From Dehalococcoidia bacterium (GTDB lineage: Bacteria > Chloroflexota > Dehalococcoidia > E44-bin15), in the NCBI GenBank assembly GCA_035528575.1, contig DATKYK010000041.1, positions 1 to 64,000 on the forward strand: a DNA stretch of 64,000 nt, given 5' to 3'. This document shows positions 1 to 64,000 of the stretch, piece after piece (position 1 is the first letter of the stretch; the number at the start of each line of letters is the position of its first letter). A model generated the notes under the pieces. It worked only from the letters and a program-made list of their open reading frames with translations, was not told the origin of the DNA and did no database searches. Position numbers and translations under genes: made by a program.

Positions 1-1078
1 TGATGGGGTCGATGGTAACATACATGCCGGTGCCGGCGCCGATGGTATCCATGAGCAGGGTGGGAATATTGAATATCCTGCGGTTGATGACCACCTCGCG
101 CAGCATGACGGGCTCGCCGCTCATGATGAGGCCCACGTCGAAGCTGGTACCGCCCATGTCGGAGCAGACCCAGTTGCCTGTCCCCATCACCTGCTCCAGA
201 TAGCGAACCCCGAGCAGACCCCCGATAGGCCCGGAGAAGCACCCTTCATAGATTCGGGGGTAGCGGATATTGGTCACGCCTCCGTGCGCCAGAACTATCT
301 GAAGAGGATACCTGTATCCACTGTCCTGGAGCTTGCGCTCAATCCCAGACAGCTGTTCGCGTCCAGGCTCTGCAGCGCTGGCATGGAGCACGAGCGTGTT
401 GAGTCGCGGTTGCTCCCTGGTAATAGGACAAAGCTGGCAAGAGAGATACACCGGCACCTGCCGACCCCGCTTCTGCATCACCTCCTGGGCTATCTCGGAC
501 ACCCTCAGCTCATGAATCGGGTTCAGGTATGAATACCACAGGGAGACGGCGATGGCCTCCACCCCCTCATCCAGCAGCTCCTCGACCGCCCTCTCAACCT
601 CATGCTCATAGAGGGGTATGGCCTCCATCGAGAACATATCTATTCGCCCGGTCACCCCCTTAACCAATCTCCGAGGAACCAGGGGCATGTTGTGGTGATG
701 CGTTACGTGATGCAGAACATCCTGATAACCATACCCGGTCCACGTCTGGCGGCTCCGTTCGTGGATGAAGACGTCTTCATCCCCCCGTTGGGTGATAACC
801 CCCACATTTTTACCCGTGGCGGTGAGAAGCACATTCATCATCGAAGTGCCGCAGTAGACGATAGCCTCGACACCGGGAAGTATATTACCCGCCTGCTTCT
901 TGAAATCGATATCCCAGTACTCGAAAGCATCCGTCAGCGACTCCCAAACACCCAGAGATTGATCCTGAGGGGTAGTTGCCGCCTTGCCGATGGTGAAGTT
1001 TCCCTCGCTGTCTACCACCATCATGTCAGTCATGGTGCCGCCGGCGTCACTGGCGATTATCTGTACCTGGTGTTCCAT
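1..1078 (-). CDS. Hydantoinase/oxoprolinase-type A subunit (partial, N-terminal part)
   Basis: Reading the minus strand from an ATG at 1078 gives an open frame that runs off the left edge, about 359 residues. It begins with the ASKHA phosphate-binding stretch SDAGGTMTDM (residues about 9-18), has the CGTSMMNVLL segment near residue 73, and shows CSDMGGTSFDVGL near residue 312, the second nucleotide-binding motif of HyuA-type proteins. The family comprises ATP-dependent hydantoinases, 5-oxoprolinases and the large subunits of acetone/acetophenone carboxylases. Which of these applies cannot be decided without the missing C-terminus and neighbours. A Shine-Dalgarno-like AAGGAGG lies just upstream (plus strand 1082-1089 region). 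Plus-strand frames here are antisense shadows. Confidence 0.88.
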   Translation of the reverse strand, partial: MEHQVQIIASDAGGTMTDMMVVDSEGNFTIGKAATTPQDQSLGVWESLTDAFEYWDIDFKKQAGNILPGVEAIVYCGTSMMNVLLTATGKNVGVITQRGDEDVFIHERSRQTWTGYGYQDVLHHVTHHHNMPLVPRRLVKGVTGRIDMFSMEAIPLYEHEVERAVEELLDEGVEAIAVSLWYSYLNPIHELRVSEIAQEVMQKRGRQVPVYLSCQLCPITREQPRLNTLVLHASAAEPGREQLSGIERKLQDSGYRYPLQIVLAHGGVTNIRYPRIYEGCFSGPIGGLLGVRYLEQVMGTGNWVCSDMGGTSFDVGLIMSGEPVMLREVVINRRIFNIPTLLMDTIGAGTGMYVTIDPI

Positions 1079-1589
1079 GTCGCCTCCTTGCAAGTTCTAC
1101 AGAAATTGGGGCTTCCAGCATATCCAATCCATCGCACTGTGTCAACAGGTTACGCGTGATAACTTCCCTAATTATGTAACCTTATCGCATTACTACACCA
1201 CATATTTTTCTAGGCAGGGGCCTCGGTTTATAGGTAGGTTGGAGAAAGCCAATTTGTTATTGCGATCCCCGACAAGTCGGGGCAGCAACACATCTAAGGG
1301 CGGGTAGGTGAGAAAAGGTGAGATAGCTTTCTCTGAGGCTGACCGGTCGGGGTCGCAATAACGGCCATACACATGCTTGTTATTGCCCCTCGCCAATTGC
1401 ACAAGCCCGCAACCAGCCAACCCGCATCCTTTACAGCTTGTTCCTACTGACTTGGATAATTGATAGGCGTGCATTATAATAGCCGTGGAACAAAAATTTC
1501 ACCTCAAACGTCTATATTTTATGAGAAGAACAGTGTCCTGAAAACGGATATTGCAGGATTGCGAAAAGGGAGGGGAGGGGAGCTTACAT
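1079..1589. repeat. Intergenic region with dispersed palindromic repeats
   Basis: No gene is supported here. Positions 1264-1318 hold one copy of a dispersed repeat containing the palindrome CCCCGACAAGTCGGGG followed by a GCAGCAACACATCT-like tail. Related copies lie near 27160-27215 and 59535-59600. Positions 1405-1470 hold a second repeat (AGCCAACCCGCATCCTTTACAG core) that recurs near 4697-4766. The region separates the divergently transcribed hydantoinase-type gene and the small membrane protein gene, so it should also carry both promoters, but none is clear. Confidence 0.6.
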
Positions 1590-1829
1590 ATGGAATTCAT
1601 CATTATAGCGACATTGGGTATACTCGGTGCGGCGCTTATTGCAGGTGGCATCGTCATGTATCGTAAGAGCGAAAGTGCTCACGGCCGGGCATTCGGTGCT
1701 GCTGCTATTGCCGCTGGAGTCGTCATGTGGGTCATAATTATAATCGTCACCCCAGCATCCCAGAGTTCAGGGGCTTATGCACTGAGTGTTGTGGCAAACA
1801 TGGGAAGTGGAGATATTATTAGGGGTTAA
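1590..1829 (+). CDS. Small two-helix membrane protein
   Basis: A 79-residue protein of unknown function. The start at 1590 is preferred over an in-frame ATG at 1551 because a purine-rich GGGAGGGGAGGGGAGC stretch lies just before it and the protein then begins directly with a membrane segment. Two hydrophobic helices (about residues 2-22 and 32-52) are joined by a short polar loop MYRKSESAHGR, followed by a polar tail. Such small hydrophobic proteins are common in this region. A terminator-like hairpin of the window-wide family starts 25 bases after the stop. No homology is recognised. Confidence 0.6.
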   Translation: MEFIIIATLGILGAALIAGGIVMYRKSESAHGRAFGAAAIAAGVVMWVIIIIVTPASQSSGAYALSVVANMGSGDIIRG

Positions 1830-1853
1830 GAGAGTGAGGGGTTAAGAATCCTA

Positions 1854-1888
1854 GGGGCTACCCGAGAATGGGTGGCCCCCTCTTTTTT
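1854..1888 (+). terminator. Family hairpin terminator (copy 1)
   Basis: Inverted arms GGGGCTACCC and GGGTGGCCCC around a GAGAAT loop, followed by CTCTTTTTT. It lies 25 bases past the end of the small membrane protein gene. It is one of about eleven copies in the window with nearly the same stem sequence. Confidence 0.8.
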
Positions 1889-1890
1889 AA

Positions 1891-2195
1891 TACCCCCATA
1901 CATTTTACCTTAATGCTGCCTTAGCTATGAAAAGCATGCTAGTCACTCTGTAACTGGCATCCACATGGTCATTGTTGCACGATGAGGCTGTCCACAACCT
2001 GCATCCTTGATGCCTGACAGCCTGCACTACGGTATTGACCTGTGTCAAGGCCTCCCCACAATAAACCAAAATATTGTCAGGGTTTTCCCCACACAAAAAT
2101 ATACAGACTTTCCCCACAAAAAATACAGACTTTTTCTACAGACAAATGGCGAATCTTGTGTTACCGTTCATATGAGAGTTTTACCAGAGGCGCTT
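1891..2195 (+). repeat. Dispersed composite repeat (R element plus extension)
   Basis: Positions 1891-1980 are copy R1 of a repeat of about 90 bp, with a TAATGCTGCCTTAGCTATG-like core and an ending CATTGTTGCAC. Other copies are at 6304-6390, 7480-7567, 10191-10262 and, inverted, 33564-33652. Positions 2000-2195 extend it with a second block containing GGTATTGACCTGTGTC and ACAGACAAATGGCG. That block recurs only on the minus strand at about 33243-33440. The composite looks like a non-autonomous mobile or structural repeat. No coding sequence is supported from 1830 to 2685. Confidence 0.7.
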
Positions 2196-2509
2196 CCTGC
2201 AGATAGCCACAATCACAGCGGGTAAAACTGAGGAGGAAATTGGCGATATGGTGCAACGCTATGTTCCGTTCGTCTTTTTCAAGGTGCATCCTGTCGCTTA
2301 GCTGAGCCAAGTAGTTGAAATTACAAAAAGATTATCTGGATAAGCCTATCTAGTTAATCAATTAGGATTCCTTAATGCAGTGACAGCGATATTCGCCCTG
2401 CCGGGATAAGGGGGCGGACATTCTGTCATACCTGCTGCGCAGGAGGGTCTTAGGGTGAAAGACGGCGGGAATGTGAGTCAGAAGCGGTAGCATAACCAGC
2501 CGCATTGTA

Positions 2510-2544
2510 GGGGGATACCCGGCAATGGGTGGCCCCTCTGTTTT
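2510..2544 (+). terminator. Family hairpin (copy 2, degenerate)
   Basis: GGGGATACCC, a short loop, GGGTGGCCCC and then CTCTGTTTT. The stem carries mismatches relative to the other copies and no recognised gene ends just upstream, so it may be a relic left by a lost gene. The stretch 2196-2509 shows no other recognisable feature. Confidence 0.5.
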
Positions 2545-2685
2545 CGCCAATAGTTGCATTGCTTGAGAACGCCTGTATTAGCATAGTATATAGTGACTGA
2601 TTGTCTTAGTGTTAGATACACCGGTGAGGGCATTTTTGAACCTGTTGTATTAGAGGGATAGCCAAATCCGAAAGGGAGATAAAGG

Positions 2686-4593
2686 GTGAACACGGGTACG
2701 AAGAAATGGCTTACATCTCTATCAATAGCGGCCGTGCTGACAGCGGCGCTGGCAGTCCCGCTGCTGAGCCTCAATGCCGCACTGGGGGATCCTGGCGACA
2801 TAGGTGATTTAGTAATAGATAGACTAGAGGTTGACACCGTGGGTGACCAGCCAAGTATGACCTATGTCTCCAATAATATTTACGCCATAGCATATAAAAG
2901 TGGCTCAGGTAATCTGACGACGGTTGAGATTGCCACCAATGGCAGCATTACTGATCCCATACTGGCTACCTATAAGTATCAAACTGACGACAAGGATGAG
3001 GAGCCCAGTATAGTCCGTGTTTCCGATGATACTATCGCCGTGGCCTACAAAGGAACTGACGATCATGGTTGGCTGGAGACGTTTGCGATAAATCTCACCG
3101 CCGGGGCCAGTTTTGGCAATATAACCCCTGTAGATTCTCTGGAGTTTGATGAGGTAAAGTGTAAGAAGTCCAGTATGACCAGTATGACCTATGTTTCCAA
3201 TAATATTTACGCCATAGCATATGAAAGTAGCTCAGGTAATCTGACGACGGTTGAGATTACCACCAATGGCAGCATAACTTATCCCATACTGGCTACCTAT
3301 AAGTATCAAACTGACGACAAGGGTGAGGAGCCCAGTATAGTCCGTGTTTCCGATGATACTGTCGCCGTGGCCTACAAAGGAACTGACGATCATGGTTGGC
3401 TGGAGACGTTTGCGATAAATCTCACCGCCGGGGCCAGTTTTGGCAATATAACCCCTGTAGATTCTCTGGAGTTTGATGAGGTAAAGTGTAAGAAGCCCAG
3501 TATGACCAGTATGACCTATGTTTCCAATGATGTGTACGCCATAGCATATAAAAGTAGCTCAGGTAATCTGACGACGGTTGAGATTGCCACCAATGGCAGC
3601 ATAACTGACCCCATACTAGCTACCTATAAGTATCAAACTGACGACAAGGGTGACGAGCCCAGTATAGTCCGTGTTTCCGATGATACTGTCGCCGTGGCCT
3701 ACAAAGGAACTGACAATGCTGGTTTCCTGAAAACGTTTACGATAAATCTCACCGCCGGGGCCAGTTTTGGTAATATAACCTTTGTAGATTTTCTGGAGTT
3801 TGATGATTTAAAGGGTGATCAGCCCAGCATGGTCTATGTTGCCAATGGTGTTTACGCCATAGCATATAAAGGTGGCTCAGTTCATTTGGTGACGGTTGAA
3901 ATCACCACTCCTACTCCGACACCGACACCGACACCAACACCTACTCCAACTCCTACACCCACACCCACGCCTACACCTACACCTACTCCAACACCTACAC
4001 CCACACCTACACCTACACCTACACCTACTCCTACTCCTACTCCTACGCCCACTACTAGCGCCACGGTAGCCACAGCCACCGTCACGGGCAATGCCACCTT
4101 CTCTACAAGCTCGGGCACGATACAGAACCTGAACGCCCATGCTAAGTCAACGCTATCCTGCCCCGCTGAAGGTAATGGGAATCTTCAGTTCCCACATGGC
4201 TTCTTCTCATTTAATATTACAGGGCTATCCAACGGCGAGAGCGTAACTGTCACCATAACGCTTCCCTCTGCCGTCCCGGTGGGAACCCAGTACTGGAAGT
4301 GCGGCCCAACTCCCGGCGATGCCTCCAATCACTGGTACCAGTTGCCTATGGGTGACGACGATGGGGATAACATTGTCACCATAACGCTGGTAGATAACGG
4401 ACTGGGCGATGATGTCCTGACCGGGGAAGACGGCGAGATAGTTGATGATGGAGGCCCCGGGGTTCCACCCGTTGGGGGCGAGGTCTACCCGGTGAACAGG
4501 GTAGCCATTTTGGCACCGTGGCTTGCTCTTGCGGCGCTGATGGCAGTGGCCTTGGCAGTCTTAGTGATAACGAAGAGAAGACGCATTGCGTAG
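2686..4593 (+). CDS. Secreted repeat protein with Thr-Pro linker and C-terminal anchor
   Basis: A 635-residue exported protein starting at GTG 2686, with AAAGGGAG eight bases upstream. A signal peptide spans about residues 1-33. Three nearly identical repeats of about 107 residues follow (starting near residues 53, 162 and 272), plus a partial fourth. Each contains PSMTYVSN...YAIAY and PSIVRVSDD...AVAYKG strands, which looks like a beta-propeller-type fold. Residues about 408-462 are an almost pure Thr-Pro linker. Then comes a beta-rich domain like the 'choice-of-anchor U' type (residues about 465-590). The end is a VGGEVYP...LAPWL transmembrane tail with KRRR. The same tail ends the protein at 6608. 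The ligand is unknown. The role is probably cell-surface. Confidence 0.85.
   Translation: MNTGTKKWLTSLSIAAVLTAALAVPLLSLNAALGDPGDIGDLVIDRLEVDTVGDQPSMTYVSNNIYAIAYKSGSGNLTTVEIATNGSITDPILATYKYQTDDKDEEPSIVRVSDDTIAVAYKGTDDHGWLETFAINLTAGASFGNITPVDSLEFDEVKCKKSSMTSMTYVSNNIYAIAYESSSGNLTTVEITTNGSITYPILATYKYQTDDKGEEPSIVRVSDDTVAVAYKGTDDHGWLETFAINLTAGASFGNITPVDSLEFDEVKCKKPSMTSMTYVSNDVYAIAYKSSSGNLTTVEIATNGSITDPILATYKYQTDDKGDEPSIVRVSDDTVAVAYKGTDNAGFLKTFTINLTAGASFGNITFVDFLEFDDLKGDQPSMVYVANGVYAIAYKGGSVHLVTVEITTPTPTPTPTPTPTPTPTPTPTPTPTPTPTPTPTPTPTPTPTPTPTPTPTTSATVATATVTGNATFSTSSGTIQNLNAHAKSTLSCPAEGNGNLQFPHGFFSFNITGLSNGESVTVTITLPSAVPVGTQYWKCGPTPGDASNHWYQLPMGDDDGDNIVTITLVDNGLGDDVLTGEDGEIVDDGGPGVPPVGGEVYPVNRVAILAPWLALAALMAVALAVLVITKRRRIA
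2842..3830 (+). repeat. Three near-identical tandem DNA repeats of about 325 bp inside the gene
   Basis: Units starting near 2842, 3172 and 3505 share long identical stretches, for example the segments encoding YKYQTDDK and GWLETFAINLTAG. The high DNA identity implies recent duplication or gene conversion. Confidence 0.8.
3908..4050 (+). repeat. Thr-Pro-encoding hexanucleotide repeat tract
   Basis: Repeats of the type ACNCCN encode a TPTPTP linker. The third codon positions vary (CCTACTCCGACACC and similar), so the protein pattern is kept while the DNA drifts. The antisense strand reads as a spurious Gly-Val open frame. Confidence 0.85.
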
Positions 4594-4622
4594 ACTCTCC
4601 AACAGTGGATGAGAAGATTACG

Positions 4623-4655
4623 GGAGGCTACCCGAGAATGGGTGGCCCCTCTCTT
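4623..4655 (+). terminator. Family hairpin terminator (copy 3)
   Basis: GAGGCTACCC, GAGAAT loop, GGGTGGCCCC, then CTCTCTTATTCT, 30 bases past the end of the secreted repeat protein gene. Downstream, 4697-4766 carries the AGCCCGCATCC...CAACTCGCATCC repeat also seen at 1405-1470. Confidence 0.75.
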
Positions 4656-4881
4656 ATTCTTATATAGTCCACAACATTGACAGCCTAGCTCCCCCAGCCC
4701 GCATCCGGCCAACTCGCATCCTTTGCAGCCTGTTCACTCGCACCGCTGCCTTGGAGGATTGACAAGCTCTATTAGTTGTGGTCTAATCCCCATCGAAAAT
4801 TCCGCAAGAAACACATCCCCGTCGGGGGTTAGTACCGTTTCAATTTCAAACTAGGAGTACGGTAAATAAGGGAGGTTAGTC

Positions 4882-6099
4882 ATGGCTGTTTCAGGAAAGT
4901 GTGCCCCCAAATTCGAGCGCGTGCGCGAGGAATTCGAGCGCAACTTCAAGGAGCGGGAAGAGGTCGGGGCCTCTGTGTGTGTTACCTTGGACGGCGAAAC
5001 TGTTGTAGATATCTGGGGCGGCACGGCTGATGTCGACACCGGCGAGCCATGGAAGGAGGACACGGTCTCGGTCGTCTTCTCCGCCACTAAGGGGGCGACA
5101 GCCCTCTGTGCCCATATCCTCGCTTCCCGGGGCCTATTGGATATTGACGCTCCCGTAGTGAAATACTGGCCCGAGTTTGGTAAGGCCGGTAAGGAGAACA
5201 TCACGGTGAAGATGCTACTCAACCACCAGGCGGGTCTCCCACATGTCCGTAAGCCGTTACCCCAAGGGGCGTACTACAACTGGGACATAATGGTACACGC
5301 ACTTGAGGAGCAAGAGCCATTCTGGGAGCCTGGTACACGACATGGTTATGAATTCGTGGTGTTTGGGTGGTTGGCCGGTGAGGTGGTGAGGCGTGTATCG
5401 GGCAAATCGCTCGGTCGCTTCCTCCAAGACGAAGTGGCAAAACCTCTCGGGCTTGACTTCTGGATCGGCCTGCCAGAGGAGATGGAACCGCGGGTCTCAA
5501 AGATCATTATGTTCGACCCTCAGCAAATGCTTGACACACCCTTTATGAGAACTGCCCTGGCAGATCCGAACTCTATCCAGGGCCTAGCGCTATTTAACGA
5601 CGGTGGCACCTTGACCGTGGACGGCGTTGACTCGCGCGCCATCCATGCAGCTGAGGTCGGAGGGGCTGGCGGTATAACAAATGCTCGTGGACTTGCCGGC
5701 ATGTATGCTCCACTAGCGTGCGGAGGAAGCCTCAATGGCGTCAATCTGGTGGATCGTGACACCCTTGCGCGGATGTCTACGGTGTCTTCCTCGACTGGCC
5801 AAGATATGACACTCCTTATCCCCATGCGATTCTCCCTGGGGTTTATCAAATCACACGATAATAGGAGACAACCTCCGGGCATGCAGGATAGCATGATCCT
5901 AAGCGAAGACGCATTCGGCCACCCGGGAGCCGGGGGGTCCATCGGGTTCGCTGACCCACGTGAGAGGATTTCATTCGGCTACATGATGAATAAGATGGGC
6001 CCTGGTTTGGGGCTGAATCCCAGGGGACAAAGCCTTGTTGATGCCGTCTATATCTCGCTCGGTTTCAGATCGAACGCGTCCGGTAGTTGGTTGCGGTGA
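4882..6099 (+). CDS. Serine hydrolase of the beta-lactamase/family VIII esterase fold
   Basis: A 405-residue cytoplasmic protein with no signal peptide. It carries the class C SxxK motif SATK at residues 67-70, the likely Tyr base at about residue 156 (HGYEFVV) and a C-terminal GHPGAGGS motif near residue 348, as in EstB-like carboxylesterases. GGAGGT lies six bases before the ATG at 4882. The family hydrolyses short-chain esters or beta-lactam-like amides; the substrate here is not known. It stands alone between repeat-rich intergenic regions. High-GC codon use resembles the catabolic island rather than the neighbouring low-GC secreted proteins, so it may have a separate history. Confidence 0.88.
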   Translation: MAVSGKCAPKFERVREEFERNFKEREEVGASVCVTLDGETVVDIWGGTADVDTGEPWKEDTVSVVFSATKGATALCAHILASRGLLDIDAPVVKYWPEFGKAGKENITVKMLLNHQAGLPHVRKPLPQGAYYNWDIMVHALEEQEPFWEPGTRHGYEFVVFGWLAGEVVRRVSGKSLGRFLQDEVAKPLGLDFWIGLPEEMEPRVSKIIMFDPQQMLDTPFMRTALADPNSIQGLALFNDGGTLTVDGVDSRAIHAAEVGGAGGITNARGLAGMYAPLACGGSLNGVNLVDRDTLARMSTVSSSTGQDMTLLIPMRFSLGFIKSHDNRRQPPGMQDSMILSEDAFGHPGAGGSIGFADPRERISFGYMMNKMGPGLGLNPRGQSLVDAVYISLGFRSNASGSWLR

Positions 6100-6607
6100 A
6101 TCTATCCCTATGCCCATAGAAAAAGATAGAACCTCTGAACGAGAAGTCCTATCTATCACACGACTTGGCTCCCCGAGCATGATTCGAACTGTGAACTAGC
6201 ATAGGTCGTAGTGTTGGGCTACTTCACGACCGCTACCGGCGCCTCCTCACCTTCACAACCACCCTTTCCAATCTTTCAACTACTTCATTCACGCCAAACG
6301 CTTCCCCATGTAACCTACCTTAATACCGCCTTAGCTACAAAAAGCATACTAGTCACTTTGTAACTGGCATCCACATGCTTGTTGTTGCATACATGAACCC
6401 CAACCTGTGCAGCTACTATTGCCAGGGCGCATCCTTCTATAAAAAGACCGCTCTATTTAGAGATGCCTTGCACTATTCATAAGTGATGGATATAGCGCAT
6501 ATAACCTAGTCATGGCAATTGACGTATGAATGGTAGTAATATAAAATATTAAAGCTTCATATCCCGTAAGTTGTGTCATTGGTTTAATTGAGAAGGGAAA
6601 CTTCACT
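6100..6607. repeat. Intergenic region with R element copy 2
   Basis: Positions 6304-6390 match the dispersed element of about 90 bp (core CCGCCTTAGCTACAAAAAGC). Around 6165-6200 there is a stretch resembling a decayed tRNA 3' end on the minus strand (TTCGAATC followed by GGGGAGCCA), but no foldable tRNA is present. Downstream is AT-rich sequence that probably carries the promoter of the gene at 6608. No gene is supported. Confidence 0.55.
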
Positions 6608-7414
6608 ATGAATGTTAAAAAAGCCATGATAGTACTAGTTTGTACAGCACTACTCGCAGAGTTACTCCTCTTCGCTTTGATACCTTTTAAGGAACAGATG
6701 GCATTAGCAGATACTTGCGAGGCTACGTTCTATTCAAGTGCCTCCGATGGCTATTTATATTACGTAACTGGGGGTTACGATACTGTTCACGATTGTCCTT
6801 CAGGAACTGTTCAAAGTTCGGGGCGTTTACTTATAGGACAAGATGCCCCCGGTTCAGCGAAGGCTATTTATCGTGCTGGACTGTTTTTTGACACCAGTTC
6901 CTTACCTGACTCTGCCGAAATTACGTCAGCAACTCTATCGCTGTACGGGTATAGCGATGCTAGTAATACCGACTTTAATATTACTGTGGTAGATGGGACT
7001 GTGCTTAATGACCCGTTACAGACATCGGATTATGGCAACCTGCTAAGTCAGACTACGAGCGGGGGAGCGTTCAACACATCTGGCTTCTCTATCGTTGCTT
7101 ATAATGACATTCCGCTAAATACGGTAGGAATAGGGTGGATTTCAAAAACGGGAACAACAAAACTGGGGCTTAGAAGTGAGCGTGATATTACCGATACTGA
7201 ACCTTTCGGACCAGAGTATGTAACAGTTAATGCCTGTGAACAAGGAGAAGGGTACTGGCCTCGGCTGGTCGTAAGCTATGAATGTACCCCCGTAGGTGGC
7301 GACATCTACTCCATAACTAGGCTAGCTGTACTCGCGCCTTGGCTGGGGCTGGCAGCGTTTATGGCAGTAGCTATGGGAGTCATAGTGCTGATGAAGAGGA
7401 GGCATGTGGCCTAA
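6608..7414 (+). CDS. Secreted DNRLRE-like protein with C-terminal membrane tail
   Basis: A 268-residue exported protein. A hydrophobic signal spans about residues 7-34 (cleavage near LADT). The middle carries the pattern YRAGLFFDTSSLP followed by ITSATLSLYGY, typical of the DNRLRE/carbohydrate-binding-like beta-sandwich found in large surface proteins. The last 45 residues (VGGDIYS...LAPWLGLAA...KRRHVA) closely match the tail of the 2686 protein: a GG, a Tyr, an Arg, a hydrophobic helix and a basic end. GAAGGGA precedes the ATG. Probably held at the cell surface by this tail. The low GC content contrasts with the upstream esterase gene. Confidence 0.8.
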   Translation: MNVKKAMIVLVCTALLAELLLFALIPFKEQMALADTCEATFYSSASDGYLYYVTGGYDTVHDCPSGTVQSSGRLLIGQDAPGSAKAIYRAGLFFDTSSLPDSAEITSATLSLYGYSDASNTDFNITVVDGTVLNDPLQTSDYGNLLSQTTSGGAFNTSGFSIVAYNDIPLNTVGIGWISKTGTTKLGLRSERDITDTEPFGPEYVTVNACEQGEGYWPRLVVSYECTPVGGDIYSITRLAVLAPWLGLAAFMAVAMGVIVLMKRRHVA

Positions 7415-7443
7415 AGCTACAGACATTTGTTAACAAATGAAGA

Positions 7444-7469
7444 GGGGCTACCCGAGAATGGGTAGCCCC
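7444..7469 (+). terminator. Family hairpin terminator (copy 4, perfect stem)
   Basis: GGGGCTACCC and GGGTAGCCCC form a perfect ten-pair stem around GAGAAT, 30 bases past the stop of the 6608 gene. The T-tract is weak (TGTATTATAT). Confidence 0.75.
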
Positions 7470-7479
7470 TGTATTATAT

Positions 7480-7567
7480 ACCCCGTGCAACCTACCGCAA
7501 TGACGCCTTAGCTACAAAAAGCATGCTAGTCACTCTGTAACTGGCATTCACATGGTCATTGTTGCAC
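7480..7567 (+). repeat. R element copy 3
   Basis: Matches copies 1 and 2 through GCCTTAGCTACAAAAAGCATG and CATTGTTGCAC, and follows directly after the hairpin, as in copies 1 and 4. The rest up to 7787 shows no recognised gene. Confidence 0.7.
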
Positions 7568-7787
7568 AATATGGCGTTTTGTTGCTCCTGCCATTTTGCC
7601 CAGTTCTGCTCAAAAACGGGGGTCCCTGAAGTGGAGTCCTCTTGATTCTCCCCGAGTTACGTTGTCGAAATCGCATTTTTAGTCCACTGTAGATACAAAA
7701 CATTGACTCACTGCTTTCTGATCATGGTGTCATAATCATGACACTTGAGTCTATTATCGTGCTCTGGTCAACCGTAAGTTTTATATC

Positions 7788-8225
7788 TCAGGATGTAATT
7801 TTCTCAAGTATTCTGGCCATAAATTCATCTTTTTCTTCATCCGTCATCCCTACAGAACCCTGTTCGATAAGTTTCGCAACCATATCCAGTACAAATTCAA
7901 CACGCTCTTCTTTTGGAACATTGGGAAGCATCATATTTAGACAATGGGGCATCATCTGAGTCATCATATTTGGCATTATTGGCATTCCTTTCTCCTTACC
8001 GCTTCCCATCATCTGCGACATCATTCCCATCATACCGCCAGCACTTTCATCTCCACCCATCATATCCATCATCATTCTAGGCATCATCTGCTCCATCATC
8101 CTCTGCTTGTCCTCTGCCGTCATATCGGCGAAAAACTTTTCCATCATCTTTACCATCATATCCTGTTTTTCTTCCTTACTCATACTCCCAATCATCGCTT
8201 CCATCATTTCGTCCATCGTGCCCAT
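7788..8225 (-). CDS. Methionine-rich cytoplasmic protein
   Basis: A 145-residue protein in which about 37 residues (a quarter) are methionine, mostly as MM or MMM pairs between residues 1 and 100 (for example MPRMMMDMM and GMMSQMM). One Cys and one His lie in PHCLN near residue 95. There is no signal peptide or membrane helix. The C-terminal 45 residues are an ordinary charged helix. Start at 8225 is supported by AAGGAGGA eight bases upstream. Met pairs can bind Cu(I)/Ag(I) or act as an oxidant sink, so a metal or redox buffering role is possible, but this is inference. The PadR regulator gene lies just upstream on the same strand. Confidence 0.75.
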   Translation of the reverse strand: MGTMDEMMEAMIGSMSKEEKQDMMVKMMEKFFADMTAEDKQRMMEQMMPRMMMDMMGGDESAGGMMGMMSQMMGSGKEKGMPIMPNMMTQMMPHCLNMMLPNVPKEERVEFVLDMVAKLIEQGSVGMTDEEKDEFMARILEKITS

Positions 8226-8359
8226 TTTCTCTCCTCCTTTTACCTTTTTATTCTTATGGATGACTTTACACCTGAATTGTATTTTTCAAACTTCTCCCCG
8301 CTATATAGAACTGTATTTACTTGATTAATAGCAGCTTTGCATGTACACTCGGCCTCCAT

Positions 8360-8863
8360 TTATTTCTCCAGTATTGTCTCAATATCTCTGTAAGCACGCG
8401 ATATGACTTCTCGAATACTCCGCATCTTTTCCGTGTCTATACCGCGAAAACGTTGCCCAACCAGACGTCCAAGCCGCCCGATTTCGGCCATAGTCTCGCG
8501 TATCTCTGCAGTATTCTCCGAACTCCAGCAATCTCTCATTTGCCTCTTTATACCTTCAGCGAACTGCCCGTGTTCCATTAGGAAAGCGCGACCTTCATCT
8601 GTTATCGTGTAGATTTTTTTCCCATCCATTTGGGCGGCAGAAATGTACCCCATTTCCTCAAGTAGTTGAAGCGTGGGGTATACGGCCCCGGGGCTGGGTG
8701 TGTAGAAACCGTGAGAGCGCTCTTCTAATATCCGGATCACCTCATAGCCATATCGAGGCTTATCTTTTATTAGGTCAAGGATGACATACTTCAAGTCTCC
8801 CTTCTGAAATGGGCTTTCAAAACAAGGTCTTTGGAATCTTCTATGCATATTGAACATTGCCAA
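8360..8863 (-). CDS. PadR family transcriptional regulator
   Basis: A 167-residue protein. Residues about 22-100 form the PadR winged helix: KGDLKYVILDLI, PRYGYEVIRILEE, then SPGAVYPTLQLLEEMGYI and the wing KKIYTITDEGR. The C-terminal part is helical and serves for dimerisation in this family. PadR proteins are usually repressors relieved by small molecules or stress. The gene is divergent from nothing and sits directly upstream of the methionine-rich protein gene in the same direction, 134 bases away, so the two are probably coregulated. A perfect ATAT-rich palindrome just upstream of its start is the likely autoregulatory operator. Confidence 0.9.
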   Translation of the reverse strand: MAMFNMHRRFQRPCFESPFQKGDLKYVILDLIKDKPRYGYEVIRILEERSHGFYTPSPGAVYPTLQLLEEMGYISAAQMDGKKIYTITDEGRAFLMEHGQFAEGIKRQMRDCWSSENTAEIRETMAEIGRLGRLVGQRFRGIDTEKMRSIREVISRAYRDIETILEK

Positions 8864-8894
8864 CTCCTTAATTGGTCATTCCTATATATCGAGT

Positions 8895-8918
8895 TATATC
8901 CCGATATATCGGGATATA
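8895..8918. promoter_or_regulatory. Palindromic PadR operator candidate
   Basis: A perfect 24-bp palindrome with half-site TATATCCCGATA, 32 bases upstream of the PadR start. Spaced TATAT elements are the usual shape of PadR operators. A further ATATATC half-site begins near 8884. Confidence 0.7.
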
Positions 8919-9078
8919 TCATAACATAGGGTATCAGTTTTGTCAAGGGGCTAATCATTGTGATTTTATGAAGTCATGGTGTCATGGTAGCGCAGGAAGT
9001 GGAGGAAGGGCATTTGGAGTCCGAAAAGTTCGGCGGGAATTTGAAATTTACCAATTGTAGGCCAGATTAGAAAATAGA

Positions 9079-9104
9079 GGGGCTACCCGAGAATGGGTGG
9101 CCCC
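9079..9104 (+). terminator. Family hairpin (copy 5)
   Basis: GGGGCTACCC, GAGAAT and GGGTGGCCCC without a strong T-tract. No recognised plus-strand gene ends upstream, so its role here is unclear. The rest of 8919-9237 holds no supported gene. Confidence 0.55.
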
Positions 9105-9237
9105 TTATCTTGCCAGCATAACCGCACACTCCAATGCTGTAATTACATCATGAACCCCCACCTATTGACAACAGCCTCTCAGTCGTCTAGGATGTCCCCA
9201 CCAGTAATCGGCTTGTAATCTTCAAAGCTGAATAAAC

Positions 9238-9297
9238 ATGAAATGCCCGAAATGCCAGTTTGAGAATCCCGAGGAGTCGAAGCCTTATGGAGGATAG
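9238..9297 (+). pseudogene. Truncated zinc-ribbon N-terminus (19 codons)
   Basis: ATG at 9238 opens MKCPKCQFENPEESKPYGG and then a stop. The CPKCQFENPE start is the common opening of double zinc-ribbon proteins, whose second CxxC should follow but is missing. It overlaps the flavodoxin start by eleven bases. It is either a remnant of a deleted gene or a very short leader translated into the flavodoxin gene. Confidence 0.4.
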
Positions 9298-9811
9298 GAT
9301 ACTTATTGCATATGCAAGTAAATATGGGTCAACTGCCGAAATTGCTGAATACATCGGTCAGGTTCTTCGCAATATGGGTATTGAAGTCGATGTTCGCAAT
9401 GTGAATGCAGTAAATGATATCTCACAATATAAAAATATCATCATCGGCAGCGCCACCAGGATGGACAAGTTGCTTTCAGAAGCAGTGAAATTTGCCACGA
9501 AGAATGAGTCTAATCTCCGTCGAATGAAGACGGCCTATTTCATCGTGGGCGTTACTATGAAACAAAACACTCCAGAGAATAGGGAGAAGGTCAAAGGATT
9601 CCTGGAGCCGCTTTACCGCATACGTGAGCCAGTTAGTATTGGGCTATTTGCTGGTAAGATTGACTATAGCAAGGTGGGATTTTCTTGGAAGGTGATGGCT
9701 AAACTAGACAAATCAGGTCTAATGGAGGAAGGTGACTTTCGAAACTGGGATACTATTAGCAAATGGGCTAATGAAATAGCTCCTGCATTAACAGATAATT
9801 CGACCAACTAA
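9287..9811 (+). CDS. Flavodoxin-domain protein (HemG/protoporphyrinogen dehydrogenase-like)
   Basis: A 174-residue protein starting at ATG 9287, with GAGGAG ten bases upstream. It opens with the flavodoxin phosphate-binding loop ILIAYASKYGSTAEIAEYI. The IIIGSATRMDKLLSEAVKF segment and the YFIVGVTM...PENREKV region match the HemG-type and related flavodoxins that bind FMN and pass electrons to quinol or protoporphyrinogen substrates. No heme genes are nearby, so the substrate is open. The preceding short zinc-ribbon frame overlaps its start. Confidence 0.82.
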   Translation: MEDRILIAYASKYGSTAEIAEYIGQVLRNMGIEVDVRNVNAVNDISQYKNIIIGSATRMDKLLSEAVKFATKNESNLRRMKTAYFIVGVTMKQNTPENREKVKGFLEPLYRIREPVSIGLFAGKIDYSKVGFSWKVMAKLDKSGLMEEGDFRNWDTISKWANEIAPALTDNSTN

Positions 9812-9955
9812 ACGGTCTCCGAATAGCATTGGTCACGTTGACCTGCACCCAAAATCGGTCCAGGTAAAATGTTAGAGTTGGATCGATTTGAGGCGCTACT
9901 CAGGACGCAACAGGTGCTGGAGAGGGTGGAAGGGTAAGCTAGGAGGTGAAAAGAA

Positions 9956-10132
9956 ATGACTGAACTAAGTGAAAAGGCACTCTATTGCAGGGATAAATGT
10001 CCCATCTGCTCTAGGGCAAAACGTGGTAACAAGGTATTGAAGGCAATAGCTTCCATTGACAGGCTATTTTGCCCTCACTGCAAGGCCTATGAGCGGGAAA
10101 CGGGCAAGAAATGCACAGATAGTATAGAATAG
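9956..10132 (+). CDS. Small zinc-ribbon protein (58 aa)
   Basis: A 58-residue protein starting at ATG 9956 with AGGAGGTG upstream. Four CxxC-type elements are visible: YCRDKCPICSRA near residues 10-20 and FCPHCKAYERETGKKC near 38-53, consistent with a zinc ribbon. A close paralogue lies on the minus strand at 35399-35581, with SEKALYCRDKCPICSRAKRG identical in both. The function is unknown. The family hairpin and R element follow its stop. Upstream, 9812-9955 shows no gene. Confidence 0.72.
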   Translation: MTELSEKALYCRDKCPICSRAKRGNKVLKAIASIDRLFCPHCKAYERETGKKCTDSIE

Positions 10133-10153
10133 CCTGGCATATTGTAGTTATTT

Positions 10154-10188
10154 AGGGCTACCCGATAAAGGGTGGCCCCCTCTTTTTT
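10154..10188 (+). terminator. Family hairpin terminator (copy 6)
   Basis: GGGCTACCC, GATAAA loop, GGGTGGCCC and CCTCTTTTTT, 21 bases past the small zinc-ribbon gene. From the T-tract onward it is nearly identical to the copy at 1880. Confidence 0.8.
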
Positions 10189-10190
10189 AA

Positions 10191-10262
10191 TACCCCCATA
10201 CATTTTACCTTAATGCTGCCTTAGCTATGAAAAGCATACTGGTCACTTTGTGACAGGCAACC
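10191..10262 (+). repeat. R element copy 4 (3'-truncated)
   Basis: Same opening as copy 1, directly after the hairpin, but it diverges after GTCACTTTGTGACAGGC. Confidence 0.7.
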
Positions 10263-10303
10263 ACAAAGGTGATATATCACTGATGTGCCGGACTAGTATA
10301 AAA

Positions 10304-10333
10304 TTGACACGGAGTGTTAAAGCTAGCTATAAT
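10304..10333 (+). promoter_or_regulatory. Sigma-70-type promoter
   Basis: TTGACA at 10304-10309 and TATAAT at 10328-10333, separated by 18 bases, 34 bases before the ATG of the flavoprotein gene at 10367. Both boxes are consensus matches. Confidence 0.75.
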
Positions 10334-10366
10334 CCTACAAGATAAACTATCGAAAGGACGGGCAGC

Positions 10367-11107
10367 ATGAGCGAGGTTGATATTAATATCCTGGGCCTCT
10401 CGGCAACACCGGTTAAGGACGGCAACTGCGACACATTTGTGAAAGAAAGCCTCAAGGGAGCCAGGGAGCTGGAGGGTGAAATCGGTAAAGTGAAGACCGA
10501 GTTCGTCACGCTGGCAGGTAAAAAGATCGCCATGTGCCAAAATTGTCAGTGGTGCATCGAGAATAAGGCACCATGTAAGGTAAAGGATGATGCCCAGGGG
10601 ATATTCGATAAGATTGTCGCCGCCGACGGCATTATCTTCGGCGCACCGACGTGGGGGCTGACCCTGTCTCCCCCGCTCACTGTCCTTTGGTCCAGGGTTA
10701 GATACTACGCCATCTTTACCCAGCTAATGAATAACAAGGTTACCGGCTACCTGACCGTGGGATTTTTCGGCCTAGGCTTCGATGCCTGCCTGGACCAGAT
10801 GGAGAACCTGGTGAAGAGGATGATGATACCCGTGGCCAGGGGCTGGGGTGTTACCAGTACGATCTTTTCTGGAGATAGGCCGAGATACCTCAAGAATGGG
10901 GTGCGCGACGACAGAAGGGGAATGCTCATGGCGAAACAGGTGGGGATACGGGTAGTGGAGGTGACCCGCATGATAAAATACGCTACCCAGCACGGCATAG
11001 TGCTTCCCGATGAATATAAGACCACCGTCTTCGGCGGGCACTGGGAGAAAGGGAAGGAGAAGGTTTATATCGACGGTGTGTGGAGGGATAAGGGTAGTGG
11101 GGGATAA
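10367..11107 (+). CDS. Iron-sulfur flavoprotein / NADPH-dependent FMN reductase family
   Basis: A 246-residue protein with a flavodoxin-like core (ILGLSATPVKDGNCDTF at the start, IIFGAPTWGLTLSPPL near residue 90). Residues about 57-70 carry a CxxCxxC...C cluster (CQNCQWCIENKAPC), the spacing used by iron-sulfur flavoproteins to bind a [4Fe-4S] cluster near FMN. It likely moves electrons between ferredoxin and a small acceptor. A consensus promoter precedes it, and its stop overlaps the start of the CoA-transferase gene, so the two are translationally coupled. Confidence 0.87.
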   Translation: MSEVDINILGLSATPVKDGNCDTFVKESLKGARELEGEIGKVKTEFVTLAGKKIAMCQNCQWCIENKAPCKVKDDAQGIFDKIVAADGIIFGAPTWGLTLSPPLTVLWSRVRYYAIFTQLMNNKVTGYLTVGFFGLGFDACLDQMENLVKRMMIPVARGWGVTSTIFSGDRPRYLKNGVRDDRRGMLMAKQVGIRVVEVTRMIKYATQHGIVLPDEYKTTVFGGHWEKGKEKVYIDGVWRDKGSGG

Positions 11108-12374
11108 ACCTCACCGAAAGGCAAGCGCCGCGGAAGCGATCGCAGCGGTAAAACCGGGCGATATGGTATTTATCGAGGGAACCTGCGGCGAGCCGCGCAC
11201 GCTGGTAGATGCCCTGGTTGAGGATAGGGAGAGGCTCAAGGGCACTCATCTGCTAGACAGCAGGGTTATCCCCGGCTCCCCGTATGCCGGCTTCACCGAT
11301 TTTTTTCATATCGTAACCATGCATGTGAGCCCCGACCTGAGGAAAGGTGTCGAGGACGGCACCATCGATTTCCTGCCGGTCAGCCTGACCCAGACCCCCT
11401 CCCTGTTTACCACAACCGTGCCCCTGGATGTTGCCCTGGTGCATGTCTCCCCGCCTGATGAGAATGGCTACTTGAGCTTCGGGGCTGTTCCCGGCTTCAA
11501 CCGCGATGCAGCGCTTGCTGCCCGCACTGCCATCGCACAGGTGAACGAGCAGATGCCGTATACCTACGGCGATAGCCTCATACACGTAAGCGATCTCGAC
11601 TACCTGGTAGAGGTCTCCCGCCCAGTCCAGCCCTGGCCCGAACCCAAAATAGGCGCTGAGGAGGAGGCGGTGGCGAGGGTGGTGAGCCAGCGCATATCTG
11701 ACGGGGACACGCTTTGTATCGGCGTGGGCGCCATACCTGAAGCCCTGGTCAGAATGCTCGGTGACCGGCGCCATCTTGGCATCCACACCGGAATGATAAG
11801 CGATAGCACCGTTGACCTCATGGATAGCGGCGTGGTGACCAACGAGCGCAAGGCAATCGACAGGGGTAAAACAGTGAGCGGCGCCGCCGCCGGCACCGAT
11901 AAGCTCTTCCGCTTCATCCACAAAAACCCGCAGGTTGAGATGCACCCCTATACCTATACCCACGACGCCAATATTATTCGCCAGTTCGATAATTTCATAA
12001 CCATAGTCTCCGCGATCGAGGTCGACCTCAGCGGACAGGTTAATGCCGAAACTATCAGGGGCAGGCAGATTAGCGCCGTGGGGGGACAGGCGGAGTGGCT
12101 GAGGGGGGCGGCGGTAGCTCCCGGCGGTAGGTCGATCATTGCATTTACCTCATCGATACAGGGTAAGTCTTGCCGCCACTCCCGCATCATCCCACAGCTT
12201 CAGGAGGGCACCATCACCAGCGTGCCGCGCTATGATGTTGACTGTGTGGCAACCGAATATGGCATCGCCGAGCTTAGGGGCAGGACCATGGCCCAGCGTG
12301 CCCAGGCCCTTACCTCCATCGCCCATCCTGACTTCCGGAACGAATTGGAAAAGGCGAGGCACCATATAGACTAA
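11097..12374 (+). CDS. Family I CoA-transferase (acetyl-CoA hydrolase / 4-hydroxybutyrate CoA-transferase type), catalytic Glu replaced
   Basis: A 425-residue protein. The GTG at 11097 is chosen because GGAGGG lies nine bases upstream and it overlaps the previous stop by eleven bases. Family features are GDMVFIEGTCGEP near the N-terminus, PSLFTTTVPLDVALVHVSPPDENGY, and the C-terminal VATEYGIAELRG and SIAHPDFR motifs. In this family the catalytic Glu sits in an H(S/T)E motif that forms the glutamyl-CoA thioester. Here the codon at 11790-11792 is GGA, giving HTG (residue 232), while the two relatives at 14801 and 25693 keep HSE. It may be inactive, act as a partner subunit, or work differently. 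Confidence 0.88.
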   Translation: MGDKPHRKASAAEAIAAVKPGDMVFIEGTCGEPRTLVDALVEDRERLKGTHLLDSRVIPGSPYAGFTDFFHIVTMHVSPDLRKGVEDGTIDFLPVSLTQTPSLFTTTVPLDVALVHVSPPDENGYLSFGAVPGFNRDAALAARTAIAQVNEQMPYTYGDSLIHVSDLDYLVEVSRPVQPWPEPKIGAEEEAVARVVSQRISDGDTLCIGVGAIPEALVRMLGDRRHLGIHTGMISDSTVDLMDSGVVTNERKAIDRGKTVSGAAAGTDKLFRFIHKNPQVEMHPYTYTHDANIIRQFDNFITIVSAIEVDLSGQVNAETIRGRQISAVGGQAEWLRGAAVAPGGRSIIAFTSSIQGKSCRHSRIIPQLQEGTITSVPRYDVDCVATEYGIAELRGRTMAQRAQALTSIAHPDFRNELEKARHHID

Positions 12375-13798
12375 GCCTCTCCAGGCCGCTCCACCGCCGC
12401 CAGCGAGGTCACTGCAGCGATACACGCCACTATGGCGCCGGCTATGAACGCCCAGCGCACGCCAGCGAGGAACTCCTCCACCTCCGCGCTGGCAAGTGGG
12501 CCTATCTGACCGGAGGCCGCCACCGGAGCCAGGTTATACAGCACCGCACCGGCAAGAGCTATCCCAAGAACCATTCCTACATTACGCATCGCGGCCAGCA
12601 TTCCCGATGCAACGCCCAGGTGAATGACCGGCACACTGCCCATGATGGCGCTGTTATTGGGGCTCTGGAACATCCCTCCTCCCACACCGCAGATGACAAG
12701 CCGCCAGATGACATCGATGCTGCTGGAGGTGGCACCCAGGCCGCTCAGTAAGAACAGACCTACGGCGCAGATGATCATGCCGCAGAAGGCCAGGCCCCGG
12801 CTGCCGATACGGTCGGAGAGCGCACCGGCCGCGGGCGCCACGAACAGGGTGGCGACGGGTGATGCGGCCATAACCAGCCCCACTTTGAGGATACTATAAT
12901 GCAACACGAAGGTCAGGTAGAAGGGTGTCAGGAAAACTACCGCGTAGATCGCCACGAAGTTGAGAAGGGCGCTCAGGCTGGCAAAGCCGAACACACGGCT
13001 TCTGAACAGCGCCAGGTTGAGCATCGGCTGTTTCACCCTCCGCTCCAGCCAGATAAAGGCCACGCCGGAGATGAGCGCTACCATGAGCAGGCTAATAGAG
13101 GCAGGGGACAGCCACCCCCAGTCCTGACCTCTATTGGTATAGAGAAGCAGGCTGAGCAGAAAGACGAAGGCGGCCAGGACCCCGTACCAGTCGAGATGCT
13201 GCCCGGGCTTGGTGACCCCCTGAGGTATGACCCGGTAGCACCACAATAGGGCGACTACACCGATGGGAACGTTGATTATAAAGACGTAGCGCCAGCTGAG
13301 ATGCTCGGCGACAGCGCCGCCAATAGTCGGCCCCAGGCCCAGGGCCGCAGCGATGCTAATAGCGTAGATGCCCAGGGCCTTTCCCCGCTCGGTAGGCGGG
13401 AAGGCCGAGGTGATGATAGCCATGCCCACAGCCATAATCATGCCCGCTGAAAGTCCCTGCAGTGCCCTGAACGCTATTAACATCCAGATGCTCTGTGAGA
13501 GACCGCACAGTAGAGAGGTGACGGTGAAGCCAGCCAGGCCGTAGAGGAAAATCCTCCTGTATCCGAATATGTCCCCCAGCCGGCCGTAGAACAGGATGAG
13601 GCAGCTAATGGTCAGCAGGTAAACCGTCGGCACCCACTGTGCTATAGAGACATCGGTATGGAAGTATTGGGTAATGGCGGGGAGAACGGTATTGACTATG
13701 CTGGCATCCAGGGGGCCCATGAAACTGCCCAGCATCACGGCAGCCAGGACTAGCCACTTGGTTTCGATTTTCCTCGACGGTGTGTTGTTATGGGCCAT
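12371..13798 (-). CDS. MFS transporter, DHA2 (EmrB/QacA-like) drug/acid exporter family
   Basis: A 475-residue membrane protein with about 14 hydrophobic helices. It opens with the DHA2 signature LGSFMGPLDASIVNTVLPAI and has YLLTISCLILFYGRLGDIFGYRR (MFS motif A) near residue 75 and GRGKALG-type sequence in the middle loop. The family uses proton antiport to expel drugs, bile acids or other amphipathic organic acids. Its stop overlaps the convergent CoA-transferase stop by four bases. Placed beside acyl-CoA genes, it could move the organic acid substrate or product of the island, but that is inference. Confidence 0.9.
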   Translation of the reverse strand: MAHNNTPSRKIETKWLVLAAVMLGSFMGPLDASIVNTVLPAITQYFHTDVSIAQWVPTVYLLTISCLILFYGRLGDIFGYRRIFLYGLAGFTVTSLLCGLSQSIWMLIAFRALQGLSAGMIMAVGMAIITSAFPPTERGKALGIYAISIAAALGLGPTIGGAVAEHLSWRYVFIINVPIGVVALLWCYRVIPQGVTKPGQHLDWYGVLAAFVFLLSLLLYTNRGQDWGWLSPASISLLMVALISGVAFIWLERRVKQPMLNLALFRSRVFGFASLSALLNFVAIYAVVFLTPFYLTFVLHYSILKVGLVMAASPVATLFVAPAAGALSDRIGSRGLAFCGMIICAVGLFLLSGLGATSSSIDVIWRLVICGVGGGMFQSPNNSAIMGSVPVIHLGVASGMLAAMRNVGMVLGIALAGAVLYNLAPVAASGQIGPLASAEVEEFLAGVRWAFIAGAIVACIAAVTSLAAVERPGEA

Positions 13799-13885
13799 GT
13801 TTATCCCCGAAAAGCGCTAATCCTTCGGCTAAAGTAAGCAGGGGCGCGCGTGGCACCCCTGCTCCTATGGCAACGCATCTCAGGT

Positions 13886-14773
13886 CTATTTTTTCTTCTT
13901 TTTCTCAGCACCTTCCGCGCGCCAGGCCTGGTCACCGTAACGCTTGTCTCTAGCTGAATACATGCCCGTGCGCCCCTTGTCCTTCATCTCCCGCATCAGG
14001 TTAAACTCTCCAGGCCCAAACTTTAGATTGCTCATCAGGGTGTGGGAAATGCTGGCCAGGTCGTAGCCGGCGGAAAGCCCCATTATGTCCATCGCCAACT
14101 GGAACTCTTTCTTGCCCATCACGATACCGTCAAGGGGCCGGCCGGCTATTTTCTCAGCTATCTCAGCAACTTCCTCTTCCAGTTTACTGAGGGGCACCAC
14201 CCTGTTAACCAGACCAAATTCGTGTGCTTTGCTGGCGGTGAGCGGGTCTCCCAGAAGCATCATCTCCTTTACCCTGCGCCACCCGATCATGAGTACATAA
14301 AGGGGAATCGGGCCCTCGATGCCGAGATAGGTGTAGCCGGGGTGGGTAAAAAGCGCATCCTCGCTGGCGATGGCCAGGTCACAGGCACACATCATCTCGA
14401 AATGGCCTCCGTAGCAGTAGCCGTGCACCTGGGCAATGGTCACCTTATCACAGGTGAGTATCTTCTGCAGGATGCCCCTCCGCCCCCACCACTCATCCAC
14501 CCCCCAGTACCTCCTCCTCTGCGGGGGACGCTTATCCTCACTGAAGCCACGCCGCGAGCGCACCGCATCGATATCATACCCCGCCCCGAACGCCCGCCCC
14601 GACCCTTTCATGACTACCACCGCCACATTATCGTCCCTATCTGCCTCGTATAACCTGGAGATAACCTCCTCCAGATCGTCCATCGGCACCAGGGCATGCA
14701 GCTTCTCCGGTCGATTAAAGGTAAGCGTTGCAATCCTCTTCTCCTTATCAACCTCGTAGAGACAGTAACTCAA
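13886..14773 (-). CDS. Enoyl-CoA hydratase/isomerase (crotonase) family protein
   Basis: A 295-residue crotonase. Visible are the TFNRPEKLHALVPMD start, the oxyanion-hole segment AFGAGYDIDAV, and IAQVHGYCYGGHFEMMCACDLAIAS. The Glu corresponding to rat hydratase Glu144 is kept (HFEMM), but the Glu164 position (FTHPGY) is not. The C-terminal GEFNLMREMKDKG...ARDKRYG tail matches the tails of the crotonases at 22942, 23843 and 24760. The reaction could therefore be hydration, isomerisation or C-C hydrolysis. It lies downstream of the CoA-transferase gene at 14801-16126 in the same direction, 27 bases apart. Confidence 0.88.
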   Translation of the reverse strand: MSYCLYEVDKEKRIATLTFNRPEKLHALVPMDDLEEVISRLYEADRDDNVAVVVMKGSGRAFGAGYDIDAVRSRRGFSEDKRPPQRRRYWGVDEWWGRRGILQKILTCDKVTIAQVHGYCYGGHFEMMCACDLAIASEDALFTHPGYTYLGIEGPIPLYVLMIGWRRVKEMMLLGDPLTASKAHEFGLVNRVVPLSKLEEEVAEIAEKIAGRPLDGIVMGKKEFQLAMDIMGLSAGYDLASISHTLMSNLKFGPGEFNLMREMKDKGRTGMYSARDKRYGDQAWRAEGAEKKKKK

Positions 14774-14800
14774 TCCTTCCTCCTTACTAAAATATTAATA

Positions 14801-16126
14801 TTAGGGCCAGAATAACCTCTGTGCTGCTTTTCTCAGCTCGCCGCGAAAGTCGGGATGGGCCACATTTATTAGTTCCTCTGCCTTCTGCCGCACGCTTCTG
14901 CCCCGCAAATGCGCCACCCCGTATTCGGTTACCACCAGGTCGATGCAGTTCTTGTGCAGGGTGACGGTGGTACCCTCCGGCAGCGCTGGCATGATGCGGG
15001 ATATCGTCCCGTTCTCCGCGGTAGAGGGCAGCACCGTGATAGCGCGCCCTCCCCTGGACAGGAGCGCCCCGAGCTGAAATGGCACCTGCCCCCCGGCTCC
15101 GCTCAGCAACCGAGCACCCAGGCTTTCCGCCGTCGGCTGCCCCAGAAGGTCGATGGCCAGTGCCTGATTTATCGTTACCATGTTATCGATGGAAGCGATC
15201 ACCCTGATATCTTCCAGCCAGTCGACGTCTACCAGCTCAAACAGGGGGTTCATATCGACCCACTGCACCTCCTCCCTAGTGTCCCCGCCCACCGAAGTGA
15301 CCACCACCTTTCCCGGGCGAACATTCTTATGTTTACCCGTAATCACCCCTTCCCGAACCAGTCGGATTATCCCGGGGACCGTGGCCTCTGAGTGATACCC
15401 GATATCGCTTTTGCCGTCCAGTATGCCCAACTGAATCAGAGGCTCATTAGCTCGGCCGACGCCTATCTGCAAGCAGTCGCCATCCCTTATGATGGAGCCG
15501 ACGTGCCCGGCAATTTCCCTTTGCGCCCAGTCGGGTTCCTTTTTGGCCTTCTTGCCCAACAGGCTCCCACCGCCGGGGCGCTCCCCGGAAGAGATATGCT
15601 CCACAAAATAGTCTATCTCCGAGACATGGATATAATTATCGCCGTAGGTTCGGATCAGACGGGGATTCACCTCCGCTATCACCTTTTTTGCCTCTTTGAC
15701 CTGGGTTTTCTTATTCCATAATGACTGGCCAAAGCTGCAAAAGCCCGCATCATCCGGGGTCGAAACCTCGGTGAGCAGCACATCGAGACCCTGCTTGAAA
15801 AATTCCAGGTCGAAGGGGAAAAGGGAGCCGAAAGCGATATCACACCTCCGCTCCTCGACCATCTCCTGGTTCACCCCCAGCGGAAAGGAAACGGTGATAC
15901 TGAATGAATCCTCCCAGCCCGGGTCATACCAGCCGAAATCATAACCCGGGGTGGGGACATAAACCTGCACCCCCTTAAGCTCTCCTAGACGAGCAGCGAT
16001 GGCCAGACCTACCGCATGGGCCTCTCTGCCGGTGGTAAAGCCAATCCGGTCTCCGGATTTTACCAGCCCTGCAGCCTCCTCGGCAGGAACCATCCTCCTC
16101 TCATACTCCTCCCGCCAGTCCTTCAT
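14801..16126 (-). CDS. Family I CoA-transferase
   Basis: A 441-residue CoA-transferase. It opens MKDWREEYERRMVPAEEAA, has TGREAHAVGLAIAARLGEL, the conserved LIRTYGDNYIHVSEIDYFVEHIS, a G-rich LQIGVGRANEPLIQLG loop, the catalytic-type HSEAT motif and a C-terminal VVTEYGVAHLRG...VAHPDFR. It is strongly similar throughout to the protein at 25693-27021, so the two are paralogues at opposite ends of the island. It would transfer CoA between acetyl- or succinyl-CoA and a carboxylic acid. It is transcribed with the downstream crotonase gene. Confidence 0.9.
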   Translation of the reverse strand: MKDWREEYERRMVPAEEAAGLVKSGDRIGFTTGREAHAVGLAIAARLGELKGVQVYVPTPGYDFGWYDPGWEDSFSITVSFPLGVNQEMVEERRCDIAFGSLFPFDLEFFKQGLDVLLTEVSTPDDAGFCSFGQSLWNKKTQVKEAKKVIAEVNPRLIRTYGDNYIHVSEIDYFVEHISSGERPGGGSLLGKKAKKEPDWAQREIAGHVGSIIRDGDCLQIGVGRANEPLIQLGILDGKSDIGYHSEATVPGIIRLVREGVITGKHKNVRPGKVVVTSVGGDTREEVQWVDMNPLFELVDVDWLEDIRVIASIDNMVTINQALAIDLLGQPTAESLGARLLSGAGGQVPFQLGALLSRGGRAITVLPSTAENGTISRIMPALPEGTTVTLHKNCIDLVVTEYGVAHLRGRSVRQKAEELINVAHPDFRGELRKAAQRLFWP

Positions 16127-16804
16127 CTATAGACCCACCTCCTTATTTCGCGTTGAAACGCCCAGTTATCCCGTTAGTCAGGGGGGGTTATTAATCTTTA
16201 TGGCGCGTCGATGGTAACTGATGACGCCTAATTATATCACTCCCAGAAGCAATCGTAAACTAAGTGTACTCGCCCAGTACATTACATCGTTGAGGGTGCT
16301 CGTTGACAGTGCCACCAAAATAGACTTACGTTCTCTGTCATTATTATGAAAACAGAGCCCTTATATGTCCCGACGAACCCCACGCGCCTAGTCAGTGTAA
16401 ACCTGCCACACTTCCATCCTCCGTTGTGTCTATGTTAATAGACATGATGGATTCTGACCCCGATATAGACTGAAGCGTCGGCCTCGGGGGAGGCAATACA
16501 ATATTTTCCCACCATCCCTGAGAGGTAGTAATGGGGGACAACCTGCCTGGATCATCCGGTCAAGCCGGATGATGACCTCGAACAACTGCCGGATGATGAC
16601 AGCAGAACTCCGCCAGCAGGGAACACCCCCATACCCCCGCCCGGGTATAGGCTGAAGCGTCAGCCTCGGGGTCGGGGCACCTCTTTTTCAGCAGTGTCTT
16701 AATTATCGATGACCTTAAAATAGGTCCAAGAAGTTCGAAGAGCGTTTGCAAAAGCAAGCTGCAGTATGATATATTTAATCGGCAGATCTGGAAGGAGGTT
16801 AGAA
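16127..16804. repeat. Divergent intergenic region with hairpins
   Basis: Between divergent CoA-transferase and dehydrogenase genes. Positions 16551-16573 form a nine-pair hairpin (ATCATCCGG, loop, CCGGATGAT). Positions about 16458-16495 and 16640-16682 carry two copies of a CTGAAGCGTC(G/A)GCCTCGGGG motif that belongs to the dispersed palindromic repeat family seen at 27110-27216 and 59535-59668. No gene is supported. Promoters for both flanking operons should be here but are not clear. Confidence 0.55.
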
Positions 16805-17749
16805 TTGAGCGATAATCTGAAGGGGAAAAATGCCCTGGTAACCGGAGCCGCGGGTGGTATCGGGCATGAGGTATGCCTGGCCCTGGCCAGGGAAGGGGCT
16901 AATATAGTGGCAAACGATATCGGCGCGTCGAGGGACGGCAGCGGTACTGAAGTGGGGCCGGTAGACCAGATAGTTGAGGAGATAAAAAAACTGGGCTGCG
17001 ATTCGATAGCCAACCACGATTCGGTGGTCGACTTCAATGCAGCACAACGGATAATACAGAGCTGTGTAGACAAATTCGGACGTATCGATATACTGGTCAA
17101 CTGTCACGGCAACCTCAGAGATCGTATGATCTGGAACATGACTGAGGATGAGTGGGACTCCGTAATGATCGTACATCTAAAAGGTACTTTCAATACCTGT
17201 CGCCATGCCTGCGTGTTGATGCGGGAGCAGAAATATGGCCGTATTATCAACGTCACGTCAGATGCATGGCGCGGCACCATGGGACATGTCAACTACGGTG
17301 CGGTTAAGGGCGGCATAGTGAGTCTCACCCGCTCTATAGCGCGCGAGATGGGGCGCTACGGGGTAACCGCTAATTGCTTCGCCCCCATCGCCGCTACCAG
17401 GATGACGCTGAACGATGAAGTCATACAGGGCACATGGAAGAGGGTTGAGGCCGGGGTTATGAGCAAAGAGCAGGCAGAGCAGGTCTTGAACATGCCCGGG
17501 CCTGAGCACATACCACCGATCATAGTCTACCTGGCTACCGACCAGGCCGCCAATATCAATGGACAGGTATTCCATGCCGAGGCAGGTAGAGTGGGCATAT
17601 ACAGTGAACCGGTAGAGATAAGGGCCATATACAAGCCGGAGGGCATATTCACCACGGATGAGCTTATTAGTGTGGTGCCCAAGACCCTGCTAACCGGCTA
17701 CATCAATCCCGCTCCCCCCCAACCGGAGAGGGAAAAAAAGTCTGCCTAG
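16805..17749 (+). CDS. Short-chain dehydrogenase (hydroxyacyl-CoA dehydrogenase-like)
   Basis: A 314-residue SDR. A TTG start at 16805 is preferred to the ATG at 16766 because AAGGAGG sits six bases before it and the Rossmann fold begins right after. Visible are ALVTGAAGGIGHE (nucleotide binding), NDIG, ILVNCHGN, and the catalytic set NVTS (Ser) with YGAVKGG (Tyr and Lys four apart). The 60-residue C-terminal extension past the core is typical of the MFE2/17-beta-HSD4-like (3R)-hydroxyacyl-CoA dehydrogenases. It probably oxidises a 3-hydroxyacyl-CoA made by the crotonases. It heads a plus-strand operon reaching to 27021. Confidence 0.88.
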   Translation: MSDNLKGKNALVTGAAGGIGHEVCLALAREGANIVANDIGASRDGSGTEVGPVDQIVEEIKKLGCDSIANHDSVVDFNAAQRIIQSCVDKFGRIDILVNCHGNLRDRMIWNMTEDEWDSVMIVHLKGTFNTCRHACVLMREQKYGRIINVTSDAWRGTMGHVNYGAVKGGIVSLTRSIAREMGRYGVTANCFAPIAATRMTLNDEVIQGTWKRVEAGVMSKEQAEQVLNMPGPEHIPPIIVYLATDQAANINGQVFHAEAGRVGIYSEPVEIRAIYKPEGIFTTDELISVVPKTLLTGYINPAPPQPEREKKSA

Positions 17750-17786
17750 CTGAGCCGTTATAGATAGCGGCAGACAAGCGTAACTT

Positions 17787-19238
17787 ATGAAAATCGGGAT
17801 AGTTTCCTACGGAGCATATATTCCCATATACCGCCTGAAGCGGGACGAGATTGCCCGCGCCTGGGACCGCGGCTCTATGGGAGGAGAAAGGGCCGTAGCT
17901 AACTATGATGAAGATAGTGCTACCATGGCAGTGGAAGCCATAATCGACTGCCTGAAGGACAGCGATCGGCAGAGTATCGATGGCCTGTATTTTGCCTCCA
18001 CAACACCGCCCTACCGTGAAAAGCAATCGGCAAGCCTTATTGCCCTCGCCGCCGACCTGCGCCGCCAAATCTTCACCGCTGACTTTACCGACTCACTTAG
18101 AGCAGGGACGATCGCCCTTCAGGCTGCGCTCGATGCGGTAAAGGGCGGATCTGGAAAGAGGGTCATGCTCGCCGCCGCCGATTGCCGCCTTGGCCAGCCC
18201 CAATCGGACTACGAGCAGAACTTTGGCGATGGTGCCGCTGCCCTTTTAGTAGGTGATGAGGGTGTTGCCTGCGAGATCGAGGGCAGCTACTCCCACGCCG
18301 ACGAATTCCTGGATATATGGAGGACGGATACCGATACCTTCACCAGAAACTGGGAAGACAGGTTTATCCTTGCCGAAGGCTATGTGCGGAATACCAGAGA
18401 GGCCATCTCGGGTATAATGGAGAAATACAGCCTGAAGCCGCATGATATCACCAGGGCGGTCTTCTATGCCCCCGACCCCAGGAGACACTCCGAGATGGCA
18501 AGAGCACTGGGTTTTGACCCCAAGACCCAGGTACAGGACCCCATGTTTGCCACGGTAGGCAATACCGGCGCTGCCTTTGCCTTAATGATGCTCATCGCTG
18601 CGTTGGAGGAGGCCAGGGCGGGGGATAGAATCCTGTTTGCCAACTATGGCGACGGCGGTGACGCCTTTATCATGCGGGTAACCGAGGAAATCGAGAGGGT
18701 GAGGGAGAGGCGCGGGATCAGGAGCCACCTGGCATCGCGGATGACCCTTCTCAACTATGAGAAATACCTGCGCTTCCGCCGGCTTATCCCCATCGAGGCC
18801 CAGGCCCGGGAGCAGGCCAATGCCTTTCCTCCGGTGGCGTGGCGGGAACGGGAGCAACTGATCAGCTTCCACGGCTCCAGGTGCAAGCGTTGCGGCCGCA
18901 CCTTCCACCCGATGCAGCGGGTGTGTATCTATTGCGGGGCCAAGGATGAGTATGAGGGAGTCCGGCTCTCTGACAGACAGGGCACGCTATATACCTACAC
19001 CGTGGATAACCTGGCGCTCAGTGGCGACCCCCCAACAATCGTGAGCAAGGTACACCTGGCGGATGGGGACGGTGAAAGAGAAGAGAACGGAAAGGTGGGG
19101 GTGTATTGCCTGATGACCGACCGTGACCCCCAAAAGGTTGAGCCGGATATGCCGGTGGAGATGACCTTCCGCAAGATGCACGATTCCGGTGGTATGCATA
19201 CCTATTACTGGAAATGCCGGCCGCCGAGAGAGCCCTAA
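17787..19238 (+). CDS. HMG-CoA-synthase-like protein fused to a DUF35 OB-fold/zinc-ribbon domain
   Basis: A 483-residue two-part protein. Residues 1-330 are thiolase-fold of the HMG-CoA synthase type (IGIVSYGAYIPIYRL start, FASTTPPYREKQ, VGNTGAAFALMML). Residues about 355-480 are a DUF35 module: zinc ribbon CKRCGRTF...CIYCG, then an OB fold (GTLYTYTVDNLALSG). The position of the HMG-CoA synthase nucleophile Cys, normally C-x-AGT, reads SLRAGT with Leu at residue 104. It therefore cannot use the classical Cys acyl-enzyme. DUF35 proteins partner thiolases, and a thiolase gene follows 16 bases later, so a thiolase/HMGCS-like/DUF35 assembly is likely. Confidence 0.87.
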   Translation: MKIGIVSYGAYIPIYRLKRDEIARAWDRGSMGGERAVANYDEDSATMAVEAIIDCLKDSDRQSIDGLYFASTTPPYREKQSASLIALAADLRRQIFTADFTDSLRAGTIALQAALDAVKGGSGKRVMLAAADCRLGQPQSDYEQNFGDGAAALLVGDEGVACEIEGSYSHADEFLDIWRTDTDTFTRNWEDRFILAEGYVRNTREAISGIMEKYSLKPHDITRAVFYAPDPRRHSEMARALGFDPKTQVQDPMFATVGNTGAAFALMMLIAALEEARAGDRILFANYGDGGDAFIMRVTEEIERVRERRGIRSHLASRMTLLNYEKYLRFRRLIPIEAQAREQANAFPPVAWREREQLISFHGSRCKRCGRTFHPMQRVCIYCGAKDEYEGVRLSDRQGTLYTYTVDNLALSGDPPTIVSKVHLADGDGEREENGKVGVYCLMTDRDPQKVEPDMPVEMTFRKMHDSGGMHTYYWKCRPPREP

Positions 19239-19254
19239 GGGTCTAAAAAAGAGA

Positions 19255-20433
19255 ATGGATACCATCAAGGACAAGGTTGCCATCGTCGGCATGGGGTGCT
19301 GCAAGTTCGGCGAGAACTGGGATAAGAGCGCCGACGATATGATTATCGACGCGGTCTATGAAGCGTATGAGGATGCCGGCATGGGGCGCGAGGATATACA
19401 GGCTGCCTGGGTAGGGACAGCCTTCTCCGGTATCGGCGGGATCAGCATTGCTGGGCCGCTTAAGCTCGACCGCATCCCCATCACCCGGGTGGAAAACTTC
19501 TGCGCCACCGGGATGGAGACCATTAGAAATGCCTCCTTTGCCATAGCCTGTGGGGCTTATGATATTGTGCTCTGCGTGGGTTTTGAGAAGCTGAAGGATA
19601 CCGGCCTCGCCGGGCTTCCCGCTGGCTACACCCACCCCGTCCTGGGGATTAATGTTACCGCACCGGGAAGGTGGGCAATGGGCGCCACCCGGTATTTCCA
19701 GGCCTACGACATCGACCCGCAGGAGGGCAGGAAAACCCTGGCCCGGATCTCGGTGAAAAGTCACTATAATGGGGCGCGCCACCCCAAAGCGCACCTTCGC
19801 AGGGAGGTAACTATAGAGCAGGTGCTCAGCGCACCGATCATCGCCTGGCCGCTGGGTCTATTCGATTGTTGTGGCAACACCGATGGCGCTGCCGCCGCCA
19901 TCCTCACCAGGGCGGACATGGCCAAAAGCTTCCGCGATGACTATGTATTAGTCAAGGGAATCGGGCTTGCCATTGGCCCTGGCCTGGGGAAGGAGGATGC
20001 CAGTTATGACTACATCCACCTTCCTGAAACAGAGGCCGCAGCGAAGCAGGCATATGAGCAGGCAGGTATCACCAACCCCCGTAAGGAGCTCGATATCCTG
20101 GAGCTACATGATTGCTTCACCATAAGCGAGCTGATGACCCTTGAGGCCATCGGTATATGCCCCCAGGGGAAGGCTAAAGAGGACATAGACGCCGGAACCT
20201 TTACCCTAACCGGGGAACTGCCGGTTAATGCCGACGGTGGCCTGAAGTCCTTCGGACACCCTGTGGCTGCCAGTGGACTGAGGGAGTGCTACGAGGTATA
20301 TAAGCAGATTCAGGGCAAGGCACAGCTACCGGAACGCCAGTTGAAGGATGTCAGGCTGGGGCTGTCTCATAATCAGGGTGGCCACCCAGGGTGCCTGCTG
20401 CCCATTATCACCATCCTGGGACGGGCAGGATAA
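19255..20433 (+). CDS. SCP2/lipid-transfer-type thiolase
   Basis: A 392-residue thiolase. The start at 19255 is chosen because the upstream in-frame stretch overlaps the previous gene. It carries the nucleophilic Cys in NFCATGMETIRNA near residue 83, the ELHDCFTISELM segment, and GGLKSFGHPVAASG with the catalytic His. This architecture matches SCP2-type thiolases and the lipid-transfer-protein thiolases that pair with DUF35 proteins in archaeal mevalonate synthesis and in steroid side-chain cleavage. Within this operon it probably cleaves a 3-oxoacyl-CoA or a tertiary 3-hydroxyacyl-CoA. Confidence 0.9.
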   Translation: MDTIKDKVAIVGMGCCKFGENWDKSADDMIIDAVYEAYEDAGMGREDIQAAWVGTAFSGIGGISIAGPLKLDRIPITRVENFCATGMETIRNASFAIACGAYDIVLCVGFEKLKDTGLAGLPAGYTHPVLGINVTAPGRWAMGATRYFQAYDIDPQEGRKTLARISVKSHYNGARHPKAHLRREVTIEQVLSAPIIAWPLGLFDCCGNTDGAAAAILTRADMAKSFRDDYVLVKGIGLAIGPGLGKEDASYDYIHLPETEAAAKQAYEQAGITNPRKELDILELHDCFTISELMTLEAIGICPQGKAKEDIDAGTFTLTGELPVNADGGLKSFGHPVAASGLRECYEVYKQIQGKAQLPERQLKDVRLGLSHNQGGHPGCLLPIITILGRAG

Positions 20434-20439
20434 GTAACC

Positions 20440-21648
20440 ATGTCCAAAGAAGCCCTGAAAGGCGTGAAGGTGCTGGAGCTATGCCAGCTGGTAGCCGGGC
20501 CTTACTGCACCAAGCTACTGGCTGACCTGGGCGCCGAGGTGGTGAAGATAGAGGAGCCGGGAGGCGGCGATGCGGCCAGGAGTTTACCCCCCTTCCTCCA
20601 TGATATACCCGATGCGGAGGGAAGCGGGCTCTTCCTCTATTTAAACACCAATAAATTTGGGGTCACCCTAAATGTGGCCACAGCAACCGGAAAGGACATT
20701 TTTCTGGAACTGGTGAAGCAAGCCGACATCCTGGTTGAGGATAACCCGCCCCAATGGATGACAGAGCGGGGGCTGGACTACCAAAGCCTCAAGGAGATTA
20801 ACCCCCGGCTTATAATGACCTCCATTACCCCTTTCGGGCAAAGCGGTCCCTACCGCGATTACAAGGCCTATCCGCTCAATGTCTTTCAATTTGGTGGCGA
20901 GGGCTATCTTACCCCCGGTGGTGTGGAGAACACTAGCCGCCCCCCGCTCAAGGTTGGGAGGTTCCTGGCAGAATACGATAGCGGGCTAAGCGCCGCCATC
21001 GCCATCCTTGCCGCCCTCTACTGGAGGGGGAAATCGGGTAGCGGGCAGCGGATCGACATATCCAAACAGGAATCACTTATGGCGCTCAACCGGATGGATA
21101 TGGTCAGGTCGGCCAATGAGGGAGAGGTCATCACCAGGGCGAAGCAGGGGGTTCCCTATGGTGGTGTCCTGCCGTGCCGGGACGGCTACACCGTGTTCAT
21201 AACCTGGGAATCGGTGCAGTGGGACCGGCTGGTAGCGTTTATGGGAGACCCGGAGTGGGCTAGCTATGATAAGTTCAGGGACTACGCCGGTCGCTATCAA
21301 CACGGCGAGCTGCTGAACGCCCTGCTAACGGAATGGCTGGTAAATCACCCTAAAGAGGAGCTTTATCACGAAGGACAGGCCGCGGGAGTCCCCTTTGCCA
21401 TGGTCTATACATCAAAGGATCTGGTTGATTCAGAGCACCTGAAGGCAAGGGGTTTCTTCGTGGAGATAGACCACCCCAGGACGGGTAAGGTCAAATATCC
21501 ATCAGCACCCTATAAGTTCTCGGAGACACCGTGGCAGGCCAAGAGGCCGGCACCGCTTCTTGGCGAGCACAACGAGGAGGTCTTTGTTCGGTGGCTGGGA
21601 CATCCCCGTGAGGAGCTGGCCAAGCTCGGCTCGGCAGGGGTGGTCTGA
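20440..21648 (+). CDS. CaiB/BaiF family III CoA-transferase
   Basis: A 402-residue protein with the family start LKGVKVLELCQLVAGPYCTKLLADLGAEVVKIEEPGGGD-type sequence, ITPFGQSGPYRDYKAYP, and the Asp of AEYDSGLSAAIAILAAL, which corresponds to the CoA-acylated nucleophile (Asp169 in Frc/CaiB). It would move CoA between organic acids through an aspartyl-CoA anhydride. It starts six bases after the thiolase and is followed by a second family member after 16 bases, suggesting a heteromeric pair, as for some bile acid and benzylsuccinate CoA-transferases. Confidence 0.9.
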   Translation: MSKEALKGVKVLELCQLVAGPYCTKLLADLGAEVVKIEEPGGGDAARSLPPFLHDIPDAEGSGLFLYLNTNKFGVTLNVATATGKDIFLELVKQADILVEDNPPQWMTERGLDYQSLKEINPRLIMTSITPFGQSGPYRDYKAYPLNVFQFGGEGYLTPGGVENTSRPPLKVGRFLAEYDSGLSAAIAILAALYWRGKSGSGQRIDISKQESLMALNRMDMVRSANEGEVITRAKQGVPYGGVLPCRDGYTVFITWESVQWDRLVAFMGDPEWASYDKFRDYAGRYQHGELLNALLTEWLVNHPKEELYHEGQAAGVPFAMVYTSKDLVDSEHLKARGFFVEIDHPRTGKVKYPSAPYKFSETPWQAKRPAPLLGEHNEEVFVRWLGHPREELAKLGSAGVV

Positions 21649-21664
21649 CCGAAGATAAAGGCAT

Positions 21665-22870
21665 ATGGATATTCTTAGTGGAGTGCGAATACTCGATTTT
21701 ACCCGGTATGCCGCCGGACCCCAGATAACGTTGCTACTGGCATTCATGGGGGCTGAGGTTATCAAGGTGGAGAGCCGGGTGGATATGGACCACTTTCGAA
21801 GACAGGAGGCGGCGGTGGTATTTGGCTCGGAAAGGGCAGCCGCCGATTGTTTCAACAGCCTTAATGCCAATAAGCTGGGAACAACCATCAACCTGAAGAC
21901 CATAGAAGGGATCGAGCTGGCCAAGAGACTGGTCCGGATAAGCGATGTGGTGGTGGACAACTTCAGGGCTGGCATCATGGACAGGCTGGGATTGGGCTAC
22001 GGTGTCATCAGGGGGATCAAGCCGGATATAATAATGCTTTCGGCGTCGAGCCATGGCTCCACCGGCCCGGAAAGCGGGTACATCGCCTATGCCGTGACCA
22101 TGGGAGCGCTCAGCGGGCTTTCGCAGGTAACCGGCTATGCAGAAGGCCCACCGGTAATCATGAGGAGCAGCGCGGACCTGAGACCGGGGACCAGCGCCGC
22201 CTTTGCCATCCTAGCTGCCCTGAACTACCGCCAGGAGACCGGCGAGGGGCAATTCATCGACTTCTCCGCCAGGGAGGCCCTCACATGTGGAATCGGGGAG
22301 ACCATCATGGACTATACCATGAACGGCAGGGTTCACTCTCGAAGTGGTAATCGCGATGATATTATGGCTCCCCATAATTGTTACCGCTGCCGGGGCGATG
22401 ATAAGTGGGTGAGCATTGCCATCTCTCGTGACGATGAGTGGGAAGCCCTCTGCCATGCCCTGGGTAATCCGCCGTGGGCGGGAGATGAAAGGTTCACTGA
22501 CCAATTTAGCCGATGGCAGCACCATGAGGAACTGGATGAGCTCATCGAAGCGTGGACCATAAACCATACCCATTACGAGGTAATGGAGACGCTCCAGGGA
22601 GCGGGGGTAGCCGCAACACCCTCCTCCAGCAATGAGGAGCTTTTCAATGATCCTCACTGCCGGGAGCGGGAATGCTTTACCCCGGTGCAACACCCTGAAG
22701 AAGGCGAGCTCTATGTACTGGCACCCCCCTGGAAATTCTCCGCCACGCCGGCAAGGGTCACCGCTCCGGCACCGCTGCTCGGGGAACACAACGGCTATGT
22801 CTTGGGAGAACTCCTGGGTATGCCTGAAGAGGAGATCACAAGGCTGATAGCGGAGGAGGTTCTTTACTAG
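21665..22870 (+). CDS. CaiB/BaiF family III CoA-transferase (second subunit-like)
   Basis: A 401-residue family III protein: ILDFTRYAAGPQITLLLAFMGAEVIKVE at the start, VVVDNFRAGIMDRLGLGY near residue 100, and SADLRPGTSAAFAILAAL with the candidate catalytic Asp. It differs enough from the preceding gene to suggest a distinct role rather than recent duplication. In benzylsuccinyl-CoA transferase (BbsEF), two such genes encode one enzyme. That analogy is inference here. Confidence 0.89.
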   Translation: MDILSGVRILDFTRYAAGPQITLLLAFMGAEVIKVESRVDMDHFRRQEAAVVFGSERAAADCFNSLNANKLGTTINLKTIEGIELAKRLVRISDVVVDNFRAGIMDRLGLGYGVIRGIKPDIIMLSASSHGSTGPESGYIAYAVTMGALSGLSQVTGYAEGPPVIMRSSADLRPGTSAAFAILAALNYRQETGEGQFIDFSAREALTCGIGETIMDYTMNGRVHSRSGNRDDIMAPHNCYRCRGDDKWVSIAISRDDEWEALCHALGNPPWAGDERFTDQFSRWQHHEELDELIEAWTINHTHYEVMETLQGAGVAATPSSSNEELFNDPHCRERECFTPVQHPEEGELYVLAPPWKFSATPARVTAPAPLLGEHNGYVLGELLGMPEEEITRLIAEEVLY

Positions 22871-22941
22871 ATCAAGAGCTGCCATTCATTCCTGTTTCTA
22901 GTTAAAATGGGCTATATCCATCGGGATGAGAAAGAAGGGCT

Positions 22942-23835
22942 ATGAAGTATCGTAATGTACTCCTCAAAATCGAAGGCGCGGTTGCCACCATTACCCTGAA
23001 CCGCCCGGAGAAGCTAAATGCGATAAACGACGCGATGTTTCGGGAATTATTAGCTGCACTCGATGAAGTAAGGCAAGAAGGGGACTCCCTGGTGGTCGTT
23101 ATCAAGGGGGCAGGGCGGTCGTTTAGCGCCGGGCAGGACCTGAGCGGGGTGGGCACCGATGAGGTAATGCCTCCTAACCCCCGGAGCAAGGCCTACCTCT
23201 ATAATATGTTTGCCACCGACATGCAAAACCAGTGGAGGTGGCAAACCATCTTCGAGTTCCCCAAGATTACCGTCGCCCAGGTGCACGGATACTGCCTGGG
23301 TGGGGGACTCGACCTGGCAATGGCCTGCCGCGCCATCATCGCCACCGACAATGCTGTGTTGGGCGACCCCTCGGTAAGGATGGGGCTTGCTTCACCCAAC
23401 CCCCTGTGGACATACCGCATCGGGCTTAAGAAATCCAAGGAGCTTCTCCTCACCGGGAAGTATATAGACGGCAAGGAGGCGGAGCGGATCGGTCTGGTAA
23501 TGAAAGCGGTGCCCGCAGATAAACTGGAGGAGGAGATGAGCAGCGTCACCGAAGGCTTTACCAAGTCGGCGGGGATCGGCGGCTTCGATCAGCTAGCTGA
23601 CTTCTGGTCTTTCAATATGGCGGCCCTCGACCTTGGCGGGCTGGCTGCGGCTCGGCGGCTCGCGGGTAATGCTTATGTCCTCAGCGCCATCCAGCGGCCG
23701 GAACGAAGCATCACCGACCGTGGCGAGTTTAACTTTTACGATGTCCGGGATAAGAAGGGGCTCAAGGCAGCCATCGAGGAGAGGGATGCCCCCTTCAAAG
23801 AATATTTCCCCCCACCCCAACCTAAAAAGAGGTGA
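22942..23835 (+). CDS. Crotonase family protein
   Basis: A 297-residue crotonase-fold enzyme: ITLNRPEKLNAINDAMF, the oxyanion segment SFSAGQDLSGVG, and VAQVHGYCLGGGLDLAMAC. The two hydratase glutamates are replaced: Glu144 by Asp (GGLDLA) and Glu164 by Ser (GDPSVRMG). The C-terminal GEFNFYDVRDKKGLKAA and RDAPFKEYF tail is shared with 23843. It may be a ring-opening hydrolase, decarboxylase or unusual hydratase rather than a standard enoyl-CoA hydratase. It is part of the long plus-strand operon. Confidence 0.87.
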   Translation: MKYRNVLLKIEGAVATITLNRPEKLNAINDAMFRELLAALDEVRQEGDSLVVVIKGAGRSFSAGQDLSGVGTDEVMPPNPRSKAYLYNMFATDMQNQWRWQTIFEFPKITVAQVHGYCLGGGLDLAMACRAIIATDNAVLGDPSVRMGLASPNPLWTYRIGLKKSKELLLTGKYIDGKEAERIGLVMKAVPADKLEEEMSSVTEGFTKSAGIGGFDQLADFWSFNMAALDLGGLAAARRLAGNAYVLSAIQRPERSITDRGEFNFYDVRDKKGLKAAIEERDAPFKEYFPPPQPKKR

Positions 23836-23842
23836 ACATAAA

Positions 23843-24676
23843 ATGAGCGAGATTATTTACGAGAAGAAGGAAGGGATCGGTTGGATCACGCTAAACCGCC
23901 CTGAAGAGCTGAATGCTATGAACGATGCGATGCTGGCAGGGCTGGATGAGGCATTTGCCGCCGCTGAGCCAGACCTGGAGGTAAAGGTGGTAGTGGTAAA
24001 GGGCGCCGGCCAGGCCTTCAGTGTGGGGCAGGACCTTAGCGGGGTAGGAACCTTCGAGGTATTATCCGAGCCAGGTGAAAACCTCACCATCAAGAGGCGT
24101 ATGGAGGCAGAGCGACGCCGCAACCGGAGGTGGGAGTACATATTCAATCTGGCCAAGCCGACCATCGCGCAGGTGCATGGCCATTGCCTCGGCACCGGCT
24201 GCTACCTGGCAATGGTATGTGATATCACCGTAGCCTCTGAGGATGCACTCTTCGGTGACCCCCTGCTCAGGATGGGCCTGCTTCCCCATATGCCCCTCTG
24301 GACCTGGCTCATCGGGATAAAGAAGGCCAAGGAGCTACTCTACACCGGAAGGTACATGGACGCCAACGAGGCGGAGCAGTTCGGGTTGATAAATAAGGCG
24401 GTCCCACGAGATGAGCTAGAGGATGAGGTCACGAGGCTGGCGAAAGGCATCAGCCTCCTACCAGGCGATGGCCTCGCTCCCGCTAAGGACGCTATCAACT
24501 CCGTTATGGAAGCCAGAGGTCTGGGGGAGGCATGGCGATTTACCAACAATATGCAACTGGTAATGCAGCAGCGCACTATGGAGCCTGGTGAGTTCAACTT
24601 CTTCAAGGTCAGGGACAAGAAAGGCCTCAAGGCAGCCCTCAAGGAGAGGGATGCCCTTTTTGAAAAGTTTTCATAA
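23843..24676 (+). CDS. Crotonase family protein
   Basis: A 277-residue crotonase. The ATG at 23843, seven bases after the previous stop and preceded by AAGAGGTG, is the natural start; the upstream in-frame stretch overlaps the 22942 gene. It has ITLNRPEELNAMNDAM and AFSVGQDLSGVG, and GHCLGTGCYLAMVCD. The Glu144 equivalent is Tyr and the Glu164 equivalent is Leu (GDPLLRMG). It is the closest relative of the preceding gene product, with the same tail (GEFNFFKVRDKKGLKAALKE). The pair probably arose by tandem duplication and may form mixed oligomers. Confidence 0.87.
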   Translation: MSEIIYEKKEGIGWITLNRPEELNAMNDAMLAGLDEAFAAAEPDLEVKVVVVKGAGQAFSVGQDLSGVGTFEVLSEPGENLTIKRRMEAERRRNRRWEYIFNLAKPTIAQVHGHCLGTGCYLAMVCDITVASEDALFGDPLLRMGLLPHMPLWTWLIGIKKAKELLYTGRYMDANEAEQFGLINKAVPRDELEDEVTRLAKGISLLPGDGLAPAKDAINSVMEARGLGEAWRFTNNMQLVMQQRTMEPGEFNFFKVRDKKGLKAALKERDALFEKFS

Positions 24677-24759
24677 GAGGCGTAGCATGCCCACAGTAAC
24701 TGGCCAGGAATTCAGGGCTCGATATTAAGAAATGTGAATGATTTCTGAGGAGGCACAAT

Positions 24760-25683
24760 ATGCCCACAGGATTTGGCTGGGAATTCAAGACTCAATATCA
24801 GAAGTGCTACTGGGAGAATGGTGAGTATCGAGAGAGGGAATACCGGGACAGCCTGTATGAGAAGCTTAGCGACCGCATCGCCCGGATAACCTTTAACCGT
24901 CCGGATAAGAGGAACGCCTTTAACGACCGGCAGTTTGAGGACTTCTCCGCAGCGCTACACCAGGCCAATGACGACCCCGATATCAGGGTGGTTATCCTGA
25001 GAGGAGCGGGTACCTGCTTTGGCGCCGGCCATGACCTTAGCTCCCCCGAAAAGGAGGAGTCCCCACCGGTTCATCCCGGCATAAATCCCACGCTGGTGGA
25101 CTATTACGGGTTCGAGCGGCGGCGCTGCACCAAATTCGAGGATATAACCGATTACCCCAAGATCACGATTGCCCAGGTGCATGGCAAGTGCATCGGTGCC
25201 AGCCAGATAGTGGCCTCCTGCTGCGATCTCATAATCACTGCGGAGGATGCGCAGTTTGGCATCCGAGGCTTCGGCAGCCAGCTTCATGGGATTACCGATT
25301 GGCCGGTCTGGCCCCTGTGGTCCTATAAAGCCTATGCCGGCCGGACGATCACGGAGATGTCGGGGAAGGAGGCGGTGGCGCTGGGCTTCGCCAACAGGGC
25401 AGTCCCCATAGATAAGCTTGAGCAGGAAGCGATTAAGTGGGCCGAGGCGCTAAGCGAGTTGCCCAGCGAGGCCGTTGCCGTCACCAAGGAATGGATTAAC
25501 GGGACGCTCGATATCACCGGGGTGGGTGGCACCCAGAGGGGTCACTTCCTCTCCCACCTCGCCCTGCAATATGTGCGTTTCAGGCCCGATGAGGTCAACC
25601 TCTATAAAGCAAAAAGGGACAAGGGGCTGAAGGGCTTCCTTGAAGACCGGGCGAAAACGGCTACACCCGAAGCAACAAAGTGA
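24760..25683 (+). CDS. Crotonase family protein
   Basis: A 307-residue crotonase with a 45-residue N-terminal extension (MPTGFGWEFKTQYQKCY onward) before the ITFNRPDKRNAFNDRQF start. It has the FGAGHDLSSP segment and IAQVHGKCIGASQIVASCCD. The glutamate positions read Ile and Gly, so standard hydratase chemistry is unlikely. The tail RPDEVNLYKAKRDKGLKGFLED matches the other three crotonases. A short duplicated piece of its own start (CCCACAG...GGAATTCA) appears at 24690-24725 in the gap before it, hinting at local duplication. Confidence 0.86.
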   Translation: MPTGFGWEFKTQYQKCYWENGEYREREYRDSLYEKLSDRIARITFNRPDKRNAFNDRQFEDFSAALHQANDDPDIRVVILRGAGTCFGAGHDLSSPEKEESPPVHPGINPTLVDYYGFERRRCTKFEDITDYPKITIAQVHGKCIGASQIVASCCDLIITAEDAQFGIRGFGSQLHGITDWPVWPLWSYKAYAGRTITEMSGKEAVALGFANRAVPIDKLEQEAIKWAEALSELPSEAVAVTKEWINGTLDITGVGGTQRGHFLSHLALQYVRFRPDEVNLYKAKRDKGLKGFLEDRAKTATPEATK

Positions 25684-25692
25684 GGGATTAGT

Positions 25693-27021
25693 ATGCCAAG
25701 CTGGCAGGAAGAATATCAGGGGAAGCTGACCTCAGCAGAAGAGGCAGCCGGGCTGGTTAAGTCGGGAGACCTTGTAGCCTTCACTGCCGGTCGTGAAGCC
25801 CACGCGGTGGGACTGGCGATCGCAGCCCGATTAGGGGATTTAACCGGTGTGAAGGTGCTGGCGCCCTCGCCCGGATATGACTTTGGCTGGTACGACCCCG
25901 GATGGGATGCGGCCTTCGAGATAACGATATCGTGGCCCACCGCTACCGCACAGGACATGCTCGACGAGCGCAGGTGCGACATCAACCTGCCGCTGATCAT
26001 CCCCTTCGGCGCCGATAACGTGCCACCCAACGTGTTGCTCACCGAGGTGTCGATGCCCGACGAGCGCGGCTTCTGCAGTTTCGGCGCGTCGCTGTGGACC
26101 AAGCGCCAGGAGATAGAGGCCGTGAGGCAGCAGGGCGGGACAGTTATAGCCGAGGTGAACGACAGGCTAATCCGCACCTACGGTGATAACTACGTGCACG
26201 TCTCAGAAATAGACTATTTCGTTGAGCACCTGTCGCGCAAAGGGCAGCCGGGCACCGGCAGCCTTGGCGGGCGTGTGGTGAAGGAGCCCGAGCCCTACCT
26301 GAAGGACATCGTCACCAACGTTGCTTCGCTTATCAAGGACGGCGATTGCCTGCAGATAGGCGTCGGTCGCACCACCGAGCCGCTGATAAGGATGGGGCTG
26401 CTCGACGGCAAGCAGGACATCGGCTTCCACTCCGAGGCCACCCCCCCCGGCGTTATCTCGCTGGTACGCGAAGGTGTTATTAACGGCAAGCGCAAGACGC
26501 TGCTCCCTGAGCGGGTAGTGGTGACATCCATCGGCGGCGGCTCCAGGGAGGACATGCAATGGATCAATAACAACCCGCTGTTCTACCTGGTGGACCTGCT
26601 GTGGCTGGAGGACATACGGGTTATCTCCCAGAACGACAACATGGTGGCCATCAACAACGCGCTGGCCATCGACCTGACCGGCCAGATCACTGCCGAGAGC
26701 CTGGGGCCGCGGCTCATATCGGTGGCCGGTGGTCAGATACCCTTCGCTTTCGGCGCGCTGCTCTCCAAGGGCGGACGTTCGATAACGGTATTGCCCTCCA
26801 CCGCTCGTGAAGGCACCGTATCCCGTATCATGCCGCACCTGCCGGAGGGCACAGCGATAACCCTGCAGCGCAACATCGCCGACCTGGTGGTGACCGAGTA
26901 CGGCGTGGCAAAACTGCGGAACAAGACAATAAGGCAGCGCTGCGAGGAGCTCATCTCAATTGCCCACCCCGACTTTCGCGCCGGGCTGAAAAGGGAGGCC
27001 CATAGGCTTTACTGGCCGTAA
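25693..27021 (+). CDS. Family I CoA-transferase
   Basis: A 442-residue paralogue of the 14801-16126 protein: same FTAGREAHAVGLAIAARLGDL start, PGYDFGWYDPGW, LIRTYGDNYVHVSEIDYFVEHLS, LQIGVGRTTEPLIRMG, catalytic-type HSEAT motif, and C-terminal VVTEYGVAKLRN...IAHPDFR. It ends the plus-strand CoA operon, nine bases after the crotonase stop. From about 26090 on, its codon usage shifts to GC-rich third positions compared with upstream genes, which may reflect recombination. Confidence 0.9.
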   Translation: MPSWQEEYQGKLTSAEEAAGLVKSGDLVAFTAGREAHAVGLAIAARLGDLTGVKVLAPSPGYDFGWYDPGWDAAFEITISWPTATAQDMLDERRCDINLPLIIPFGADNVPPNVLLTEVSMPDERGFCSFGASLWTKRQEIEAVRQQGGTVIAEVNDRLIRTYGDNYVHVSEIDYFVEHLSRKGQPGTGSLGGRVVKEPEPYLKDIVTNVASLIKDGDCLQIGVGRTTEPLIRMGLLDGKQDIGFHSEATPPGVISLVREGVINGKRKTLLPERVVVTSIGGGSREDMQWINNNPLFYLVDLLWLEDIRVISQNDNMVAINNALAIDLTGQITAESLGPRLISVAGGQIPFAFGALLSKGGRSITVLPSTAREGTVSRIMPHLPEGTAITLQRNIADLVVTEYGVAKLRNKTIRQRCEELISIAHPDFRAGLKREAHRLYWP

Positions 27022-27109
27022 TCACGTGTTATTCCCCCGTTAAGCTAGATAGTAGAACACATCCGCGCCTAAAACCATAGGCTCTATTATAACTAGGAGC
27101 CGTAAAGGG

Positions 27110-27216
27110 AAGTCCCCGAGGCCGACAGGTCGGCCGACGCTTCGGCCTATATCGGGAGCGGGGGTCTCCCCGACTTGTCGGGGCAGATAAACACTCCAGG
27201 GCAGGTGAGTGGGAAA
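27110..27216. repeat. Dispersed palindromic repeat
   Basis: Contains GAGGCCGACAGGTCGGCCGAC, CTTCGGCCTATATCGGG and TCCCCGACTTGTCGGGGCAG in succession. The same block order, partly rearranged, occurs at 59535-59668. It sits between the last CoA-transferase gene and the tRNA gene. Confidence 0.7.
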
Positions 27217-27269
27217 AGCTCAGTACGAGTTATTGACTCAGAAAATCACTATGTGCTATCCTTATCCAG

Positions 27270-27344
27270 GGCAGCGTAGCTCAGTGGTAGAGCAGGGGAC
27301 TCATAAGCCTCAGGTCACTGGTTCGAATCCAGTCGCTGTCACCA
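27270..27344 (+). tRNA. tRNA with CAT anticodon (Met or Ile2)
   Basis: The cloverleaf folds: acceptor GGCAGCG with CGCTGTC, D-arm GCTC...GAGC, anticodon loop CTCATAA with CAT at 27302-27304, T-arm ACTGG-TTCGAAT-CCAGT, discriminator A and an encoded CCA. The first acceptor pair is G-C, so it is not an initiator. Elongator Met and lysidine-modified Ile cannot be separated by eye. Confidence 0.92.
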
Positions 27345-27774
27345 ATACATTTTATAATACCTCACAGAGACCAGGGGATTCCTGTCAAACAAGCTTTTAA
27401 CGGCTTCCTATTACCCTGCAAGGTTGAAGGCAAATTATTAGAAATGATGTAGCAATGTACTCTCTTTCTCTGTTTTGGGGATAGCTCGAGGTCTTATAAG
27501 CCGCTATGGGAGTAAAAGTTAAAGTCTTAAAAGGCTACCCTTACTACCCGGGAGACACAGCATCAGGATATGGGGTTCACAATATACCCAGAGTATTTCC
27601 GTTTGAATTAGCTTTAACGAAGTGATTGGTATATAAAAAAGTGGGGTCACCCATTATCGGGTAGCCCGTAACTCCTGAGTAAATGCCCACCTGACTATAT
27701 ACCCCATTTCTGATCAATCCAAGTCTAATACTCTACTTGGATTGATTTTCGGCGGTCAGGTTGGATATAGGCTT
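27345..27774. repeat. Intergenic region with repeat block
   Basis: No gene is seen. Positions about 27631-27733 match 33657-33757 closely, covering a family hairpin and a CCCATTTCTGATCAATCC segment. Positions 27480-27510 share the AGCTCGAGGTCTTATAAGCCGC motif with 35311-35340. Confidence 0.6.
27635..27667 (-). terminator. Family hairpin terminator (copy 7)
   Basis: On the minus strand: GGGCTACCC, GATAAT, GGGTGACCCC, then ACTTTTTTAT. It lies about 108 bases past the end of the epimerase gene at 27775 and is oriented to end it. Confidence 0.7.
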
Positions 27775-28680
27775 CTAACGTAGCAAATCTTGTAACGCTA
27801 GATCAATACCAGGAAATCGAAAGGTGAAATCCATTTGTAATAGACGTTGCGGGACAGCTCTCTGGCTATAAAGCAATGCCGTCGCCATCTCTCCGAGGAA
27901 CATACTCAGCAATGAAGAAGGAATGGGTATCGGTACTGGTCTGCCCAACTCCTTTCCCAAACGCTCGCAGAACATTGCATTGGTGACCGGATTTGGGGCA
28001 GATAGGTTGAATGATCCGTAGGCAGCCTCGTTTTCAATCAGAAAGCTAATTGCACCCACTTCATCAGCTATGTGAATCCACGGAAACCACTGAAGTCCAC
28101 TTCCGAAACGCCTCGCATAGAAGTAACGAGGCAGTATCATGCGCCCTAGTGCGCCACCTGCCGAGCTAAGCACGACTCCAGTGCGGATAGCTAACCATCT
28201 CACTCCTAAATTCTGCAAACGGGATGTAGAGTGTTCCCACTCAATAGCGAATTGTGCCAAGAAATCATGTCCCGGCGGTGTTTCCTCTGTTACCTCTTCA
28301 TCTCCACAATCACCATAGATGCCTATTCCTGAGGCTTGGACGACCACTCCGGGCTTATTAGGAACGGTTTCAATTGCTCGGACAACAGCCTGACCAGCAT
28401 TCAGGCGGCTTTCGCGTATGCGGCGCTTGCGCTCAGGCGTCCAGCGACCAGCGGCAATGTTCTCACCAGATAGATTTACTATAGCTCCAGCTCCATCAAC
28501 TAGAGAAGCCCAGCCATCGGCAGTATGAGCGTCCCAACGCTCGATTCGCACTTCATCAGGCAGGCCAATAGCTTTTTTAGGGTCACGGCTAAGCAGGGTA
28601 ACATCATGACCCCTGCCGACTAACTCCATAGCCAGGGCCTTCCCAATAAGCCCGGTACCTCCTGTAATCAGTACACGCAT
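27775..28680 (-). CDS. TIGR01777 family NAD-dependent epimerase-like protein
   Basis: A 301-residue extended-SDR protein: MRVLITGGTGLIGKALAMEL nucleotide-binding start, IVNLSGENIAAGRWTPERKRRIRESR (a family signature), ASGIGIYGDCGDEEVTEE and WFPWIHIADEVGAI. A DUF1731-like C-terminal end (RLLQMDFTFRFPGIDLALQDLL) completes it. The family (E. coli YfcH/SulA-like) is widespread and its substrate is unknown. The gene stands alone, 22 bases upstream of the lipoprotein gene end region. Confidence 0.9.
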   Translation of the reverse strand: MRVLITGGTGLIGKALAMELVGRGHDVTLLSRDPKKAIGLPDEVRIERWDAHTADGWASLVDGAGAIVNLSGENIAAGRWTPERKRRIRESRLNAGQAVVRAIETVPNKPGVVVQASGIGIYGDCGDEEVTEETPPGHDFLAQFAIEWEHSTSRLQNLGVRWLAIRTGVVLSSAGGALGRMILPRYFYARRFGSGLQWFPWIHIADEVGAISFLIENEAAYGSFNLSAPNPVTNAMFCERLGKELGRPVPIPIPSSLLSMFLGEMATALLYSQRAVPQRLLQMDFTFRFPGIDLALQDLLR

Positions 28681-28702
28681 AACGTCGATAGTCGGAAGGC
28701 GC

Positions 28703-29782
28703 TTATGGTATTAATTCTAGTAAAAAGATCGGGTGGCCGTTATCAGCGATCGAATAGAACGCTATCTTTGTCCCATCGGCACTGATCGATGGCATGCTAT
28801 CGCTCACCGTATTAGATGTAAGCTGGGTTAGGCCGCTGCCATCGGAGTTTATTATGAATATTTCAGGGTCATCGTCGTCCACCAATGACAGGAACACTAT
28901 CTTTGTCCCATCGGCACTGATCGATGGAAAGACAGCCTGACCTCCCGAAAACGTAAGCTGGGTTAGACCGCTGCCATCGGAGTTTACTATGAATATTTCA
29001 GAGTCCTCTATGGATATTTCATAGTCCACGAACTCTATTGACATGAACGCTATCTTCATCCCATCAGCACTGATCGATGGCGTCCAACCTTCTACCGGAT
29101 TGGATGTAAGCTGGGTTAGGCCGCTGCCATCGGAGTTTACTATGAATATTTCAGAGTCATCGTCGTCCACGAATGATGTGAACGCTATCTTTGTCCCATC
29201 GGCACTGATCGAGGGCAAATCATCATCTATCGTATTGGACGTAAGCTGGGTTAGGCCGCTGCCATCGGAGTTTACAATGAAGATCTCCCCGTCGCCATCT
29301 ACATATGAAACGAATGCTATCTTTATGCCATCGTCACTGAGCGATGGCATGCCATCGCTCACCGTATTAGATGTAAGCTGGGTTAGACCACTGCCATCGG
29401 AGTTTACTATGAATATTTCAAAGCGATGGTTATCCACCAATGACATGAACGCTATCTTTGTTCCATCAGCATTGATCGATGGATACCAATCCTCCACCGT
29501 ATTGGATGTAAGCTGAGTTAGGCCGCCGCCATCGGAGTTTACTATGAATATTTCAGAGTCATCGTCTTTCACCCATGACATGAACGCTATCTTTGTCCCA
29601 TCGGCACTGATCGAGGGCCATTCATCCTGACCTCCCGAAAACGTAAGCTGGGTGAGAGTCCATTCATACGTTGTAGGTGTTGACGTAGGTGTAGGTGATG
29701 GTTCTCCACCTCCCCCACATGCAATTCCTGACGTCAGCATGATGCCCAGGAGCAGTATTAAAGCAATTCTTGTTATTTTCAA
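28703..29782 (-). CDS. TolB-like beta-propeller lipoprotein
   Basis: A 359-residue lipoprotein. A TTG start at 29782 is preferred: GGAGAG lies five bases upstream and it opens straight into a lipoprotein signal ending in the lipobox SGIAC (Cys near residue 22). A Thr-Pro linker follows. Then come about seven repeats of roughly 43 residues of the form PSISADGTKIAFMS...EIFIVNSDGSGLTQLT, the PD40/TolB-N propeller blade. The repeats are nearly identical in DNA. The protein would sit on the outer face of the membrane; its ligand is unknown. Confidence 0.88.
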   Translation of the reverse strand: MKITRIALILLLGIMLTSGIACGGGGEPSPTPTSTPTTYEWTLTQLTFSGGQDEWPSISADGTKIAFMSWVKDDDSEIFIVNSDGGGLTQLTSNTVEDWYPSINADGTKIAFMSLVDNHRFEIFIVNSDGSGLTQLTSNTVSDGMPSLSDDGIKIAFVSYVDGDGEIFIVNSDGSGLTQLTSNTIDDDLPSISADGTKIAFTSFVDDDDSEIFIVNSDGSGLTQLTSNPVEGWTPSISADGMKIAFMSIEFVDYEISIEDSEIFIVNSDGSGLTQLTFSGGQAVFPSISADGTKIVFLSLVDDDDPEIFIINSDGSGLTQLTSNTVSDSMPSISADGTKIAFYSIADNGHPIFLLELIP

Positions 29783-29854
29783 TGCATCTCTCCGTTCATT
29801 ATATGAGCTGAGCATACGCCGGGGAGTTTCGCCTGTCAATGCTATGTGCCCAAA

Positions 29855-29884
29855 AGAGGGGCCACACATTATCGGGCGCCTCCC
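29855..29884 (-). terminator. Family hairpin terminator (copy 8)
   Basis: On the minus strand: GGGAGGCGCCC, GATAAT, GTGTGGCCCC, then TCTTTT. It lies about 60 bases past the end of the lipoprotein gene at 29945. Confidence 0.65.
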
Positions 29885-29944
29885 AATAATCAGCCTGGCT
29901 GGTTCTGTTCGGTTGACGTTGGTGAATATGAGAGGCGAGTTTCA

Positions 29945-30442
29945 TTATAGCCAGTCAGTCTTTGAGGAGCCAGCAAATTGTGGTCCAAGTACAGTCTCCA
30001 ACACGTCTCTTACAGCCTGATTATCACCAACATACAACACAATCAAATTGCTCGCTTTATAGAAGTGCGGTCGTGCTATCCAACTAATGAAACAAATTTG
30101 CCCATTGTTGTTGATTGGAGAACCAGTAGGTGAGATAAGTGCAGCTTCAGTATCAGCCGCAGCAGCATCCTCGTACTCGAAGACCTGAACATAGCTACCA
30201 TTCACAGTTATGGCCTTGCCATCGACAGAAATGCAGGGCTGTTGTATCACTCCTCCAGTGTCAACAACAGTTGCTCCAGCTTCGCGAAGGTTGTCTATGA
30301 GGCTTATGTAGGCTGTAACTGTGGGTGTAGTTGTAGTTGTAGGTGTTGGAGTGGATGTCGATACCTCACCTCCATCGCAGGCAAGTCCTAAGACCAGCAA
30401 TACTCCCAAGAGCAATACCACAGCTATTCTTGCCTGTTTCAT
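29945..30442 (-). CDS. Small secreted lipoprotein of unknown function
   Basis: A 165-residue protein with lipoprotein signal MKQARIAVVLLLGVLLVLGLAC (Cys near residue 22), a Thr-Pro linker and a compact domain of about 115 residues (NLREAGATVVDTGG...VQVFEYEDAAAADTEAALIS). The domain is not recognised. The first sixteen residues are shared with the LRR proteins at 30565 and 31926, so all three carry copies of one signal-peptide block. Confidence 0.72.
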   Translation of the reverse strand: MKQARIAVVLLLGVLLVLGLACDGGEVSTSTPTPTTTTTPTVTAYISLIDNLREAGATVVDTGGVIQQPCISVDGKAITVNGSYVQVFEYEDAAAADTEAALISPTGSPINNNGQICFISWIARPHFYKASNLIVLYVGDNQAVRDVLETVLGPQFAGSSKTDWL

Positions 30443-30514
30443 TGCCTACCTCTTACACTTGTGGTAGCGATGATACTCCTGGGGTACTAGGTTGTCAATG
30501 CTGTGGGCAATAAC

Positions 30515-30543
30515 AGAGAGGCCACCCATTCTCGGGTAGCCGC
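30515..30543 (-). terminator. Family hairpin terminator (copy 9)
   Basis: On the minus strand: GGCTACCC, GAGAAT, GGGTGGCC and TCTCTGTTATT, about 22 bases past the end of the LRR gene at 30565. Confidence 0.7.
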
Positions 30544-30564
30544 CAGGTTTCTGATATCATTTGT

Positions 30565-31803
30565 TTAGGTAATAATGGGTCCCCCAGGGAATGCTGTAAT
30601 CGTCCCGACAAGGTATTGTGCCACCAGTTGCAGGTCTGCTGAGTCAAGTGTGCCGCTATCATTTACGTCAGCGGCGAGGAAATCATTGCCAGTTAGCGTT
30701 ATTGTTCCCACTATATGCTGGGCTATTAGCTGAAAGTCTGCCGAGTCAATAATGCCATCACAATTAATATCACCTTCTAGCCTTCGTATATCACAATCAA
30801 CCGTTACGCCTCTTGCTTCGAGTTGAGGGATGTAGGTACAAACTGAGGTGCAAGATAGTGGGTTGTCGTTTAAACCTACATAATCCCCTGACGAAATCCC
30901 TGGATTATCGACAAGAGGCGATATGTCACTTATCTGGTTATTTTGAAGCCAGAGAAAACCCAGGCTGATGAGTGAAGATAGCGATGATATGTCACTTACC
31001 TGGTTATCCCAAAGCTCCAGCCCTCTCAGGCTGGTGAGTGAAGAGAGGGTTGAGAGGTCGCTTATCAGGTTATCCCCAATACCCAGCCATATCAGGCTGG
31101 TGAGCAAAGAGAGGGGTGATATGTCGCTTATCTGGTTACTCCAAAGACACAAGTCTGTCAGGCTAGTGAGGCTTGATAGCACAGAGATGTCGCTTATCTG
31201 GTTTAAAGTGAGACGTAGGTTTGTCAGGTTGGTGAGTGATGAGAGCGGTGATATGTCGCTTATCTGGTTTTCCTCAAGGCCCAGCACTATCAGGCTGGTG
31301 AGGCCTGAGAGCGGTGATATGTCGCTTATCTGGTTACTCCAAAGAGTCAGCCCTATCAGGCTGGTGAGTGAAGAGAGGGGTGAGAGGTCGCTTACCTGGT
31401 TACTCCCAAGCTCCAGCCCTATCAGGCTGGTGAGTGAAGAGAGGGGTGAGAGGTCGCTTATCTGGTTATCGTCGAGAGAAAGCCCTTTCAAGCTGGTAAG
31501 TGAAGAGAGGGGTGATATATCGCTTATCTGGTTCCTAGGAAGCCACAGCCATATCAGGTCAGAGCAATACTCCAATCCCGTAAGGTCGGTTATGTCTCTA
31601 TGCCGAGCATTAAGATAAGTAAGCCCTACCAAATCAGACTCGTAGATATTGCCAGTGGGCTTTGCTATGGCCTCCCTTATCGCCACCTCAAGATTGGGGT
31701 CAGGGAAATTGACCACATCATGAGCTATAGCCATTGGGGCAGGAAGTAGAAATATCAGCAATACTCCCAAGATTAATATACAAACAATCCTTGCCTGTTT
31801 CAC
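30565..31803 (-). CDS. Secreted leucine-rich-repeat protein with C-terminal dockerin-like domain
   Basis: A 412-residue exported protein. A signal peptide (MKQARIVCILILGVLLIF) is followed by a cap (VNFPDPNLEVAIREAI). Then come about eleven 22-residue LRRs with consensus LSSLTSLxxLxLxxNQISDISP, the SDS22/internalin-like type. The C-terminus has two Ca-binding dockerin-type repeats: DINCDGIIDSADFQLIAQHIVG and DVNDSGTLDSADLQLVAQYLVG. Dockerins bind cohesins on scaffolds, but no cohesin gene is in the window. The LRRs presumably bind a protein or glycan ligand. It is paralogous to 31926-33236. Confidence 0.88.
   Translation of the reverse strand: MKQARIVCILILGVLLIFLLPAPMAIAHDVVNFPDPNLEVAIREAIAKPTGNIYESDLVGLTYLNARHRDITDLTGLEYCSDLIWLWLPRNQISDISPLSSLTSLKGLSLDDNQISDLSPLSSLTSLIGLELGSNQVSDLSPLSSLTSLIGLTLWSNQISDISPLSGLTSLIVLGLEENQISDISPLSSLTNLTNLRLTLNQISDISVLSSLTSLTDLCLWSNQISDISPLSLLTSLIWLGIGDNLISDLSTLSSLTSLRGLELWDNQVSDISSLSSLISLGFLWLQNNQISDISPLVDNPGISSGDYVGLNDNPLSCTSVCTYIPQLEARGVTVDCDIRRLEGDINCDGIIDSADFQLIAQHIVGTITLTGNDFLAADVNDSGTLDSADLQLVAQYLVGTITAFPGGPIIT
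30930..31560 (-). repeat. 66-bp tandem repeats (LRR-coding)
   Basis: Repeats of 66 bp encode 22-residue LRR units with strongly conserved DNA around the NQISDIS codons. The same periodicity occurs at 32280-32990 (minus) and 37560-38290 (plus). Confidence 0.8.
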
Positions 31804-31874
31804 TGCCTACCTCGTGCACTTGTGGTAGCGATGATACTCCTGGGGTGAAAGGCTGTCAATACTGTGGATAATAA

Positions 31875-31904
31875 CAGAGAGAACACCCATTATCGGGTAG
31901 CCGC
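31875..31904 (-). terminator. Family hairpin terminator (copy 10)
   Basis: On the minus strand: GGCTACCC, GATAAT, GGGTGTTC, then TCTCTGTTATT, 22 bases past the LRR gene at 31926. The 115-bp intergenic block 31804-31925 repeats that at 30443-30564. Confidence 0.65.
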
Positions 31905-31925
31905 CAGGTTTCTGATATCACTTGT

Positions 31926-33236
31926 TCAAGGTTTCAACATTCCCCCAGGAAATGCTGGAATCGTGCCAACAAGGTATTGTGCCATCAACTGCAGGTCTAC
32001 TGCGTCAATTGTGCCGCTGTCGTTGACGTCAGCTGCAAGGAAATCATCGCCAGTTAGCGTTATTGTTCCCACTATATGCTGTGCTATTAGCTGAAGGTCT
32101 GCCGAATCAATCCTACCATCGCAATTAACATCACCTTCCAATCTCTGCAAGTGCCAGTCATGATAAACTATTACACCTCTTACTTTGAGTTGTGGAATAT
32201 AGGTATAAAATGAGGTACAAGATAGTGGATTGTCACTTAAATTTACTTTATCCCCTGAACCGATTCCAGGATTGTCGACCAGAGGCTCTATGTCGCTTAT
32301 CTGGTTGTGCCCGAGATTGAGGTATGTCAGGTTGGTGAGGCTTGATAGCGTAGAGATGTCGCTTATCTGGTTCTCCGAAAGAACCAGCTCTGGCAGGCTG
32401 GTGAGGGTTGATAGCGGTGATATGTCGCTTATCTGGTTGTGATCTAGGTAGAGGTGCGTCAGGCTGGTTAGTGATGAGAGGGGTGATATGTCGCTTATCT
32501 GGTTACCCCCAAGGCCCAGCGATGTTAGGCTGGTGAGTGATGAAAGGGGTGAGATGTCGCTTATCTGGTTAAAAGGTAGAGACAATGTTGTCAGACTAAT
32601 GAGTGAAGAGAGGGGTGATATATCACTTATCTGGTTAGACAAAAGCCACAGTGTTGTCAGACTAATGAGTGAAGAGAGGGGTGATATGTCGCTTATCTGG
32701 TTCAAAGCAAGGTCCAGCTCTATCAGGCTGGTTAGTGAAGAGAGCGGTGATATGTCGCTTATCTGGTTACAAAAAAGATCCAGGTATGTCACGCTGGTGA
32801 GTGATGAGAGGGGTGATATATCGCTTAACTGGTTATCGTGAAGATCCAGCCGTGTCAGGCTGGTGAGTGATGAGAGGGGTGATATGTCGCTTATATAGTT
32901 CCACCAAAGATACAGCTCTGTCAGGCTGGTTAGTGAAGAGAGCGGTGATATGTCGCTTATCTGGTTATCCCAAAGCTCCAGCACTATCAGGCTGGTGCAG
33001 TGCTCCAATCCAGTAAGGTCGGTTATGTATCTTTCGGAAGCATTAAGATTTGTGAGCCCTACCAAGTCAGACTCGTAGATATTGCCAGTGGGCTTTGCTA
33101 TGGCCTCCCTTATCGCCGCCTCAAGATTGGGGTCGGGGAAATTGACCACATGATGAGCTGTAGCCATTGGGGCAGGAAGCAGAAATATCAGCAATACTCC
33201 CAAGAGTAATACCACTGCTATTCTTGCCTGTTTCAC
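31926..33236 (-). CDS. Secreted leucine-rich-repeat protein with C-terminal dockerin-like domain
   Basis: A 436-residue paralogue of the 30565 protein, with one or two more LRR units (about twelve to thirteen). It shares the signal block (MKQARIAVVLLLGVLL), the VNFPDPNLEAAIREAI cap, NQISDISPLSSLTSL repeats, and two dockerin-type loops (DVNCDGRIDSADLQLIAQ and DVNDSGTIDAVDLQLMAQ). The genes and their intergenic sequences are tandem duplicates differing in repeat number, which suggests ligand diversification through repeat expansion. Confidence 0.88.
   Translation of the reverse strand: MKQARIAVVLLLGVLLIFLLPAPMATAHHVVNFPDPNLEAAIREAIAKPTGNIYESDLVGLTNLNASERYITDLTGLEHCTSLIVLELWDNQISDISPLSSLTSLTELYLWWNYISDISPLSSLTSLTRLDLHDNQLSDISPLSSLTSVTYLDLFCNQISDISPLSSLTSLIELDLALNQISDISPLSSLISLTTLWLLSNQISDISPLSSLISLTTLSLPFNQISDISPLSSLTSLTSLGLGGNQISDISPLSSLTSLTHLYLDHNQISDISPLSTLTSLPELVLSENQISDISTLSSLTNLTYLNLGHNQISDIEPLVDNPGIGSGDKVNLSDNPLSCTSFYTYIPQLKVRGVIVYHDWHLQRLEGDVNCDGRIDSADLQLIAQHIVGTITLTGDDFLAADVNDSGTIDAVDLQLMAQYLVGTIPAFPGGMLKP
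32280..32990 (-). repeat. 66-bp tandem repeats (LRR-coding)
   Basis: About eleven units, each with CTTATCTGGTT on the plus strand, encode 22-residue LRRs. They are spaced by expressed sequence and not by unique spacers, so this is not a CRISPR array. Confidence 0.8.
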
Positions 33237-33242
33237 TGCCTA

Positions 33243-33652
33243 CCTCTTGCCCTCTGGAGAGACACTCATATCAAGGGTAACACAAGATGCGCCATTTGTC
33301 TGTCGGGAAAACCTGTATTTTTGTGTAGGGAAATCTGGGTAATTTTTTGGGTTTTTTGTAGGGAGGGTCTGACACAGGTCAATACCCGAGTGCGGGCTGG
33401 CAGGCTCAAGGATGCGGGTTGGCTGGGTGTTGGAGAGTGAGGGCAACAATCGCCATGTGGATGTCGGTTATGCAATCCCGTGGGGAGCTCCCAAATTGTG
33501 GCGATCATTTATAGGAGGGCCCATCTTCGGCGCTGAAGCTTACCAAGCAATGCACATTAAGCCATATTGTGCAACAATAAGTCTGTATATGTCTGTCACA
33601 AAGTGCCTAGTATGCTTTTTATAGATAAGGCGGTATTGAGGTAGGTTTCATG
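33243..33652 (-). repeat. Dispersed composite repeat, inverted copy (R5 plus extension)
   Basis: On the minus strand, 33652-33564 matches the R element (CCGCCTTATCTATAAAAAGC core). Positions 33440-33243 match the extension found at 2000-2195 (GGTATTGACCTGTGTC, ACAGACAAATGGCGCATC). Between them are extra sequences with a second CATCCACATGGCGATTGTTGC motif. This supports one element family with internal duplications. No gene is supported between 33237 and 33831. Confidence 0.7.
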
Positions 33653-33656
33653 GGGC

Positions 33657-33692
33657 ATAAAAAAGTGGGGTCACTCATTATCGGGTAGCCCA
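33657..33692 (-). terminator. Family hairpin terminator (copy 11)
   Basis: On the minus strand: GGGCTACCC, GATAAT, GAGTGACCCC, then ACTTTTTTAT. It is nearly identical to copy 7 including flanks and lies about 140 bases past the membrane protein gene at 33832. Confidence 0.68.
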
Positions 33693-33831
33693 TAACTCCT
33701 GAGTGAATGCCCACCTGACTATATACCCCATTTCTGATCAATCCAAGTCTAATATTCTCTGAAATTGACCCACCGCCCAGCCTACTTAGGTGGATTTGGA
33801 GGGAAAAGGCATAAGGCCTATAATCAGGAAT

Positions 33832-34245
33832 TTATTGATCTTCGATATCTTCTCCCTTTGTCGTAGAATCTGTAGGTTCCTCTCGTGTAATGAGCTTTTT
33901 GTAACCTAGGAAGATAAGTACAATCAGGATGGCAGCAATAGCACCGAATATTACTGAATTACCCACAGCTTCTGCGCCTTCCCCGAATGCGTATATCATT
34001 ATTCCCGAACCGCCCACTAGGAGACCGATTCTCATTACATTTAATTTAGGCTTTAGCACTACACCAAGAACGAGAAATACGAATCCACAGGCATATGCGA
34101 TAATAAACACGTTCCTATGATAGGTTTCCCAAGCAGTGCTCCCCCAAGAGTCAGGGCTTTGATAGAAGGTAACTATACCGAAGCCGACCAGTATGGCAAG
34201 TAGAATGCCTACGACTAGCCCGTAGATAATCTTAATAGCTGTCAT
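33832..34245 (-). CDS. Four-helix membrane protein
   Basis: A 137-residue protein of unknown function. The ATG at 34245 is preferred since AAAGGCGG just upstream serves as ribosome binding site. Four hydrophobic segments are seen (about residues 5-25, 45-63, 70-88 and 95-115), followed by a charged tail KKLITREEPTDSTTKGED. No family motif is recognised. It is one of several small membrane protein genes in this region. Confidence 0.7.
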   Translation of the reverse strand: MTAIKIIYGLVVGILLAILVGFGIVTFYQSPDSWGSTAWETYHRNVFIIAYACGFVFLVLGVVLKPKLNVMRIGLLVGGSGIMIYAFGEGAEAVGNSVIFGAIAAILIVLIFLGYKKLITREEPTDSTTKGEDIEDQ

Positions 34246-34693
34246 TCCGTTTCCGCCTTTCATTTACTCCCATACCATCTCTAAAATCGCTAGAAGGAGT
34301 TAACCTTTTGATTTACCCGTGTCCATTATCCGATTATATCACTTTTCAAAATGAATGACTTTTTATAAGGAAACTCGCCTCTCAGATTCGCCATTTCTAG
34401 AATCATTGTTGGTGGCTTTAGCCCATTGATGAACACTTATTAGGACTTTTTTAATATGAATGCCTTTTTTAGAGATACCGAGAAAGTCTGGATATTTGCG
34501 TAACGTTTCGAGGCTAACTCCAACATTGGGCTTAAATATACCTATAGCCAGGTCACGGCCCAGGTTCAGGATGGCGTAGCCGCAACATGCCCCACATTTT
34601 CCCAGTTAGATTGCCGGATATTGAGCTGAAGGTGAGCCAAGTAGGCACATAGGCACAGCGGGTGCTCCAAAACCACTTATTTCTTTCGCAGTC
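34246..34693. other. Gene-free region
   Basis: About 450 AT-rich bases between two small membrane protein genes. No open frame with a plausible start, no member of the hairpin family and no RNA gene was seen. Promoter elements for 34245 may lie at its left end. Confidence 0.4.
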
Positions 34694-35128
34694 TTAGAAT
34701 CTTGTGATGACAACTGGTGCGAGAAAGAGCCCAAATCCTATCAGAAAAGTTATAAAAAGAATGTACGATATAGTTTGATTTGAAACATCGCTGGACGATA
34801 GTTGTACATTCAACGTATTTGCTTTTCTAAAACCAAAATACTGGACCTGCAAAAGAGCCCTTACAAGCCAATATAGTGAAAGAAATATCAGAACTGCTAA
34901 TCCAATATCTGTATCTGGTAACTCCCCTGCATAAATAAAACAAATAAGCGCTGTGCCCAAATAGAAAAAGAGCAACAACTTACTGAAGATAAGCATTAGA
35001 ATACGGTTGAAATCATCCAGCGTAGCCAGTGCGTTTTTCCAATCGAGTAGCTTGGGGAAGTAAAAATGAGTAAATGCCCAAAGTAGTAGATATGAGCCGC
35101 CAATATAAATCAAGACTTCAGCGATCAT
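34694..35128 (-). CDS. Membrane protein, four predicted helices
   Basis: A 144-residue protein. AAAGGAGGAG overlaps an upstream in-frame ATG, so the ATG at 35128 (MIAEVLIYIGG) is the likely start. Hydrophobic segments lie near residues 3-20, 44-65, 72-92 and 120-140, joined by charged loops (FYFPKLLDWKNALATLDDFNRI). The function is unknown. Its promoter region is duplicated upstream of the small protein at 35802-35963. Confidence 0.7.
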   Translation of the reverse strand: MIAEVLIYIGGSYLLLWAFTHFYFPKLLDWKNALATLDDFNRILMLIFSKLLLFFYLGTALICFIYAGELPDTDIGLAVLIFLSLYWLVRALLQVQYFGFRKANTLNVQLSSSDVSNQTISYILFITFLIGFGLFLAPVVITRF

Positions 35129-35162
35129 TTTTTCTCCTCCTTTCATTAATTTTGGTTGCCAG

Positions 35163-35192
35163 ATTATATATGCAGGCTGGTAGTTAAGTCAA
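35163..35192 (-). promoter_or_regulatory. Sigma-70-type promoter (copy A)
   Basis: On the minus strand: TTGACT (35192-35187), 18-base spacer, TATAAT (35168-35163), 35 bases before the ATG at 35128. The whole segment of about 70 bp is shared with copy B. Confidence 0.7.
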
Positions 35193-35398
35193 TAGGTGAG
35201 TGAGCAAAAAAACTATCGTACAACAAGCTAAATTGATCTCGATGATATACGTATCCGGCCTATAAAATACTTGTAAGTGCCCTCTTACCCCTTGAAGTAC
35301 CATTATCTATGATAGCTAGAGGTTTTATAAGCCGCCACTGGGGTAAGGTAATAGTATCGTAGGGTGGAATTCCTTTTATTTCTAATACTCACCACCCG

Positions 35399-35581
35399 TT
35401 ACTGCTCGGTAATTTGATCTGTGCATTTCTTGCCTGTCTCCCGCTCATAGGCCTTGCAGCTAGGGCAAATTAGCCTGTCAATGGAGGATAATATCTTACA
35501 CAGCTTGTTACCCCGTTTTGCCCTCGAGCAGATAGGACACTTATCCCTGCAATAGAGTGCCTTTTCACTTAGATCAGCCAT
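35399..35581 (-). CDS. Small zinc-ribbon protein (60 aa), paralogue of 9956
   Basis: A 60-residue protein. The start at 35581 follows GGAGGTGAT. It has CRDKCPICSRAKRG and ICPSCKAYERETGKKC, giving two Cys pairs plus an extra Cys in each half, consistent with zinc binding. It is about 80 percent identical by eye to the plus-strand protein at 9956-10132. The two copies lie 25 kb apart in unrelated contexts, which suggests a mobile or duplicated small gene. Function unknown. Confidence 0.72.
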   Translation of the reverse strand: MADLSEKALYCRDKCPICSRAKRGNKLCKILSSIDRLICPSCKAYERETGKKCTDQITEQ

Positions 35582-35801
35582 CACTATCACCTCCTCCCAA
35601 ACAATATGCTTCCTTAGAATATGGCAGCACAATAGCATGTGGTTCTTTATTTGTCAAACACTGCACATCGTCGGGTAGATGTTGGCACGTGAGAATCATT
35701 GGAGATGATGCAACAGTATACCCAAAGTTATCCCTCTTGAGCTGGCTCTATCGTAATAACTGGCCAGAGGAGCCGATGCGCTGTCGTGAGATATAATCTC
35801 T

Positions 35802-35963
35802 CTACTTTTTCTCCAGTCCCTTTTCCTCCGTCATTGCCTTAGTGCGCTTCTTCGTCTCATCAGCCTTTGCCAGTAGCCAGATGAAGGTGCCTAAGAGGAC
35901 CAGGAAAATACCAATCCCAATTGGTCCTGACCAAAAGAGCAGCAAAAATAGTGTATCTTCCAT
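35802..35963 (-). CDS. Small single-helix membrane protein (53 aa)
   Basis: Start at 35963 follows AAAGGAGGAAGT. One hydrophobic segment (residues about 4-32, LFLLLFWSGPIGIGIFLVLL) is followed by a highly charged tail (KADETKKRTKAMTEEKG). It resembles small membrane-anchored subunits or stress peptides, but no family is recognised. Its promoter and leader duplicate those of the 34694-35128 gene, so the two are probably coregulated. Confidence 0.6.
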   Translation of the reverse strand: MEDTLFLLLFWSGPIGIGIFLVLLGTFIWLLAKADETKKRTKAMTEEKGLEKK

Positions 35964-35994
35964 ACTTCCTCCTTTCATTAATTTTAGTTGCCAG

Positions 35995-36024
35995 ATTATA
36001 TATGCAGGCTAGTAGTTAAGTCAA
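35995..36024 (-). promoter_or_regulatory. Sigma-70-type promoter (copy B)
   Basis: On the minus strand: TTGACT (36024-36019), 18-base spacer, TATAAT (36000-35995), 32 bases before the start at 35963. The rest of 36025-36288 shows only the leader motif at 36196-36230. Confidence 0.7.
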
Positions 36025-36288
36025 TAGGGGAGTGCACATCAGATACTCTTATTGTGGTTGACGTGCACCACATTGCCTTGAGGGATTGACAGAAAGTGCC
36101 CCGCCAATTACATAGGGCTTTGTGGGAATAGTTAGCTTTTGTGATGATAATATATGTTGACAGGCTTTATACACTGTGATATAAACCAAGTGGAGAATCC
36201 CGAATGAAACATATACTCGTAGGGGTTTACCTGTCTCTATACGTAATCTGATGGGCAAGAGTGAAAGTACCTGAAAAAGGGGGAATCG

Positions 36289-37200
36289 ATGACTAAAAAG
36301 TATGTCTTCTCTTTTTTCCGCAAGTTCACACCACTACTTATTCTACTGTGCTTGCTGTCTCTGTTGCTTCCAGCCCCGGTTGCCGTGGCTGATGGTCCAG
36401 TCAATTTCCCTGACCCCTACCTTGAGGCTATCATTCGTGGGTTGATAGGAAAGCCTATACCGGAGGAAATTTTAGAATCTGACTGTGCTACGATTATTAC
36501 CCTTCCGGCCTCAACAAGTGGCATTACCGACCTCACGGGTCTGGAGTACTGCACGAACCTGGAGAAGCTGAACATTGCCTTGAACCAGATAAGCGACCTC
36601 TCTCCTCTCGCTAACCTCACCAGCCTTACATGGATCTGGGCCCAGGTGAACCAGATAAGTGACATCTCTCCTCTCTCTAACCTCATCAGCCTGGAGCATA
36701 TCGAACTTTACAATAACAGCATAAGCGATACCTCGGCTCTATCTAATCTCACCAACCTGAATTGGCTCTGGCTTCACGCGAACCAGATAAGCGACCTATC
36801 ACCACTCGTGGATAACGCAGGACTTTCAGGGGGGGATTGGGTTACCGTCTGTTACAATCCATTAGATGCGGATTCAGTCAACATAGACATACCTGCACTT
36901 CAGGGGAGAGGTGTGTACATATCATGCCCTGTTGCCACGGAAGATGGCGGCTGCTTCATCGCCACCGCGGCCTACGGCACATCGACCGCTGAGGAACTCA
37001 ATACCCTCAGAGCCTTCAGGGATGAAGTGCTGCTAGAAAATAGCCTCGGCTCCCAGTTAGTGGCTCTCTATTATGAGGTTAGCCCGCCGGTGGCGGACTT
37101 CATATCGGAGCATGAGGGGTTAAGGACTTTGGTCAGGGAGCTCTTGGTTGACCCCGTTGCCTGGTTAGTCGAAGCAACGGAGGCTATTTGGGGGGAATAG
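36289..37200 (+). CDS. Secreted LRR protein with C-terminal CFI-box domain
   Basis: A 303-residue exported protein: signal peptide (LLILLCLLSLLLPAPVAVA, ending near residue 34), VNFPDPYLEAIIRGLI cap, about five 22-residue LRRs (NQISDISPLSNLISL type), then at residue 222 CFIATAAYGTSTAEEL and an 82-residue C-terminal domain with LRAFRDEVLL, SPPVADFISEH and LRTLVRELLV. This domain is the CFI-box C-terminal module known from many secreted bacterial proteins; its role is unknown. The conserved Cys and the short hydrophobic segment suggest processing or membrane attachment, which is inference. Confidence 0.85.
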   Translation: MTKKYVFSFFRKFTPLLILLCLLSLLLPAPVAVADGPVNFPDPYLEAIIRGLIGKPIPEEILESDCATIITLPASTSGITDLTGLEYCTNLEKLNIALNQISDLSPLANLTSLTWIWAQVNQISDISPLSNLISLEHIELYNNSISDTSALSNLTNLNWLWLHANQISDLSPLVDNAGLSGGDWVTVCYNPLDADSVNIDIPALQGRGVYISCPVATEDGGCFIATAAYGTSTAEELNTLRAFRDEVLLENSLGSQLVALYYEVSPPVADFISEHEGLRTLVRELLVDPVAWLVEATEAIWGE

Positions 37201-37295
37201 GGTAGCTTCCCATTGAGCGTCCCGCATGAAACATATCCTCGTAGGGGGTTTTTTGGCTTAGTCCTTAAGCACAAAACCAATAACCAAAGGAGGGA

Positions 37296-38681
37296 GTGAT
37301 GACTAGAAAGAGTTGCTTCACTTTTTTGAATAGGTTGACTCTAGCAATTGTTCTGATAGGCTTGTTGGCGTTGCTAATTCCCGGCTCGGTCGCCGTGGCC
37401 GCCGATGAAGTTGACTTCCCAGACACTGTCCTTCGAGAGGCGATAAGGGATGCAATCGGCGGAGGAGACATCACCCAGGCCAAACTTGATCTGCTTACCA
37501 GCTTTTCGTACGGGGGTTCGCTTCTTCCTGACGTTACCGATCTTACCGGAATGGAGCACTGTACCAGCCTGACTACGCTCGGCCTCGAGGAGAACCAGAT
37601 AAGCGACATTTCTGCGCTATCAAGCCTCACCAGCCTGACTTCACTGTCGCTTCAGAACTACCCGTGGAGTGGGAACAACCAGATAAGCGACATCTCTCCT
37701 CTATCAAGCCTCACCAGCCTGACGTGGCTCCACCTAGATTACAACCTGATAAGCGACATCTCTACGCTATCAAGCCTCACCAGCCTGACTACGCTCGGCC
37801 TCGAGGGGAACCTGATAAGCGACATCTCTGCGCTATCAAGCCTCACCAGCCTGGAAAGCCTTGGCCTCATACTGAACCAGATAAGCGACATCTCTGCGCT
37901 ATCAAGCCTCACCGGCCTGGTGCATCTCGAACTTACTGGCAACCAAATAAGCGACTTCACGCCGTTATCCAGCCTCGCCAACTTGTCCACGCTTTATCTT
38001 GGTGCGAATCATATAAGCGACATCTCTGCGCTATCAAGCCTCACCAGCCTGACAGATCTCGCCCTAAGCATTAACGAGATAAGTGATATCTCTGCGCTGT
38101 CAAGCCTCACCAGCCTGACAGATCTCGACCTAACTATCAACCAGATAAGCGACATCTCTGCGCTGTCAAGCCTCACCAGCCTGACAGATCTCGGCCTAAG
38201 CTATAACCAGATAAGCGATATCTCTGCGCTATCAAGCCTCACCAGCCTGAATATTCTCCGCCTAATTGCCAACCAGATAAGTGACATTTCACCACTCGTA
38301 GCGAACTCAGGACTTTCAGATGGGGATGAGGTTTACCTTGTGGGCAATCCATTAAGTGCGGAGTCCGTCAACACACACATACCTGAACTTGAGGGGAGAG
38401 GTGTGATTGTGTGGTACTATAGTGGCGAAGGCTGCTTCATCGCCACCGCAGCCTACGGGACATCGACAGCCGAGGAAATAGACACTCTCAGGGCCTTCAG
38501 GGATGAAGTACTACTGGAAAGCACAGTGGGCTCTCAACTTGTGGAGTGGTATTACCAGACCAGCCCTCCGGTGGCGGACTTCATATCGGAGCATGAGCTG
38601 TTAAGGACTTTGGTCAGGGAGCTTGTGGTTGAGCCTGTTGCTTGGTTAGTCGAAGTCACGGGGACCCTCTGGCGAGAATAG
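37296..38681 (+). CDS. Secreted LRR protein with C-terminal CFI-box domain
   Basis: A 461-residue relative of the 36289 protein with about twelve LRR units of consensus NQISDISALSSLTSLTDLxL. The signal peptide covers residues 1-35. The CFI-box module starts at residue 380 (CFIATAAYGTSTAEEI) and is about 80 percent identical to that of 36289. The LRR part is encoded by 66-bp repeats. It differs from the minus-strand LRR proteins by having the CFI-box in place of a dockerin domain, so the same LRR scaffold is attached to two different C-terminal modules in this window. Confidence 0.86.
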   Translation: MMTRKSCFTFLNRLTLAIVLIGLLALLIPGSVAVAADEVDFPDTVLREAIRDAIGGGDITQAKLDLLTSFSYGGSLLPDVTDLTGMEHCTSLTTLGLEENQISDISALSSLTSLTSLSLQNYPWSGNNQISDISPLSSLTSLTWLHLDYNLISDISTLSSLTSLTTLGLEGNLISDISALSSLTSLESLGLILNQISDISALSSLTGLVHLELTGNQISDFTPLSSLANLSTLYLGANHISDISALSSLTSLTDLALSINEISDISALSSLTSLTDLDLTINQISDISALSSLTSLTDLGLSYNQISDISALSSLTSLNILRLIANQISDISPLVANSGLSDGDEVYLVGNPLSAESVNTHIPELEGRGVIVWYYSGEGCFIATAAYGTSTAEEIDTLRAFRDEVLLESTVGSQLVEWYYQTSPPVADFISEHELLRTLVRELVVEPVAWLVEVTGTLWRE

Positions 38682-38760
38682 GGCAGCTTCGCCCCAAAGG
38701 CGGTTTATAAAACTTCAAGCTAGCAGGGCACTTTGGGCCTGTTAGCTTCTTTTTTAGTGT

Positions 38761-38766
38761 TATAAT
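38761..38766 (+). promoter_or_regulatory. -10 element with conserved leader
   Basis: TATAAT 41 bases before the ATG at 38807, followed by AGCC-TAAAGAGCCCAC and GGCGGATTTGGGG. The same -10 and leader recur at 39539-39544 and, less exactly, at 44279-44284 before the 44329 gene. No good -35 is visible. An inverted repeat (AAGCTAGCAGG...CCTGTTAGCTT) precedes it at about 38717-38748. Confidence 0.55.
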
Positions 38767-38806
38767 AGCCTAAAGAGCCCACACAGGCGGATTTGGGGGG
38801 TAGAGA

Positions 38807-39460
38807 ATGAAAATCAAGGAGATTGCCGTAATATTGCTTCTGGGTATATTGCTTGTAACAGCCTGCACAAGTTCGTCCACACCGCCAGATACAGAGACGG
38901 TCACAGCCGATGTCCAAATTATCACCGAAAACTTGAACTGCAATGATATATCGCTAGGGCCTCTTAACTGCCAGTGCTTCCTAACGGGCACCGTCAGGAA
39001 TATTGGAGATGGAGATGCCACTTCGGTAGTGGTTAAGGCCGAGTTCTTCGATACTTATGGCACAAGGCTCGGTGATGAATCAGATGTAGCAGGTAGCACA
39101 GGCGATTTAAGCGTAGGAGAATCGGCCAGCTACTCTATGAGTTTCAAAGAGTCAGAATGTCCGGTTACCTACGCGGTGTGGGCAGAATGGAAAGAATCGG
39201 GGGATGAAGGCTGCTTCATCGCCACCGCAGCCTACGGCACATCGACCGCCGGGGAAATAGACACTCTCAGAGCTTTCAGAGATGAAGTGCTGCTACAAAA
39301 TAGCCTCGGCTCCCAGTTGGTGGCTTTCTATTACGAGGTTAGCCCGCCGGTGGCGGACTTCATATCGGAGCATGAGCCGTTGAGGACTTTGGTCAGGGAG
39401 CTCTTGGTTGAGCCTGTTGTTTGGGTGGTCGAAGCCACGGGGACTCCCTGGCAAGATTAG
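38807..39460 (+). CDS. Lipoprotein with CFI-box C-terminal domain (copy 1)
   Basis: A 217-residue lipoprotein: signal KIKEIAVILLLGILLVTAC (lipobox VTAC, Cys near residue 21), a beta-rich domain at residues about 35-130 that looks like a FxLYD/CARDB-type sandwich (ITENLNCNDISLG...GTVRNIGDGDATSVVVKAEFFD), and the CFI-box module from residue 136. The next gene is a tandem duplicate. The beta domain may bind protein or sugar; no partner is known. Confidence 0.82.
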   Translation: MKIKEIAVILLLGILLVTACTSSSTPPDTETVTADVQIITENLNCNDISLGPLNCQCFLTGTVRNIGDGDATSVVVKAEFFDTYGTRLGDESDVAGSTGDLSVGESASYSMSFKESECPVTYAVWAEWKESGDEGCFIATAAYGTSTAGEIDTLRAFRDEVLLQNSLGSQLVAFYYEVSPPVADFISEHEPLRTLVRELLVEPVVWVVEATGTPWQD

Positions 39461-39584
39461 GGCAGCTTCACCCCAAAGGCAGCTCATAAAACTTCAGGCT
39501 AGCAGGTCACTTTGGGCCTGTTAGCTTCTTTTTAGTGTTATAATAGCCTAAAGAGCCCACCTAGGCGGATTTGGGGCATAGACA

Positions 39585-40250
39585 ATGAAAATCAAGGAGA
39601 TTGCCGTAATATTGCCTCTGGGTATATTGCTTGTAATAGCCTGCACATGTCAGTCCACAGAACCAGAGCCAACGCCAACGCCAACACCAGAGCCGACCAT
39701 AGCCGGTGTCCAAATCATCACCGAAAACCTGAACTGCCATGAGATATCGCTAGAGCCTTTTAACTGCGAGTGCTACCTAACGGGCACAGTCAGAAATATT
39801 ATGGATGTAGACGCCCCGACGGTAGTGGTTAAGGCCACGTTCTTCAATGCTTACGGCACAAAGGTCCGTGATGAATCAGATATACCCGGCGATTTAAGCG
39901 CAGGAGAATCGGCCAGCTACTCTATTACGATCCGTGAGTCAGCATGTCCGAGCACCTACGAGGTATGGGCAGATTGGGAAGGATCGAATGAAGGTGAAGG
40001 CTGCTTCATCGCCACAGCAGCCTACGGGACATCGACCGCCGGGGAAATAGACACTCTCAGAGCTTTCAGAGATGAAGTGCTGCTACAAAATAGCCTCGGC
40101 TCCCCGTTGGTGGCTTTCTATTACGAGGTTAGCCCGCCAGTGGCGGACTTTATATCGGAGCATGAGCCGTTGAGGACTTTAGTCAGGGAGCTCTTGGTTG
40201 AGCCTGTTGTTTGGGTGGTCGAAGCCACGGGGACTCTCTGGCAAGATTAG
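39585..40250 (+). CDS. Lipoprotein with CFI-box C-terminal domain (copy 2)
   Basis: A 221-residue tandem duplicate of the 38807 product. Signal KIKEIAVILPLGILLVIAC, a short Thr-Pro linker not present in copy 1, the same beta domain (TVRNIMDVDAPTVVVKATFF) and the CFI-box module from residue 140, which is nearly identical in DNA to copy 1 while the middle domain has diverged more. This pattern suggests recent gene conversion of the 3' ends. Confidence 0.82.
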   Translation: MKIKEIAVILPLGILLVIACTCQSTEPEPTPTPTPEPTIAGVQIITENLNCHEISLEPFNCECYLTGTVRNIMDVDAPTVVVKATFFNAYGTKVRDESDIPGDLSAGESASYSITIRESACPSTYEVWADWEGSNEGEGCFIATAAYGTSTAGEIDTLRAFRDEVLLQNSLGSPLVAFYYEVSPPVADFISEHEPLRTLVRELLVEPVVWVVEATGTLWQD

Positions 40251-40449
40251 GGCAGCTTCACCCCAAAGGCGGCTCAAAGACTTCAGGCTATCACTGAAGC
40301 TAACAGGGCGAGTATACCTCTATACCAAATACCGGCATTAGGTTGAAAGCAATATTCTTTGCCGTCCTTTTCTTGCTCTGAATTCCTCTATAAATTAACC
40401 GGCGGCTGGATTCTAAGAAGCGAGCTAGTATAATGTTGTAAAAACCCCG

Positions 40450-40656
40450 TTAACGCTTGAATTTTCGACCGGCCGCCGCCAGGGGTGCTACAGCCAGCCA
40501 GAGAGCAATGGTTATCAACATAGCCATAGGATAGTCTATTGACTGTGTTCCTGACTGTGCTGTGAAGTGTGGGGCGATAACCCCCCAGAGAAGCATGACA
40601 AATAGTGAACTCAAAAAGAAACCGGGTATAGCAGCCAGTATGGTAAAGTATCCCAT
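40450..40656 (-). CDS. Small two-helix membrane protein (68 aa)
   Basis: Start at 40656 follows AAAGGAGGG at about ten bases. Two hydrophobic helices (residues about 3-27 and 44-60) flank a polar loop (HFTAQSGTQSIDY), with a basic end GRKFKR. Codon use and the strong ribosome binding site support a real gene. Function unknown. It sits downstream of the HgcAB-like gene in the same direction but 150 bases away. Confidence 0.62.
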   Translation of the reverse strand: MGYFTILAAIPGFFLSSLFVMLLWGVIAPHFTAQSGTQSIDYPMAMLITIALWLAVAPLAAAGRKFKR

Positions 40657-40807
40657 CGTATAATCCCTCCTTTAAATTGATCCGCAATTTTTACAAAAGT
40701 CTAATATACGCTTTGGTGGGTGTCAATAGCATGGAGCTTTTTGGGGTTTCTCCCGATCAGTTCAGCTTATGTGGATTGCACGATGTGCCCAAATGCTAAG
40801 TCTGAAA

Positions 40808-41887
40808 CTAGGTTGCGATGGAGATGGCTCCCCTGGGACATTGGAGAATGCATGCTTCACATCTCTCACAGCGTCCCGGGTATTTCATTATCACCCTCTT
40901 GTGCCAGCCCCTCTCAATGTCATAGACCCCCCGGGGGCAGACATCGTAGCATATACCACAGGCAGTGCAGTTAGCTTCATCGAGACTTATTTCCCCCCTT
41001 TTTATTCTGGCCCGCTCCCCAAAGTTTATCGGCCCAATTTGCCTTATGCCTATTCTATCTAGCAGGGGGTCAAGGTCACTCTTATATAACGGGGTTACCC
41101 CGCTAAAATCGGTGCCAATTATTATGACAAGCCCCATGGCCATAAAGAACAGGTCGAGGATATACCACGATTGCCCCGCACCGAGGGAAACATATACTAG
41201 AAGCCCTGCTGCTATTAGCCCCTCCAGGAAAAGCAATTTATGCCACCCTACTCTACCCGGAATGAGAGGATAGAAGCCGTACATCAGGAAGAAAAGTCCC
41301 CAGCTCAACACCACAAACTCGACAAGCCAGGACGTGCCGAAGATAGCCAGGATTACCAGGATGAGGAGAAACATGGAGAAGAAGACTCCTATGCCTGCGT
41401 CCAGTCGGTCGATAAGGGGCCACTTGACGCGGCGCATGTCATCGGTCTTCTTGAAGCTATTGGTCACGTATCCAGGTATGTCCCTGGCATACACCGGGCC
41501 AAACTTGCAGCGCCAGCCCGTCTCCTTCCTCACCAGACGAGTATCGATACCTGGGGCAGCGAGCTGAGGCAGTATCAGTGTTCGGTTGGTTACCCTCTCG
41601 CCGATTCTCGACGTTCTAACCACCGAGATCACCGAATGGGCAGTGAATTTGCCGCCCTTGGCGGCACACCAGACATTTATGCCGCCTGTTGGGGCTACCA
41701 ACAAATAACAGTCCAAGTACCTCAGGTGCCTTGTAAGCCTTTTCACAGTGAGGTCGAAATTGGCGGTGACGAAAACGGGGCTCCTCTCATCGGGATTACC
41801 TAAAACCCTCAGTCCTGGCTCCACGGAAAGGGGGAATAAGCGGAACAGGGTTGCTATGGCTGTTCTGATGGCCTGCTTAGCTCCCAT
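40808..41887 (-). CDS. HgcAB-like fusion protein: corrinoid-binding domain, membrane helices, ferredoxin
   Basis: A 359-residue fusion. Residues about 20-140 resemble the corrinoid domain of mercury methylation protein HgcA: VFVTANFDLTVKRL, LDCYLLV, the cap-helix motif NVWCAAKGGK (Cys74), LPQLAAPGI and FGPVYARDIPGY. HgcA itself has N(V/I)WCA(A/G)GK, so the motif here is shifted by one residue after CAA. Residues about 165-270 hold four membrane helices. Residues about 308-355 are a two-[4Fe-4S] ferredoxin domain like HgcB (CTACGICYDVCP and CERCEACILQCP), but without the C-terminal Cys pair of HgcB. Fused HgcAB-like proteins are known and are not established mercury methylators. The methyl donor and acceptor are unknown. 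The methyltransferase gene lies five bases upstream. Confidence 0.88.
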   Translation of the reverse strand: MGAKQAIRTAIATLFRLFPLSVEPGLRVLGNPDERSPVFVTANFDLTVKRLTRHLRYLDCYLLVAPTGGINVWCAAKGGKFTAHSVISVVRTSRIGERVTNRTLILPQLAAPGIDTRLVRKETGWRCKFGPVYARDIPGYVTNSFKKTDDMRRVKWPLIDRLDAGIGVFFSMFLLILVILAIFGTSWLVEFVVLSWGLFFLMYGFYPLIPGRVGWHKLLFLEGLIAAGLLVYVSLGAGQSWYILDLFFMAMGLVIIIGTDFSGVTPLYKSDLDPLLDRIGIRQIGPINFGERARIKRGEISLDEANCTACGICYDVCPRGVYDIERGWHKRVIMKYPGRCERCEACILQCPRGAISIAT

Positions 41888-41892
41888 ATCGG

Positions 41893-42570
41893 CTAACTCT
41901 TCCTAGCCACATAGAGCCCAAAGGAATCAAGAAAGCTTCTTTTTTGGTAAATGATTTCGAATCCACTGTCGGTCAGAGCATCCTCGATGCCCTTCAATGC
42001 TTTGGTTGACGCCTGTATCAGGATATAGGTTATTACCACTAGTGGGACGCGAACCAATAAATGCAAAATGCGCTTCCACGGCGAATTTGACCTAACTTCA
42101 TCGGCGATGATGAGGAGCCCGCCGGGTCTCAGGATTCTATTTGCTTCCCGCAGTACGTACTTCTGTTCATCAGGATAGAACTCACTGAATACCAGAGTGC
42201 TCACGATCTTATCGAAGGTTCCATCACTAAAGTTGTTATCCATTTCAGTGGCAGCCATTTCTCGAAATTGAATTTTGTCGGTCAAATTTCGCTCACCCGC
42301 TTTTCTTATCGCAATAGCCAGCATCCGATACGAAGTGTCAAATCCGACTACCGATGCGCCTTTCTCGGCACAGAGTATTGCCATCGTCCCGGTACCACAA
42401 CCTATTTCAAGGACTTCGTCGCCGGCTGTTATATAGCTTTCAACGATATCCCGCTGAACCCTGTTACTGTGCCCTAACGATAGCAGATTGATACCGGTGT
42501 CGTAGCGCTGCGGTGACGACTCAAGGACTTTCATAAATGCATAGCTTACCATTATTGTCTCCGAGCCCAT
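41893..42570 (-). CDS. SAM-dependent methyltransferase (CpaM-like, paired with HgcAB-like protein)
   Basis: A 225-residue class I methyltransferase. The ATG at 42570 is preferred (AGGGAAG upstream) over one at 42600. Motif I is VLEIGCGTGTMAILCAEKGASVVGFD, with VSTLVFSEFYPDEQ and LRPGGLLIIADEV following. The C-terminal third contains an unusual hydrophobic stretch (LLVRVPLVVITYILI) before a GFEI end, which could sit against the membrane next to its partner. It is the first gene of a two-gene operon with the HgcAB-like fusion. Corrinoid-protein-associated methyltransferases of this kind have been noted beside such fusions; transfer of a methyl group to or from the corrinoid is the natural hypothesis. 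Confidence 0.85.
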   Translation of the reverse strand: MGSETIMVSYAFMKVLESSPQRYDTGINLLSLGHSNRVQRDIVESYITAGDEVLEIGCGTGTMAILCAEKGASVVGFDTSYRMLAIAIRKAGERNLTDKIQFREMAATEMDNNFSDGTFDKIVSTLVFSEFYPDEQKYVLREANRILRPGGLLIIADEVRSNSPWKRILHLLVRVPLVVITYILIQASTKALKGIEDALTDSGFEIIYQKRSFLDSFGLYVARKS

Positions 42571-42958
42571 TATAGCAACTTCCCTGAGGCAAGGTAACAT
42601 CTATGTACTCATCCAATACATTAGCGATACCTCACCGTTCGCCTCCTCTGGTTGTCATCTAGAGTGAAGCTAATCGATCTCACCTTTTCCCACTCACCCG
42701 CCCCGAGATGTATTTCTGCCCCGATATAACCGGAGGTCTCTACCTTATAGCTCCTTCTTACTTAATAAAACCTATGGTGTAGTATGTTCACAACAGACCA
42801 AACGGCCGCTTGTGAAGTCAGTAGATTGATCTCAAAAGGCCCGGTATGCTACAGTTGTTATCATCAGGAATTCTAGCGTTATTCACGATGGCGCAACCCT
42901 GGACTATTAGGGCATAGTGTGGACACCGCAAAATGCGGAGAGAAATGGAGGATGTAAA
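42571..42958. other. Divergent intergenic region
   Basis: Positions about 42679-42722 match, on the minus strand, the dispersed repeat at 59570-59600 (CACCCGCCCCGAGATGTATTTCTGCCCCGA). No gene is supported. Promoters for the two divergent methyltransferase genes should lie here. Confidence 0.5.
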
Positions 42959-43951
42959 GTGAACTTGTTTGATGCTGATAATTTAGAGGGAGCAGCGGCG
43001 CTACTGGAACTCAACTGGCAATTTCGGGCATCCCGAGTTTTGATGGCAGCTCATCAGCTTGGCATCTTTGAAGCACTTCGGGAACCCAAAAAGCCCATGG
43101 AGGTGGCAGAACAGTGCGGAACGGACGTGGCTATGACCGAGAAGTTGCTCATCGCTTGCTGCGCCCTTGGTGTTGCGGGGCGGGATAACGATCATTTCGT
43201 GCTGACGCAGTTGGCAGTGGATACACTGTTGCCCGAAAGCCTGCGCTATCTCGGCGGTGTTCTCGATCACAACGAAACACTGTGGTGGGCCAGTACGGGG
43301 CTTCCCGATATAATACGCACGGGGGATCGCGGAGCAGCACCAAAGCCACCTGAAGCTTTCATATCCCGCTGGCACGAGCACTGGATCTGGGCCATGCACG
43401 GCTATGCTGCCAATGGTGTAGGACAGTGGGTAGCGAGACAATTAGACTTAAGTGACCGAAGTTTATTGCTGGATGTCGGTGGTGGTCCGGGTACGTATAG
43501 CATCGCCCTGTGCCAACGCTTCCCCAAGCTAAGGGCTGTCGTATGGGATTTGTCACAAACCATTGCCATTGCCCAGCAGGTGATTGAGCGGTTCCATATG
43601 GAAGACCGTATCGCCGTGAAGGAAGGTGACTGGAATCGTGACGAGTTCGGCACTGGATATGATTGTCTACTAATGTCCAACACCATGCATGGACCAGGCT
43701 TTCAAGCAGAGGAAAGGCTGAATCAGGGAATGCGTGCGCTGGTAAAAGGCGGAATGCTCATCGTAAATGACTTCTTGTTAGACAATGATAAAAGCGGGCC
43801 TTTACCTGCGGCGCTCTTCAACTTGATGATCGGTGCCTATACTGTGCATGAGCTGATTGCTGTCATTCGCTCGGTCGGCTTTGTGGACGTGTCTCTTATT
43901 GCCTCCAACGCCCAGAGAGGGAGCGGTATTGTCACAGCAATCCGTCCGTAA
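42959..43951 (+). CDS. O-methyltransferase (acetylserotonin/hydroxyneurosporene type)
   Basis: A 330-residue protein. The GTG at 42959 follows GGAGGA by six bases and is preferred over the GTG at 42917. The N-terminal winged-helix dimerisation domain (LLELNWQFRASRVLMAAHQLGIFEAL) precedes a Rossmann methyltransferase with LLLDVGGGPGTYSIALCQRFP (SAM binding), VVWDLSQTI and LVKGGMLIVNDFLLD. The usual catalytic His region reads SNTMHGPG. The family O-methylates phenolics, carotenoids and cofactors. Its place beside the HgcAB-like operon may be chance. Confidence 0.86.
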   Translation: MNLFDADNLEGAAALLELNWQFRASRVLMAAHQLGIFEALREPKKPMEVAEQCGTDVAMTEKLLIACCALGVAGRDNDHFVLTQLAVDTLLPESLRYLGGVLDHNETLWWASTGLPDIIRTGDRGAAPKPPEAFISRWHEHWIWAMHGYAANGVGQWVARQLDLSDRSLLLDVGGGPGTYSIALCQRFPKLRAVVWDLSQTIAIAQQVIERFHMEDRIAVKEGDWNRDEFGTGYDCLLMSNTMHGPGFQAEERLNQGMRALVKGGMLIVNDFLLDNDKSGPLPAALFNLMIGAYTVHELIAVIRSVGFVDVSLIASNAQRGSGIVTAIRP

Positions 43952-43972
43952 ATCCGTCAGTCTCCGCCAGGG

Positions 43973-44179
43973 TTGCATACTTTGGGCTTCGGTTCAACGG
44001 GAGACTGCGATTCAATCTGCCCCATGCGCGCGGGAACAGGTTGTAAAGGATGTTGGTTGGCCAGATGCGGGCTGGGAGCATTCGTCTATGGGTTAATAAC
44101 GCGCATACCCATCCCGGTTATGGCCATGCCAGTCGGCGGCGCATTAAAAGTAGAAAAAAATCACCGGTCAAACCGCTAA
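43973..44179 (+). CDS. Possible small Cys-rich protein
   Basis: A 68-residue frame with CDSICPMRAGTGCKGCWLARCG (Cys at about residues 12, 16, 24, 27 and 32) followed by a hydrophobic stretch. The Cys spacing could hold a metal or Fe-S site. There is no ribosome binding site before the ATG and the start is uncertain, so it may instead be a gene remnant. Codon use is plausible. Function unknown. Confidence 0.3.
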   Translation: MHTLGFGSTGDCDSICPMRAGTGCKGCWLARCGLGAFVYGLITRIPIPVMAMPVGGALKVEKNHRSNR

Positions 44180-44328
44180 GCGCTCATTATCCTCAGGGGC
44201 AAGGCAAACAGGGACAGGCTAGCAGACATTTGACAGACCGCTAGATTTTGTATGCTGCACATAGAAGACTCCAGGTGCTATAATAGCACTAAGAAGCCCA
44301 TCAGGCGTATCTGGGCAAGAGGCTAAAC

Positions 44329-44646
44329 ATGAGCGATATTTACGATGAAGCACAGGCACTGGTCCAGTGCAAGTCATGCCCCTGGTATAAGAACTGCGTG
44401 CTACCGATACGGGTGACGGAAGAGGACCTGAGAAGGCAAATGGAGTCCTCAATGCCCGGTGCGTCAATGCCGGGAACGCCGTACGGCATATCTCAGCTCC
44501 TGTCGAGTATGGCAATGGCGGCTCAAAACTCCCTTCTCGAGGGCTGCCCTGTATTCATCGATAGACTCCGCTCAAACCCAAAGATTGCCGATCGTGTAAA
44601 GAAGATTATGCAGGAGTGGTCACAGGAGAGCGAGCAGCAAGAATAG
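44329..44646 (+). CDS. Small Cys-motif protein of unknown function
   Basis: A 105-residue protein. CKSCPWYKNC near residues 14-23 is a compact Cys cluster, with one more Cys at ECGP-like GCPVF near residue 73. It is otherwise helical and charged (RVKKIMQEWSQESEQQE). No signal or membrane segment. A -10 box and leader like those of the CFI-box lipoproteins precede it (44279-44284). It may bind a metal or Fe-S cluster; the ferredoxin gene at 44883 is the next large gene. Confidence 0.7.
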   Translation: MSDIYDEAQALVQCKSCPWYKNCVLPIRVTEEDLRRQMESSMPGASMPGTPYGISQLLSSMAMAAQNSLLEGCPVFIDRLRSNPKIADRVKKIMQEWSQESEQQE

Positions 44647-44701
44647 GGCCGAACAGGGAGGCTTCTAGTAGAGGATATTTATCTGTTGAAGCGTAGAACT
44701 T

Positions 44702-44821
44702 ATGAAAGGTTACCGCACTCCATCCTGGTTTCGAATGAAGGGATTCCGCGACCAGGCACAGGACAAGGTTCACGCCAAGAAGAGCAGCAGACGCAAGTCG
44801 AAGAGAACGAAGACCAAATAG
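44702..44821 (+). CDS. Possible 39-residue highly basic protein
   Basis: ATG 44702 opens a 39-codon frame (MKGYRTPSWFRMKGFRDQAQ, then an Arg/Lys-rich KKSSRRKSKRTKTK tail). The aromatic start and basic tail suggest nucleic-acid binding. The ribosome binding site is weak (GAAG), and it could be a chance frame. Confidence 0.33.
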   Translation: MKGYRTPSWFRMKGFRDQAQDKVHAKKSSRRKSKRTKTK

Positions 44822-44882
44822 CCCAGCCCGGATTGTCGCATGTCCATTTAGCAATTGAGCCAAATCACAAGAGGAGGGCAAT

Positions 44883-45956
44883 ATGACCACGGCGAGTCAG
44901 ATCTATCGAGATTTGCAAAAGCATCTAGACGAGTTGCCCATCGGTTACCCGCCGACGAAATCGGGTGTTGAAATCCGCATATTGAAACACCTCTTCACTC
45001 CAGAAGAGGCAGAAATAGCAACACAACTTCCTATGATACCGGAACCCCTAAATGACATTTACCAAAAAATGGCAAAAATCGGAATTTCTATCCAAGAACT
45101 GGAACAGATACTGGACCGCATGGTCCATAAGGGGACCATTCTAACTAGAAAAAAGGATGATAAGAAATACTATGGAAATGCGATGCTCGCTGTAGGAATA
45201 TTCGAACTACAGGTGGAGCGACTCACCAAGGGTTTCACCGAAGACATGCTGCAGTATCTCGATGAAGCATTTGGCCAGGAAGTGTACCGTACCAAGATTC
45301 CCCAGTTGCGCACCATCCCCATCGAGAAAAGCATTCCCCGAGAGTATCACGTCAGCAGCTATGACAACGTAAGACAAATTGTCGATAGCATCGATGGTCA
45401 AATTGCAGTAGCTAACTGCGTTTGCCGCCAGGCCAAGGATCTCATTGGTGAAAGCTGCCGTCATACCGACCTTCGTGAGACATGTTTAATATTTGGTCGT
45501 GCAGCCGAGCACCACCTCAACCTGGGCCTTGCACGCTCTATCACCAAAGATGAAGCCTTCGATATTTTGAACAAAGCAGAAGAAGCGGGGTTAGTCCTGC
45601 AGCCGGAGAACTCACAGCGTCCGCATTATATTTGCTGCTGCTGCGGTGATTGCTGTGCAATCCTGACCACGGTTAAAAAACTCCCCTGCCCGGCAGAGTT
45701 CTATGCAACCAACTACTATTCTGTCGTGGACCCCGACCTGTGCAACGGTTGTGAGACCTGTTTGGATATATGCCAGTTAGATGCCCTGGAAATGGTAAAT
45801 GACGTTGCTACAGTCAACCGTGACCGTTGCATCGGCTGTGGGAACTGTGTGGCAACTTGCACATCGAATGCTCTCCAGTTACACAAGAAAGAGCAGGAAT
45901 CGTTGCCTCCAGTAAATACCAAAACCCTGTACATGAATATCATGTCCAGAAAATGA
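44883..45956 (+). CDS. Winged-helix/ferredoxin protein with multiple Cys clusters
   Basis: A 357-residue cytoplasmic protein. Residues 1-95 are helical and look like a winged-helix segment (ISIQELEQILDRMVHKGTILTRK). The middle has VANCVCRQAKDLIGESC and the unusual YICCCCGDCCAI run near residues 250-262. The C-terminus is a two-[4Fe-4S] ferredoxin domain (CNGCETCLDICQ and CIGCGNCVATCT). Such proteins occur widely in anaerobes, often as electron carriers or sensors linked to membrane or corrinoid enzymes. Start supported by GAGGAGGGC. Confidence 0.84.
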   Translation: MTTASQIYRDLQKHLDELPIGYPPTKSGVEIRILKHLFTPEEAEIATQLPMIPEPLNDIYQKMAKIGISIQELEQILDRMVHKGTILTRKKDDKKYYGNAMLAVGIFELQVERLTKGFTEDMLQYLDEAFGQEVYRTKIPQLRTIPIEKSIPREYHVSSYDNVRQIVDSIDGQIAVANCVCRQAKDLIGESCRHTDLRETCLIFGRAAEHHLNLGLARSITKDEAFDILNKAEEAGLVLQPENSQRPHYICCCCGDCCAILTTVKKLPCPAEFYATNYYSVVDPDLCNGCETCLDICQLDALEMVNDVATVNRDRCIGCGNCVATCTSNALQLHKKEQESLPPVNTKTLYMNIMSRK

Positions 45957-46129
45957 ATCACCCCTCAGCAAGCCGACGGCCATCTGTGACGAGAATTCTC
46001 GCACCTTCATCGTTCGAATTCGCTTTGCAGCGCCTAAAGACGCTTCTTGCCACCCTGCGATTCATCCCGCCAGCAAGCTAAGGGGTATTCTCACTAATTT
46101 TTATAAGTAACTAACTTTATGAGACCGGG

Positions 46130-47650
46130 ATGGGCAAGGTGCCACGGGTAAAAAGAACTGATTTGTTGGATGGGATATTCTCCGGGGGTGGCTCACTGGG
46201 AATGGCCTATGTCGGTGCTCTCAGAGCAGTTCGAGAGCATGGTTTCTGGTTCGCACGCGTTGCGGGCACGTCGGCGGGTTCCATGGTGGCAGCCCTGATA
46301 GCAGCAGGCTACGATGCTGCCGAGCTGGAATGGATTTTCGCTCCGTTAGAATCAACCACTCATAGACCCGACTCACTGCCGTCCTCGATAACAGAACCCA
46401 TCGATCTTTCCACATTCCTCGACTACCCTGAATCCTCGAGCGATATAGATTCTACTATCATGAGAAAGACGTATCTCTGGAGAGCCATCAAGCTGAATGC
46501 GGTGGACGAGCTTCTCAATAGGAAACTAACCCGACTTCCAGCACGTAACCAGTTGGTAGATGACATCACGGGTAGAATCGTCGCACTATCATTCGGGAGA
46601 TTGAACCTGTTTCGGAACCGCATCTATAACATTATAAACACCGCGTTGCACTTTTACCCGGAGGACACGCCCGCAATCCGGAGTTTCATGCCCATTACCC
46701 TGGAGCAGCTTCGCGAAGATATAGCCGATGTTGCCTGGAGGGCATTTACCGATACGGTTAAAGATTATCGACTCTTTGTGAACTGGACCTTCGAAGGCGG
46801 GTTTTTCGAAGGCCAAGCTATGTACAAGAAGATGAAAGAACTACTGGAGGCCAAAGTTTGGGAGTCCAGAGGTCTATCGGTACGCCCGGTCCGGTTCAAG
46901 GATCTACCTCTGGAGCTGGGTGTCATTTCAGCGAACACGTCCCACCCGGACAAGGCGAAGCGGATGCAGGTCCGCACAAGGCTCAGTGCTGGCAATATGG
47001 AAGTGGCGCGGGCATTACGCGATTCTATGAGTGTTCCCCTGTTCTTTAAGCCTAGGAAGTACACTAGAGGAGGCAATACATTTGAGATAATGGACGGAGG
47101 ATTAATCTGCAATTTCCCCTTCTGGCTCTTCACCGGAGGACATGAGGGATACCTTGTGCCCAGCGCAGACGACAATGCGAGGACCAAAGTAGGTTTTATT
47201 CTGGATAAAGAGATTGATGCCCCCTCTCATTGGGGCTGTCCTGAACCAAAGTGGCATATGCCCGGCTCCAAAGAGGGACGTTCACCGAATAACACCGAAG
47301 CCCTTGCCGAAAACCCGGAGTTCGCTTTCCTCTCGTGGGGAGGTCTATTCTCGGGGAGTCCATTCGGCGAGTTCATCGGTATAGAACGTGCGTTGAGGCT
47401 GGTTGATGTATCCCTGGCCGCAGGACTGACCTTTACCGAACCCTGGCGCTCGGGTATCAAGGAAACCTATCCTTACTACGAAGTATACATTCCGTTAAAA
47501 GGCTATAACGGGCTGGATTTCTCCGTGAACAAAGACATTAAGACCTGGAGGGGAATGGTTGACCGCGGTTACGAGGCAACGGTAGCCAAACTAATAAATG
47601 CTGGCCTCATCCGAGGTTCAGCCAGGAAGAAGAACCCTTACCGCCCTTAA
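46130..47650 (+). CDS. Patatin-like phospholipase
   Basis: A 506-residue protein. The oxyanion motif SGGGSLGMAYVGAL (near residue 17), the nucleophile GTSAGS (Ser about residue 46) and the catalytic Asp in IMDGGLICNFPF (near residue 323) give the Ser-Asp dyad of patatins. At 506 residues it is longer than bacterial patatins of about 300, with an insertion between the dyad residues. It probably cleaves phospholipids or acyl lipids. It stands alone; no secretion signal is seen. Confidence 0.88.
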   Translation: MGKVPRVKRTDLLDGIFSGGGSLGMAYVGALRAVREHGFWFARVAGTSAGSMVAALIAAGYDAAELEWIFAPLESTTHRPDSLPSSITEPIDLSTFLDYPESSSDIDSTIMRKTYLWRAIKLNAVDELLNRKLTRLPARNQLVDDITGRIVALSFGRLNLFRNRIYNIINTALHFYPEDTPAIRSFMPITLEQLREDIADVAWRAFTDTVKDYRLFVNWTFEGGFFEGQAMYKKMKELLEAKVWESRGLSVRPVRFKDLPLELGVISANTSHPDKAKRMQVRTRLSAGNMEVARALRDSMSVPLFFKPRKYTRGGNTFEIMDGGLICNFPFWLFTGGHEGYLVPSADDNARTKVGFILDKEIDAPSHWGCPEPKWHMPGSKEGRSPNNTEALAENPEFAFLSWGGLFSGSPFGEFIGIERALRLVDVSLAAGLTFTEPWRSGIKETYPYYEVYIPLKGYNGLDFSVNKDIKTWRGMVDRGYEATVAKLINAGLIRGSARKKNPYRP

Positions 47651-47814
47651 AGCTAAACCGAAAGAGGGTCAAGGTCACAGGCCGAAGTATAGTAATCACC
47701 TGGGTAGACGTTACTGAGCCCTATCGGTTCAAGGGGCTAGTAGCAGAGGCACGTGCAGGGGTTTAATTGCAACTAAGAAAACAAGCGCTCCTCAGGCATT
47801 TCTTGTTGGAGCGG

Positions 47815-48645
47815 CTAACTATGAAACCAGCCTTTCAACCTCCCCGGAGACCGTCTCTTCAGCCACCACACCAGGGCAACGGAAAACAGCGCCAGACCGC
47901 CGAAAGTGGCCATCTTCTGTACCAGTGTGGTATTAACCGCCACCCTGCTGAGAGCAACAGCGGGCCACAACATACCTCTCACTACCGGTTTCGAACCGGG
48001 ATGGTTATCGATGAACCGAGCTACCGGCGGGCTGAGCCTGTAGTAGGCGGATACCAGACCTCTGCCGACGGGGGTGGTCATCAGGTAACTATCGCGGAAC
48101 TGGCGTAGGATATCAACATTGCTGTCCATATAAGAACCGTAGGCAGCGGTAGCAATGAAGCACCAGCCATCATCGTCTGGAGGTTCAATAACCTCAACCG
48201 AAGAGCAATGCCTTATGGCTACATATATCGTACTTTTGCCGGTGCAGTTACCTCTAACTACTGCATAATCTCCTTCCTCTATCGGTATCAGGTTATCTAC
48301 GTCATCCTCATCAAAGTAACACCAAACATCGGTAAAAACATCGCTTAATAATCCACAATCCAGTGTAAGGTAGGGCTCCTCACTAAGCACACCTCTACCT
48401 ATTACACCTATCTTCCCGGATACATCAAGAATATTCCCTTTATATTCGGCATCTGCTTGAAAACTATTTTTGTCATAATCGTCGCACAGTTGATCCGCGG
48501 TTACGCATATCACCCCCGGTTCACACGTTGGAGTTGGCGTAGGCTCAGCTGCTGGCTCTTCGCCTGCTGTAAAAAAGATCCAGCTGGCAACGCCGGCCGC
48601 TATCAGAACCACAACAATAATCAATATCAACAATACCCTTCTCAT
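47815..48645 (-). CDS. Membrane protein with OB-fold (tRNA_anti-like) and CFI-box domain
   Basis: A 276-residue protein. Residues 1-30 are a hydrophobic anchor or signal, then a short Thr-Pro linker. Residues about 45-150 match the tRNA_anti-like OB fold (TADQLCDDYDKNSFQADAEYKG...VSGKIGVIG). A CFI-box module starts at residue 162 (CFIATAAYGSYMDSN). Unlike the four other copies, this one continues into a final membrane helix (about residues 248-262) and a basic end. It therefore links the CFI-box to an explicit C-terminal anchor. Function unknown. Confidence 0.82.
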   Translation of the reverse strand: MRRVLLILIIVVVLIAAGVASWIFFTAGEEPAAEPTPTPTCEPGVICVTADQLCDDYDKNSFQADAEYKGNILDVSGKIGVIGRGVLSEEPYLTLDCGLLSDVFTDVWCYFDEDDVDNLIPIEEGDYAVVRGNCTGKSTIYVAIRHCSSVEVIEPPDDDGWCFIATAAYGSYMDSNVDILRQFRDSYLMTTPVGRGLVSAYYRLSPPVARFIDNHPGSKPVVRGMLWPAVALSRVAVNTTLVQKMATFGGLALFSVALVWWLKRRSPGRLKGWFHS

Positions 48646-49103
48646 AATTCAGCTCTTTTCATGGCACGTTCCCATTCAAGCCCTAAGTAACTAATGCCCT
48701 CTTTAAAATAATGAAGCCCCCCTCCACCGCGAAAGGCCCCTAATAACTGGCTCATTCTTCGACAACCCAGACGTCCCGGTTAATCCTCTCCACCTGAGGC
48801 CCGTGGCTCGGCGCCCCCGCTGTTCAGCGAGTCTGCCCTCCTCGGAACCATATATTCGGCTGCTGACTTCTACTCCTTCTTAAGATGGCGTTCTTTGCGT
48901 TCAGTACTACCGATACTGTGTTACCTGTATGTCAACATCTTGTAATTCAAGTTTCAGCTCGTGATGAGGCAATCCTCATCGCTCGTCGAGCTCATAATAT
49001 CCCCGTGGTATCTGTAAGTCAAGTAAGCTAATTAACCAGTGATACTGAACATTTCGTTACAGTATTTACCATTGTATTGTTTTGACTTCAAGTGCCAGGG
49101 AAA
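48646..49103. other. Intergenic region with possible gene remnants
   Basis: No intact gene. On the minus strand a frame ending HGPQVERINRDVWVVEE is cut by a stop after about 24 codons. On the plus strand 48885-49031 encodes 48 residues (VIQVSARDEAILIARRAH in part) without a ribosome binding site. Both look coding-like but broken, so the region may hold decayed genes. Confidence 0.35.
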
Positions 49104-50954
49104 TCAACGGGGCTCCTTTTGTCCTATGTATGTTGCGTCGATGAAAGTCTTTGTAAAATTAGGGGCATTTGTAAGTTCGAGATACTGGACTCGATCAGCT
49201 ATCCTTTGCGCCTCGGCCCGCTGATGCCGTGAGATCAGTGCCAGCTTTGCTCCCATGCCAGCGGCATTTCCTACCTGCCGAAAGCGGCTCCGCGGTAACG
49301 GCGGCAACATCCCGATCGCCGTTGCGCTATCCACATCGATGTAGCTACCGAAAGCCCCGGCAATCACTACCTGTTCAATCTCCGCTGCGGTGTGTCCCGT
49401 CGCCTCCAATAGCACCTGAATACCGGTATTTATAGCTCCCTTGGCTAGTTGCAGCTCGCGTACATCATGCTGTGTGATAGTTATCGCCGGCCGCCCCTCT
49501 TGCCCGGCCTGCCCTCCCCATTCCGCCATCTCACCCTCGCTTACCAGCACGAACTCGCGCTGCCCCTTTACCCCACGCACCCGCGGGTGATCGCCCATCC
49601 TCCCACCGTGATCCAGCACACCGGCCAGGTGAAGCTGTGCTATAGCATCGAGGATTCCCGAGCCGCAAATACCTGCTGGCGGCGCGCCACCGATGGTCTG
49701 ATATTCGACCGTGTCGTCTACCAGCCGCAGCCGCTCTATTGCCCCGGGTGCCGCCCTCATGCCGTCCTTGATATGCGCCCCTTCGAAAGCGGGGCCCGAG
49801 GCGCAGGAGACACTGGCTATCTCGCCACCGCTTATTATCGCCACCTCGGTGTTGGTACCTATGTCCAGCGCCAGCGTGACCCCACCAGCCTGCCACACAC
49901 CCGTAGCCAGCAACATGGCAACATGGTCGGCACCCACAAAGCCAGCAATGTTGGGCAACAGGTGCACGTATGCTCCGGGACTAGCACGTATTCCAAGCTC
50001 ACGAGCCTTAATGTCCAGGGCATCGCATACCGCCGGCAGGAAAGGTGAGAGTGCCAGTTGCGCCACCGGCAGGCGCAGCAGCAGGTGGTGCATGGCGGTG
50101 TTGCCCACCACCACCATTTCGAGTATTTCCTCCGGTTCGGCCTCGACCTCGGCACAGAGGTCAACCATCATCTGGTTGATCGCCTTTACAACCGCCCTCT
50201 GCAGCTTCGCCCCTGTGGATGGAGACTCCCTGACACGGGCGATTCGGCTGATGACATCCTCGCCGGAGGAAATCTGAGGGTTCATAATGCCATGCGCAGC
50301 AAGCGTCTTTCCGCTATCTAGATCGATCAGGTAACCCGCTATCTTGGTGGTGCCGATATCTACCGCCAGCCCCAATTGGCGGCCGTGCCAGGAACTTACG
50401 GCGATAACCTCGTCACCCCGCACCGAAGCCTGAGCCTGCCACTTCCCTGACCTCAGCTGGGGCGACAGGGTGCGAAGCGCCTCGAGATCGATGGTACCAC
50501 AGCGAACCTGATGCTGCCGGTAGAGCGTCTCCAGAAGCCGCCTGGCATCGGCGCGCAGGTCATCCATTGAGGGTGGTGTTAACTCCAGGCGGTAGGCGCG
50601 AACCGGCGGCTCCGGGCTAACCGCAACCTCCCAGCCTTCCACCTGGGTGCGCTGGGGTGCTGTGAGGGACTCCGTCGGCACTCCCAGCTTGCAATCGCCA
50701 AGCGGGTAGGTCTGGCAGGCAAGGCGATAGCCGCTTTCAAGTTCCTGAGAAGAGAGGTAGCTTTTCTCATTCTCGGTTGGTGGCGATACACTCCCACTAA
50801 TCACTTGCACTTTGCAGCGGTGGCAGGTACCCTTGCCCCCGCAGAGGCTGACCAGGTCCACCCCCAGTCTCTGCGCCGCCTCCAGCAGCGATCGGCCGGC
50901 GGGGCATTCGCCGCGCCGGCCTACGGGCTCAAAATCAATCCTATACAATTTCAA
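49104..50954 (-). CDS. Corrinoid-protein reductive activase (RACo/RamA-type, DUF4445)
   Basis: A 616-residue protein. Residues 1-90 are a plant-type [2Fe-2S] ferredoxin domain: CGGKGTCHRCKV near residues 38-49 and a fourth Cys in YRLACQ. The remainder is the ASKHA ATPase of the DUF4445 family: GLAVDIGTTKIAGYLID, VVVGNTAMHHLLLRLP, LALDIGTNTEVAI and VIAGAFGSYIDVDSA. Such proteins use ATP to reduce an oxidised Co(II) corrinoid back to Co(I). Its start overlaps the stop of the UroD-type methyltransferase by four bases, so it serves this operon. Confidence 0.92.
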   Translation of the reverse strand: MKLYRIDFEPVGRRGECPAGRSLLEAAQRLGVDLVSLCGGKGTCHRCKVQVISGSVSPPTENEKSYLSSQELESGYRLACQTYPLGDCKLGVPTESLTAPQRTQVEGWEVAVSPEPPVRAYRLELTPPSMDDLRADARRLLETLYRQHQVRCGTIDLEALRTLSPQLRSGKWQAQASVRGDEVIAVSSWHGRQLGLAVDIGTTKIAGYLIDLDSGKTLAAHGIMNPQISSGEDVISRIARVRESPSTGAKLQRAVVKAINQMMVDLCAEVEAEPEEILEMVVVGNTAMHHLLLRLPVAQLALSPFLPAVCDALDIKARELGIRASPGAYVHLLPNIAGFVGADHVAMLLATGVWQAGGVTLALDIGTNTEVAIISGGEIASVSCASGPAFEGAHIKDGMRAAPGAIERLRLVDDTVEYQTIGGAPPAGICGSGILDAIAQLHLAGVLDHGGRMGDHPRVRGVKGQREFVLVSEGEMAEWGGQAGQEGRPAITITQHDVRELQLAKGAINTGIQVLLEATGHTAAEIEQVVIAGAFGSYIDVDSATAIGMLPPLPRSRFRQVGNAAGMGAKLALISRHQRAEAQRIADRVQYLELTNAPNFTKTFIDATYIGQKEPR

Positions 50955-52111
50955 CTTCTAGAAAGCTCGTAGGTCTTGCCCGTCTGGATCATCGCCCTAA
51001 GATTCTCCGCTTTAATAGCGGCGGGAAGCTCGCATCCAGAGGACAGGAAGAACCCACCGTCTCCGCCAACCTCATCGATTAGCTTTTTACAGTAAGCCTC
51101 CACCTCTTCCGGCTTCCCCAGGGACAGCAGCGTGGGGTGCACGTCTCCGGAGAGGCAGGCGTGGTTGCGGAGCACCTCTTTAGCGGCAAAGATGTCGGTG
51201 GTGCCATCGAGCGCCAGCACCACCGAGCCCCGGGGCAACTGCTTGAAGTAGGGGATATTCCTGTCCCAGCTCGTATCCAGGTGGAACCAGGTGACGATCC
51301 CCTCGGACCACAGGGCGTCCACGATCTCCTGAGTATAGGGCCACCAGAAACGCTCGAAGATCCTCGGCGGGTAGAAGTAGCCCCCGGCGCGCTCCTCGAC
51401 GACGAGCGTGATCTTGCTATTGAACATCTTACAGCCGTTGATCGTGGCCTCGATGAACTCGCGGGTCATTGTCTTCAAAGCCTTCTCAATAATTTCGGGG
51501 TTGTAGTACAGGTCCTCGGTGAATTTTATCATGGAGCGGCCGAGCGAGAGCCTGAAGAAGGGGTGGCAGGTGAAAGGGGAGGGGGGATACATGGTAACAA
51601 CCCCCCGTTTCGCCCATTCATCCATGCCCTTGAAGAAGCTGGGAATTATCTCATTCAGTGTCTGGTTCAGCTCCGCTGGCGTGATGTCCAAGACGCGGAA
51701 TACGAGGTCCTCGGTCATGAACTTCACCCAGCCTATCTCCGCGATGGTGTCGTAGTCCTCCGGCTTCAGCACCTCCTCCTCACATGCCTGGTAAGCGTAG
51801 TCATCGGGCAATTCCATGCCGGGATAGGCCAGCCTGAGCCCGAGGGCCAGCGTCATTACCGTTTTTATCATCATTATCGACTTCCCGGTAAGGCTGCCCA
51901 GGTCCAGGTCCCACCCCCCAACATCATCAAACACCTTGTATATGGCATCGAGCGCTTTCTCCTCATCCGAGTAGAACTCCGCTGCGGCCATACCGGAGAT
52001 CCGGGCGAATGGTGCTGCGGTTGCCAGGATAGCGATCGGGACGCGGTCCGGCTTCTCCAGTCGGATTGCCGCCTGCACTCTTTCCTGGGAGGTCATCGTT
52101 TCGCTGGCCAT
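50951..52111 (-). CDS. Uroporphyrinogen decarboxylase-family methyltransferase (MtaA/MtbA-like)
   Basis: A 386-residue UroD-fold protein: MTSQERVQAAIRLEKPDRVPI start, PPSPFTCHPFFRLSLGRS, and C-terminal ACLSGDVHPTLLSLG and SSGCELP. In the coenzyme M methyltransferases, zinc is held by a His-x-Cys and a later Cys. Here the first site reads FHLDTSW (His-x-Asp) near residue 278, while the later Cys is kept. It may thus bind zinc differently. It would exchange a methyl group between the corrinoid protein encoded just upstream and an unknown donor or acceptor such as a methylated amine, phenyl ether or folate. Confidence 0.88.
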   Translation of the reverse strand: MASETMTSQERVQAAIRLEKPDRVPIAILATAAPFARISGMAAAEFYSDEEKALDAIYKVFDDVGGWDLDLGSLTGKSIMMIKTVMTLALGLRLAYPGMELPDDYAYQACEEEVLKPEDYDTIAEIGWVKFMTEDLVFRVLDITPAELNQTLNEIIPSFFKGMDEWAKRGVVTMYPPSPFTCHPFFRLSLGRSMIKFTEDLYYNPEIIEKALKTMTREFIEATINGCKMFNSKITLVVEERAGGYFYPPRIFERFWWPYTQEIVDALWSEGIVTWFHLDTSWDRNIPYFKQLPRGSVVLALDGTTDIFAAKEVLRNHACLSGDVHPTLLSLGKPEEVEAYCKKLIDEVGGDGGFFLSSGCELPAAIKAENLRAMIQTGKTYELSRS

Positions 52112-52113
52112 CT

Positions 52114-52746
52114 CTATCCCCCTCTCATCACATCGATGCAGTAGGCCACGCCCTCTGTCGCATCTGTGGTCTGGAAGTCAGCCCCCACGTGGTCTTTGAC
52201 CACGGAGGTGGTTACGCCTCCCCCGATCATGAGCTTGAACTGCTCCCTGAGGCCGGCTTCGTGCAACATTTCGGCCGCCTGCTTCATGCTATCGAAGGAA
52301 GTGGTGATCAGCGCCGAGAAGCCGACGAAATCGGGGGCGGTTTCCCTGACCTTCTCCACTACGAGGCCCGGGGCCACATCCACCCCCAGGTCATGCACCT
52401 CGAAGCCCTGGGCCTTGAGCATGATGGCAAGGATGTTCTTACCCAGGTCATGGATGTCTCCTTTCATTGTAGCCAGCACCACGCTGCCCAGGGGCTTGGA
52501 GGGGCGCACCCCGGCCAGGTAAGGCTCGAGGATGGCCATCGCCCCCTTAAAAATCTCGCCGGACAGCATCAGCTCGGCCAGGAAGTACTCGCCCTTCTGG
52601 AAACGCTCGCCCACGATGGCCATGCCCCGTCGGCACTCCTCGAGGATCTGGACCGGGCTCTCGCCTCTCTCCGCCCTGCTTTTTACCTCCTCCGCGACCC
52701 TGTCCCTCTCCAACTCTACGAGCGCCATGCTCAGTTCTTCTGACAT
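52114..52746 (-). CDS. Corrinoid (B12-binding) methyltransferase protein
   Basis: A 210-residue protein. The ATG at 52746 (MSEELSMALVELERD) follows GGAAGGGGG. It has the helical cap domain (residues about 1-90) and the B12-binding Rossmann domain with GDIHDLGKNILAIMLKAQGFEVHDLGVDV, containing the DxHxxG cobalt-ligating His, plus VGFSALITTSFDSM and LMIGGGVTT. It carries the methyl group between the two half-reactions. It is the first gene of the operon, two bases upstream of the UroD-type methyltransferase. Confidence 0.92.
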   Translation of the reverse strand: MSEELSMALVELERDRVAEEVKSRAERGESPVQILEECRRGMAIVGERFQKGEYFLAELMLSGEIFKGAMAILEPYLAGVRPSKPLGSVVLATMKGDIHDLGKNILAIMLKAQGFEVHDLGVDVAPGLVVEKVRETAPDFVGFSALITTSFDSMKQAAEMLHEAGLREQFKLMIGGGVTTSVVKDHVGADFQTTDATEGVAYCIDVMRGG

Positions 52747-53102
52747 CCCATACCCCCTTCCGCGAGGATTATATGCTACCAGCAGCCCGATGGTCAATGC
52801 AGCATACCCATCCATCGTACTGGTTATATACCTGTAACCGCGGCCCCGGTTTATACCCGCGCATGGGCCTGGGGGTATGAAGCAATCACAGAGGCGGTGT
52901 ATGGGCAGGCATTTAAACTATCATTGCTAGGAGCGGGGAGAGGTGGCAATCTCCTAAATAGCATGATTTAGATTATGTAACGCGGGGATTACCACGCTGC
53001 GCTGGCAATGACAGGGGAGGTCTGCTACGGCTCTTAATAAAGTTATGCCACGCTACCAACTGACGAAATTGGGAACAGGAAGCCCAACACAACCATTAAC
53101 CA
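52747..53102. other. Gene-free region upstream of the corrinoid operon
   Basis: Holds the promoter region of the corrinoid operon. No cobalamin riboswitch consensus and no member of the hairpin family was seen by eye, and no gene is supported. Confidence 0.35.
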
Positions 53103-54188
53103 TTAAACATTAACCATCTCGTACTGCATTGTGCCGACCCCCAGCTTCTCCGCTGTTTCGAGTTGCACCAGGCTATGCGTCCGGTGCATCTTCCCCAGCA
53201 GGTCGGGGGGCACTTCCGATGTAGAACCAGGGATAACGGGAGCCCGGTCAATAAGGTCGAGAGATGCCTTGTCGGCGGCTACCGGGTCAAGAGAAAACAC
53301 GATACCTACATCCGGTATAACCGGCTCCCCTGATGGTGCGGCGCAGTCACAATAGGGGACAACATCCTGGATAAAGTTCAGAAAACCGATCCTCCCCCTG
53401 CATGCCGATAACACAGCACCGGCTACGTGAGCCAAGTAGACCTGGAGCTTCTCCTTAGACCCGGCAGGCCATACCCAACACCCTAAAGGACACGTGAACC
53501 AGCATGTACCACAGGAGATACACTTTTCCACCTCTCTCTCGGGCCTATCATTCACCATCCCTATTGCATCGGTGGGACACGCGTCGGCACACTTACCACA
53601 GCCATCGCAGCCGCTTTCATCGAACTCCGGCATGTTTACCAGGTGCTCGGCCCTCTTAGTCTCTGTGGACACACAGCCCATCCCCAGATTCTTCAACGCA
53701 CCGCCGAAGCCGGTAAGCTCATGACCCTTTACGTGAGAGAGAACCAGTATACAACCCGACTCCAGCAGCAAGGAGGGAACCTTAGCCTGCCCGAGCTGAC
53801 AGCCGCGGATTCGATTCCCGATAGGTAATGCCTCCTGCCTGTCATCGTCATCGGTTATCACAACCGGGGCACCCACGGTAGCCTCGGCAAACCCGTTCTT
53901 AGCCGCCGTATCCAGGTATTTTTGCCTGGTATCCCTCTTTCCGGGGTAAGAAGCCACGGTATCGAAAAGAAAGGGTCTGCCGCCCCTTTTCAGCACGATA
54001 TCCACTGACTTCCGCACCAGAACGGGCCTTATATACCTTATGTTACCCAGCTCCCCCATATGTAGCTTGATTGCCACAGACCCGCCACCGGGTATCATCT
54101 CTTCGAATCCCGACCTTCGGAGAAGGGCTTGGATCCCACTTAAGGGGTTTAGGCCTTTAGAATAGTCAAAAAACAAAACCTGTGCCAT
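53103..54188 (-). CDS. DUF362 [4Fe-4S] protein
   Basis: A 361-residue protein. The ATG at 54188 (MAQVLFFDYSKG) follows AGGGGTGA. It has the DUF362 core (VAIKLHMGELGNIRYIRPVLVRKSVDIV, FLFDTVASYPGKR, SHVKGHELTGFGGALKNLGMGC) with an inserted two-cluster ferredoxin domain (CDGCGKCADACPTDAIG and CISCGTCWFTCPLGC) near residues 195-245. The family is common in anaerobes next to corrinoid and Wood-Ljungdahl genes, but its reaction is unknown. Located beside the corrinoid operon in the same direction. Confidence 0.87.
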   Translation of the reverse strand: MAQVLFFDYSKGLNPLSGIQALLRRSGFEEMIPGGGSVAIKLHMGELGNIRYIRPVLVRKSVDIVLKRGGRPFLFDTVASYPGKRDTRQKYLDTAAKNGFAEATVGAPVVITDDDDRQEALPIGNRIRGCQLGQAKVPSLLLESGCILVLSHVKGHELTGFGGALKNLGMGCVSTETKRAEHLVNMPEFDESGCDGCGKCADACPTDAIGMVNDRPEREVEKCISCGTCWFTCPLGCWVWPAGSKEKLQVYLAHVAGAVLSACRGRIGFLNFIQDVVPYCDCAAPSGEPVIPDVGIVFSLDPVAADKASLDLIDRAPVIPGSTSEVPPDLLGKMHRTHSLVQLETAEKLGVGTMQYEMVNV

Positions 54189-54546
54189 AAGTTCACCCCT
54201 TTTTAAGTGTTTAGCATTCTGACAGCCCAAATGCTGCGATGCTATTATAGCAACACCGGCAGTGCGTTGTCTCCCAGAGTAAGGAATAAATCAAATTATT
54301 CCCCCTAAAAAACCGAAATGACTAAGCTTTACTAGTAATTCGTAACTGGCGCCTTTCTAGCTTCTTGCCTCAATTTTATCCAAATCATTTATCGCATGCT
54401 ATCCAGGACCATAGCAAGGTTTAGTCACTTGGGACGGTCATTGTAATTTACCACTTGAATAGGTAATATATAGTACGCGTGAATAAAAAGATATAGCGAT
54501 GTTATCTCATAACAATGATGAATCTTAGAAGGAGCCGACACAGAAA
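54189..54546. other. Divergent gene-free region
   Basis: About 360 AT-rich bases between divergent genes. AAGGAG at 54529-54534 serves the gene at 54547. No clear promoter, RNA or repeat of the window families is seen. Confidence 0.35.
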
Positions 54547-55713
54547 ATGGTACTGGCGCTTGATGGCATAAAGATAATAAACATGTGCTGGATCGGCCCT
54601 GGTGCTTTCTGCACCGAGATGCTTAGTGACCTCGGCGCCGATGTAATCAGAGTATCTGATGTCGATCAAGAGAAACATAGCGCGCTACCTATGATGGTAT
54701 TCGAGGCCTATCCCGGTCTGCGTAACTGTCGTACATTCGGCGTCAACCTAAAAACAGAAGCGGGTACAGAGGTCTTTAAAGACCTTGCGAAGAGCGCTGA
54801 TATCATGATGGAAGGGTTCCGCCCCGGGGTGAGTAAGCGCTTGGGTATCGACTACGATACCATTAAAGACATTAACCCCCGAATAGTATATACGTCCCTA
54901 TCTGGTTATGGGCAGGATGGGCCTTACCGTGACATAGTCGGGCATGAACTAAACTACATAGCGATCAGCGGTCTTTTGGACTTGACCGGACCGAAGGGTG
55001 GGATGCCTGCTATAACGGGCGCAGTTGTCGCTGATTGGTCCGGAGGATTGTCCGCCGGAGTCGGCATTCTAGCAGCGTTGATCGCGCGTGATCGTACGGG
55101 AAAAGGCCAGTTCCTGGATGTTTCCATTACAGACGCCATAACGGAAGTGACATCCATGCAGACAAACCCGTATCTATACAAACGTGGAATAGTCCCCAAG
55201 AGAGGCGAAACTATCTGGAACGGGATGTACCCCTGGTATAACGTCTATGAAACAAAGGATGGGAAGTACATCACCATTGCTACACTTGAGCCAAAGTTTT
55301 TCGCTAACCTGTGCAAGCTTCTGGAAGGTGAAGAGTTCATCCCGTATCAGTTCGATGAGGGCGAGAAGCGGAACGGGATGTATAAATTCTTTGAAGAGAA
55401 ATTCAAGACTAAAACGCGGGATGAGTGGGTAGAGCTGTTGATGTATGCAGATACATGTTTTGCACCGGTCTTGGGTATCGATGAGGTGGAATTCGATCCC
55501 CAGTTGATCGCGCGGCGGATGATCCAGGAGTCTGATCATCCCACAGCGGGCCGTCTCAAGCAGATCGGCTCGATGCATAAGCTCTCTGATTCCCCAGTGG
55601 ATGTGAGGAACTGGGTCACCAGTTTTGGACAGCATACTAACGAAATTCTACGTGAGATAGGCTATACTGATAACCGTATAAGTGAACTTCGAGAAATGGG
55701 AGCAGTTGGTTGA
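54547..55713 (+). CDS. CaiB/BaiF family protein, alpha-methylacyl-CoA racemase-like
   Basis: A 388-residue protein with the family start LDGIKIINMCWIGPGAFCTEMLSDLGADVIRV. The segment GYGQDGPYRDIVGHELNYIAISGLL matches the racemase GHDxNYxxxSG pattern (with Glu in place of Asp after the His). VVADWSGGLSAGVGILAAL provides the Asp that is a base in racemases and a nucleophile in transferases. Racemisation of a 2-methylacyl-CoA is therefore as likely as CoA transfer. It would complement branched-chain oxidation by the island at 11-27 kb. Transcribed alone. Confidence 0.85.
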   Translation: MVLALDGIKIINMCWIGPGAFCTEMLSDLGADVIRVSDVDQEKHSALPMMVFEAYPGLRNCRTFGVNLKTEAGTEVFKDLAKSADIMMEGFRPGVSKRLGIDYDTIKDINPRIVYTSLSGYGQDGPYRDIVGHELNYIAISGLLDLTGPKGGMPAITGAVVADWSGGLSAGVGILAALIARDRTGKGQFLDVSITDAITEVTSMQTNPYLYKRGIVPKRGETIWNGMYPWYNVYETKDGKYITIATLEPKFFANLCKLLEGEEFIPYQFDEGEKRNGMYKFFEEKFKTKTRDEWVELLMYADTCFAPVLGIDEVEFDPQLIARRMIQESDHPTAGRLKQIGSMHKLSDSPVDVRNWVTSFGQHTNEILREIGYTDNRISELREMGAVG

Positions 55714-55721
55714 TGGAACTC

Positions 55722-55947
55722 GCCATCGAAAGAAAAAGACTTGCTCGACAGGGCCGGACTCGCTCTTCTGTAATTCTTCTACCACTTGATAAATAGCTGG
55801 GTGAAATTCTCCGATACTCTTGCCAGTACCAGCAGTGTCTACTATTGGGGCACCAAAACAAATAAGACGGCTATAAAATCGGCGCGACTCAATTAAGCAA
55901 TAGAGATCTTCAAAGATTACGGGGCCGATAGGTGGGTGAAAAAAGCG
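55722..55947 (-). pseudogene. Gene remnant without start
   Basis: A minus-strand frame of about 70 codons that follows a stop and lacks any start codon, yet reads like protein: GPVIFEDLYCLIESRRFYSR, then GAPIVDTAGTGKSIGEFHP and AIYQVVEELQKSESGP. No family is recognised. It may be the C-terminal remnant of a lost gene. The rest of 55714-56019 shows nothing else. Confidence 0.3.
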
Positions 55948-56019
55948 TAGAAATCATTCAAGGCTTTTTAAAACGGAAATATACTCAATTGAACCATATC
56001 CTGGAAAAGGGACATAATT

Positions 56020-59000
56020 TTACCATAGTTTGAGGGGGGACAGGTTCTCTGCAATAATTGAAAGTGCCTTTGGCCCCCTTCTCTGAACCTTCCCTTCCAC
56101 CACGAGCCAGCCCTCCCTGAATATAACCTGCCCGCACTTTTCCTGGACATCACCGAATACCGTTACATCGGCTACACCGGTACCATCCTCCATTATGACA
56201 TAGAGCACCCTGTTTCCATTCCTGGTCGGTGGGGTCTGGTAACGAATGACAGAGCCGGCAATCTTAACCGCACTACCCTTCGCCACAGATGGCAGGTCTT
56301 TTATCCTGGTGAACCCGTTGTCGAAGGGGTAGAAATCCAGGGGGTGTGCCGATAGATCCAGCGATAGTAGCTCTCTCTCCGCCAGCATCCTCGTCTTCCT
56401 ATCGATGTTAAGGTTAGCCTCTATTGAGCCTGTCTCTGCATCTTCCATCAGGGGTCTCGCCCCCTTTCCCACCCTCCGGCCTAGACCCACCAGGCCGGGC
56501 AATTCGGAAAGCATCTCCTCTCTACTTCCCAACGAATCAAAGGCCCCAACCCTTATCAGGTTCTCCAGGATAGGTTGCCCTACCCTGGTTCTAAGCACGA
56601 AATCCCTTAGTGAGGTAAACCTCCCTTCCGCCCTCTGCGCAAGGATAGACTGCAGGGCCCGGTTCGACATTCCCTTGAGCTGGGCGAGACCAACACGTAT
56701 AGCCCCACCCCCCCCGGTATATCGGTCAGAGGACCTATTAATATCAGGAGGCATTATTTCCACCCCACACCTCCTTGCCTCAGCTACCAGGACATGTGGC
56801 GGATAATAACCCATAGGCTGATTCGACAGCACCGCAGCGAAGAACTCTGCGGGGTAATGACACTTCAGCCAGAGCGTCTGATAGGCGAGGATGGCATAAG
56901 TAGCGGCGTGAGCCTTACAGAAGCCGTAAGCGGCGAAGGCAGCCAGTTGCTCAAACACCCTCTCAGCAATCCTTTTATCCACCCTGTTTCTGGCGGCGCT
57001 GGAGATGAACGAGCCCCGCATCTTCTCCATCTCCTCTGGAGTTCGATCATGCGTCATGGCTCTCCTGAAGCCATCCGCCTCCGCATAGCTCATTCCAGCT
57101 AGGTCATGGGCAACCTGAAGCACCTGTTCCTGGTAGAGTATCACCCCCAACGTTTCGCCAAGGGCAGCCTTCAGTCTGGGGTGAAGGTAGGTTACCGGTT
57201 CCCTGCCGTGTCTCCGGGGCAGGTAGCGCTTGTCCATGTTTGACTTGAGAGGCCCCGGCCTGACCAGGGCAATTGAGACAACGATGTCTTCAAATCGATT
57301 AGGCAGCAGCCTCCCTGCCATTTCCCTCTGCGCCGGAGATTCAAGCTGAAAGGTGCCTATGGTCTTACCGTCACGGAGCATGGCAAAGGCCTCAGGGTCA
57401 TCCTGTGGTATCTGGTCTATATCGACATCAATACCTCGATTCCTTTTAACCCCGGTCAGCGCGTCCTCGATAACGGTAAGGGTGGGGAGCGCCAGCAGGT
57501 CCATCTTGACGATGCCAAGCCTCTCGATATCGTCCTTGTCATACTGGCTGATGACATCCCCACCGCTCGACCACTCCAGAGGTACCAAATCGGAAAGCCT
57601 GCCGTCTCCGATCAGCAGTCCCCCTAAATGGACGGATAGATGTCTGGGGAAACCATCTATGGCAGCACACAACTTGAAGAAACCGGCAAGCTCAGGCCTC
57701 TTATATACGGCGCTGTTCTTCAACTCGGGCAGGCTGTCCGCACACTCCATAAGCCTGGAGGCAGACAGGTAATGGATGCCCCTACAGGCCTCTTCAATGA
57801 CCCCCTCCGGTATCTCAAGCGCCTTGCCCACATCACGAATGGCACCCCGGGCCATGTATGTATTTATCGTCCCCACGCTGGCCACGTTCTCAGCACCATA
57901 CCTCTCATAGATATAGTCCCTCACCTCGTCCCGTCGTCCCCGGTCAATGTCCAGGTCGATATCGGGCGGTTCACGCCTTAAAGGGTGCATAAAACGTTCA
58001 AAGAGGAGGCCATATTCCATGGGATTAACCACGCTTATATCCAGTACATAGACCACCAGGCTATCTACCGCGCTGCCCCTGGCCTGACACCTGATACTCC
58101 TCTCCCTGGCCCACTTAACTATGTCCCAGACTACGAGAAAGTAGCCGCAAAAGCCGAGCCTGCGGATGGTATCAAGCTCGAGCTCAAGACGCTTTACGAT
58201 TTCGGGGGTAAGCGAGCCGTATTTCCTCCGTGCTCCGTCAAGGGCCAACCTGGATAGGTAGCTATAGTCGGTCTCACCCCGGGGAACAGCGAACTCGGGG
58301 AAGCGGGGTTTACCCAGCTCCAGCTCCAGCTCCAGGTTACACCGGGAAGCAATCTCTTCCGTTGCAGCCAGTGCCCGGGGGAAACCCCTAAAGAGGCTCG
58401 CCATCTCCTGGGGGGATTTGAGGTACTGCTCTACAGTTCGGTAGCACCCAAGCTCGGAGACGGGGACATTCCGGCCTATGGCACTGAGCAGCTCTTTTAC
58501 CGCGTACTCTTCCATTTCGACATAGTGGACATTGTTGGTGGCAACTACAGGCAGGTTCTCCTCTACGGCAAAGGTGGCAAGCCGGTAGCTGGCCACCATC
58601 CCCTCCCTTGAGGGGTACCGTATAAGCTCCACGAAGAAGTCCTCTCCGAAGACCTCCCTGTAGAAGCAGGCTGCCTCTATTGCCCTGCCCACATTTCGCC
58701 TCTCCAGCCATGTAGGAAGCTCACCCCTGCTGCACCCGGAAAGTGCGATCAGGCCAGCACTTAACCTCTGCAACATCTCTCTGGTAGCCTGTGGCTGCCT
58801 TCCTCGATTCGACAGGTGAGCCTCGGTCAGCAAGCGACACAGATTTGAGTAACCCTGTCTGTTTTTACAGAGGAGCGTCAGGTGATATCCCCCCTCCAGA
58901 TCGACCTCAGCCCCTATGATCGGTTTTACCCCGAGGGCTCTTGCCCTCTCATAGAACCTGATGGCTCCGCTCAGCCGGTTATGGTCGGTAAGGGCTAAGG

Positions 59001-59103
59001 CGGGCATGCCCAGAGCACCCGCCTTTTCCAAAATCCGCTCCAGCGGTGAGGCCCCGTCAAGAAAGCTATACTGGGAGTGAACGTGGAGATGAACGAAACT
59101 CAT
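56020..59103 (-). CDS. dnaE2: DNA polymerase III alpha subunit, error-prone DnaE2-type
   Basis: A 1027-residue C-family polymerase. The PHP domain starts with HLHVHSQYSFLDGASPLE and ALTDHNRLSGAIRFYERA. The palm has GRGSAVDSLVVYVLD-like sequence preceded by SIRCQ, EPPDIDLDIDRGRRDE (catalytic Asp pair) and KMDLLALPTLTVIEDAL (third Asp). An OB fold lies near residue 935. The RCQARGSA palm variant and the length of about 1030 residues fit DnaE2/ImuC rather than replicative DnaE1 of about 1150 or more. DnaE2 works in mutagenic repair with ImuA and ImuB, neither of which is here. The DUF6504 gene lies nine bases upstream. Confidence 0.88.
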   Translation of the reverse strand: MSFVHLHVHSQYSFLDGASPLERILEKAGALGMPALALTDHNRLSGAIRFYERARALGVKPIIGAEVDLEGGYHLTLLCKNRQGYSNLCRLLTEAHLSNRGRQPQATREMLQRLSAGLIALSGCSRGELPTWLERRNVGRAIEAACFYREVFGEDFFVELIRYPSREGMVASYRLATFAVEENLPVVATNNVHYVEMEEYAVKELLSAIGRNVPVSELGCYRTVEQYLKSPQEMASLFRGFPRALAATEEIASRCNLELELELGKPRFPEFAVPRGETDYSYLSRLALDGARRKYGSLTPEIVKRLELELDTIRRLGFCGYFLVVWDIVKWARERSIRCQARGSAVDSLVVYVLDISVVNPMEYGLLFERFMHPLRREPPDIDLDIDRGRRDEVRDYIYERYGAENVASVGTINTYMARGAIRDVGKALEIPEGVIEEACRGIHYLSASRLMECADSLPELKNSAVYKRPELAGFFKLCAAIDGFPRHLSVHLGGLLIGDGRLSDLVPLEWSSGGDVISQYDKDDIERLGIVKMDLLALPTLTVIEDALTGVKRNRGIDVDIDQIPQDDPEAFAMLRDGKTIGTFQLESPAQREMAGRLLPNRFEDIVVSIALVRPGPLKSNMDKRYLPRRHGREPVTYLHPRLKAALGETLGVILYQEQVLQVAHDLAGMSYAEADGFRRAMTHDRTPEEMEKMRGSFISSAARNRVDKRIAERVFEQLAAFAAYGFCKAHAATYAILAYQTLWLKCHYPAEFFAAVLSNQPMGYYPPHVLVAEARRCGVEIMPPDINRSSDRYTGGGGAIRVGLAQLKGMSNRALQSILAQRAEGRFTSLRDFVLRTRVGQPILENLIRVGAFDSLGSREEMLSELPGLVGLGRRVGKGARPLMEDAETGSIEANLNIDRKTRMLAERELLSLDLSAHPLDFYPFDNGFTRIKDLPSVAKGSAVKIAGSVIRYQTPPTRNGNRVLYVIMEDGTGVADVTVFGDVQEKCGQVIFREGWLVVEGKVQRRGPKALSIIAENLSPLKLW

Positions 59104-59112
59104 GTTAACAGC

Positions 59113-59361
59113 CTAATCGAAGGCTTTATAGAGAAACCACGCTTCCCCGAGCCGGCAAAGCTCGTAGGTGCCGATACTGGTGTTCTGAGCATTAACGCGA
59201 ACGAAGAAACGTACTGCCTTCCCCATCCACCATTCGGAGGGTTCCCGCCACCAGCCAATAACCTCAACCACCCGGTAGAGGCGCTTCCTCCAGATAAAGG
59301 CCGCCGGTATTGAATCTTTATCCAGGTGAACCCTGATCGGCTCACCAATGAGCTTTGACAT
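59113..59361 (-). CDS. DUF6504 family protein
   Basis: An 82-residue protein of the DUF6504 type: IRVHLDKDSIPAAFIWRKRL, then YRVVEVIGWWREPSEWW, FFVRV and WFLYKAFD. DUF6504 occurs with ImuB and DnaE2 in mutasome gene sets, often fused to or next to ImuB. Here it is directly upstream of the DnaE2-type gene without ImuB. It may be an accessory factor that contacts the polymerase. GGAG precedes the ATG at 59361. Confidence 0.75.
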   Translation of the reverse strand: MSKLIGEPIRVHLDKDSIPAAFIWRKRLYRVVEVIGWWREPSEWWMGKAVRFFVRVNAQNTSIGTYELCRLGEAWFLYKAFD

Positions 59362-59739
59362 GGTAAAGGCTCCAAATGGTGGTAACCATGATTATAACAG
59401 AACATGCGTTCTATTGTCAAGGGTGTTTTGTCTCTTTATTTTCGTGGCAATGACGATGGAATTCATTTGGGCTCATCTAAGACATCCATTCTCCTCTCCA
59501 AGGTCCACCAAGTGAAAGTTATATAGGGGAATCCCCTCTGGCGGGGGTATCCCCGACTTGTCGGGGCAGAAATACATCTCAGAGCGGGTGGGTGGGGAAA
59601 TATTGTATTTCTTCCGGCCAGGCCGAGGCCAACAGGTCGGCCGACACTTAGGCCCAAATCGGGGTCAGAATGACACAGAACATCGCTTTATTTTCGTGAC
59701 GATAAGAAATCAGGGGTATTTTTTGACCAGAGGTATATA
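59362..59739. repeat. Intergenic region with dispersed palindromic repeats
   Basis: Positions about 59535-59668 hold ATCCCCGACTTGTCGGGGC, a GAGCGGGTGGGTGGGGAAA segment and GAGGCCAACAGGTCGGCCGAC. These blocks recur at 27110-27216 and 1264-1318 (first part) and near 16460-16682. They may be REP-like elements. No gene is supported. Confidence 0.65.
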
Positions 59740-60105
59740 TTACATCGCTATTGGAGCAATGCACGCCGCCAGAACAAGCCGTACCATGAATGCAGGCCGT
59801 CCCCCTGTCTGTAGGTAGGCGGTCAATATGTCTGGTGTGTTAGTCCAGAAATTAGGCCGAAAATATTCAGATACCTCTGTTTGGGTAAGCTCATTCAGGT
59901 ATTGGGTGAAATCCCACTTGGTGTTGCGCCTAACCACTTTGCGTTTACTGATGTATCCACAGGCCTCAAGATCAGCAATTATTTTACGCGTTGCCCTCTC
60001 CGCGATGCCTATTGAATTGGAAAGCTCCAAGGCCGTTATACTCGAGTGCTTCGCTATAAAACTGAGCACACGAGCATGGTTGGTAAGAAATGTCCAATCT
60101 GCCAT
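59740..60105 (-). CDS. Winged-helix transcriptional regulator
   Basis: A 121-residue protein. Residues about 8-62 form a MarR/ArsR-like winged helix (HARVLSFIAKHSSITALELS, then SIGIAERATRKIIADLEACGYISKRKVVRRNTKWDF). The remainder is helical and ends with a hydrophobic AFMVRLVLAACIAPIAM stretch. The ligand is unknown. It is divergent from the small protein/KamA operon, with a palindromic site between them, so control of that operon is plausible. Confidence 0.75.
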   Translation of the reverse strand: MADWTFLTNHARVLSFIAKHSSITALELSNSIGIAERATRKIIADLEACGYISKRKVVRRNTKWDFTQYLNELTQTEVSEYFRPNFWTNTPDILTAYLQTGGRPAFMVRLVLAACIAPIAM

Positions 60106-60188
60106 AGCGCACGACTCCTTTCTTTAATAAATTTTTTAAAAACCACTCAGAATCCATTGACAAATCCAATTGTCATGTTATCATATAC

Positions 60189-60200
60189 ATGATATATCAT
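60189..60200. promoter_or_regulatory. Candidate operator palindrome
   Basis: ATGATATATCAT is a perfect 12-bp palindrome flanked by imperfect ATACATG repeats (60183-60208), between the divergent regulator and small-protein genes. The surrounding 60106-60427 is AT-rich and holds no gene. Confidence 0.45.
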
Positions 60201-60427
60201 ACATGTTTATTAAAGCATGCTAATATATTCATACCATATTCTTTATAGCATAAGCGATGAGAAAATGTAACCCTGGCATTTTTTAAATTTGATTAATAAA
60301 TAGGTTGCATGGAAGCTAGGATACTCTTGGCTGAGGGGTAATAAAGGTTGTTAAATAGCTTAAATATTTAATGAAAGGAATAGAGTAAATCAATCCATAT
60401 TGTAAGGCTGAATAGGTAATTTGAAAA

Positions 60428-60649
60428 ATGGCTGTAGAATCTAAACTAAGGTCAGGATCTAGAAGGAAGTCCGGGGAGGTCTATTTCGCGGGACAGTGGG
60501 TAAACGCAGGGGTGTACCACTGTATAGATACGTGTCATGCTGGTCCGCGGCAGATTGTTATGAATGAGGATGGATTTCTCCCTGACCCTACCGGCGGGTG
60601 GGTGGGGCGATTTGTGAAAGTGAGTAAGCAGCTGGTTGGATATGATTAG
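60428..60649 (+). CDS. Small Cys/His protein upstream of KamA
   Basis: A 73-residue protein. A basic start (KLRSGSRRKSG) is followed by YFAGQWVNAGVYHCIDTCHAG (His-Cys-x3-Cys-His near residues 31-36) and GFLPDPTGGWVGRF. It is a compact beta-rich protein that weakly resembles YjzC-like small proteins with a G-x-Y strand pattern. It lies 101 bases upstream of the KamA gene in the same direction. It could be an independent small protein or, less likely, a peptide substrate or partner of the radical SAM/ATP-grasp enzymes. Confidence 0.62.
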   Translation: MAVESKLRSGSRRKSGEVYFAGQWVNAGVYHCIDTCHAGPRQIVMNEDGFLPDPTGGWVGRFVKVSKQLVGYD

Positions 60650-60750
60650 AGCGTAATTAAATAGATATAAATCGATTAGGAAAATGCTTTGGATGTCCGT
60701 CGGGTTAGCTAATTCTAATAATGAAAAAAATTAAAAAGGAGGTAGCACAG

Positions 60751-62133
60751 GTGACAATAATGGCAGCAGCAAAGAAAGTCGACATTACAGGTCAGGAGGA
60801 TGAAGAACCTCCTGGCATAGCCGACACCATAAACGAGGCGCAGGAGGAACATCAAGGTAAGACGGAAGAAGAACCTCCCGGTACCATGGCCCTGAGAAAC
60901 AGGGCCCTTTTCTTTGGCAATATCCCGGATGAAAGCTGGAAAGACTGGAAATGGCATTTCCGCAACCGCATCACTACTATTGAAGAGATATCGAAGTTCA
61001 CTACTCTCTCAACGAAGGAGCAGGCACGGCTGAGGCTGGTATCCAATAGATATCCCCTATCGATAACACCTTACTATATCTGTCTTATAAACCCGCACGA
61101 TCCCAACGACCCCATAAGGAAACAGGCGATACCGACTTTTGAGGAAATATCTATGGCTGGAATGGGTGTGGAGGATCCCCTCGCTGAGGCTAGCTATTCT
61201 CCTGTCCCGGGTCTGGTACATCGATATCCAGATCGTGTACTGTTAGTACTAACCAGTATCTGCCCAATGCTCTGCCGCCACTGTACGCGAAAAAGAGAGT
61301 GGCACCACGGTGGGTGGGTGCGCACTCCTGCTGAGGTGGAGGTTATGCTGAATTATGTCCGTCAAAATCGAGCCATCAGGGATGTGATTCTCTCTGGTGG
61401 CGACCCGCTGACCCTTTCCACCCACCGTCTGGAGGAGATTATCTCCAGGCTGAGGGATATCCCGCATGTGGAGATAATACGTATCGGCACCAGGTTTCCA
61501 GTCGTGCTGCCCCAGCGTATAGATGACGAATTGTGCGCCATGTTATCGAAATATGGACCGATATGGCTCAACACGCAGTTTAATCACTACCATGAGATAA
61601 CGCCCGAGTCAGCTCTGGCGTGTGATCGGCTTTTACGGTGCGGTGTTCCCGTAAACAATCAGTCGGTGCTCCTACGCGGCATAAACGATAGTATAGAGAC
61701 TCAGACGAGGCTGTGTCATGGGCTTCTCAAGATCAAGGTTCGTCCCTACTATCTTTACCAGTGCGATGAGGTTCAGGGAACGGAGCACCTGCGTACGCCG
61801 GTAGAAACTGGTATAAATATCATCGAGGGGATGCGCGGCCATACCTCGGGCTTAGCGGTACCTACCTTCGTTATTGACCTGCCTCAGGGTGGAGGTAAGG
61901 TTCCTCTCCAGCCGAACTATATTCGATCGCGAACGGAAGGGGAGTTGATATTGAGAAACTACCAAGGCCGCATCTTACGCTACCGAAATCCCTTGGGATC
62001 AAACCACCATGGAACGGGCCGTCGCAACGGTAAGCGGGTAAGTGAACCTATGGCAATACCGGGTACACCGGCAACGTTTCAGTCTCAGCCGATAGGAGTC
62101 ACGAGTGAAGATAGGGCTGTCTTACGATCTTAA
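60751..62133 (+). CDS. KamA family radical SAM aminomutase (lysine 2,3-aminomutase-like)
   Basis: A 460-residue protein. The GTG at 60751 is chosen because AAGGAGGT ends eight bases before it; an ATG at 60721 overlaps that site. CPMLCRHCTRKR (near residue 180) is the radical SAM cluster with the Arg that binds the substrate carboxylate. YQCDEVQGTEHLRTP and FVIDLPQGGGK keep both Asp residues that hold the lysine epsilon-amino group and the PLP Lys. The C-terminal Cys zinc motif and the matching Cys (here INDS) of clostridial aminomutase are absent. An acidic 45-residue N-terminal stretch with two EEPPG motifs is extra. It likely makes beta-lysine or a related beta-amino acid. Confidence 0.9.
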   Translation: MTIMAAAKKVDITGQEDEEPPGIADTINEAQEEHQGKTEEEPPGTMALRNRALFFGNIPDESWKDWKWHFRNRITTIEEISKFTTLSTKEQARLRLVSNRYPLSITPYYICLINPHDPNDPIRKQAIPTFEEISMAGMGVEDPLAEASYSPVPGLVHRYPDRVLLVLTSICPMLCRHCTRKREWHHGGWVRTPAEVEVMLNYVRQNRAIRDVILSGGDPLTLSTHRLEEIISRLRDIPHVEIIRIGTRFPVVLPQRIDDELCAMLSKYGPIWLNTQFNHYHEITPESALACDRLLRCGVPVNNQSVLLRGINDSIETQTRLCHGLLKIKVRPYYLYQCDEVQGTEHLRTPVETGINIIEGMRGHTSGLAVPTFVIDLPQGGGKVPLQPNYIRSRTEGELILRNYQGRILRYRNPLGSNHHGTGRRNGKRVSEPMAIPGTPATFQSQPIGVTSEDRAVLRS

Positions 62134-63106
62134 ACAGGTGGTATCACCAGAGCAAAACCAGCCTGAGGACGCCCTTGAGGAATACGACTCTCAGGAAACA
62201 GTAGAGGCTATTACAAAGGCGATTAAAGCACAGGGCCACTCAGTTGTCAGGTTGGGCGGGGGCAGAAAGTTTATCGCCAATATTCTTCTCGAGGATATTG
62301 ACCTGGTATTCAACATCGCTGAAGGACTGGGCAACCATAGAAGCAGGGAGGCCCAGGTACCTTCCATTTTGGAAATGCTGGATATACACTATTCCGGGTC
62401 AGACCCTCAGTGCCTAGCTATATGCCTTGATAAGCCCTTGAGCAAGAAGCTAGTGGCGCTCGCAGGTGTATGTACTCCTAGATGGCACGTCATTAACAGT
62501 GAGAAAGATCTACATCAAATAGACTGGGACTATTTCCCATTCCCTGCTTTTATTAAGCCAGCTCATGAAGGTTCGAGCAAAGGCATCCGCCTCAGTTCCA
62601 GGGTCGATAATATGAAGAAAATGACCGAGGTGGCAACGGTGCTGTTAGAACGTTACCAGCAGCCTGTGATGGTGGAGGAGTTCATCGCTGGGAGTGAAGT
62701 CACTGTAGGTGTAGTGGGTAACCATCCCCCTAAAGTTCTGGGGATAATGCGTATTCTCCCCAAGAAAAGCGGGGATTATTTCGTATATTCGTTAGAGGTG
62801 AAAAGGGAGTGGGAATCTCTGGTAGATTACGAATGTCCTGCACAGATGAAAGGGAGCATTCTACAGGACATCACGGATTCCAGTCTAATGGTCTTTGAAG
62901 CTCTGGGATGCCGGGATATTGCCCGTATCGATTTTCGGTTAAACAGTAACGGTAAACCATGCTTCCTCGAGATAAATCCACTTCCTGGGCTTAATCCGCA
63001 TAGCGGCGATTTGCCTATCATTGCGAGTAAAATGGGCTGGACCTACGAGGCCTTGATATTAGCCATACTTACTGCAGCCCTGGAGAGATATCCACAGTGC
63101 GTCTGA
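62105..63106 (+). CDS. D-Ala-D-Ala-ligase-like ATP-grasp protein (first copy)
   Basis: A 333-residue ATP-grasp ligase. The GTG at 62105 follows AGGAG and overlaps the KamA stop by 29 bases. It has FPAFIKPAHEGSSKGI (ATP binding), VMVEEFIAGSEVTVGVV, and RIDFRLNSNGKPCFLEINPLPGLNP, where Ddl has EINTLPGFT. It forms a peptide-type bond between two amino acids in this family. No mur or van genes are near, so cell-wall D-Ala-D-Ala synthesis is unlikely. Coupling to the KamA product is the obvious hypothesis. Confidence 0.9.
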   Translation: MKIGLSYDLKQVVSPEQNQPEDALEEYDSQETVEAITKAIKAQGHSVVRLGGGRKFIANILLEDIDLVFNIAEGLGNHRSREAQVPSILEMLDIHYSGSDPQCLAICLDKPLSKKLVALAGVCTPRWHVINSEKDLHQIDWDYFPFPAFIKPAHEGSSKGIRLSSRVDNMKKMTEVATVLLERYQQPVMVEEFIAGSEVTVGVVGNHPPKVLGIMRILPKKSGDYFVYSLEVKREWESLVDYECPAQMKGSILQDITDSSLMVFEALGCRDIARIDFRLNSNGKPCFLEINPLPGLNPHSGDLPIIASKMGWTYEALILAILTAALERYPQCV

Positions 63107-64000
63107 CAGTAGCCATCATTTATAACGAGGCGGGTTCATGCCGGTATGAGGCTATAGGGGAGGAGAAAGCGGTACTCGGCGTCCTTAAAGAAGTGGATGC
63201 CGTTTATGGGTCACTCACTAGCCTGGGATACGCCGTAGTTCGGGTTCCGCTGTTGCCACCAGCGGAACGAGTGATGGAGAAACTCAAGAGCATACAAGCA
63301 GATGTGATATTTAATCTTTGCGAAGGCATCGATGGCTGCCCGGAAACGGAAGCTGATGTGGCCAATACCCTAGCTGGGATGAGAGTTCCCTTTACTGGCT
63401 GTCCGGGATCGGCACTGGCACTGGCTTTAGATAAGGCAAGGACTAAGGAGCTTCTTCACGATTCCGGCATTTGTACACCCAGGTACCAGTTGCTGAGTCC
63501 TGACACCTTAAACACATTCCATTTGGCTTATCCCTGCATTGTAAAGCCATGGGGAGAAGACGCAAGCCATGGAATCTCGGAAGACAGTGTGGTCACCGAT
63601 TCCGTGGCTCTGGAGAAGCAAGTCACTAGGATATGTCAGCTCTATAGGGGAAAGGCGCTTGTGGAGGAATATGTAGGGGGTCGCGAATTCAATGCCACAG
63701 TCATGGGAAACAGAGAGCTCACGATCCTTCCTATATCAGAGATTGCCTATTCCCTGCTGCCTGGGATGCCAAGGATACTCACATACTCCGCCAAGTGGGA
63801 GCCGCAAAGTGCGTATTTCCGACACACGAGAACGATCTGCCCTGCCGAAATAGAGCTCGAGATGCGAGAGCGCATAGATGAGACTGCCCGGTCCGTTTTC
63901 AGTCTGTTGGGCTGCTCCGGTTATGCCAGGGTGGATTTTAGGCTTAATGGAGGGGGAGAGCTCAATGTCATTGAGGTGAATCCCAATCCCGATATATCTC
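63097..64000 (+). CDS. D-Ala-D-Ala-ligase-like ATP-grasp protein (second copy, partial)
   Basis: A GTG at 63097 overlaps the previous stop by ten bases and opens a frame that continues to the window end, 301 residues so far. It has IFNLCEGIDGCPETEADV, FTGCPGSALALALDKARTKELL, IVKPWGEDASHGI, ALVEEYVGGREFNATVMG and RVDFRLNGGGELNVIEVNPNPDIS. It is only moderately similar to the first copy. Two different ligases after one aminomutase suggest two successive ligations, or a heteromeric enzyme. Confidence 0.9.
   Translation, partial: MRLTVAIIYNEAGSCRYEAIGEEKAVLGVLKEVDAVYGSLTSLGYAVVRVPLLPPAERVMEKLKSIQADVIFNLCEGIDGCPETEADVANTLAGMRVPFTGCPGSALALALDKARTKELLHDSGICTPRYQLLSPDTLNTFHLAYPCIVKPWGEDASHGISEDSVVTDSVALEKQVTRICQLYRGKALVEEYVGGREFNATVMGNRELTILPISEIAYSLLPGMPRILTYSAKWEPQSAYFRHTRTICPAEIELEMRERIDETARSVFSLLGCSGYARVDFRLNGGGELNVIEVNPNPDIS

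Follow-up and report, generated by a model that had tools for sequence, protein, structure and literature searches.

Two adjacent genes on the minus strand of the window (the whole 64,000-nucleotide stretch of Dehalococcoidia DNA analysed here) probably encode one membrane-bound corrinoid methyltransferase module. Within it, the SAM-dependent methyltransferase CpaM would charge a corrinoid held by a fused HgcAB-like protein, and the methyl group would pass on to a small acceptor. Sequence support comes from the domains, a near-obligate CpaM partnership, natural gene fusions and the loss of mercury-handling cysteines. NCBIfam already names both proteins, so the pair as such is not new; the tightness of the pairing is.

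The source genome is 2.3 Mb and 96% complete. With 93% identity at the locus, 'Dehalococcoidia bacterium isolate E29_bin15' is the closest named relative. The CpaM ORF comes first, with the HgcAB-like gene following it in tandem at the spacing given by the first-pass annotation (Table 1). Translation of CpaM may begin at an in-frame ATG at 42570, as that annotation had it; the conserved part begins near the ATG at 42552.

Table 1 Features of the CpaM/HgcAB-like gene pair and of a second corrinoid system in the window.
Feature	Position	Strand	Evidence
HgcAB-like fusion protein, 359 aa	40808..41887	(-)	NF043039 395.9 bits (cut-off 285); AF2 pLDDT 92.3
Corrinoid-binding domain (CFeSP/HgcA type), residues 19-140	41468..41833	(-)	PF03599 69.9 bits; Foldseek to CFeSP large subunit
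Cap motif N71-V-W-C74-A-A-K-G-G, predicted Co-ligating Cys74	41651..41677	(-)	C74 in 61/61 relatives; model helix 72-78
Four TM helices, residues 158-259	41111..41416	(-)	AF2 helices; hydropathy of relatives
HgcB-like double [4Fe-4S] domain, residues 302-357, without tail Cys	40817..40984	(-)	Fer4 family matches; tail survey; NF040864 below cut-off
CpaM, SAM-dependent class I methyltransferase, up to 235 aa	41893..42600	(-)	NF043040 287.5 bits (cut-off 180); sequence
CpaM SAM-binding motif I E-I-G-C-G-T-G	42388..42408	(-)	G67, C68, G69, T70, G71 invariant in alignment
5-nt gap, CpaM stop to HgcAB-like start codon	41888..41892	(-)	sequence
B12-binding corrinoid protein	52114-52815	(-)	
MtaA/UroD-type methyltransferase	50951-52111	(-)	
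AcsV/RACo-type reductive activator	49104-50954	(-)	

Both products exceed the cut-offs of their NCBIfam models, NF043039 (HgcAB-like fusion protein, matched over residues 8–356) and NF043040 (corrinoid protein-associated methyltransferase CpaM). Domain order and neighbour agree with those of the two families, making the window protein an ordinary member. Its N-terminal domain matches PF03599 (CdhD; cut-off 24.8 bits), which signifies domain homology only. Structure prediction with AlphaFold2, a check proposed by the first-pass annotation, gives a confident model (pTM 0.89), whose best Foldseek match is the published HgcAB model 9a0b. CFeSP large subunits come next (rmsd 1.5–2.0 Å over ~127 residues; E 2e-8 to 4c1n_G). 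Profile and fold searches thus both place the domain inside the CdhD/HgcA family. Long helices span residues 158–183, 185–204, 214–234 and 241–259 of the model, and the cluster cysteines lie at 307/310/313/317, a complete CxxCxxCxxxC motif, and at 340/343/346/350. No cysteine follows the last cluster motif; the protein therefore has neither the C-terminal Cys pair of HgcB nor an equivalent of its Cys73. The corrinoid domain with its invariant cap cysteine, the four membrane helices and the tail-less double-cluster domain all bear out the first-pass annotation.

Canonical HgcA and HgcB share with this protein the corrinoid fold, cap cysteine, membrane domain, two-cluster ferredoxin and SAM as likely donor. 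They differ in being encoded by separate genes, in their NVWCAAGKG cap, in possessing Cys73 and tail cysteines in HgcB and in having no CpaM; the window type is fused, with four TM helices, an NVWCAAxGG cap, no tail Cys and a CpaM partner. The window protein falls short of both canonical profiles (NF040863 HgcA, 167 versus 275 bits; NF040864 HgcB, 41.6 versus 99 bits). Its cap, NVWCAAKGGK, keeps the Cys but does not fit N(V/I)WCA(A/G)GK. The first-pass annotation had drawn the same contrast; the difference from the canonical cap stands, but lies between NVWCAAGKG and the family's NVWCAAxGG rather than in the simple presence or absence of GK. In our tree the canonical HgcA sequences group in a single clade (SH-aLRT 100) that excludes every CpaM-linked protein. 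A CpaM–HgcA fusion, L101, branches between the two sets with no firm placement. Hydropathy counts four helices in 53 of 63 fused proteins against five in 21 of 29 canonical HgcA; most of the split CpaM–HgcA proteins likewise have an extra helix. With an even number, the fused ferredoxin and the corrinoid would stay on the same side of the membrane, so gene fusion together with helix loss would make topological sense.

Fused HgcAB proteins, with HgcA and HgcB in one chain as here, are known from Kosmotoga, Pyrococcus, Methanococcoides and an Atribacterium, as paralogues that root HgcAB trees (PMC7438021). Two carriers of fused hgcAB, Pyrococcus furiosus and Methanococcoides methylutens, made no MeHg (PMC5893877). 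The CFeSP large subunit has the same corrinoid domain fold (~30% identity across 128 residues), but lacks the membrane domain and the cap Cys, and uses methyl-THF with a MeTr partner.

In other genomes CpaM and the HgcAB-like protein are found together with very few exceptions; neither of the two refuting outcomes named by the first-pass annotation was therefore observed. Our named loci from the genome collection number 80, 66 of the window type and 14 canonical. At 60 of the 66, CpaM is either fused or encoded immediately upstream in the same orientation; this holds at none of the 14. Contig ends explain four of the six loci lacking an adjacent CpaM (L065, L069, L078 and L091, where the gene is cut or terminal), and three of those genomes hold CpaM on a different contig. 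The remaining two count against an obligate pairing: L086 has the corrinoid protein, but its whole genome, which may be incomplete, contains no CpaM; L066, whose corrinoid gene looks truncated, comes from a genome without CpaM. L086 counts as a real exception, and L066 possibly as another. A candidate for the reverse case, CpaM without the corrinoid protein (G244), was rejected; there CpaM runs into a ferredoxin frame, in what looks like a deletion or an assembly error.

Whole-phylum surveys agree. In the phylum to which locus L092 belongs (297 genomes), the HgcAB-like protein exceeds its cut-off in nine and CpaM is present in nine, and these are the identical nine; another 76 of the 297 have HgcA-type (canonical-type) matches below cut-off, and CpaM is present in 0 of 76. 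In the window's phylum (301 genomes), the CpaM-type corrinoid protein is present in five, each of which also has CpaM; a single canonical hgcAB genome has none, and in one other genome CpaM is damaged. Among the hosts are Dehalococcoidia, Anaerolineae, Bathyarchaeota, Heimdallarchaeota, Myxococcota, Desulfobacterales, Bdellovibrionales, Neomarinimicrobiota, Blastocatellia and the actinomycete Rhizocola hellebori. No plasmid-borne copy was found in 72,556 plasmids. Across 63 loci, distances in the CpaM and corrinoid-protein trees correlate with r = 0.67 (≤0.22 in 2000 permutations), and 24 of 60 bipartitions are common to both. Shared host ancestry may account for part of this agreement.

The partnership also appears as covalent fusion. 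Single-chain CpaM–HgcA–HgcB proteins occur at L010/L169 (646–651 aa), L059 and L062; in L169 both fused domains exceed their model cut-offs, and the L059 three-part fusion is predicted as one confident unit (pTM 0.89, pLDDT 91.5). A Chloroflexota clade (L071, L093, L094, L103, L106 and L034) instead has a CpaM–HgcA chain, the ferredoxin being encoded downstream by a small gene of its own. Fusion is thus seen at three separate places in the tree, namely in the Chloroflexota clade, at L059/L062 and at L169. By eye, L035 (~324–2176) carries a flavodoxin plus 4Fe-4S protein downstream of a CpaM–HgcA with a separate ferredoxin gene, as a possible electron donor.

A catalytic cycle can be proposed for the module. 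Electrons from the fused [4Fe-4S] clusters would reduce the corrinoid to Co(I), and CpaM would dock on the corrinoid domain and present SAM. Methyl transfer from SAM to cobalt would yield methyl-Co(III), with the cap Cys as lower ligand. The membrane-anchored corrinoid would then hand the methyl group to a small acceptor rather than to a conserved neighbouring protein. The direction of transfer, the Cys-on cobalt and the class of acceptor are what we infer here. The loading half-reaction has precedent in a homologue: canonical HgcAB forms methyl-Co directly from SAM, and needs low-potential electrons (PMC11588087). Most simply read, the SAM-to-cobalt step of canonical HgcAB would have been handed to CpaM, or be assisted by it. 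A membrane corrinoid system with SAM as methyl source, as the first-pass annotation proposed, remains the best reading, a reasonable proposal supported by the fusions and by co-inheritance. A text search of the literature returned no paper under the family name CpaM and no CpaM biochemistry.

The same precedent has another side. Canonical HgcAB takes the SAM methyl group without any separate methyltransferase, so CpaM could serve another step: the HgcAB-like protein would load itself, and CpaM would methylate the same acceptor elsewhere, or a first product in a two-step reaction. The relatives of CpaM fit such a role: in profile searches its neighbours are small-molecule methyltransferases, UbiE among them, and in fold searches they include Coq5 and PE N-methyltransferase. 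We consider this rather unlikely, as CpaM partners only the CpaM-linked proteins and never canonical HgcA, a distribution that fits a changed methyl-loading step. A two-step methylation of a metalloid also sits poorly with CpaM itself. SAM motif I and an acidic residue are invariant across aligned CpaM sequences, and the single conserved Cys lies in that motif; ArsM carries arsenite-binding cysteines. On these grounds CpaM was ruled out as an arsenite methyltransferase of the ArsM type.

Gene neighbourhoods offer no acceptor enzyme. In a Pfam scan of 98 neighbours, no candidate recurs widely beside the pair. The main recurrent families are TetR (10) and ArsR (3) regulators; Peptidase_S15 and radical-SAM genes appear three times each, mostly at closely related archaeal loci. 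The window's own neighbour, an O-methyltransferase (42917–43951), is absent from the recurrent clusters.

One subclade (L083, L086, L090 and L092; SH-aLRT 99) is distinct. Its members keep a Cys-rich tail, GxCSCPTC, near the HgcB Cys73 position (judged by eye), with an additional SCCGSTDC in L086. All four have the same Cys-containing ArsR directly upstream. In L083 (1–1245) this metalloregulator is fused in frame to CpaM as one 415-aa ORF, and in L092 two short ORFs sit in between. L092 also encodes a 161-aa CC-containing membrane protein that resembled MerT by eye; no Pfam or NCBIfam model matched it, and we discarded this candidate. The sister of the subclade is Rhizocola (support 86). There, the next gene downstream encodes a heavy-metal P-type ATPase (506 bits against a cut-off of 346), and a CmtR-like ArsR lies close by. 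The locus as a whole (L077, 7309–12438) sets CpaM and the HgcAB-like protein beside the ATPase, a DUF169 protein and CmtR-like regulators. Among 299 genomes of the order of Rhizocola, this is the sole carrier found. Taken together, the tail cysteines, the ArsR and the Rhizocola ATPase suggest a thiophilic metal or metalloid as acceptor in the ArsR-linked, Cys-tailed subclade. The window's group has neither the cysteines nor the regulators, and the metal reading does not transfer to it automatically.

Could the window protein nevertheless be a mercury methylase, a fused HgcAB variant acting on Hg(II)? Its fold and domain order are those of HgcAB, the cap Cys is present, and the ArsR-linked subclade keeps its tail cysteines. 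We hold this to be quite improbable. HgcB Cys73 and the tail cysteines are required for activity of the canonical enzyme (PMC7305189), and equivalents are missing from the window protein and from nearly all its relatives. The shortfall against both canonical profiles and the lack of MeHg from the two fused-hgcAB strains point the same way, as do genomes holding both systems. G353 and G354 (L101 and L045) combine the CpaM/HgcAB-like system with an HgcA that exceeds the canonical cut-off, and G685 and G933 have a second HgcA-type match below cut-off; the two systems are thus probably not redundant. For the window's group, then, Hg(II) is probably not the acceptor. The non-mercury acceptor put forward by the first-pass annotation is plausible there, with the metal-linked subclade as a qualification to any wider claim.

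The remaining alternatives carry very little weight. The pair might be a CFeSP-like side branch of the Wood–Ljungdahl pathway, exchanging methyl groups with methyl-tetrahydrofolate or acetyl-CoA synthase and leaving CpaM a regulatory or minor role. The homology of the corrinoid domain to CFeSP would fit, as would CdhD-type genes on another contig of the window's genome; yet CFeSP has no membrane domain or cap Cys, the system extends to the actinomycete Rhizocola and to Bdellovibrionales, and no Wood–Ljungdahl gene recurs in the scan of 98 neighbours, so this is highly improbable. Equally doubtful is an accessory role in which CpaM, instead of donating methyl groups in catalysis, would mature or modify the corrinoid protein, say through methylation of the cofactor or of a residue. 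Obligate partnership and fusion to the client would suit a maturation factor too, but such a factor has no need of 1:1 covalent fusion, which is seen in three parts of the tree.

Other features of the window are recorded here in their own right. A separate corrinoid system of ordinary type, unrelated to the pair, occupies 49104–52815 on the minus strand. Systems of the RamA/AcsV type resemble the CpaM module in combining a corrinoid protein, a methyltransferase and reductive activation, and differ in corrinoid fold, in methyltransferase and in using a RACo-type activator. Four tandem genes at 36289–40250 (+) and one at 47815–48645 (−) have a C-terminal segment of the CFI-box-CTERM type in common (NF041770 at 92–98 bits in the three tested), behind differing front parts with leucine-rich repeats or of FxLYD type. 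Between 10367 and 27021, CoA-transferases, enoyl-CoA hydratases and thiolase-like proteins cluster (by eye), probably for acyl-CoA metabolism.

Fused HgcAB proteins serve as the outgroup of mercury-methylation trees and are treated as non-methylating paralogues. Tentatively, we suggest that those linked to CpaM may instead form a separate, widespread class, in which a dedicated SAM methyltransferase charges a membrane corrinoid for an acceptor other than mercury, a metal or metalloid in the subclade with ArsR and tail cysteines. The almost invariable pairing with CpaM points to a simple two-protein reaction that is open to test. In environmental surveys, these genes can be told from those of true methylators by sequence: a CpaM neighbour, the NVWCAAxGG cap and the absence of tail Cys. 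Should a metal or metalloid prove to be the acceptor, a cobalamin route would be added to known metal methylation, with a bearing on what HgcAB evolved for.
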